Of a DNA stretch of 26,563 nt, positions 1 through 26,563 are shown one piece after another. Every line of letters starts with the position of its first letter. The stretch's first letter is position 1. The stretch lies in IMG/VR virus record IMGVR_UViG_3300025913_000100, positions 1 through 26,563 of that record; one strand, given 5' to 3'. Made by a program: the position numbers and the translations under genes. This DNA is from a virus. Under the pieces are notes generated by a model. The model was not told the origin of the DNA, searched no databases, and was given only the letters and a program-made list of their open reading frames with translations.

Positions 1-101
1 TGCTCGGCGAGCACGGGCACCGTAATCTGCTCGCCGTCGACCTCGACGGTGACCGGGCGGCAGCGCTCGGCGGGACGCCGGCGGAAGCTCAGGCGCTTCA
101 C
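1..101 (-). CDS. Partial CDS, N-terminus only, unknown function
   Basis: A reading frame opens at a GTG (99-101) that overlaps the TGA of the upstream gene in a GTGA junction, then runs off the left edge of the window without a stop. About 33 codons are visible. The start reads VKRLSFRRRPAER and is basic, followed by a more acidic stretch with VEVDGEQITVPV, which looks like beta strands. No family is recognisable from this fragment. The overlap matches the coupling style of its neighbours, which is the main reason to accept it. Confidence 0.6.
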   Translation of the reverse strand, partial: MKRLSFRRRPAERCRPVTVEVDGEQITVPVLAE

Positions 102-1162
102 TGCTTGCCCCCGGCCACATCGGCATCACGCGCAATGCGCTTCCAGTCCACGGATGGAACGTTCCGCGCGGTGGACTGGCGGGCGCGATCGAGGAAGTCT
201 GCCAGTGTGATCGGCTCGTCCCATGCCGGGGCGTCCCGGTGCCGCCATCCGTCGGGATCGGCGATGTCCACGCCGTAGCGGGTGCACCACTCCTCGGGAG
301 TGCGCTTTTCGGTCGCCTTCGCATCGTCGTCCAGCGCTGCGATGCGGTCGGCAAAGCGGGCATCCAGCGCCAGCATCGCCGGTACGGCGTCCAATCCGGC
401 CTTCGCACGCTGGCATCGCGCCACCGCCCGCGTGTCCGCCTCGCGCTCGGCCAGTGCGGCGTTGAGCTGGGCATGTGCCTGATCCAGCTCAGTGCGAAGT
501 TCGCAGACCTTCCTCGACTCGCCACAGGTGCACATGTCAAGCTCGGCCGGCATCCCCGCGACCTGAGCGGCGAGGGCGTCGCGCTCGGCCAGGACGGCGC
601 GCAACATGCCAACGGTCAGGCAGTAGCGCCCCAGCCCCTCAATGACCGTGTCGTCGCTGTCCCCGCGGAAGTGGGTCAGGAACCTGGCGATGCCCTCGGC
701 AGCCCCCTCGACCGCCCCGTCCTGCGCCTGCTCAGCCTCCACGCGCTCGTTCCACCACGTGATGGCCCAGTTGATCTGCGTGGCGGTGTAGCCGCCGGAA
801 ATGGTCGGGTTCGGCTCCAGCTCAGTGCCGGTCGCCGCCCCGTACTCGGCGATCGCCTGGTGATGCCAGGGCTGCGGCCGACCGCCGGCAAGGGCCAGCG
901 GCATGCGCTGTGTACGCGGCCACGGCTGCTGCTCGCCGCCCGTCGCCTCGGCCGGCTGCTGCTCGTCCGGCCACGACATGGTGATCTGTGCGGTCCGGAT
1001 CGCCTCGCGGATCGCTGAGCACCAGGCACCGTACTCGTGCTTCGACAGGTCGGCACCGACGCGAACGTAGACGTAGCTGCCGATGTCGTCGGCGTCGCGA
1101 CCGCAGTAAAGAATGTGCTCCCGCGCGATCTCGTGCACGGTCTTCGGGTCGGGGGCGGTCAT
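98..1162 (-). CDS. Hypothetical protein with central coiled coil
   Basis: 354 residues, unknown function. The N-terminal third is of mixed composition with a Gln/Pro-rich linker near residues 65-95. A helical, Ala/Glu/Arg-rich stretch follows at about residues 185-260 (ERDALAAQVAG, LRTELDQAHAQLNAAL) and probably forms a coiled coil, interrupted by a small Cys cluster (CTCGE). The C-terminal part contains DPDGWR and a later PITLADFLDRARQST, a combination I believe recurs in actinophage early proteins of unknown role. The ATG start overlaps the stop of the RNA ligase gene (ATGA, 1159-1162), so the two are probably co-translated. No enzyme motif is visible. Confidence 0.8.
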   Translation of the reverse strand: MTAPDPKTVHEIAREHILYCGRDADDIGSYVYVRVGADLSKHEYGAWCSAIREAIRTAQITMSWPDEQQPAEATGGEQQPWPRTQRMPLALAGGRPQPWHHQAIAEYGAATGTELEPNPTISGGYTATQINWAITWWNERVEAEQAQDGAVEGAAEGIARFLTHFRGDSDDTVIEGLGRYCLTVGMLRAVLAERDALAAQVAGMPAELDMCTCGESRKVCELRTELDQAHAQLNAALAEREADTRAVARCQRAKAGLDAVPAMLALDARFADRIAALDDDAKATEKRTPEEWCTRYGVDIADPDGWRHRDAPAWDEPITLADFLDRARQSTARNVPSVDWKRIARDADVAGGKQ

Positions 1163-1719
1163 CGCGCGAAGTCCCTTGCCTTGATCTTCACCATGCGGCC
1201 GTCCTCGTGGTGCCAGACGATCCCCTCGCAGCCGTCCGCTTCGGCCAGCGCAAGCACGGCCTTCCGGATCCCGGGGAACGTCAGCTCCGGCACGTCAACG
1301 TGCACCGCGTAGGCATGCTCGACGAGCAGGTGCATGTCGCACCGCTCCGGGTTCCCGTTGACCTTCGGGCCGATCAGCTCGAACGTCCCGGTGTAGCCCT
1401 TGGGCGGTCCGCAGTTCTCGACAGCCTCGGCGTGGTACTTCGCGAACGCCGACTGCGCGATCGGCTCCCAGCCGACGGTCTTGCCGGTGGCACTGTCCGT
1501 CTCGACCGCAATGTAGTTCGGCGGCGGCGTCTTCCCGGGCTTCACCTCGCGCCGGGCCCACCAGGCGCCGTCTTCGTCGAGCATGACGCAGGTGCCGTCG
1601 AACTTCCGCGTTGCGACGCCTTCGCCGGCCAGAACCCATTCGCAACCGGGCGTGACAGACTCGGTGACGTAGCGACGGTCCGACTCGTCCCTGACGAACA
1701 GGGTGGGGATCTTCTTCAT
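1159..1719 (-). CDS. RNA ligase-like nucleotidyltransferase, minimal
   Basis: 186 residues. It has the covalent nucleotidyltransferase signature: motif I K-x-D-G as KFDG at residues 39-42 with K39 the expected AMP-acceptor lysine; a motif III-like FELIG; motif IV EGIVW; and motif V VKIKARDF at the C-terminus. This order is that of ATP-dependent RNA ligases, and the short length with no C-terminal domain fits the small RNA-ligase-1-like proteins of phages and actinobacteria. It would seal RNA ends, perhaps in repair of cleaved tRNA, but the substrate is inferred. The start chosen is the ATG at 1717-1719, preceded by GGAG; an in-frame extension to 1821 is Arg/His/Pro-rich and overlaps the zinc-ribbon gene, so it was rejected. 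DNA ligase or capping enzyme is less likely because those carry an OB-fold domain. Confidence 0.75.
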   Translation of the reverse strand: MKKIPTLFVRDESDRRYVTESVTPGCEWVLAGEGVATRKFDGTCVMLDEDGAWWARREVKPGKTPPPNYIAVETDSATGKTVGWEPIAQSAFAKYHAEAVENCGPPKGYTGTFELIGPKVNGNPERCDMHLLVEHAYAVHVDVPELTFPGIRKAVLALAEADGCEGIVWHHEDGRMVKIKARDFAR

Positions 1720-1754
1720 GGGCTCAACTCCAGTTGTTGTCGCGTGGTGCGCGG

Positions 1755-1928
1755 TTAGGTGGTGCTGGTGTCGGCGGCCAGGCAGCGGGGGCACCAGTCG
1801 CGGTAGTAGATCTCCCGCCACCCGCTTTGGCGGATCCAGGCGTCAAGCTCCGCGAGGGTGCGGAAACGGCGGTGGGGTTGCGCACCGCACTCATCGCAGG
1901 ACAGGACAATCACGCGTCTAACGGCCAT
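1755..1928 (-). CDS. Small zinc-ribbon protein
   Basis: 57 residues starting MAVRRVIVLSCDECG and ending with TAA. Two CxxC knuckles, C11-DE-C14 and C46-PR-C49, are separated by a helical stretch (LAELDAWIRQSGW), typical of small zinc-binding phage proteins. The ATG starts one base after the TGA of the upstream gene (TGA-C-ATG), so it is tightly packed into the operon. Downstream a 35-base gap precedes the RNA ligase. The molecular role is unknown; nucleic-acid or protein binding is the usual role of such ribbons. Codon usage is high-GC3 like its neighbours. Confidence 0.8.
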   Translation of the reverse strand: MAVRRVIVLSCDECGAQPHRRFRTLAELDAWIRQSGWREIYYRDWCPRCLAADTSTT

Positions 1929-1929
1929 G

Positions 1930-2253
1930 TCACTCGACGACCTCGAATGTAACCGTCACCCTGAAGATGGTCTTGGGCGGGTCGCCCGGTGCCATCGCCT
2001 GAAACGCAACACGTTCGGCTTTCGCATCCGCGGCTCCGTAGAACAGCGGCGGCAGGTGAAAGATCCACGACGTCTTCGTCCGTGCGGGTGGTGAGAAGCC
2101 GGCGTTCTCCACGAGGTAGCCGACGAACGGCTTCGGGACCTTGGCGGGGGCGACTTTCTTGGCGGGCGTGGTCGCTTCGGCCTCGTCCAGCCTCAGCCGA
2201 ACCGCCTTGGCCAGGTCCGGGGTTACGGCTTCGACCTGCTCGATGTCAGTCAT
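1930..2253 (-). CDS. Hypothetical protein
   Basis: 107 residues from the ATG at 2251-2253, which overlaps the stop of the upstream HNH-containing gene by 8 bases (ATGACTGA). A GTG at 2259 would add two residues. An Ala/Lys/Pro-rich stretch (about residues 27-42, with KKVAPAKVPKP) separates a helical N-terminus from a C-terminal half with SWIFHLPPLF and a last strand FRVTVTFEV, probably a small beta-rich domain. No family recognised. It is followed after one base by the zinc-ribbon gene. Confidence 0.75.
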   Translation of the reverse strand: MTDIEQVEAVTPDLAKAVRLRLDEAEATTPAKKVAPAKVPKPFVGYLVENAGFSPPARTKTSWIFHLPPLFYGAADAKAERVAFQAMAPGDPPKTIFRVTVTFEVVE

Positions 2254-3103
2254 GACCACCGGCCGCGGTTCGGTCGTCGTCGCTGTACGCGTACAGCCCG
2301 GACTGCGTGCCGTCGGTGATGACGGAACTTCGAATCCGCTGAAGAACTGCCGGACCTACAAGTCGCACGGCAAGGAGTTCCGCATCGGCCATCAAGGCGG
2401 CTTGAGTATGGCTCAGGTCAGCCTTCTTCAGGGCGTTCTCGGCAACCGAACCGAGGTAGTCACTGCCGTAAACTCCCGTATAGTTCGACGCCTTCGCCTT
2501 TGCCTGCTGCGCCTTCACCGTCGCACGCGAGCACGTCCGGCACCTTCGGTGCCCGGTCCTGGGGTCAATTTTCGTGTTTGCCTCATCGTAAGGATGCCCC
2601 TGAGGGCAGTGCGTCTTCGCTCCAACCCATCCAATTCCACGTCCAGTAAAGCCAGCACAAGCCCTGCATGCGCGGCCGCGTCCCCCGTTAACCAACTTCG
2701 TATTCTCAGGTGAGTACGGATGGCCTTGAGGGCAGTGCGTCTTGTCCCGATTTGGAAACCATCCACGGCGAATATTCTCGCCTATCGTAACTGGTTCCAA
2801 ATGGTCGGGGTTAACGCACTTCCGGTTCCGGCAGAGATGGTCAAGCACCAGGTCATCTGGGATCGGGCCCACGAGGAGCAACCACAGCCAGCGATGCGCC
2901 CCCGTTTCCTTCCTCACGTCGCGATACGAAGTCGTAAATCGGCCGTAGCCAGCATCGCTAAGCAACCCCTGCCATTCCCAACAAATGCCAGTGGCGTCTA
3001 CACGCACAAAAAAGCGGGAAATGTCACTGGCTTTAGCCTTGAAATCGGAGCGGTCGATAACGAGGTGGATGTGGCGGCGGGCGGTGTCGGGCTGGGTGGT
3101 CAT
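2246..3103 (-). CDS. HNH endonuclease fused within a small phage protein
   Basis: 285 residues. The HNH nuclease core lies at about residues 70-106 (VGPIP, DHLCRNRKCVNPDHLEPV), with D88-H89, N98 and H101 as metal-binding and catalytic positions. It is preceded by the GICWEW strand typical of phage HNH_3-type enzymes. Two zinc-knuckle repeats follow, each THCPQGHPY plus a CxxC (about 123-149 and 165-191). The C-terminal 80 residues (NYTGVYGSDYLGSV onward) do not belong to the HNH family and look like the continuation of the first 26 residues. The start chosen is the ATG at 3101-3103 behind GGAGA. The frame stays open back to a GTG at 3385 that makes a GTGA overlap with the preceding gene, so a 379-residue form with a Pro/Ala-rich N-terminus is possible. 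Confidence 0.85.
   Translation of the reverse strand: MTTQPDTARRHIHLVIDRSDFKAKASDISRFFVRVDATGICWEWQGLLSDAGYGRFTTSYRDVRKETGAHRWLWLLLVGPIPDDLVLDHLCRNRKCVNPDHLEPVTIGENIRRGWFPNRDKTHCPQGHPYSPENTKLVNGGRGRACRACAGFTGRGIGWVGAKTHCPQGHPYDEANTKIDPRTGHRRCRTCSRATVKAQQAKAKASNYTGVYGSDYLGSVAENALKKADLSHTQAALMADAELLAVRLVGPAVLQRIRSSVITDGTQSGLYAYSDDDRTAAGGHD
2486..3025 (-). mobile_element. Putative in-frame HNH insertion inside a host gene
   Basis: Residues 27-206 of the 285-residue gene hold the whole HNH plus zinc-knuckle module. The flanking parts, MTTQPDTARRHIHLVIDRSD...KAKAS before it and NYTGVYGSDYLG... after it, read as one continuous 105-residue protein when the module is removed. The peptide KAKAS occurs at both junctions (residues 22-26 and 202-206). 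Local base composition is visibly less GC-rich in this segment (many A/T third positions near 3000-3030 and 2560-2600). This suggests acquisition of a homing-type nuclease cassette. Boundaries are inferred from protein continuity only; no intron core or intein splice residues are seen. Confidence 0.4.
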
Positions 3104-3381
3104 GGTTCTCCGATCGAAAACGTCTGTGAGGGCTTCTGAGGGCCGCGCACGGCCCACGGCGTCTTCCGGGGCCTGCGCGGCGTTCTGGGGGCTGTGCGGG
3201 GCGCTGAGGGGTCGCGGTGAGGCACTCACGGCCGAACCGATGGGCGCGGGCGCGCATGGGGGCGGAGTGGCCCTGTGGGGTCCGTAGGGGCGCGCGAAGG
3301 TGTCGTTGCGGGTCCCAGGAGGTTCCGCCCCCTGGAAGGCTCTCTGCGGGGCGCTCAGGGCGTCGCTGGCGACGAGAGGCG
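3104..3381 (-). other. 278-base stretch without an assigned gene; hairpin and repeat
   Basis: This is the longest unassigned stretch. It holds a GGAGA ribosome site just ahead of the ATG at 3103, a perfect 6-base-pair hairpin with a 4-base loop at 3140-3155 (GGGCCG/CGGCCC), and an imperfect 17-base direct repeat, 15 of 17 identical, at 3192-3208 and 3342-3358 (core TGCGGGGCGCT). The minus-strand frame of the HNH gene stays open across it with mostly G/C third positions, and a GTG at 3385 overlaps the upstream stop. It may therefore be coding for a disordered N-terminal extension rather than a leader. No clear promoter was found. Confidence 0.5.
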
Positions 3382-3570
3382 TCACTGCCGACCCCCGAAC
3401 ACCGTGCCGATGAGGTCCGACACGTGCGCCAGCGCGTAGCCGAACGGCAGCGTCGCCACCGCGAAGAACCCGCACAGCAGCACCGCGGTACCGATGCCGC
3501 TGCGGATCCAGCCGGGGCTGCGGTCCCAGCCATGCTCCTGACGAGGCTCCCGGCGAAACGCGCGCTTCAC
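3382..3570 (-). CDS. Small single-pass membrane protein
   Basis: 62 residues from a GTG that overlaps the stop of the LuxR-type gene (GTGA, 3567-3570). A basic N-terminus (KRAFRREPRQ) is followed by one hydrophobic segment of roughly 20-25 residues (GIGTAVLLCGFFAVATLPFGY, shown in part), then a short tail ending VFGGRQ. By the positive-inside rule the N-terminus would face the cytoplasm. Its coupling to the WhiB and LuxR-type genes suggests a joint role, but none is known. Function unknown. Confidence 0.7.
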   Translation of the reverse strand: MKRAFRREPRQEHGWDRSPGWIRSGIGTAVLLCGFFAVATLPFGYALAHVSDLIGTVFGGRQ

Positions 3571-4040
3571 GCCGCCACCCGTTCCGACCGGCGCACCGGC
3601 ACCAGCCGCAGCGCCCCGCACGCCACACCCGCCGCCACTGCCTCCTCGCGGCCGGACACGCCCAGCACCACAAACAGCCGCCGCACCCGCGACTTCACCG
3701 AATCGGTACTCAAGTGCAGCTCGACGCCGATCTCCCGGTTGGACATGCCGCGGGCGATCCGCACCAGCACGTCGAACAGGCCCTCGTCGAAACCGGCCGG
3801 GACCTCACCGGTCACCGACACCGGCAGGTCGCCGCGCCGGATCGCGAGCCCGACAACCCCGGCACGGTCCCCGATGCCGTACTTCGCGGCGACACGGGCC
3901 ATGTGGTTCTTCACCGTCAGCGGCAGCAGGCCGAGCTCCGCGGCGATCGCTGCGTTCGTCATGCCGCCCGCTACTAGCGCCACCACCTGCTTCTCGCGGT
4001 CGGTCAACGGCAGGCCGCGAAGTCCCTTCGGGGCGGTCAT
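3567..4040 (-). CDS. Tandem LuxR/GerE-type HTH DNA-binding protein
   Basis: 157 residues. Two LuxR-type HTH units are visible: the first at about residues 12-56 (LTDREKQVVALVAGG, then AAIAAELGL and TVKNHMARVAAKYG), the second at about 85-130 (LVRIARGMSNREIG, then LSTDSVKSRVRRLF). There is no receiver or sensor domain, so the protein is essentially two DNA-binding domains in a row. It would act as a transcription regulator, with both halves possibly contacting one operator. The ATG overlaps the WhiB stop (ATGA, 4037-4040), and a longer in-frame extension into the WhiB gene was rejected. The second HTH is more diverged from the LuxR consensus than the first. Confidence 0.8.
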   Translation of the reverse strand: MTAPKGLRGLPLTDREKQVVALVAGGMTNAAIAAELGLLPLTVKNHMARVAAKYGIGDRAGVVGLAIRRGDLPVSVTGEVPAGFDEGLFDVLVRIARGMSNREIGVELHLSTDSVKSRVRRLFVVLGVSGREEAVAAGVACGALRLVPVRRSERVAA

Positions 4041-4321
4041 GCCGCGGCCCGCCCCTCGCCCATACGGGACCGGGTCCGAGCGGCACGGCGCTTCATGGCG
4101 CGCCGTTCGTCCTCGCTGGCATTTCCCCACACGCCGGCGTCCTGGCTGGTGTCCAGCGCCCACTGCAGGCACTGGTCGACGACGTCGCAACGGCGGCATA
4201 CGGCCTTGGCGTCTTCGATTTGCAGCAACGCCGGCCCGGTGTTCCCGATCGGGAAGAAGAGCTCGGGGTCTTCGTTGCGGCAGGCTGCACGGTGGCGCCA
4301 GTCGGTGTTGGTGCTGGTCAT
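4037..4321 (-). CDS. whiB-like: WhiB-family iron-sulfur transcription factor
   Basis: 94 residues. The four cluster-binding cysteines are C14, C42, C45 and C51 (AACRNEDPELFFP, then CRRCDVVDQC), followed by the WhiB turn GVWGN at 63-67 (usually GVWGG) and a basic C-terminus (ERRAMKRRAARTRSR) for DNA contact. WhiB proteins bind [4Fe-4S] and the host primary sigma factor; phage copies can alter host transcription, as described for mycobacteriophage TM4. The ATG lies behind AGGAG with 6-base spacing. A 51-base, relatively AT-rich gap lies upstream and may hold a promoter. It is coupled to the tandem HTH gene. The last glycine of the turn being Asn is the only departure. Confidence 0.93.
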   Translation of the reverse strand: MTSTNTDWRHRAACRNEDPELFFPIGNTGPALLQIEDAKAVCRRCDVVDQCLQWALDTSQDAGVWGNASEDERRAMKRRAARTRSRMGEGRAAA

Positions 4322-4372
4322 GGTCGTCTCCTAGCTGCGGGGTTGATTGATCGTTTGCTTCTGTTCTGACCG

Positions 4373-4633
4373 TCAGGCGTTGTTGTCGCGCTGCGTCCGC
4401 ACCCGTTCAACGTGCTTGGCCAGGTACGACCGGCAGTTCAGCAGCGCCTGCGGTGTGGCTTTCGCCAGCGGCATCGAGCCGATGAACACGCCGTCCGCGG
4501 TCTCGACCCGCTGGTGCGAGCCGCCGGGGATCACTTGCAGGCCAGCGCCCTCAAGGGCCTTGCGCAGGGCTTTGACGGTGGTGACGGGCATGGCGCGGAC
4601 CTGCGCGCCGGTGGGTATCGCAGCCTCCTTCAC
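4373..4633 (-). CDS. HicA-like small protein (possible mRNA interferase fold)
   Basis: 86 residues from a GTG in a GTGA overlap with the MazG-like gene. The pattern VKALRKALEGAGLQVIPGGSHQ followed by a strand VFIGSMPL and a final helix recalls the HicA double-stranded-RNA-binding fold, in which the His of the G-S-H (residues 38-40 here) is catalytic. No HicB-type antitoxin partner lies next to it, so it may be an RNA-binding phage protein rather than part of a toxin-antitoxin pair. An alternative start is the ATG at residue 15. The fold assignment rests on the short motif and helix-strand order only. Confidence 0.6.
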   Translation of the reverse strand: MKEAAIPTGAQVRAMPVTTVKALRKALEGAGLQVIPGGSHQRVETADGVFIGSMPLAKATPQALLNCRSYLAKHVERVRTQRDNNA

Positions 4634-5253
4634 GACTGCGCTCCAGCCCGGGAGTCGATGTCCTCGATCCATGCCACGCAGACCGCCGCGCTCTGTACCA
4701 GCTCGGTACGGAGCTTGACCGGGTCGTCTTCGGCCATGGCCTCGAAGACCTCCTCTAGCAGCACCGCGCGCCAGTCGGCGCCGCCGTGCTTGGCGAGGTA
4801 CTCACAGCAGGCGCGGGCCTCGTCGGCCTTGTGCTGCATGACCGGTCCGCCGGTGCCGTCCTCGCGGTGCTGCTCGCCGAACTTGGCGATCTGCCGGACC
4901 CGCTCGGCCTGGACGTCACCGAGAACCGCAACGGTGCGGCAGTCGCAGTCGGCCACGCGCCGACCGCAGTCGGGGTGGTAGTCGCTGGGCGTGCACGTCT
5001 CGACCTCAAGCCCGTCGCCGTCGGGCTCGTAGTTGTCCCACCAGTACCGAACCCGGTAGGTGCCGACGGCGGGCGTGCCCTTCTCGCCGTCGAGTCCGAA
5101 GTGCCTGGCGTGGTACTCGGCGGAGCAGTCCTCGCCGTCCGGGTCGCAGTCCTTGGGGTGCTTCACGTCAAGGTGCAGGCCTGCCGTCGGCTCGTCGGTG
5201 ACGGTGACGATGTGCCAGGGCTCGTAGTGGTTGTGCGGCCGGGTCGCCATCAC
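4630..5253 (-). CDS. MazG-like NTP pyrophosphohydrolase domain protein
   Basis: 207 residues. The C-terminal half (about 110-200) is all-helical with the acidic pattern of MazG-like nucleotide pyrophosphatases: DVQAERVRQIAKFGEQH, then LLEEVFEAMAEDD and LRTELVQSAAV, in which an EExxE and a second E on the next helix would bind magnesium. Such enzymes hydrolyse NTPs or dNTPs to monophosphates, shaping nucleotide pools or alarmone levels. The N-terminal 105 residues contain His/Cys/Asp-rich turns (HPKDCDPDGEDC, CGRRVADCDC) that may bind metal and are not a recognised domain. The GTG start overlaps the upstream stop (GTGA); an ATG follows immediately as codon 2. Confidence 0.7.
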   Translation of the reverse strand: MMATRPHNHYEPWHIVTVTDEPTAGLHLDVKHPKDCDPDGEDCSAEYHARHFGLDGEKGTPAVGTYRVRYWWDNYEPDGDGLEVETCTPSDYHPDCGRRVADCDCRTVAVLGDVQAERVRQIAKFGEQHREDGTGGPVMQHKADEARACCEYLAKHGGADWRAVLLEEVFEAMAEDDPVKLRTELVQSAAVCVAWIEDIDSRAGAQS

Positions 5254-5885
5254 GCACCCGCCGTCTCGTCAACCAGCTGAACCCACCAGCCGGTGAACAC
5301 GCCGTCCTCGAACAGCACGTGGTGATTCGGCTGCTTGTCGTCCGTGCGCCACGAGTAGTCCGGCGGCGGGATGCCAGGCCCGGTGTCGCCGGATTCCCAG
5401 TCGATGATCGCGGCGTGCTTCGCGGCTTCCAGCGTGGTGAACGTGCGGTTGGAGTCCGCGGTCTCGTCGATGCTCGCGAAGAACCAGGCGGCGGTCGGCA
5501 TGTCGTGCGACCAGAACGCCGGCTTGCCGTAGTGCAGCGCCACCGCGTAGCTCGGGTCCTGGAGCTCGACCGCCAGCGGCGACCCGGGGCCGAACCGGGC
5601 GTTGAACTCGGCCAGGTAGGCGCGGACCATCTCCTCGGTGAACGGCTTGCCGACGTCGTCGACAGCCGGGTCGGTGCCGTTGCCGGGGTAGTGCCGGTCG
5701 TGGGCGGTGATCTCGCCCATGCCGGGGAAGTACACGCACCACTCGGTGGTGCCGTAGTCCTCGGCGAACCAGGCAAGGTTCACCGGGTCGAGGATGACGG
5801 GGTCGCCGCCCGTGGTGTTGTTGCTGGTCATCGTTCGCGTCTCCTCGTTCGTTTCGGTCGGGTTGGTGCCGTACACGGCGGTCAT
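5250..5885 (-). CDS. Hypothetical protein
   Basis: 211 residues from the ATG at 5883-5885 in an ATGA overlap. A second ATG at 5829-5831, preceded by GAGGAG, would give a 193-residue protein beginning MTSNNTTGG and may be the true start. The sequence is acidic and rich in aromatics (WFAEDYGTTEWCVYFPG, AWFFASIDE, YSWRTDDKQ), typical of compact phage proteins of unknown fold. No catalytic motif or membrane segment is seen. It lies between the PD-(D/E)XK gene and the MazG-like gene and is coupled to both. Confidence 0.75.
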   Translation of the reverse strand: MTAVYGTNPTETNEETRTMTSNNTTGGDPVILDPVNLAWFAEDYGTTEWCVYFPGMGEITAHDRHYPGNGTDPAVDDVGKPFTEEMVRAYLAEFNARFGPGSPLAVELQDPSYAVALHYGKPAFWSHDMPTAAWFFASIDETADSNRTFTTLEAAKHAAIIDWESGDTGPGIPPPDYSWRTDDKQPNHHVLFEDGVFTGWWVQLVDETAGA

Positions 5886-6670
5886 GCGGGCACCGGGGCC
5901 TGCTCGGCGAGCGCGGCCCGGATCTCGGCCGCGGCCTGCTTCATCCGGTCGGCCTGTTTGTCCAGGGCTGCGAGCGTGTCGGCGATCTTTTCGGTGGCGC
6001 GGATCTCCGTCAGTGCGTTGCGAACCGCGGCAGCCCAGGCCTCTGGTGTGGCGTTGGTGCCGTAGTCCCAGTCGGCCAGGCGGAAGCCGGTCAGCTTCTC
6101 CAGCTGGTCCATCAGCTCAAGCCGCTCGCGGGTCTGCGGGTCATTGCGGAGCCCGGCCTCACGCTCGATCTTCGAAATCTCCATGCGGCGCTGCTCGTGA
6201 AGACGGCGGGACTGGCTCTCCAGCGCGTTGTTCTGCTGGGTCTCCATCGACACCAGCAACGCCGCAAGCAGCGCCGTAGACGGCTGAAGACTGCGGTGCT
6301 CCGGCTCGACCACCGTCTTGAACCGCCGGCCCCGACCGCCCGGAACCATCAGGCCCCAGCCGTTCGGCAACATCTCCGGCGGTGCAACGCCGATATCCGG
6401 CGCCACGATCCAGAACGTGTTCGAGTGCGGCCACCACGCCTCGGCCTTCGCCGGCGTGTCCAGCTCCCGCTTGAAGTCGGCGTGCGAGACCTTCAGCTCG
6501 TGGACGTCCACGGTGTAGCCGCGGGAAGCCCACATGCCGACGTGGATCGCATCGGCCCGGTTGCTGCGGTTCGGGGCGGTCACCTCGGTCAGGAGCACGC
6601 AGCCGGGGCGGGTGTTGCCGGGCTTGATGTAGTGATTGCGCAGGGCGTTGAGCAGGTCGACGGTGTTCAC
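5882..6670 (-). CDS. PD-(D/E)XK nuclease-like protein, MmcB-type
   Basis: 262 residues from a GTG overlapping the upstream stop (GTGA). The N-terminal domain has E29, then RADAI with D40, then VHELK with E58-x-K60, followed by SHADF and FWIVAP. This matches the PD-(D/E)XK core as arranged in MmcB-like DNA-repair nucleases, where the last part is the strand after the active site. The C-terminal half is helical with heptad-like stretches (LHEQRRMEISKIEREAG, ALDKQADRMKQAAAEIRAAL) and probably a coiled coil. The role would be nicking or resolving DNA during replication or recombination, or recycling host DNA. The family match is by motif spacing only. Confidence 0.65.
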   Translation of the reverse strand: MNTVDLLNALRNHYIKPGNTRPGCVLLTEVTAPNRSNRADAIHVGMWASRGYTVDVHELKVSHADFKRELDTPAKAEAWWPHSNTFWIVAPDIGVAPPEMLPNGWGLMVPGGRGRRFKTVVEPEHRSLQPSTALLAALLVSMETQQNNALESQSRRLHEQRRMEISKIEREAGLRNDPQTRERLELMDQLEKLTGFRLADWDYGTNATPEAWAAAVRNALTEIRATEKIADTLAALDKQADRMKQAAAEIRAALAEQAPVPA

Positions 6671-7182
6671 GCCTGGGCTCCGCAGCTGGCGGCACGGACC
6701 GTGGCAAGAAGCTCGGCGCGCTGCTGCGGGGTGTCGTCCCACCCGATACGGCCGAGGTACTGCCACGTCGGCGCCGCCCCGTCATCAAGCTCTTCGTCGT
6801 CGCCCCAGTCAGTGCGGGACACGTCGATGCCGTCGGCGCTGATGACGTACAGCCAGTCAACGAACGTGGCGTCGCTGTCCTGCGTGAACGAGGCGAACGC
6901 CTCGTGCCGGTCGCCGTGGCAGTAGCAGATGAAGCCTTCGCGGAACGGCTCGGCGTCACTCCAGCGGGTATCCGCAGCGGGGTCGTTGCCGAGCTGGGAC
7001 CAGCCGCCAGGGTGCCGGTCGATGAGGAACGTCTGCATGGCGTTCACGTCGCGGTTGAACGGGCGCCGGTAAAGCTGCACCAGCAGGCCGGTGACGTAGG
7101 CGGGCGTTCCGGCGGAGTGGACTTGGCGGCCGGTGAAGCCGGCGCCGTCAGGGCGGGCAATTACGGACGGGAAGTACGACAT
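6667..7182 (-). CDS. Hypothetical acidic protein
   Basis: 171 residues beginning MSYFPSVIARPDGAG, with ATG at 7180-7182 behind a good AAGGAG. Composition is acidic (DWGDDEELDDGA). Cys and His are sparse (FICYCHGDRHEAF, and near the C-terminus). No domain is recognised. It opens the leftward gene string that continues to the MazG-like and HicA-like genes, and follows SSB after a 28-base gap. The strong ribosome site suggests good translation. Confidence 0.75.
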   Translation of the reverse strand: MSYFPSVIARPDGAGFTGRQVHSAGTPAYVTGLLVQLYRRPFNRDVNAMQTFLIDRHPGGWSQLGNDPAADTRWSDAEPFREGFICYCHGDRHEAFASFTQDSDATFVDWLYVISADGIDVSRTDWGDDEELDDGAAPTWQYLGRIGWDDTPQQRAELLATVRAASCGAQA

Positions 7183-7210
7183 GGGGTTCTCCTTCGGGGT
7201 TGGTGGCGGG

Positions 7211-7723
7211 CTAGAACGGAGCGTCCTCGGGCGAACCCCAGCCGCCCTGCCAGCTCTGGCCGGCAGCCTGTTGTCCGCCGCCCCACCCGCCCTGGCTCTG
7301 CTGGCCGCGGTTGGACTGCTGGCCGGTACCCTGCTGCTGGTTGCCGCCGGACTGGCCGCTGCGGGAAGTCTTGGTGACCTTCGCCGTCGCGTACTTCAGC
7401 GACGGGCCGATCTCCTCCACGTCCAGCTCCACGACGGTGCGCTTCTGGCCGTCCTTCTCGTAGGAGCGCTGCTTCAGCGCGCCCCTGGCGATGACACGGG
7501 TTCCCTGCGTAAGTGATTCGGCCGCATGCTCAGCGGCGTCCCGCCACAGCGAGCAGCGCAGGAACAGCGGGTCGCCGTCCTTCCACTCGTTCGCGTTCTT
7601 GTCGAACGTGCGCGGGGTGGAGGCAATGGTGAAGTTGGCGACGGCCGCGCCGGACGGGGTGAAGCGGAGTTCAGGATCGGCGGTGATGTTGCCGACGACG
7701 GTGATGATCGTTTCGCCACTCAT
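7211..7723 (-). CDS. ssb: Single-stranded DNA-binding protein
   Basis: 170 residues. The OB-fold domain occupies residues 1-110, with typical strands [44 protein letters not shown] and [14 protein letters not shown] Gly/Gln/Ser-rich flexible linker follows (about 120-160), then the acidic tip EDAPF, which in SSBs docks partner proteins. It coats single-stranded DNA at the fork and fits beside the helicase and initiator genes. The ATG is preceded by a GGAAGG site. A seven-codon frame (7720-7743) overlaps the start in an ATGA arrangement and may be chance. A 97-base leader with competing hairpins precedes it. Confidence 0.95.
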
Positions 7724-7820
7724 GGGCGGGCCTTCCTGGTCATGGTTGGGTTGGGAATGGCTGGGGCGTTGCGGGCGCCCCGGTCGCTTTGTCAGCCGGG
7801 GTACGGGCTCTCCGAGGTGT
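7724..7820 (-). promoter_or_regulatory. SSB leader with two mutually exclusive hairpins
   Basis: In the transcribed (minus) sense, CCGGGG near 7796-7801 (plus-strand coordinates) can pair with 7778-7783, giving a hairpin with a 12-base loop. The same CCCC/GGGG block (7778-7781) can instead pair with 7763-7766 as part of GGGGCG/CGCCCC (7763-7768 with 7776-7781), extendable to 8 pairs with one wobble. The two stems share bases, as in attenuators. No run of T follows, so a classical terminator is not seen. GC-rich DNA makes such stems easy to find by chance. Confidence 0.35.
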
Positions 7821-8627
7821 TCACGGCGCGTCGCCGTTCAGCAGGCGAAAGTTCTTCGGCAGCGGCAGCACCCGGTCATACGGCTCCTGAAAACAGGCCG
7901 TCACCATGCCCGCGATGCCGTTGCGCTGCTTGGCGATGGTGATGTCAATCTCGCCTGCGCGAGTGTTGTCGCCGTGCGCATCAGGTCGGTGCGTCAGCAG
8001 CACCAGGTCGGCGTGCGCCAGGTACGAGTCGCGGTAGTCGAAGTCCTGAAGCGTCGGCTCCAGACCGATGGGCTTGTCGTCGCGCGTTACCAGCGGTACC
8101 GACACCACGACCGGGATACCTGCGCGTCCGGCCAGAGTCTTCAATGCAAACGACTGCATCTCAGCCCGGTGCTCCTGGTTCTCGACCCGCGCCCCATCCG
8201 TTAGCAGCAGGTGCGCGCCCTCAATGACCAACAGCCGCACGTGAGCCTGGGCAACGCGCTCGGCAATCTCGGCGATTGCGGGGTCGGCGCAGTTGAGGAA
8301 CAGCGGCGCGGATCGCATCGCCTCGGACACGGCGGCGATACGGTCGGTCTCCCGCTCATCGAGGGTGCCCCTGGTGATGTGGATGTACGGCACGCCGGCC
8401 TGTGCGGCAACGAGGTGGTCCATCGTGATGGCTTCGCTGTGCCGGCAGCTGGTGAACAGCGTCGGGATGCCGCGGTTGATTGCGACGTTGCGTGCGACGT
8501 TGGCCGCGAGCGTGTCGGCACCCATGCCGTAGCGGCTGGCGATGACGACAAGGTGACCGCCGCGCAGGCCGCCATAGGCGAGCTGGTTGTCAAGGTCAGC
8601 CAGGCCAGTAGGGATAAGGTCGTTCAT
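7821..8627 (-). CDS. DnaB-like RecA-fold paralogue with destroyed ATPase motifs
   Basis: 268 residues that align by eye along their whole length with the C-terminal helicase domain of the DnaB gene just upstream: [10 protein letters not shown] corresponds to TEWRDLDEKV, and the ending [14 protein letters not shown] to GEIDLIIAKNRNGP. The Walker A is lost: where DnaB has GGRPGGGKS, this protein has ASRYGMGAD (residues 30-38), with the Lys and Ser both replaced. The catalytic Glu of SSMEM becomes R in TSCRHS, and the Walker B Asp becomes Glu ([10 protein letters not shown]). It lacks the N-terminal helical domain. It probably cannot hydrolyse ATP and may regulate or load DnaB, or bind DNA. The ATG lies behind AAGGAG, 50 bases after DnaB. 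Confidence 0.8.
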
Positions 8628-8677
8628 GGGGCTCCTTCAGTTGGTGTTGGATGCGGCCTTGATCCGGCCGTTCTCCT

Positions 8678-10027
8678 TCAGGAATGGCGGGCCATGTCGT
8701 CGAGGCGCGACACGTAGCCGCGGAACGCAAGCGGGATGGTGATGTCCTTGGGTCCGTTGCGATTCTTGGCGATGATCAGGTCGATCTCGCCGAGGCGTTT
8801 GCGGTCCTCGCCCTCCTCGGGCTCGGGATGGGTGAGGATCACGATGTCGGCATCGTTCTCAATGGACCCTGATTCGCGCAGGTCGCTCATCTGCGGCTTC
8901 TTGTTGGTACGTTGCTCGGCGCCGCGGTTGAGCTGGGCAAGAGCGATGATGCAGATGTCGAGCTCGATGGCCATAAGCTTCAGGCCGCGAGTGAACTCGC
9001 CGACCTCCAAATCCCGCCGCTCCGCCTTCTTGGTGGCGGTCATGAGCTGCAGGTAGTCCACGACCACAAGCTGCGGCTTCAGGGTGCGGCTCATCCAGCG
9101 AATCCGGGCGCGCAGGTGGCCGAGGCTGGTAGCGGAGTGGCAGTCGATGACCAGCGGGGATTCGCGGATCTCGTCGGCGACCTTGGCGATGTGTTCCCAG
9201 TCGTACTCGGTGAGGGTGCGGTTTTCGAGCCGGGTCATGGGCACGCCGGACCGTTGAGCGAGGGTGCGCTGCAGTACCTCGGTGCGGGGCATTTCCATCG
9301 AGGACACGAGGGCCGGGATGCCGTTGTCGATGGCGGCGTGTACGGCGACTTGCAGCCCGATGATGCTCTTGCCGCCGCCGGGCCGTCCGCCAACTACCAC
9401 CAGCCGGCCGGGGCGCATGCTGACCTTCTCGTCGAGGTCGCGCCATTCGGTGGTGATGCGGCGGCCGTCGTCGGGCCGGGACAGGTCTTCGAGGTAGTCG
9501 TCGAAGTCGTCGCGGATCCACAGCGGCTCCTCGACCTTGGCGTGGGGGAGCGCGTTGTGAAGGTCGTCGATGATGCGGTCGATGTGTTCGAGTTCGAAAG
9601 TCGGGTGGCTGGTGATGCCGACTCCGCGGACGCAGGCAAGTTGCACGCGCCGACGGATGGCGTCTTCGCGAATTACCTCGGCATCGGCTTGCAGGTTGCC
9701 GATGGCGTGGGCGCCGACGTGGATTAGCTCCGGCAGGCGTTCGGCCAGGCGCGGCAGCGCAGCCATGCGGCCGGTTTTGGCCAGGTGGTTTCGGACTGCG
9801 ATCTCGTCAACGGGCTTGCCGGAGCTTGCCAGTTCGGTTGCGGCAGCGAAGACGGCGGAGTGGATCAGGTCGTAGAAGTCGTCTTCGGTAAGGATCCCGA
9901 TGACTGCGTCAACGTGCCGGGTGGAGAACATGACTCCACCGGCCACGGCTGCTTCGGCCTGGAGTACCGCAGGGTGCGGGCTGAGGTTGCCCGAGGTGGT
10001 GCCTGTGGTGTCGTCAGTGGTGGTCAC
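8678..10027 (-). CDS. dnaB: Replicative DNA helicase DnaB
   Basis: 449 residues from a GTG in a GTGA overlap with the initiator-like gene. The N-terminal helical domain (about 15-130; HPAVLQAEAAVAGGVM, then LTEDDFYD) joins through a linker to a RecA-type motor. Walker A is GGRPGGGKS (213-221), the catalytic Glu lies in SSMEM (E245), Walker B is VVVDYLQLM (D324), and the later QLNRGAEQR and DLRESGSIENDAD are DnaB motifs H3/H4. It unwinds DNA at the fork as a hexamer. A longer in-frame extension overlapping the initiator gene is Arg/Pro-rich and was rejected. Length and motifs are normal for the family. Confidence 0.96.
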   Translation of the reverse strand: MTTTDDTTGTTSGNLSPHPAVLQAEAAVAGGVMFSTRHVDAVIGILTEDDFYDLIHSAVFAAATELASSGKPVDEIAVRNHLAKTGRMAALPRLAERLPELIHVGAHAIGNLQADAEVIREDAIRRRVQLACVRGVGITSHPTFELEHIDRIIDDLHNALPHAKVEEPLWIRDDFDDYLEDLSRPDDGRRITTEWRDLDEKVSMRPGRLVVVGGRPGGGKSIIGLQVAVHAAIDNGIPALVSSMEMPRTEVLQRTLAQRSGVPMTRLENRTLTEYDWEHIAKVADEIRESPLVIDCHSATSLGHLRARIRWMSRTLKPQLVVVDYLQLMTATKKAERRDLEVGEFTRGLKLMAIELDICIIALAQLNRGAEQRTNKKPQMSDLRESGSIENDADIVILTHPEPEEGEDRKRLGEIDLIIAKNRNGPKDITIPLAFRGYVSRLDDMARHS

Positions 10028-10944
10028 CGCGGGTCCTTTCCTGTCTGGGCGAGGGGGCTGCAGTCGGGGCAGCGTTGGAACCCGTTGCCGGTGTCGATCA
10101 GGCGGGACGGCTCTTCGCACTTGCCGCACCAGTCGGGCATGGACGGGCCATTGGATTCGGACGGCCGTTCCGATCGATAGCGACTGGGCTGGGGCAGGCG
10201 AGAGTGAAGGAAGCCGCCGAGGCTTTGAATGGGGTTGGGCGGGTTGTCGGTCATGCGTGCCCGCAGTTCATCTGCGGGCCACCCAAGGGCCAGCAGTTGC
10301 GCTATCTCGGTGGCGAGCTTTTCGGCTGTTCGCCGTCCGGGGCGGAGATTGGCGGGCTCAAGCGCAGCAAGGAGTGCAACCGCTTCGGCTTCGTAGGCAA
10401 TGTCCGCAGGGTTGCCCGCGGGAAGATCCGATCCACCGCCCGACCGTTGGCCGGGAACGGTTGTGTCCGGCGGCCGGGAGTCGTTCTGGTTGGTTGGTTT
10501 TAAACCTCTAACCTCTCCTGGCGTGACATCGCGTGACATTCGCGTTTTGTCACGTGACGTGTCCGGAGTGTTGTCACGTGACGCGTCACGTGATTTTTCA
10601 TCCTCCCTCGCGGCAGCCTCGCGCTCCCGCTGAGCCCTCTTGCGGTCGCGATCCGACCTCCGACGTGCAGCGAGAGCGTCGAGCTCGGACTGCCAGTCTG
10701 CCCATCGCTTGATCTGGTAGCCGTCCTCAACCTCAACCCAGAGGCCAACTTTTACGAGCGTGGCCGCGCGCCGATTTGCGTTCGAAGGAGTGAGGCGTTT
10801 TACCAAATTTTTGCTCACCAGCCCGGCCGTCTCCTCCCTGGCGCAGTACGCCAGGGCGCGAACGAAGAGCAGCTCTGCCTGTTCGCCGGCGGCCACGATT
10901 TTCGGGTCGTCGGCGTAGTTGGCGGCGAGCTTGAACCACTCCAT
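10024..10944 (-). CDS. Replication initiator / helicase-loader-like protein
   Basis: 306 residues. The N-terminal 85 residues (MEWFKLAANYADDPKI, then KRLTPSNANRRAATLVKVGLW) resemble the winged-helix region of phage replication organisers. A long charged linker (about 90-185) is rich in SRD triplets encoded by the iteron-like DNA inside the gene. A helical segment follows, then a C-terminal zinc ribbon, CGKC ... CPDC (about 269-294). The layout of origin-binding head, flexible linker containing the origin repeats, and Zn tail parallels lambda O, and DnaB follows immediately (GTGA overlap). It is likely to open the origin and recruit DnaB. Ribosome site is weak (GAGAG). Confidence 0.75.
   Translation of the reverse strand: MEWFKLAANYADDPKIVAAGEQAELLFVRALAYCAREETAGLVSKNLVKRLTPSNANRRAATLVKVGLWVEVEDGYQIKRWADWQSELDALAARRRSDRDRKRAQREREAAAREDEKSRDASRDNTPDTSRDKTRMSRDVTPGEVRGLKPTNQNDSRPPDTTVPGQRSGGGSDLPAGNPADIAYEAEAVALLAALEPANLRPGRRTAEKLATEIAQLLALGWPADELRARMTDNPPNPIQSLGGFLHSRLPQPSRYRSERPSESNGPSMPDWCGKCEEPSRLIDTGNGFQRCPDCSPLAQTGKDPR
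10521..10593. repeat. Iteron cluster, candidate replication origin
   Basis: Inside the initiator-like gene lie two copies of GCGTGACAT spaced exactly 10 bases apart (10521-10529, 10531-10539), two perfect palindromes GTCACGTGAC (10549-10558, 10573-10582) and a 9-of-10 copy (10585-10593). Palindrome starts are 24 and 12 bases apart. All share the half-site GTGAC. Short T-rich runs flank the cluster (TTTT at 10545-10548, TTTTT at 10594-10598, and TTTTAAA around 10497-10504). Origins made of iterons within the initiator gene are known from lambdoid phages. The repeat translates into the SRD-rich linker. Confidence 0.6.
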
Positions 10945-10968
10945 GTACGTGCTGCTCTCTGTGGTGGG

Positions 10969-11517
10969 CTAGCGGGTGGTGATGTTGGACGGCAAGGCAA
11001 CAGATGGCTGCGGCACTTCGGGTTCCGCTTTGAATGCGCGGACCAGAGCGGCAAAGTCCTCGGGAAACATGCGGTAGCGGAGCGCTTCCACCGCCCGCTG
11101 CGGCCCCTCATCAAGGCGAAGTTCGATGGAGGCTGGCCGCCGGTTGTGGATCACGTTGTACAGAGGTCGTTCGCGACGGATTGCTTCGCGCTCGATGGGG
11201 GAGTTGCCTCCGCCGCTGTACGGGATGCACTCAATAGCTACGAAGGCTACGAGCCCCCACCACGCTGAGGATCTTTGGTGATCCACCCATCGCTGTGGCT
11301 TGCGGCTCCAGTTGGTGACGCCGATGTAGAGCAGTGCGCCCTCGGCGTTGAAGAAGCGGTACAGGATGCCGTTTTTCAGCGACTGATGGATGGGCATGTC
11401 GGCGGGCCGCTCAATGGGCGCGGGCGCCTTGATGGCGGATGGCATCCACTGTGCTCGCGGGCCGTGAGGCTCAAACGGGTAGAGCTGCAGGCCCGTCGCG
11501 TTGTTGTCGATCGGCAT
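10969..11517 (-). CDS. GIY-YIG family endonuclease
   Basis: 182 residues. The GIY-YIG core begins at about residue 50: ILYRFF (Y53 as the first Tyr) and LLYIGVTNW (Y64-I-G66), then R76 with W77, E109 in SPIERE as the metal-binding Glu, and N121 in LYNVI. All five conserved positions are present in order. It would nick or cut DNA; phage members act in homing, host DNA breakdown or repair. The N-terminal 45 residues and the last 50 are not recognised. The ATG at 11515-11517 follows a TACGAT box by 6 bases, so the transcript may be leaderless. An upstream in-frame extension crosses the promoter region and was rejected. It ends in TAG. Confidence 0.85.
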   Translation of the reverse strand: MPIDNNATGLQLYPFEPHGPRAQWMPSAIKAPAPIERPADMPIHQSLKNGILYRFFNAEGALLYIGVTNWSRKPQRWVDHQRSSAWWGLVAFVAIECIPYSGGGNSPIEREAIRRERPLYNVIHNRRPASIELRLDEGPQRAVEALRYRMFPEDFAALVRAFKAEPEVPQPSVALPSNITTR

Positions 11518-11613
11518 GTGACCATCGTACCGTAAATCTTGGAAACCTTGATAAGCTTGACTAGGAAACCTTGCAAAGATCGACTTGCAAGCTAGACCGT
11601 TTACACTGACCCC
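11518..11613. promoter_or_regulatory. Divergent promoter/operator region
   Basis: A 96-base AT-rich segment between the only plus-strand gene and the leftward genes. Leftward, a TACGAT box (minus strand of 11524-11529) sits 6 bases before the ATG of the GIY-YIG gene. Rightward, TACACT (11602-11607) sits 6 bases before GTG 11614. Both fit the TAnnnT-N6/7-start layout of actinobacterial leaderless promoters. A rightward -35 could be TCGACT (11580-11585, 16-base spacer). Two repeat pairs look like operators: CTTGGAAACCTTG (11538-11550) with CTAGGAAACCTTG (11561-11573), 23 bases apart; and CTTGCAA at 11570-11576 and 11584-11590, 14 bases apart. Confidence 0.6.
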
Positions 11614-11859
11614 GTGACCACAGGAGCCAAAGTGACCACCGACACCATCAAGCCCGGCGACGTCTACAAGAGGCTGGGACCCATCAGCCGCGAGGCCACG
11701 GCCGCCCGTCCCGAACTGGACGAACTGCCCGTGGTCTTCGTGGAGAGCCGCAACGTCAAGACGCTCGCCCTGGTGCCGGCATGGCTGGCGGAGTGGGCGG
11801 TCGAGCACGCCGCCGAGGTGTTCGCCAGCGTGAAGGCCGACCGCGCCAAGGGAACCTGA
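11614..11859 (+). CDS. Small protein of unknown function, only plus-strand gene
   Basis: 81 residues from GTG 11614, which directly follows a TACACT box and could be a leaderless start. A second GTG at 11632 has AGGAG five bases upstream and would give 75 residues; which is used cannot be decided by eye. The protein (KPGDVYKRLGPISREA, then PVVFVESRNVKTLALVPAWLAEWAVEHAAEVF) has a short strand region and a C-terminal amphipathic helix but no recognised DNA-binding motif. It diverges from the GIY-YIG gene and ends 2 bases from the end of a convergent gene. Its isolated promoter suggests an independent, perhaps regulatory, role. Confidence 0.8.
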   Translation: MTTGAKVTTDTIKPGDVYKRLGPISREATAARPELDELPVVFVESRNVKTLALVPAWLAEWAVEHAAEVFASVKADRAKGT

Positions 11860-11861
11860 CC

Positions 11862-12116
11862 TCACGACCTACCCGCCGATCCGCGCGGCAGCATCACGAC
11901 GTTGAATAGCTCGCCCTGCTCGATCGCCGGGCAGCGGTGCGTCTCGTGGCCGACCGGGTCAATCTGCTTGTTCCAGACCAGCGCGGCCTGAACCTCCGTG
12001 ACGGTGCCGCCGCCCGGCAGGTACAGGCCAGCGCGGCTGGGTGCGAGGTCCAGGGTGCGACCGTCCTCGTGCTGGATAACAGGCAGGGCGCATGCCTTGC
12101 AGAACGTCCGGTTCAT
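11862..12116 (-). CDS. Hypothetical Cys-containing small protein
   Basis: 84 residues beginning MNRTFCKACALPV; the ATG overlaps the DUF4326 gene stop (ATGA). A CxxC near the N-terminus (C6, C9) and an HRCP motif near residue 61 could form one zinc site. No family recognised. It converges with the plus-strand gene, their stops separated by 2 bases, with no obvious terminator between. Confidence 0.75.
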   Translation of the reverse strand: MNRTFCKACALPVIQHEDGRTLDLAPSRAGLYLPGGGTVTEVQAALVWNKQIDPVGHETHRCPAIEQGELFNVVMLPRGSAGRS

Positions 12117-12454
12117 GCCGCGCCACCAAAGCGCTTGTCGATCTCCGCGGCCACGATGTGGCAGTGGCACCGCAGCGGCGCACACCAGCAAGCCAGGACC
12201 CGCCCGCGCAGCGCCTCAAGCTGCTGCTCCAGATCGGGCCGGCGCACCAGGTCGTCGCGGTACAGGTTCAGTGCGATGTCGCGTCCGTACTTGCTGACGC
12301 TGTATCGGTTGGCCAGCGGGTGGCCGTCGAGCAGCCGGCCGCGGCCCCACCACTGGCGGCGTCCGAGGTAGACGACCTGCGGGTTAAGTTCGGGGTCGAA
12401 GTCGGGGTGTCCGCGGCGTCCGCTCAGGTTGATGACGCTGGTGTGTTCAGCCAC
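12113..12454 (-). CDS. DUF4326 domain protein
   Basis: 113 residues from a GTG (12452-12454) that overlaps the membrane-protein gene by 8 bases. The N-terminus VINLSGRRGHPDFD, the central GRDIALNLYRDDL and the C-terminal LACWCAPLRCHCHI fit DUF4326, a small domain of phages and bacteria whose hallmark is a W-C-x-P-x-x-C-H motif near the end. The biochemical function of DUF4326 is not established to my knowledge. The Cys/His end could bind metal. It belongs to a group with DUF1643 and a cysteine-peptidase-like protein. Confidence 0.8.
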   Translation of the reverse strand: MAEHTSVINLSGRRGHPDFDPELNPQVVYLGRRQWWGRGRLLDGHPLANRYSVSKYGRDIALNLYRDDLVRRPDLEQQLEALRGRVLACWCAPLRCHCHIVAAEIDKRFGGAA

Positions 12455-12782
12455 GACGAAACCCCCTGATCAGAGCGCGAATCGACAGGTTGTGCGTTTG
12501 TGAATCCGTCGAGGGGTTTTGGCGGTGGCGCCGTCCCGCACGGCCGTGCGCGACCCACGCGCTCCAGGCCATGAGCGCAGCGATGATGACGAAGCCGAGC
12601 GCGACGACGTAGTGCAGACCCGGCGAGGTCGTGACCGTGTCCGCTACGGCAAGTCCGGCGAATCCGAGTGCGATACCGGCTACGAGCTGGAGGGCTTTGA
12701 TCCCGGCGAACTTGGCGGTGTGCTGGCTGGCGCGTTGCCAGCCGGGCCACTGGTGGAAGATCTGCGCGAGGTGCCTACGCAT
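12447..12782 (-). CDS. Two-pass membrane protein
   Basis: 111 residues. Two hydrophobic segments are clear: about residues 31-48 (LQLVAGIALGFAGLAVA) and about 57-78 (HYVVALGFVIIAALMAW). Both termini are basic or polar (MRRHLAQIFHQW; RAGRRHRQNP), so both probably face the cytoplasm. The ATG overlaps the DUF1643 gene by 8 bases (ATGCGTAG). No holin or transporter signature is evident. Its position inside a group of soluble proteins is unusual. Function unknown. Confidence 0.8.
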   Translation of the reverse strand: MRRHLAQIFHQWPGWQRASQHTAKFAGIKALQLVAGIALGFAGLAVADTVTTSPGLHYVVALGFVIIAALMAWSAWVAHGRAGRRHRQNPSTDSQTHNLSIRALIRGFRRG

Positions 12783-13314
12783 CGCACGTCACCCCCACCC
12801 GGTACGGCACGAGCCGCGTATCACCGGGCACGTACAGCGGATGCTTCGGCTGCCCGTTGGCGGTGGTGCCGAGGCAGTGCAGCCGAACGCCAGCATCGGC
12901 GAGCATCTCGGCGACGTGCTGCCCTCGGCCGTTACGTGTCCCGTGCGTGCCCCAGGCTGCAATGACGTTGGCGCGTCCGGCTGCTTGGGTCTGGATGAAC
13001 TGGTCGCCGAGCGGTTCTATCGGGTCGTCGTGTGTCCACAGCGCTTTCGGCTTGGTGGACCGCAGTGAGTACAGGTTCACCACGACGAGTCCGGAGTATC
13101 CGGCGCGCTGCGAGAAGCTGCGGCAGCGGCGAATTGTTGGATCGTCTGCGAAGGCCGATGCGGTCGAGGGGTTGAGCATGACCCAGCAGATCGTCGGGCC
13201 GTGTCCCCATCTGCGGAACAGCGCGTACCGGTATGCGCCGTCGGGGCTGAACGTGGCCCGATCAACGCCGGCGGTGTGTTCGTGGCGGTCGGTGACGAAC
13301 CCGGGGCTAGGCAT
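12775..13314 (-). CDS. DUF1643 domain protein
   Basis: 179 residues. DUF1643 hallmarks are present: ICWVMLNPSTA at about residues 42-52, DDPTIRRCRSF, then GYSGLVVVNLYSLRST, and a later ANVIAAWGTHG. The domain is common in phage and mobile-element genes; its function is not known. ATG at 13312-13314 overlaps the upstream gene by 8 bases (ATGCCTAG), and the gene ends in TAG that overlaps the next start. Full length for the family. Confidence 0.85.
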   Translation of the reverse strand: MPSPGFVTDRHEHTAGVDRATFSPDGAYRYALFRRWGHGPTICWVMLNPSTASAFADDPTIRRCRSFSQRAGYSGLVVVNLYSLRSTKPKALWTHDDPIEPLGDQFIQTQAAGRANVIAAWGTHGTRNGRGQHVAEMLADAGVRLHCLGTTANGQPKHPLYVPGDTRLVPYRVGVTCDA

Positions 13315-13939
13315 GCTCGGGCCCCGTCTCTTCGAGCACCCCGTCGAGCATGTCCCGCAGTACTTTCGCGTTGCCGCGGTCGATGAGCAGGGTCGCGGCC
13401 CAGTTCCCGGCGTGGTCGTTGAGCGGGATGTCGATGGTGTCGCCGCTCATGCCGACGGACTCGCCCCAGGTGTACGTGCCGGTTTCGCTGAACTCGATGA
13501 CCTGCTGTACGTCAAGCAGGCCTTCGCGGGACGGGTGCGGGTCCCATGCGATCTGGCCGTCGCGGACGACGACGGCGTGGGAGATGCCGCGCGGCGACGG
13601 TCCGATGGCGAGTCCGAAGTCCGGCAGCGTGTTGCCGTTCCACGCGCGGCGGTGGATCTGCCATCCGTGCTGGCCGGCGAACGCCGCGAGGGCGAGTGGC
13701 CATACGCGGGTGTCGTCCTGGCAGGTGAAGTGGGGGACTTGGGCCGGGTCGAGGTTGAGCAGGGATGCGACGGCGGCGCGGACGCAGTCTCCGGGTACGC
13801 CGGTTGGGTTGCCTGCGAGGAACGACTGGGTGACCTCGCGCAGGTCGGGGTGCTTGCGGAAAAGTGCAGGATCGTTGTCGGTTCGGCGTTGGTCGCGACC
13901 GTTGCCAACGTTAGGGGCCTGCTGAGCTGTGTTGTTCAC
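13307..13939 (-). CDS. Papain-like cysteine-peptidase-fold protein candidate
   Basis: 210 residues from a GTG behind GGAG. Residues 50-145 read GDCVRAAVASLL (C52), QVPHF, a GW turn at 92-93, RGISHAVVV (H121) and AWDPHP (D133). The Cys-helix followed by His and Asp on later strands is the arrangement of papain-like or C39-like peptidases, and similar small phage proteins begin with the same GDC helix. The likely activity would be cleavage of a peptide or isopeptide-type bond, or an amidase or transferase reaction on this fold. The first 45 residues look disordered. There is no signal peptide, so it acts in the cytoplasm. No substrate can be inferred. Confidence 0.6.
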   Translation of the reverse strand: MNNTAQQAPNVGNGRDQRRTDNDPALFRKHPDLREVTQSFLAGNPTGVPGDCVRAAVASLLNLDPAQVPHFTCQDDTRVWPLALAAFAGQHGWQIHRRAWNGNTLPDFGLAIGPSPRGISHAVVVRDGQIAWDPHPSREGLLDVQQVIEFSETGTYTWGESVGMSGDTIDIPLNDHAGNWAATLLIDRGNAKVLRDMLDGVLEETGPEHA

Positions 13940-14002
13940 GGCGTTCTCCAGAGGGAAGGAGAGCCGGGCGCGGGGTGATGGCCCGCACCTCGGCCGGGTC
14001 GG

Positions 14003-14644
14003 TCAGTCCTTGATGCGGTAGCCGTTGCCGTCGGGCTTCCACGTGCCGGCGGTGACGAGCTGGTCCACCAGCGCGGGCGTCCCGAACGCGTGGGCGATGT
14101 GCTCGGGCACGAAGTTCGGGTTGCTGGTGTCCGCAGCCCAGGCGCGGCAGCGGTCGTGGACGCCGGCCGTGCCGGCGGCGTGGCCCCCGATTGCGGGCTT
14201 CTTGTGCCGCGCCGTTGCCGGGCGCTTCTTTGCCGCGGCCGTCGGGGTGCTGTGGATGCCCTGCAGCTTGCGGCAGGTGATGACGCCGAGGCGGGTGGCA
14301 AGTGCGTCTTCGGCCGCGCCGATGATGGCGGATGCCTTGGCGAGCACCTCGTGTCCGGCGTCGGTGACGGCGATGGTGTGCCGCCGTCCGGTGCCGGGAA
14401 TGCGGGTGGCCTCGATGAGGCCTTGCGCGGTGAGGTTGTGCAGCAGGATGGTGCCGGTCTGTGGGGTGATATGGCAGGCACGTGAGGCGTCAGCGCCGCT
14501 GCATCCGGGGTTGGTGGCGAGCGCAGTAAGGAACTCGACCTGCGGGACGGTCACGCCTAATGGGCGTAGTTGCCTGTCGAGGGTGTTGCTGACGTCGCGG
14601 GCTACGGATCGCAGGGCCTGGATGGTTCCGGCGGTGTCAGTCAT
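14003..14644 (-). CDS. MarR-like winged-helix regulator
   Basis: 213 residues from ATG 14642-14644. Residues about 5-115 fit a MarR fold: helix ALRSVARDVSNTL, then VTVPQVEFLTALA, HTH with ADASRACHITPQTGTILLHNL, a wing around TGRRHTIAVTDAG and a closing helix LAKASAIIGAAEDAL. A basic linker (KKRPATARHKKP) leads to a C-terminal domain of about 60 residues ending WKPDGNGYRIKD, not part of classical MarR proteins. It probably binds DNA as a dimer and represses genes. A long N-terminal extension crossing a GC hairpin was rejected. Confidence 0.75.
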   Translation of the reverse strand: MTDTAGTIQALRSVARDVSNTLDRQLRPLGVTVPQVEFLTALATNPGCSGADASRACHITPQTGTILLHNLTAQGLIEATRIPGTGRRHTIAVTDAGHEVLAKASAIIGAAEDALATRLGVITCRKLQGIHSTPTAAAKKRPATARHKKPAIGGHAAGTAGVHDRCRAWAADTSNPNFVPEHIAHAFGTPALVDQLVTAGTWKPDGNGYRIKD

Positions 14645-14687
14645 GGCGTGCGGTCCTTTCGGTTGCGGGATGATGCGGTGGCCGGCC

Positions 14688-14720
14688 GGCCCGGGGTCGT
14701 TAAGGGATCCCGGGTTGGCC
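14688..14720 (-). terminator. GC-rich inverted repeat, possible terminator
   Basis: Between the coiled-coil gene and the MarR-like gene (79-base gap), the arms GGCCCGGG and CCCGGGTTGGCC flank a loop of about 13 bases that contains TTAAGGGAT. CCCGGG is itself a palindrome, so alternative pairings exist. No T-run follows on the transcribed strand. It could be a weak terminator or an RNA-processing stem separating two gene strings. Confidence 0.35.
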
Positions 14721-14723
14721 CGG

Positions 14724-15086
14724 TCAGAGCTGGTTGCCGATGCGGTTCCACGGCCGCCACTTCTCGCGCTGGTCGATTTGGTTTTGAAGCCGGGCGTTCT
14801 CGCGCTGAAGCCGGTCAATCTCCAGATCGCGTGTGTCGATGCCGGCTGCGAGTTCACGACAGCGCTGCTTGTCGCGCCGCGACTCTGCGACGGCGTCCTC
14901 GAGTTCTGCTTCGGCGGCTTCGGCTCGGGCGGTCTGTGTTGTGGCGCAGGCCTTGTAGATGTCGGCGAGCGCTCCGGTCCGGTGGAGGTCGTCGGCGAGC
15001 CTGCGCACGGTGGCGGTGAGTCCGGCGACTTGTTCCTCCAGCGTCGGCTCGATGACGGCGGTGAAGGTGGGCATGGGAGCGGTCAC
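14724..15086 (-). CDS. Coiled-coil protein, unknown function
   Basis: 120 residues from a GTG overlapping the upstream stop (GTGA); an ATG four codons later is an alternative start. After a short N-terminus (TFTAVIEPTLEE), most of the protein is heptad-like helix: LTATVRRLADDLHR, ARAEAAEAELEDAVAESRR and LEIDRLQRENARLQNQI. It ends WRPWNRIGNQL. This predicts a parallel coiled coil and oligomerisation. No function assigned; it may be a scaffold or a binding partner of the preceding protein. Confidence 0.75.
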   Translation of the reverse strand: MTAPMPTFTAVIEPTLEEQVAGLTATVRRLADDLHRTGALADIYKACATTQTARAEAAEAELEDAVAESRRDKQRCRELAAGIDTRDLEIDRLQRENARLQNQIDQREKWRPWNRIGNQL

Positions 15087-15586
15087 AGAAGTTCTCCGGT
15101 GGGGACGTTCGCGATGAACCGGCCGTCGAGGGTTGCGGTGTGCACGTCCACTTCGAAAGCGAACGGCATGGTTCGCGGCATGGCGGGCTCGCAGTCGGAC
15201 GGCGCCTCGACGGCTTCGGCTGCGGATTCCGCAGCGAGGCAAGCGGCATGGTCGGTGCACCAGTGGCGGCCGGCGAATGTGATACCGCCGGGCTGGTAGG
15301 CGGCGCAGGCCAGGCCCTCGGCGAGGGCGTTGAAGACCTCGGCAGCCTTCCCGGGCTTGCTGCCACCGAACTGGAGCACGTCGCCGCGTTCGGCCACCGT
15401 CGCACCGCACCGTTTGGCCCGCGCGATCCGCTGTTCGTCGGTGATGTCGCGGATCTCGTCGATCCACAGCGGCACCGCGAAGGCGAGCGACTCCAGGAGC
15501 GTGATCTGCCGTGGGTCGTCGGCGATGCTCAGGCCTTCGGCGTTGGCGAGCCGGCGGGAGGGCAGGAAGTGCGGCTCGGCCGTCAT
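15083..15586 (-). CDS. Hypothetical protein
   Basis: 167 residues; ATG overlaps the sigma-like gene stop (ATGA). The central part ([21 protein letters not shown], shown in part; then [15 protein letters not shown]) is helical, followed by a Cys/His cluster, [13 protein letters not shown], and a C-terminal strand region ([16 protein letters not shown]). The cluster may bind metal but is not a known motif. Coupled to genes on both sides. Confidence 0.75.
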
Positions 15587-16377
15587 GGGGTTTTCTCCAA
15601 TCCGACAGCGTCGGCAACGGATTGGCGTTGCTGTCGCTTCTTCGCGGCGTAGGCTGCACGCTCGGCCAGTTCCTTAGGGTCCGTGGCGGTGCGGGTGTGG
15701 ACGCGCTTGTCCATGCGACGCTTCGGAGGGGTCTCGCCTTCGAACCACAGCGCGTCGAATGCTTTGCGGGAGCGGCCGATCAGTGCCTGGAACGTGTCGG
15801 GCTTAATGTTTAGGGCCACGGCAGCGGCGGCGTAGTCGCCAGTTGCGGCCAGCGCCCCGAACGCCTCGCCTTGGCGTCCGGTGAGGGCGCTGAGAACCTG
15901 GGCAACGGCTACGCGCTCGACCACAGTGGTTTCGGGCGACGGCGCCGGGTGGGAGTGCCAGCCCCAGTAGCGGCCGAAGTTGGTGCCGTCGTTGGTGCCG
16001 TCGCGCCGCGCCCCGTGCATCTGCATGGCGCTGCGGACGTCGTCGGCGAGGGCGCGTCGGCCGGCTTCCATCAGTTCGATTCGGCTCGGTGCCTCGGCGG
16101 TGTAGAGGTGTTCGACGATGCCGTGCCACGCGGTGGCGTGCTGGTCGTCGCGGTCGCCTGCGGGCCACCAGTTGCGGCCGTTGCGGACGACGCGCTTGGC
16201 CAGGTCGTCAAGGTCGGTCAGGGTGTAGCCGTGGCGCAGTGTTGTGGCGTCGCTGGGGGCGGGGGTCGAGTCGACGTCGTGGTGGATGGCCTTCTCGGTG
16301 GCGGCTGCTTGGTCGGTCTCGACGGTGGCGATCTTCCATCCGCGCACCTGGGCGGTGGAGGGCGTGTGTCGTCTCAT
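15583..16377 (-). CDS. Sigma-70-like / HTH transcription protein
   Basis: 264 residues; ATG in an ATGA overlap. Residues about 50-130 ([20 protein letters not shown], then [10 protein letters not shown]) occupy the place of sigma region 2. Residues about 165-220 ([20 protein letters not shown], then [19 protein letters not shown]) look like region 4, the -35-reading HTH, with the Q-x-x-x-x recognition pattern. The C-terminus is basic ([18 protein letters not shown]). It could be a phage sigma factor or a related HTH activator redirecting polymerase to later genes. Region 2 is poorly conserved, so sigma activity is uncertain. Confidence 0.55.
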
Positions 16378-16628
16378 GACTTCGCCTTGGGCTTGTGGGC
16401 GCGCCGCCACTGGGCTTTCGGGGTGAGCGGGTCGATAAGGCCGAGGTGCTCTAGGAGGTCGCGGGCATCCGCGGCGCCGTGTGCGCGGGCCGCGACAGCA
16501 CGCATCGCCGGCATGCGGAGTTCCGGCGGCACCTTGGCGGTGGTGGGGTAGATGTCGGGGATGTTTGCGCCGACGGTCCGCTTCTTGTCGGCGCCGTCGC
16601 CGGGCAGCAGGTTCTCGGTGAGGCTCAT
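16374..16628 (-). CDS. Hypothetical small basic protein
   Basis: 84 residues, ATGA overlaps at both ends. Helical stretch [18 protein letters not shown], and a Lys/Arg-rich end ([11 protein letters not shown]). It sits between two DNA-binding proteins and may help them, but no motif is recognised. Confidence 0.7.
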
Positions 16629-17365
16629 GCGGCCAGCGCCTGACGGTCACGGGCGCGCTTGGCGACACGCTCGCGGGCCTTGTCGAGGGTGTTGCGGGAC
16701 ACCCCGAGGCGTTCCGCGGCCAGGTTCCAGCCGACGTTGCTGGTTTCCCGGATCTCCTCGGCGTCAGCGACGAGGTCTTCGGAGCGGCGGACGCCGTACC
16801 ACCGCATCGGCGCCGCCCCGGGGTCGTCGATGTCGTCGCACCATGCGCCGGCCTGGGCCCACCGGCGCTTGCGGGCCAGTGCCCGTGCGCGTCGCGCCGT
16901 TTCCGGGTCGATGCCGTTGCCTTCGGCCGGGATGCCGGACCACGACGTAAAGAGGTCTGTGACGGCTTGAGCGTGCCGGGCGTCGATGCGCGCGCAGCAC
17001 AGCCACGTGCGGATCTTTTGGGGCGTTTCGCCGATGGCGCTGGCGATGTGGTCCGCGTCGTAGCCGTCGTGGTGCAGGGCCTGGATGCGGCGCCGGGTTC
17101 CGGTGGCGTCGGTTTTGGCGTCTGCGGCGTGGAGCGGTCGCGACGGTCGGGCCTCGACCGCGAGGATCCTGTTTGCGACGTCCGTTTCGATGGTCGTGGG
17201 GTTGCGGTACAGGATGCGGTGGACTTGTGAGCGCGGGACTTCGGCGAGGTCCGCGACGGCACGCCAGCTGGTGCCGGCGGCCATGAGGTCGCGGATGTGA
17301 CGGCGGACGAGTGCCGGGTCTGCGGTGTCATGTGCCGGCGTCGATTCGATGAGGACGGCGGTCAC
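16625..17365 (-). CDS. Multi-HTH DNA-binding protein
   Basis: 246 residues from a GTG in a GTGA overlap with the C5 methyltransferase gene. Three helix-turn-helix candidates are visible: [20 protein letters not shown] (about 33-52), [21 protein letters not shown] (about 100-120, shown in part) and [20 protein letters not shown] (about 214-233). This kind of protein, with an N-terminal and a C-terminal HTH around a middle region (RWYGVRR, EIRET), is common in actinophages and actinobacterial mobile DNA. It may control the early operon or work with the methyltransferase. Confidence 0.7.
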
Positions 17366-19116
17366 AGTGAACGCTCCAGGTCCTCGCCGGTGATGGCCTC
17401 GACAAGTGCCGAGTACAAGACTTCGGCGACCGGGGCCGTGACGGCATTGCCCAGGCCCCGGACGATCTGGCGCTTCGACCCGAAAGGGATGCGGTAGTCG
17501 TTGTCGAACGACATCGCCCGCTGAATCTCGTGAGGCTCGAGCATCCGGAAGTCGACGTCGCTGATCCCGGCGTCGGCCATGCGCGCCGCGGCGGCATCAC
17601 CGAGCGCCTCCAGGCGCAACTGCTCGCGGGACTTCGGCTCACCCTTCTTCCGCTTCGGCAGAGCGGCGATCAGGTCGCTGATGCGGTCGATCTCGTCAAC
17701 TTCGCGCCGCACGATCTCGGGGTCGATGTTGAACGTGGCGGAGGTGGCGCGTCCGTACCGGTCCCGGGTGGACAAGGTGCCGATCGGCTGGGCGGGCGTG
17801 GAGGCAGTGCCGTTGCCGTAGTACGGGACGAGCATGTCGACGGACTTCGACACGATGCCGTGGTGGTTGCCCGACGCGCAGACGGTCGTCAGGGCGTGGT
17901 CCGCGGTGGCGGGAGCTTTCGCAGACCCGCCGCCCCGCAGCGTGACGACCACCGGCGGCACTGTGGCCAGGCCGGTCTCGTTGCGGCAGGTCTGGGTGCG
18001 CGCCGGATCGGAGACGGGCTGGGCGTCCTTGCCGGGCCGCCCCTCGACGGGCACCAGCATCGGCGGGACCGCGACACCGTCGGTTTCGCGGGTGGTCCGT
18101 GTCGGCATCGGCTCGGTAACCGGGGTCGGTTCCTGTCGCCAGGTGCCGCCGGCCGGGGCCAGGTACGGCACGGCGGGGCTCAGCGGCTGGGCAAACCTCA
18201 GGACGCCGGTGCCGATGCGGGCCATGGTGCGGAAGGCGAGAGGCTCTTTGCGGTCGCCGATGCGCTGGGACTTCAGCGACCAGTCGATGGCGGCGTGCGC
18301 CCCGAGCGTCTCGGGCTCGACGACCTGTCCGCGGCAGCGCGTATCGGGGCAGCGGTAGACGTACTGCGCCCGGTATCGGCCCATGTCCTTGGTGGGGTCC
18401 TTGAACCGCTGCACGGCCTTCACGGGGCGGTCGCAGCGCGGGCACCAGGCGGTGGGGCGCAGCCATTTGTCGAAGTCGGGGTCGCGGCCGAGCGCTTCCA
18501 GCCAGTAGGCGACGTAGAGGCGGTCGCGGGACTGGGGCGCACGCAGTGTCCTGACGGGCTCGGCGTGCATGGAGTTGAAGGCGATGACGCGGGTCTTGTA
18601 GCCGAGCTTATGGAACTCGCCGAGCCAGCGGCGCCACTGGTCCCAGCGGCGGCACTCGATGACGTTTTCGACGACGCCGACCAGGACCGGCTGTCCGGAG
18701 ATCCACATGGCGTTGAGGTAGCGGTGGACCTCGTCCATGAGGAGCCGGGAACGCACCGTCTCCTCGTCGTCGCCGCCGGGCATCCCGGGCAGCGCTTCCT
18801 GGTTGGACTTGTCGAAGTCGCGGACGACGCCGGCCGCGTTGGTCCACTTCGGGCACGCGGGGGAGGCGGCGAAGATGGCGCAGGGCTGGAACTTGGTGAC
18901 GTCGTGCCGCTGGACGTCGCCTTCGTAGTGTTCGACGTCGGGGAAGTTCTCCCGGCTGACTCTCAGGACGTAAGGGTCGTGGTTGGCGGCGAAGCGCCCA
19001 TAAGTTCCGGGGACTTTGAGGATGCCCTGGAAGTCACCGGAGAAGCCGGTGAACTCGGAGAACACGCCGAGGCCGTCGGTGTCGCGGCTGATGCCGAGGG
19101 TGTTTACGTTGCTCAT
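17362..19116 (-). CDS. C5-cytosine DNA methyltransferase
   Basis: 584 residues. Motif I-like EFTGFSGDFQG (21-31) is followed by AANHDPY (II) and a catalytic motif IV SPACPKW with C88. ENV (150-152) is motif VI and QSRDR (195-199) is motif VIII. MLEPHEIQRAMSF and GLGNAVTAPVAEVL near the end are motifs IX and X. A zinc-type insertion with C225, C228, C256 and C261 begins the target-recognition region, which then shows degenerate repeats of the P-x-x-T-x-T-x-R...G pattern (about 330-450). It would methylate phage DNA at a short cytosine site. No cognate restriction enzyme is present, so protection against host restriction is the likely purpose. ATG overlaps the RusA-like stop. Confidence 0.92.
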   Translation of the reverse strand: MSNVNTLGISRDTDGLGVFSEFTGFSGDFQGILKVPGTYGRFAANHDPYVLRVSRENFPDVEHYEGDVQRHDVTKFQPCAIFAASPACPKWTNAAGVVRDFDKSNQEALPGMPGGDDEETVRSRLLMDEVHRYLNAMWISGQPVLVGVVENVIECRRWDQWRRWLGEFHKLGYKTRVIAFNSMHAEPVRTLRAPQSRDRLYVAYWLEALGRDPDFDKWLRPTAWCPRCDRPVKAVQRFKDPTKDMGRYRAQYVYRCPDTRCRGQVVEPETLGAHAAIDWSLKSQRIGDRKEPLAFRTMARIGTGVLRFAQPLSPAVPYLAPAGGTWRQEPTPVTEPMPTRTTRETDGVAVPPMLVPVEGRPGKDAQPVSDPARTQTCRNETGLATVPPVVVTLRGGGSAKAPATADHALTTVCASGNHHGIVSKSVDMLVPYYGNGTASTPAQPIGTLSTRDRYGRATSATFNIDPEIVRREVDEIDRISDLIAALPKRKKGEPKSREQLRLEALGDAAAARMADAGISDVDFRMLEPHEIQRAMSFDNDYRIPFGSKRQIVRGLGNAVTAPVAEVLYSALVEAITGEDLERSL

Positions 19117-19505
19117 GCGGCACCGTCCATGGGTGTGATACGCAGCGCGATCTGGTTGTGCCGAACCGGTGCGCCGAGCACCACTTCCACCTTGATCAGG
19201 TGCTTGCCGTTGTCGTCAGGAAGCACCCCGGCGTCCACGACGCCGTCGATAGCCGCCTTGAACGACGGATACCAGTTGTGAGCGTCTCGGCGGCGCTTGT
19301 CGTGCGGGTGCAGGACGGCCTCGATGGTGGCGCGGTTGAGCGGCGGGATCTGCACGTCGAGGGCTGATTTCTCGGCGGCTTCTCGCAGGGCCTTGGTGAT
19401 GCGAGCCCGGGTGCGCCAGTGAGTACGGTCGTTGGCGTTGAGGAGCTTCAAGCCGGCAGGCAGCGTCACCACGTAGGTGGTGGTCTCGGTGGCGTCGGTG
19501 GTCAT
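19113..19505 (-). CDS. rusA-like: RusA-like Holliday-junction resolvase
   Basis: 130 residues, ATGA overlaps at both ends. LLNANDRTHWRTRARITKAL at the N-terminus, then RRRDAHNWYPSFKAAIDG (72-89, in part), DAGVLPDD (D97, D98) and KHLIKVEVVLG match RusA in order and length. In E. coli RusA the acidic residues are D70, D72 and D91. Here the first and last are kept, while the second position is His (RD-A-H-N, H76). RusA cuts four-way junctions and clears recombination intermediates. Whether the His change affects metal binding is not known; related actinophage proteins may share it. Confidence 0.85.
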   Translation of the reverse strand: MTTDATETTTYVVTLPAGLKLLNANDRTHWRTRARITKALREAAEKSALDVQIPPLNRATIEAVLHPHDKRRRDAHNWYPSFKAAIDGVVDAGVLPDDNGKHLIKVEVVLGAPVRHNQIALRITPMDGAA

Positions 19506-19729
19506 GCCGCACCGCCCCGCACGAGGAACGAGCCCTGCGGCAGTCCGCGGTCGGTGAGCTTGGAGATGGTCCGCAGGACCGCCGTGGGTGTCTTGCAGTC
19601 GATGGTGCGGATGTTCGGGGAGAACCGGCGCCCGGTGGTGCGCAGGTATTTCTCCAGTCGCTCCCGGTCTGTCTGGTCGACGCTGGCAAGGTGGTTGGTG
19701 TCGACGATGATCGTGTACTTGGGTCTCAT
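19502..19729 (-). CDS. Hypothetical small basic protein
   Basis: 75 residues beginning MRPKYTIIVDTNHL, ATGA overlaps on both sides. The N-terminus IIVDTNHLASVD resembles the first strand of PIN-type nucleases (D at 10), but the protein is too short to hold a full PIN domain. LEKYLRTTGRRF and TISKLTDRGLPQGSF follow. Function unknown. Confidence 0.7.
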   Translation of the reverse strand: MRPKYTIIVDTNHLASVDQTDRERLEKYLRTTGRRFSPNIRTIDCKTPTAVLRTISKLTDRGLPQGSFLVRGGAA

Positions 19730-19947
19730 TGCGGGACTCCTCCGAGGTACATGGCGTGCGCATGGGCCCCGAGGTGCCGCAGAAGCGCAGCGATCTGCTT
19801 GGCTGTGGCAACCTGGCCGCATTCGATGAGGGCCCGACCGTCGGCGAACCTGTGGGCGCCGTGACGGTCGAGGAGCCGGTCGAGGGTTTCGCGACGGTGC
19901 GGGGCCATGGCGCGGGCGACGTGGACGTTCACGCACGGGGTGATCAC
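19726..19947 (-). CDS. Hypothetical small protein
   Basis: 73 residues from a GTG, coupled by ATGA downstream and GTGA upstream. Rich in His, Arg and Ala (ARAMAPHRRETLDRLLDRHG; AKQIAALLRHLGAHAHAMYLGG), probably helical. No recognised domain. Confidence 0.65.
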   Translation of the reverse strand: MITPCVNVHVARAMAPHRRETLDRLLDRHGAHRFADGRALIECGQVATAKQIAALLRHLGAHAHAMYLGGVPQ

Positions 19948-20294
19948 AGTGCTGCCACCGCCTCCCGCACGGCGCTACCCAGCTGCTCCCGGACCGCGTC
20001 CAGCACGACCCCCAACGACCCGCCGGCGCCGGCAGCGATCGGATCCGCGCGCCCGTCGGTCACGTAGGCGACCAGGCGGTCGCCGACGACATCCACGACC
20101 AGGCGCCAGGCTCCGTCGGCGCGCAGCAGGGCGATGCCGAGCAGGTCTGCCGAGTCGTCGGCGGGCGTGGCGTCGGGGACGTGCGGGCGTTCGGATCCGG
20201 GGCAGCGGGGCCAGGTGCGGGCGTCGTCGAGAATCGCCAGAACCTCGGCGGACGTCAGCGGTGGATCGGCGAGGGTGGTGGTCTTGTTCGTCAC
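19944..20294 (-). CDS. Hypothetical small protein
   Basis: 116 residues from a GTG in a GTGA overlap. An N-terminal helix (TSAEVLAILDDARTW) is followed by strands (ALLRADGAWRLVVDVVG, RLVAYVTDG) and a Gly-rich turn, then a C-terminal helix. A small alpha-beta domain is likely. No family recognised. Confidence 0.7.
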   Translation of the reverse strand: MTNKTTTLADPPLTSAEVLAILDDARTWPRCPGSERPHVPDATPADDSADLLGIALLRADGAWRLVVDVVGDRLVAYVTDGRADPIAAGAGGSLGVVLDAVREQLGSAVREAVAAL

Positions 20295-20548
20295 CGGCGT
20301 CGGCCCTTCACGAGGGCCATGAGCGGGCAGGCGGGGAGCTCGTCGTCGCAGTCGGCGTCAGCGAGATCGGCGCACACGATGCAAGATGGCGAGGTGCCGC
20401 GGTCCATCCATTCGCCGGCCACTTCGGTGCCGCACAGCGCAACGTCGCCGGGGTCGTCGTCGCGGCAGCAGGTCACGTGGATCAGATCGGGCGGCAGGGT
20501 GCGGCCGGGAACCCGGACCGGCAGCTGCTCGGTTGTTGGGGCGGTCAC
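20291..20548 (-). CDS. Cys-rich, probably zinc-binding small protein
   Basis: 85 residues from a GTG in a GTGA overlap. Cysteines are spread as VTCC, LCGTE, SCIVC and later DC and AC. The CxxC in PSCIVCADL together with the earlier Cys residues could hold zinc. Lys/Arg at the end (VKGRRR). Reminiscent of the many Cys-rich phage accessory proteins. Function unknown. Confidence 0.65.
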   Translation of the reverse strand: MTAPTTEQLPVRVPGRTLPPDLIHVTCCRDDDPGDVALCGTEVAGEWMDRGTSPSCIVCADLADADCDDELPACPLMALVKGRRR

Positions 20549-21411
20549 TTCGCACCCGCCCGGATTTCAGTGCGCGGAAACTGCCGCACCCGAAGCTCCG
20601 CCGGCCATTCGTCCGGGTCGCCGCCCTTGCGGCTCGCAGCCTTCACGGTCCGGCTCCACGCCGTACCGAGCTGCTTCATAAAAGCCGGAACGCCGGCCGC
20701 CTCGCACTGCCCGAGCAGCGTCCGCACCCAGTCCAGCTCCGTCGTCCTGGGCTTGGCGCCGCTCTCACCGCCGCAAATGACCCAGTGAAGCCCGCCGGCC
20801 GGACCGACCCGCCCGTTCAGGGCGGCGAACATCTCCGGGATCCAGTCCCCGATGACCTCGCCGTACTCGACGCCGAGCCAGCGCGACAGGTCCACGGGAC
20901 CCAAAAGCGGCTCGCACGACAGGAAGCGCGTCCGCGCCGGCGCGGCGAGCAGATGCGGGATGCGGGTCTCGGCCCACCTCTGGTTTTCGACACTGGTCCC
21001 GAGCCACACGCTCTCCGGCCAGTCCGTACCCCAGGGCGCCATCGCGGCGACATTCTCGGGACGCTTGGTCAGCAGTTGCCAGTGCAGCCACGGCGTGTTC
21101 TCGATCAGGTCCCACAGCCGCTTGCGCGGCTCGACAACGTCCGGGTGGTCCTCGAACACGTCGGCCATGGACGCGCAGAACACGCGCTTCGGGGTGCCGT
21201 CACGCTCGGCGTCGCGGTTCCACTTCAGCGGCTGCTTCCAGTGGGTGTCGGACATCATCCGGCGCGGGCCTTTGCGGCGCCACAGCTGGTCGTGGCCGTA
21301 CCGCGTGGCGAGGGTGTCGGCGTAGCGGGATCTGCATGCGGGGGAGACCCGCGCGCAGCCCCACCACGGGTTAAATGTAAAATCCGTCCATTCGATCTTT
21401 GAGATGCTCAT
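20545..21411 (-). CDS. DUF5131 (Gp37/Gp68) family protein missing a cluster cysteine
   Basis: 288 residues, ATGA overlap with the upstream membrane gene. The DUF5131 signature is present: SKIEWTDFTFNPWWGC, ARVSPAC, RVFCASMADVFED, WQLLTKRPEN, VWLGTSVENQ, RFLSCEPLLGP, WVICGGESG. In this family a C-x6-C-x2-C motif near the start resembles the cluster site of radical-SAM enzymes. Here C19 and C26 are present but the third is Arg (R29, codon CGC, one base from TGC). The cluster may be lost or held otherwise. The biological role of the family is unknown; it is common in phages of many hosts. Full length. Confidence 0.9.
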   Translation of the reverse strand: MSISKIEWTDFTFNPWWGCARVSPACRSRYADTLATRYGHDQLWRRKGPRRMMSDTHWKQPLKWNRDAERDGTPKRVFCASMADVFEDHPDVVEPRKRLWDLIENTPWLHWQLLTKRPENVAAMAPWGTDWPESVWLGTSVENQRWAETRIPHLLAAPARTRFLSCEPLLGPVDLSRWLGVEYGEVIGDWIPEMFAALNGRVGPAGGLHWVICGGESGAKPRTTELDWVRTLLGQCEAAGVPAFMKQLGTAWSRTVKAASRKGGDPDEWPAELRVRQFPRTEIRAGAK

Positions 21412-21782
21412 GACTGCCTCCGGTTGGAGTTGGAGGTGCTTGTGGTGTGGCGCCGGATCCGGCGCCCGGGGAACCGCCTGGGCCGGCGGTGAAGCTCACG
21501 TGTGGGCAGCTGCGACACGCCCGGCAACTGCTCGGCGTCCGCAGGGTCGTCGGTGCTGAACGAGCCGCACAGCTCTGCGTACTCGCGGTCCAGCGCGTCA
21601 CGCCGGACGTACCGACCGATCCACACCGCGCCGTTCACGGTCAGCCGGTGCAGCAGCCACAGCGACACCGGCACGGCGACGAGGCAGGCGACGTCCGCGA
21701 CGAACGCCGGCAGGTCCTCGACGACCGCCAGGACGATGCGGGCGATGACCGCGGCCATGCGGTGCGGGAACGAGGGGGTCAC
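21408..21782 (-). CDS. Single-pass membrane protein with basic tail
   Basis: 124 residues from a GTG in a GTGA overlap with the methyltransferase gene. A hydrophobic stretch at about residues 10-45 (VIARIVLAVVEDLPAFVADV, then CLVAVPVSLWLLH) could span the membrane once or form a hairpin. A soluble region follows, then an Arg-rich C-terminus (HRRPRRFPGRRIRRH) that may bind nucleic acid or lipid. Function unknown. Confidence 0.7.
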   Translation of the reverse strand: MTPSFPHRMAAVIARIVLAVVEDLPAFVADVACLVAVPVSLWLLHRLTVNGAVWIGRYVRRDALDREYAELCGSFSTDDPADAEQLPGVSQLPTRELHRRPRRFPGRRIRRHTTSTSNSNRRQS

Positions 21783-22534
21783 GAGGCCTCCTCGAAGTCG
21801 AGGACCGGCTGCGACAGGCGCTTGGCCGCAGCCTCGGCGTACTTCTCGTCGCCTTCGATACCGATCGCGCGGCGGCCGGACTGGCGGGCGGAATCGAGCG
21901 TGGATCCGGAGCCGGCGAACAAGTCCAGGACCAGACCGCCGGGCGGACAGGCGTACCTAATGCACGGATCCAAAATGCCGAGCGGCTTCTGGGTCGGGTG
22001 GATAGCGCGGCCATGCATCGAGCGGACGTATTGGACCGAGCGCATCAGGCGCGGGCCGCCGTCCTCGCTGGTGTAACTGCCGCGCTCGATGTCACCCATG
22101 TGTGTCGGGCGCTGCTTACGGCGCACCGCACGAGCCACGGCATCCGGAGTGGTCGGAACGTCCCGGTGTTGGTCAGCCCAGTTGCCGCGATACCAGTGCG
22201 TTACGGACTCGTGTACGCGCTTGAACCGGTCGGCATGGAACCCGGACCCGTTGTGCTTTTCCCACACGATGTCCTGCGAGAACTTCCAGCCAGCCTCGGT
22301 GAACTCGTGACCGTGCTCCAGAAACATCCGCATCGAACCGAAGCACCACATTGAGGTGGCAGCCGTGGCGGCGAGCGTCGGCCAGCCGTCGACCCAGCGG
22401 TCCCACTTCAGCGAGGTCTCGCCGTAGGGGCAGTCGGTGACGATGGCGTCGACAGTGAGATCGAGCTCGGGTAGCACCTCGCGGCAGTCGCCGAGATACA
22501 GGGAACAGGTGTCGTCCTCGAAGTAGGGCTTCAT
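21779..22534 (-). CDS. N6-adenine / N4-cytosine DNA methyltransferase
   Basis: 251 residues. Catalytic motif IV appears early as TDCPYG (33-38; the usual DPPY is here DCPY), and the SAM-binding motif I appears late as LDLFAGSGSTLDSA (about residues 193-206), with HPTQKP before it. This IV-before-I order is that of the beta class. The product would be methylated adenine or N4-cytosine in phage DNA, probably to avoid restriction. No matching endonuclease lies nearby. The ATG overlaps the upstream stop (ATGA). The DCPY variant is unusual, and it remains open whether base preference is A or C. Confidence 0.88.
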   Translation of the reverse strand: MKPYFEDDTCSLYLGDCREVLPELDLTVDAIVTDCPYGETSLKWDRWVDGWPTLAATAATSMWCFGSMRMFLEHGHEFTEAGWKFSQDIVWEKHNGSGFHADRFKRVHESVTHWYRGNWADQHRDVPTTPDAVARAVRRKQRPTHMGDIERGSYTSEDGGPRLMRSVQYVRSMHGRAIHPTQKPLGILDPCIRYACPPGGLVLDLFAGSGSTLDSARQSGRRAIGIEGDEKYAEAAAKRLSQPVLDFEEAS

Positions 22535-22932
22535 GCCGCAGCCGCCTTCCGCTGCGCTTCCACGCCCACCCACACCGACACCGCAGACCCGCCGGACTCC
22601 GGCCGGTGCGACGTGTCGAACAGCCGCAGGCCGAACGCCATCGCGTGCTCGACGACGCCCTCGTGGTGCAGCTGCGCCATGAGGATCCCGGGCCACTTGT
22701 CGCTGCGCGGGTTGCGGATCCGCAGCGGCGCGTCCCGGATGCAGTCGAACGCGGTGAACCGGCCCGGCTCGGCGGCACGGAGGATGAAGTACGGCGCGGC
22801 CTCGGCGCGCCAGTCGGCGAACGACTCGTAGCGGTCGGCGGCGACGTCATCCGGGTTGGCAACGGAGCCTTCCGGCAGGTCGCTGCGGTCTATGAGTGCC
22901 TGTTGACCTGGCATTTCAACGGTTTTAGACAT
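22531..22932 (-). CDS. Hypothetical protein
   Basis: 133 residues beginning MSKTVEMPGQQAL. Contains YESFADWRAEAAPYFILRAA, DCIRDAPLRIRNPRSDKWPG and a possible strand SAVSVWVGVE. No family recognised. It has no clear ribosome site upstream, and follows the structured 144-base gap, so its expression may depend on that region. ATGA overlap with the methyltransferase gene. Confidence 0.7.
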   Translation of the reverse strand: MSKTVEMPGQQALIDRSDLPEGSVANPDDVAADRYESFADWRAEAAPYFILRAAEPGRFTAFDCIRDAPLRIRNPRSDKWPGILMAQLHHEGVVEHAMAFGLRLFDTSHRPESGGSAVSVWVGVEAQRKAAAA

Positions 22933-23076
22933 GCTTGGGGCAACTCTCAGAGCGGGTGCGTGAAGTTTGGGTGACCGGCAGACGCCCCTGGATAGGAGGA
23001 TCGGGGCGGGACGTCTGCCGGCCGGTGGTTCAATCCGCCGGGGGGAGTGCGGACTGAACCGGCTTAAGGCGCCGGA
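22933..23076 (-). other. 144-base structured intergenic region
   Basis: Three inverted repeats follow one another. At 23059-23075, CCGGC/GCCGG encloses 7 bases. At 23027-23060, a 12-base-pair stem with one mismatch (GGTTCA/TGAACC plus CCGC/GCGG) has a 10-base loop. At 22975-23021, a perfect 10-pair stem (CCGGCAGACG/CGTCTGCCGG) encloses an inner CCCC/GGGG stem. No poly-T tract or clear promoter box was seen. Most neighbours overlap by 4 bases, so the gap stands out. It may be a terminator pair, a structured RNA or a recombination site. Confidence 0.6.
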
Positions 23077-23295
23077 CTACTCCGGCCGCGTATCCCGAGG
23101 CGGGATCTCTTTCAGGTCCTCGTCGTCGAGCGGGCGCCACGGCTCGGGCACGAAAGGCTTGACGTAGTCCCGGCCCGGGATCGCCTGTGACAGGTCCTCC
23201 TGGAGCTGCTGGTTCTCGCGCCGCATCATCACCAGGTTTCCGACGAGGAAGACGATGCCGAGGAGAAGGAAGCCGATGATGATGTAGGCGATCAC
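23077..23295 (-). CDS. Small membrane protein
   Basis: 72 residues from a GTG in a GTGA overlap with the HNH gene. The N-terminal 25 residues are strongly hydrophobic (IAYIIIGFLLLGIVFLVGNL, shown in part), followed by a charged coiled-coil-like stretch (MMRRENQQLQEDLSQ) and an acidic, Pro-rich tail. This is a typical single-pass protein with a cytoplasmic C-terminus. Function unknown. It ends in TAG just before the structured gap. Confidence 0.75.
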   Translation of the reverse strand: MIAYIIIGFLLLGIVFLVGNLVMMRRENQQLQEDLSQAIPGRDYVKPFVPEPWRPLDDEDLKEIPPRDTRPE

Positions 23296-23822
23296 GAGGT
23301 CACCGCCACGGAATTCTGCGACTTCGTTTGGCGCCGCTCGGACTCGCATTGCGGGCAGTAGCGCTTCCCGCGCCGCGAGAGATCGAATGGATGACCCTTG
23401 GCGCATTCGGTCCGCCTGGCGTTGTAGCTCGTTGGTGACGACCCACGCAGGTTGTTGACCTTTCGGGTCACGGGCTCAAGGTGGTCCGGGTTGACACACG
23501 CTCGATTTCGGCACAGGTGGTCGAGTTCAAGTCCGCGTGGTATCGGCCCAACAAGAAGCTCGTAGGCAACCCGATGGGCCTTCTCCCAGCGCCCGGCCCG
23601 ATAGAAGTGGCCGTACCCCTTGGGGTTCTTGTAGGCCGTCCACTCCCAACAAATTCCTGACGCGTCCACCTTTGACCACAGTCGATCCGCAACCGACAGG
23701 GGCTCGCGAAGGGGGTCACCGTGGAGTAGCCAGCGCTTGTAGTGCTTGTCGCACCAACCGCGGGTTCTGCCGCTGCCGTTGCATTCAGGAATTGAGCAAG
23801 GTCGTTTGATTTGGGCGTTCAT
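23292..23822 (-). CDS. HNH endonuclease
   Basis: 176 residues; ATG in an ATGA overlap with the exonuclease gene. An N-terminal zinc finger (PCSIPECNG, GWCDKHY; C9, C14, C24, H27) leads to a GICWEW strand, then VGPIPRGLELDHL and CRNRACVNPDHLEPVT, the HNH core with D-H, N and H in the same layout as the 2246-3103 protein. A second zinc ribbon (CAKGHPF ... CPQC) follows. It probably acts as a free-standing homing-type nuclease. Third codon positions are less GC-rich than in neighbours, which suggests later acquisition. It ends QNSVAVTS. Confidence 0.88.
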   Translation of the reverse strand: MNAQIKRPCSIPECNGSGRTRGWCDKHYKRWLLHGDPLREPLSVADRLWSKVDASGICWEWTAYKNPKGYGHFYRAGRWEKAHRVAYELLVGPIPRGLELDHLCRNRACVNPDHLEPVTRKVNNLRGSSPTSYNARRTECAKGHPFDLSRRGKRYCPQCESERRQTKSQNSVAVTS

Positions 23823-24532
23823 GACTGAGCCACCCATTCGCGAACCGGCCACGAACCGTCGTAGTCGCCATCGGTCTTGCCCTGGCGCCGGTGATACGCC
23901 TCCAGCCCGGCCATCTGCTCCGCGCGCCAGCCAACCTGCCACCGGTGCAAACTCTCGAGGCTCGCCTCTCCGACCTGCGGATACCTGACGGCGATCTCCT
24001 GCGCCAGCCGCACCGCACCTAACGCGTCCGCCGCCGCGTCGTGCGCGTTTGCCAGGCTAATTCCGTAGAACTCACACGTCGCGCCCAGAGTCCGGCTGCC
24101 CCGGCGGTACTTATCGGCCGCCTTGTCGATCACGTGCGGGTCAATCACCGGCGACGGGACCCGGCCCAGCCGGTCCGACAGCGTCGGGACTCCGACGCGA
24201 CGACATTCCCGGTCCAGGATCGTGAAGTCGAAGCTGGCGTTGAACGCGACCACCGGAGTTCCGGTGATGAAAATGGTCTCCAGGTGCGTAGCGATCTCCT
24301 CGATCGCCAGTTCCCGCTCGGCACCGTTTTCGTTGGCGTGGTCCGTAGAAATTCCGTGGACCTTGAACGCACCCTCGGCAATCGCACGTTCCGTCTGCAA
24401 CAGCCACGGCCGGCTGTCGATCTGTCTGTCGCCGTCGACCGTGAGGATGGTTGCGGTGATGATCCGCGCGTCCTCTGGATCGGCAGAGTCCGTCTCGAGG
24501 TCGTAGCCGGCTAGTCGCTGTGCCCAACTCAT
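23819..24532 (-). CDS. DEDD 3'-5' exonuclease (DnaQ/RNase T-like)
   Basis: 237 residues; ATGA overlap with the Gp3-like gene. Exo I is GYDLETDS with D11 and E13. Exo II is VAFNASFDF with D102. Exo III is NAHDAAADA with H164 and D169, the DEDDh arrangement. These are the residues of DnaQ-type proofreading and of RNase T. It would remove nucleotides from 3' ends during repair, recombination or RNA turnover. The C-terminal 50 residues (RWQVGWRAEQMAGLEAYHRR) are an added helical tail. There is no polymerase in the window to pair with it. Confidence 0.92.
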   Translation of the reverse strand: MSWAQRLAGYDLETDSADPEDARIITATILTVDGDRQIDSRPWLLQTERAIAEGAFKVHGISTDHANENGAERELAIEEIATHLETIFITGTPVVAFNASFDFTILDRECRRVGVPTLSDRLGRVPSPVIDPHVIDKAADKYRRGSRTLGATCEFYGISLANAHDAAADALGAVRLAQEIAVRYPQVGEASLESLHRWQVGWRAEQMAGLEAYHRRQGKTDGDYDGSWPVREWVAQS

Positions 24533-25635
24533 CGCGCACCGTCCTTTAGCCACGCCAGGAAGTCCCGCAGCGCCTGAACCGAAGCCGACGTGGGCAGCTC
24601 GCCGTTGTTGCGGCCAGCGAACGCCTTCTGGAGATCGTCGTTCCCCCAGCCGTCCGGAGCGTTCTCCACAATTTGGAACCACACCTCGTCCGACTCGTCG
24701 AAGTCCTCGCCGACGATCTCCGCTTCCTCTGGTTCCGAATCCGCCGGGGCGTTCCCGACCGACTCCGGCGCCGGTACCAAGTCCGCCGACCGCGCGGCCA
24801 TCAGAGACTCGAGCTCCGGGTCCATGTCGCCGGCATTCTTGGCCTGCCGCCACAACTCCCGGACCGCATCCACGGTCTCGGCCTGCTCCAGCAGCGCCTT
24901 GTAGTTCGTGGACTTGCTGCCAGCGGTCAATGCTGCGCGCTGCGGCTGAGTTACCGCCGCCGGGCCGGCCACGGACACCCCGCCGGACATCAGAGCCCGC
25001 GGCGTCGCCTCCATGTGGATGAACGGCTCCACCCACTCCTTGCGGCCCTCACCCGGGCGCTTCACCGACCGCTTCTCCAGCCCCAGCACCGCCGGCAGGT
25101 ACACGCCCTGCTGCGCCGCCTGCGACAGGAACTGCGCCAACTTCGGCAGCTTCGACGCCGCGTGGTAGCCGTGGGACTCCAGGCGCCACACGCCCACACC
25201 CTCCACGTCAGCCAGGACCACGTTCAGCCGAGTCGTCGGCTTGCACGCCTTGCCGAACGCGGCAGCCTGCGACCGGTCGATCGGATCCGACGGGCACACG
25301 CAAGGAGAGTCCTTCAGCACGTTGATACGGCCGTCACAGCGACGCTGACAGCCGCCGCCGGACCACAACTCGTACCACTGGTTGATCGGCTCCGGCGGCA
25401 GCAGAATCGGCACCCGGTCGGCGGTGGTGTACACCTCGAACTCGGACTTGCCGTCGTTGTTCCACGGCGCGGCGGTGCCGCCGTACAGCTTTGCGATCGC
25501 CTCGATCAGCGACCGGTCCGCCGAGGTGAAGCGGAACTTCTCCAGCTTCACCGGACGCTTTCCGCCGTCAGCCTTCGCGCCGATACGGATCCGGCCCAGC
25601 TCGCGGTCACGCTGTGCGATGTCAAGAATCGGCAT
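24529..25635 (-). CDS. Gp3-like protein (recombination directionality factor family)
   Basis: 368 residues. The N-terminus MPILDIAQRDRELGRIRIG, central NQWYELWSGGGCQRRCDG and CVCP, WRLESHGYHAASKL and LGLEKRSV fit, as far as I recall it, the actinophage family of phiC31 Gp3, the factor that reverses the direction of the serine integrase. Cysteines in GGCQRRCDG and PCVCP could bind zinc. The C-terminal 150 residues are acidic and Ala-rich with helical ends. Homologues occur in phages without a serine integrase, so a DNA-metabolism role is equally possible. It lies between a nuclease and an exonuclease. ATG begins one base after the upstream TGA. Confidence 0.65.
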   Translation of the reverse strand: MPILDIAQRDRELGRIRIGAKADGGKRPVKLEKFRFTSADRSLIEAIAKLYGGTAAPWNNDGKSEFEVYTTADRVPILLPPEPINQWYELWSGGGCQRRCDGRINVLKDSPCVCPSDPIDRSQAAAFGKACKPTTRLNVVLADVEGVGVWRLESHGYHAASKLPKLAQFLSQAAQQGVYLPAVLGLEKRSVKRPGEGRKEWVEPFIHMEATPRALMSGGVSVAGPAAVTQPQRAALTAGSKSTNYKALLEQAETVDAVRELWRQAKNAGDMDPELESLMAARSADLVPAPESVGNAPADSEPEEAEIVGEDFDESDEVWFQIVENAPDGWGNDDLQKAFAGRNNGELPTSASVQALRDFLAWLKDGAR

Positions 25636-25636
25636 C

Positions 25637-26512
25637 TCATTCCCCCCTCGTGGGCAGGTTCAGGGCCGAGCCCACCACCTGCTTTGACAGGCCCCGCGTC
25701 CAGCCGCGATCAAGCCGGACCAGGGCCAAGAACTGTTCGAACGTGGGCGCGCCGATCTCCATCGGGATCAGCCGGTAGCCCTCCGGGCGTAGGTGCAGCA
25801 CCACGCCGCGGTCCGCGACCGGCGGCATCACGACACGGCGGCCGGCCCGGGTCTGTGCGAACTCGGCGTGCGCGTAGGCCGACATCTGCAGTGCGGCCTC
25901 CGGGTATACGCCCTTGACGTCCAACTCGCCGCCGGTTTTTGTGTCCTCGGCGATGTCCAGGTCCGGGTTCACGCCCAGCTCCTCGGCGATCAGGACGCTG
26001 CGCAGTAGCGTGTCGAGGGTTCCGCCGTAGCCATGGGTGGCGTTCGCGACGATCATCTCGGAGGCGGTGAACTCCACCTTCCACTCACGCACGAAGTCGT
26101 CAAAGCACCGCAGGTACGGCAGGAACTCGGGGTTCTCTGCGACTTCCGGGGCCAGTGGCGTCCCGAGGATCCGCGCCTCGATCAGCGAGTGGATTGCGCT
26201 GCCGATGTCGCCGCGCTCGTTCTTCTTCCGCTCGTGCGCCTTCTTCAGCCATTCGTAGGCGTCGATTCGCTCATCGGCGTTCCTCGATGACTTCACCAGG
26301 TACGGCAGGTTGTCCATGGCGCACCGGGCCACCATGTTTCCGGCCCAGTGCTGCAGGTGCTTGGCGACATTGCGGTCCAGGATCGTCGTGACCGACGTGT
26401 ACTTGGCGCCGGTTCCGATGTCCTTGTAGTAGCCCTTGGTGCGGACCCGTACCAGCTGGGCGGCGCCGGGGATTACCGTTGTGGTCGCGTCCTCGTGCAG
26501 GGTGGCGGTCAT
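25637..26512 (-). CDS. RecB/Cas4-like PD-(D/E)XK nuclease
   Basis: 291 residues from the ATG at 26510-26512, chosen because it makes an ATGA overlap with an upstream gene; an ATG at 26533 is the longer alternative. GDIGSAIHSL with H108, HGYGGTLD with D167, EDTK with D190-x-K192 and the Q209-MSAY213 motif (QxxxY) are those of RecB-type and Cas4-type nucleases. It likely trims DNA ends as 5'-3' or 3'-5' exonuclease in recombination. No Cas proteins or iron-sulfur Cys cluster accompany it, so a phage recombination exonuclease is preferred to a Cas4. Next gene is the Gp3-like one. Confidence 0.85.
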   Translation of the reverse strand: MTATLHEDATTTVIPGAAQLVRVRTKGYYKDIGTGAKYTSVTTILDRNVAKHLQHWAGNMVARCAMDNLPYLVKSSRNADERIDAYEWLKKAHERKKNERGDIGSAIHSLIEARILGTPLAPEVAENPEFLPYLRCFDDFVREWKVEFTASEMIVANATHGYGGTLDTLLRSVLIAEELGVNPDLDIAEDTKTGGELDVKGVYPEAALQMSAYAHAEFAQTRAGRRVVMPPVADRGVVLHLRPEGYRLIPMEIGAPTFEQFLALVRLDRGWTRGLSKQVVGSALNLPTRGE

Positions 26513-26563
26513 TCGCCACCACCGATCGCCCATGGCAGCCCGGCAGCCTCACGCCCGCGCCCG
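26509..26563 (-). CDS. Partial CDS, C-terminus of an upstream gene
   Basis: An open frame enters from the right edge and ends at TGA 26509-26511, overlapping the nuclease ATG as ATGA. The visible residues are GRGREAAGLPWAIGGGE. The frame has G/C-rich third positions and the overlap fits the operon, but 17 residues identify nothing. Confidence 0.5.
   Translation of the reverse strand, partial: GRGREAAGLPWAIGGGE

Follow-up and report, generated by a model that had tools for sequence, protein, structure and literature searches.

A DnaB C-domain paralogue with a degenerate ATP site and retained trans-acting fingers: a candidate accessory subunit of the replicative helicase

Why a virus should keep a second copy of the motor domain of its replicative helicase, placed next to the complete gene and with its ATP-site motifs degenerate, is the question raised by the locus described here. 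DnaC, lambda P and DciA are small non-helicase proteins that are encoded with replication genes and act on DnaB, and to our knowledge none of them is a paralogue of DnaB. Only for a few loaders is it understood how ring helicases are opened and loaded, and little is known of the mechanism by which DnaB is delivered to the DNA of actinobacterial phages and linear plasmids. Recurring, apparently dead DnaB domains that carry trans-acting fingers would provide a direct test of helicase-ring control by a pseudo-subunit.

The window analysed, 26,563 bases long with a G+C content of about 67%, comprises an entire IMG/VR virus record, and actinobacterial phages and plasmids carry the closest relatives of its replication genes. 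On the minus strand, the replication initiation gene (RepInit) is followed by dnaB, the gene of the paralogue (here called pseudo-DnaB) and the gene of a single-strand binding protein (SSB). The two genes that an earlier note on this DNA had placed at 7821-10027 are thus both present, on that strand. The features of the cluster are as follows:

10024..10944, minus strand: replication initiation protein (PHROG 2447, 113 bits; C-terminal CxxC...CPxC)
8678..10027, minus strand: replicative DnaB helicase, 449 aa (Pfam DnaB and DnaB_C, motifs)
8632..8638, minus strand: Shine-Dalgarno sequence GAAGGAG, 4 bases upstream of the pseudo-DnaB ATG (sequence)
7821..8627, minus strand: pseudo-DnaB, 268 aa, a DnaB C-terminal (RecA-fold) domain (Pfam, alignment, AlphaFold2 model, fold match)
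8514..8540, minus strand: codons of the degenerate Walker A of pseudo-DnaB, residues 30-38, ASRYGMGAD (translation, alignment)
7923..7931, minus strand: codons of the kept fingers of pseudo-DnaB, Lys233-Gln234-Arg235 (translation, alignments)
7211..7723, minus strand: single-strand binding protein, downstream of pseudo-DnaB (Pfam SSB, PHROG 44)

The initiator gene and the start of dnaB overlap by 4 bases, and 50 bases separate dnaB from the pseudo-DnaB gene; the start codons are GTG and ATG, respectively. The DnaB of the window has both its N and C domains, and its motifs are intact (GGRPGGGKS, SSMEMP, VVDYLQL, AQLNR and KNRNG). No gene for a loader of the DnaC, lambda P or DciA type was identified in the window between the initiator and dnaB. 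The 9-mer CTGAAGGAG occurs twice on the minus strand, at the dnaB stop codon (8673-8681) and, 41 bases on, before the start of pseudo-DnaB (8632-8640). Further upstream, residues 218-284 in the C-terminal part of an open reading frame at 14003-14857 (minus strand) match the N-terminus of the replication-initiation PHROGs 2447 and 1882, so that there may be another initiator-like piece here, a truncated one, 3 kb upstream of the initiator gene (10024-10944). Two HNH endonuclease genes of the window, at 2246-3673 and 23292-23942 (minus strand), have the same PHROG, 826, as their best match.

The paralogue was said in the earlier note to correspond to the DnaB helicase domain along its length, and several lines of evidence agree. 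Pfam DnaB_C matches residues 5-252 of the 268 with 107.6 bits (cut-off 27; 9e-31), and alignment with the DnaB of the window gives 29% identity over 238 residues (E 2e-21). Structure prediction, which had been proposed as a check, yields an AlphaFold2 model with a pLDDT of 91.8 and a pTM of 0.90 that adopts the DnaB fold; it superposes on DnaB (4esv_C) with a Z of 34.4 and an rmsd of 2.0 over 253 residues. The best DnaB structures reach Z 31-34, while T7 gp4, RadA and Rad51 score lower (21-24 for RadA and Rad51), and it is therefore DnaB, and not an unrelated RecA-fold family, that fits best. The alignment scores, like the fold match, rule out that the homology to DnaB is a product of chance. 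The protein has no N-terminal domain and no linker helix, since it starts (MNDLIPTG) 4 residues ahead of the C domain, within an open frame of 271 codons only. The gene was rightly described as intact with a strong ribosome site, and its GC content by codon position (0.70/0.44/0.83, against 0.68/0.43/0.84 for dnaB) is as for a translated gene.

What distinguishes the protein is its ATP site. In place of the Walker A GGRPGGGKS of DnaB it has ASRYGMGAD, so that the Lys is replaced by Ala and the Ser/Thr by Asp; TSCRHS in place of SSMEMP changes the catalytic Glu to Arg, and VIEGAH in place of VVDYLQ changes the Walker B Asp to Glu. These substitutions had been read correctly, and two more losses can be added to them: the Gln of motif H3 is gone (VSVPLVT as against ALAQLNR), as is motif H4, which is LRESGSIENDAD in DnaB. 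In a phage DnaB, Wildcat Gp80, mutation of the Walker A Lys to Ala abolished helicase activity (PMC4523182). The statement that all ATPase motifs are lost nevertheless goes too far, as the protein keeps the Walker A glycine G36 and the trans-acting pair Lys233/Arg235 (TIAKQRNG). In an alignment of 44 DnaB C domains, of which 15 rows lack the Lys, the sole invariant columns are G36, P191, K233 and R235. When residues are counted from where the PDB alignments end, K233 and R235 stand at the position of K440/R442 in Escherichia coli and K418/R420 in B. stearothermophilus, residues that pair with the Walker motifs of the neighbouring subunit and complete its ATP site (PMC6391071); R442 of DnaB has been termed an arginine finger (PMC4705694). 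Set against the DnaB C-terminal domain family (PF03796), pseudo-DnaB is alike in whole-length homology, predicted fold and lysine/arginine finger hairpin; it is unlike in having no N-domain, linker helix, canonical Walker A/B, Glu or H3 Gln, and in adjoining a complete DnaB.

One orthologue was found, in a 46 kb virus record (L255). Its protein of 281 aa is 41% identical to pseudo-DnaB (142 bits), has GHSGHGST as a Lys-less Walker A and Thr for the catalytic Glu, keeps the fingers, and has the GAHL and VPLV signatures in common with the window protein. The two form one clade with support of 100/98. In this record, a gene for replication initiation comes first, then a small gene and the Lys-less C-domain gene, which is the sole DnaB_C match there, although the record is possibly incomplete. 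The earlier note had held that confinement to this phage together with decay would count against its reading; this relative, and the lack of signs of decay, speak otherwise. The L255 protein was found only with a two-row alignment (A4) as query, and it is the only window-type orthologue that the searches returned. Neither genome nor virus contigs yielded a relative in peptide-pattern scans that used only the window protein, the hits of tblastn searches of phages and plasmids were for the most part ordinary DnaBs (about 30-35%), and a two-row profile (A6) run on 395 genomes of the class placed ordinary DnaBs on top, from which that profile cannot separate the paralogues. Identity between the window and L255 proteins is 68% in the finger region (206-252), as against 35% around Walker B and 32% around H3/H4, whereas active DnaB pairs of similar overall identity average 44%, 48% and 56%, respectively. 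A skew of this kind is matched by 10 of 162 active DnaB pairs, so the contrast is suggestive and not extreme, and retention of the fingers could in part reflect the stability of the fold.

A 116 kb record (L036) has the same order as the window, with RepInit, DnaB and a C-only DnaB, and the initiators are alike. Here the P-loop Lys of the C-only protein is intact, and this protein may represent the state before the Lys was lost. It joins the window and L255 proteins weakly (support 82/96). A quick tree had paired it with the window protein; that placement was rejected, as L255 proved to be the firm sister once added.

Lys-less paralogues of the DnaB C domain also occur more widely, in plasmids and genomes of Streptomyces, Nocardia, Pseudonocardia, Planomonospora and Sinosporangium and in several virus records; among 51 Streptomyces genomes, a set that includes the starting genome, 3 have such a copy. 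In 21 Lys-less proteins, the Walker A Lys is replaced by Arg in 15 and otherwise by Ser, Thr or Ala. The finger Arg is present in all 21 and the finger Lys in 20, while the H3 Gln is present in 2, as against 228 of 233 Lys-bearing DnaBs (counts uncorrected for relatedness). Most are single-domain proteins, with longer frames in L012 and L103. Thirteen form a clade with support of 100/96, from which the window and L255 proteins branch separately in the tree; one origin for all Lys-less copies is not rejected (single clade, AU p 0.59), nor is kinship of the window protein with its neighbouring DnaB (p 0.30). Members of the sister clade have mostly changed the P-loop Lys to Arg only and have lost the H3 Gln, and they keep the catalytic Glu and the Asp. 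Because the P-loop change is so limited and the Glu is kept, these proteins may still bind nucleotide and work unlike the window protein. Close members have dN/dS values of 0.11-0.26, which indicates purifying selection among them.

The suggestion that phages keep the two genes as a pair applies to part of this set. The dead copy adjoins DnaB in the window, and a Lys-less copy directly follows dnaB in L010, L100 and L190; elsewhere the record has no DnaB homologue besides it (G055, G057, G495-G497 and three Streptomyces plasmids). A DciA-family gene lies near the Lys-less copy in L004 and L011. A search for Terminase_4 in nine records gave no match, a result that is not informative on whether they are phages.

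Taken together, these observations lead us to propose, with belief and doubt in about equal measure, that pseudo-DnaB, a paralogue of the DnaB motor domain, is non-catalytic and that selection maintains it as an accessory subunit of the replication helicase. With its own ATP site lost and its neighbour-facing side kept, an accessory subunit is proposed that introduces a seam into the ring and serves in loading or control. Judging from its motifs, pseudo-DnaB would not bind or hydrolyse ATP normally. Docking in the manner of a DnaB subunit is proposed because the Lys/Arg finger face has been kept: through this face the protein would attach to an active DnaB beside it, whose ATP site it would complete, and its own dead side would form a seam at which the ring could not close normally. 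Its most likely use would be in opening DnaB, loading it or positioning it at the origin of the element, the target being the element's own DnaB in the window and the host DnaB where the element has no other copy. The best reading of the sequences appears to be one in which the protein opens or regulates the active DnaB ring. Such a role would be like that of DnaC, lambda P and DciA, which the protein differs from in being a DnaB paralogue. The earlier note had envisaged a pseudo-ATPase cofactor, be it a hexamer partner, a loader or an inhibitor of host DnaB; a conserved DnaB partner is the best-supported form of that idea, and the retained lysine/arginine fingers, which it had missed, are the main mechanistic clue.

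An alternative possibility is that pseudo-DnaB acts as an inhibitor, a dominant-negative subunit that would enter the host DnaB ring and block it, thereby freeing replication resources for the phage. Intact fingers on a dead subunit are the expected look of such a poison subunit, and in several elements the Lys-less copy comes with no other DnaB in the record. We consider this unlikely, however, as the gene lies between dnaB and ssb in a replication operon and its product would come into contact with the DnaB of the phage itself. Sister-clade members, moreover, are stably kept plasmid genes, some near a DciA-family gene, and a block of host replication would be self-defeating for them.

We are similarly sceptical of a role apart from DnaB rings, as a RecA-fold factor for DNA binding or recombination that still binds nucleotide or forms a homo-oligomer of its own. 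Paralogues of RadA and Rad51, found lower in the fold list, have such roles, and the sister clade, with Glu and Asp kept and often only Lys changed to Arg in the P-loop, would be compatible with one. The window and L255 proteins, in contrast, are without the P-loop Lys, the catalytic Glu, H3 and H4, and the Z scores are far higher for DnaB than for RadA or Rad51. A precedent might be seen in D29 Gp65, a single-domain RecA-core protein of a mycobacteriophage that has been reported as a nuclease (PMC4523182) and is likewise a lone DnaB-related C domain in an actinobacterial phage. Its P-loop is intact (CAGPGTGKS), however, and it has no sequence match to the window protein worth the name (BLASTP E 0.24 over 44 residues), and it was rejected as the family of that protein. 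That the gene is a decaying, functionless duplicate of dnaB, as its long branch and loss of motifs might suggest, is very improbable given its open frame, strong ribosome site and coding codon-position GC, its relative with the same losses in another virus, its well-folded model and the purifying selection in the sister clade.

Close parallels are found in Streptomyces plasmid proteins annotated as "DnaB-like helicase C-terminal domain-containing protein". Like pseudo-DnaB, these consist of the C domain only, have lost the Walker A Lys and keep the fingers, and some are encoded directly after dnaB. They differ in forming a separate supported clade, in mostly changing Lys to Arg, and in their length of 290-320 aa with an N-terminal extension. 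The papers found give no function for them, and their annotation is by domain only. In two such plasmids (L014 4823-5773 and L016 353-1309), the DnaB-C paralogue directly after dnaB has an N-terminal CxVCL stretch and is far more degenerate, with the P-loop wholly gone (GTRSRSREA) and the finger motif AKDRSG kept. The recurrence of these proteins in actinobacterial phages and plasmids suggests an accessory replication-helicase subunit of an undescribed type. More tentatively, the phages and plasmids of actinobacteria might have turned a copy of the helicase motor domain into a loader or regulator that works by subunit mimicry, inserting by its finger face and opening DnaB rings. The open-access papers searched describe neither a loader or regulator of this kind nor a dead DnaB C-domain paralogue.

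Some of the records surveyed show further peculiarities. In one Lys-less copy alone the finger Lys has changed too (IVARNRHNP); this copy is at 4701-5864 of L316, a record with a second DnaB_C gene. A linear plasmid of Nocardia (L003, NZ_CP109597.1) carries two equal-scoring Lys-less copies, at 95762 and 122825, on opposite strands. Finally, the DnaB of Cellulomonadaceae and relatives (L159, L160, L162-L165 and L168) has an interruption within Walker A (AARPAIGKA ... HNSTL) whose place and ends are those expected of an intein.
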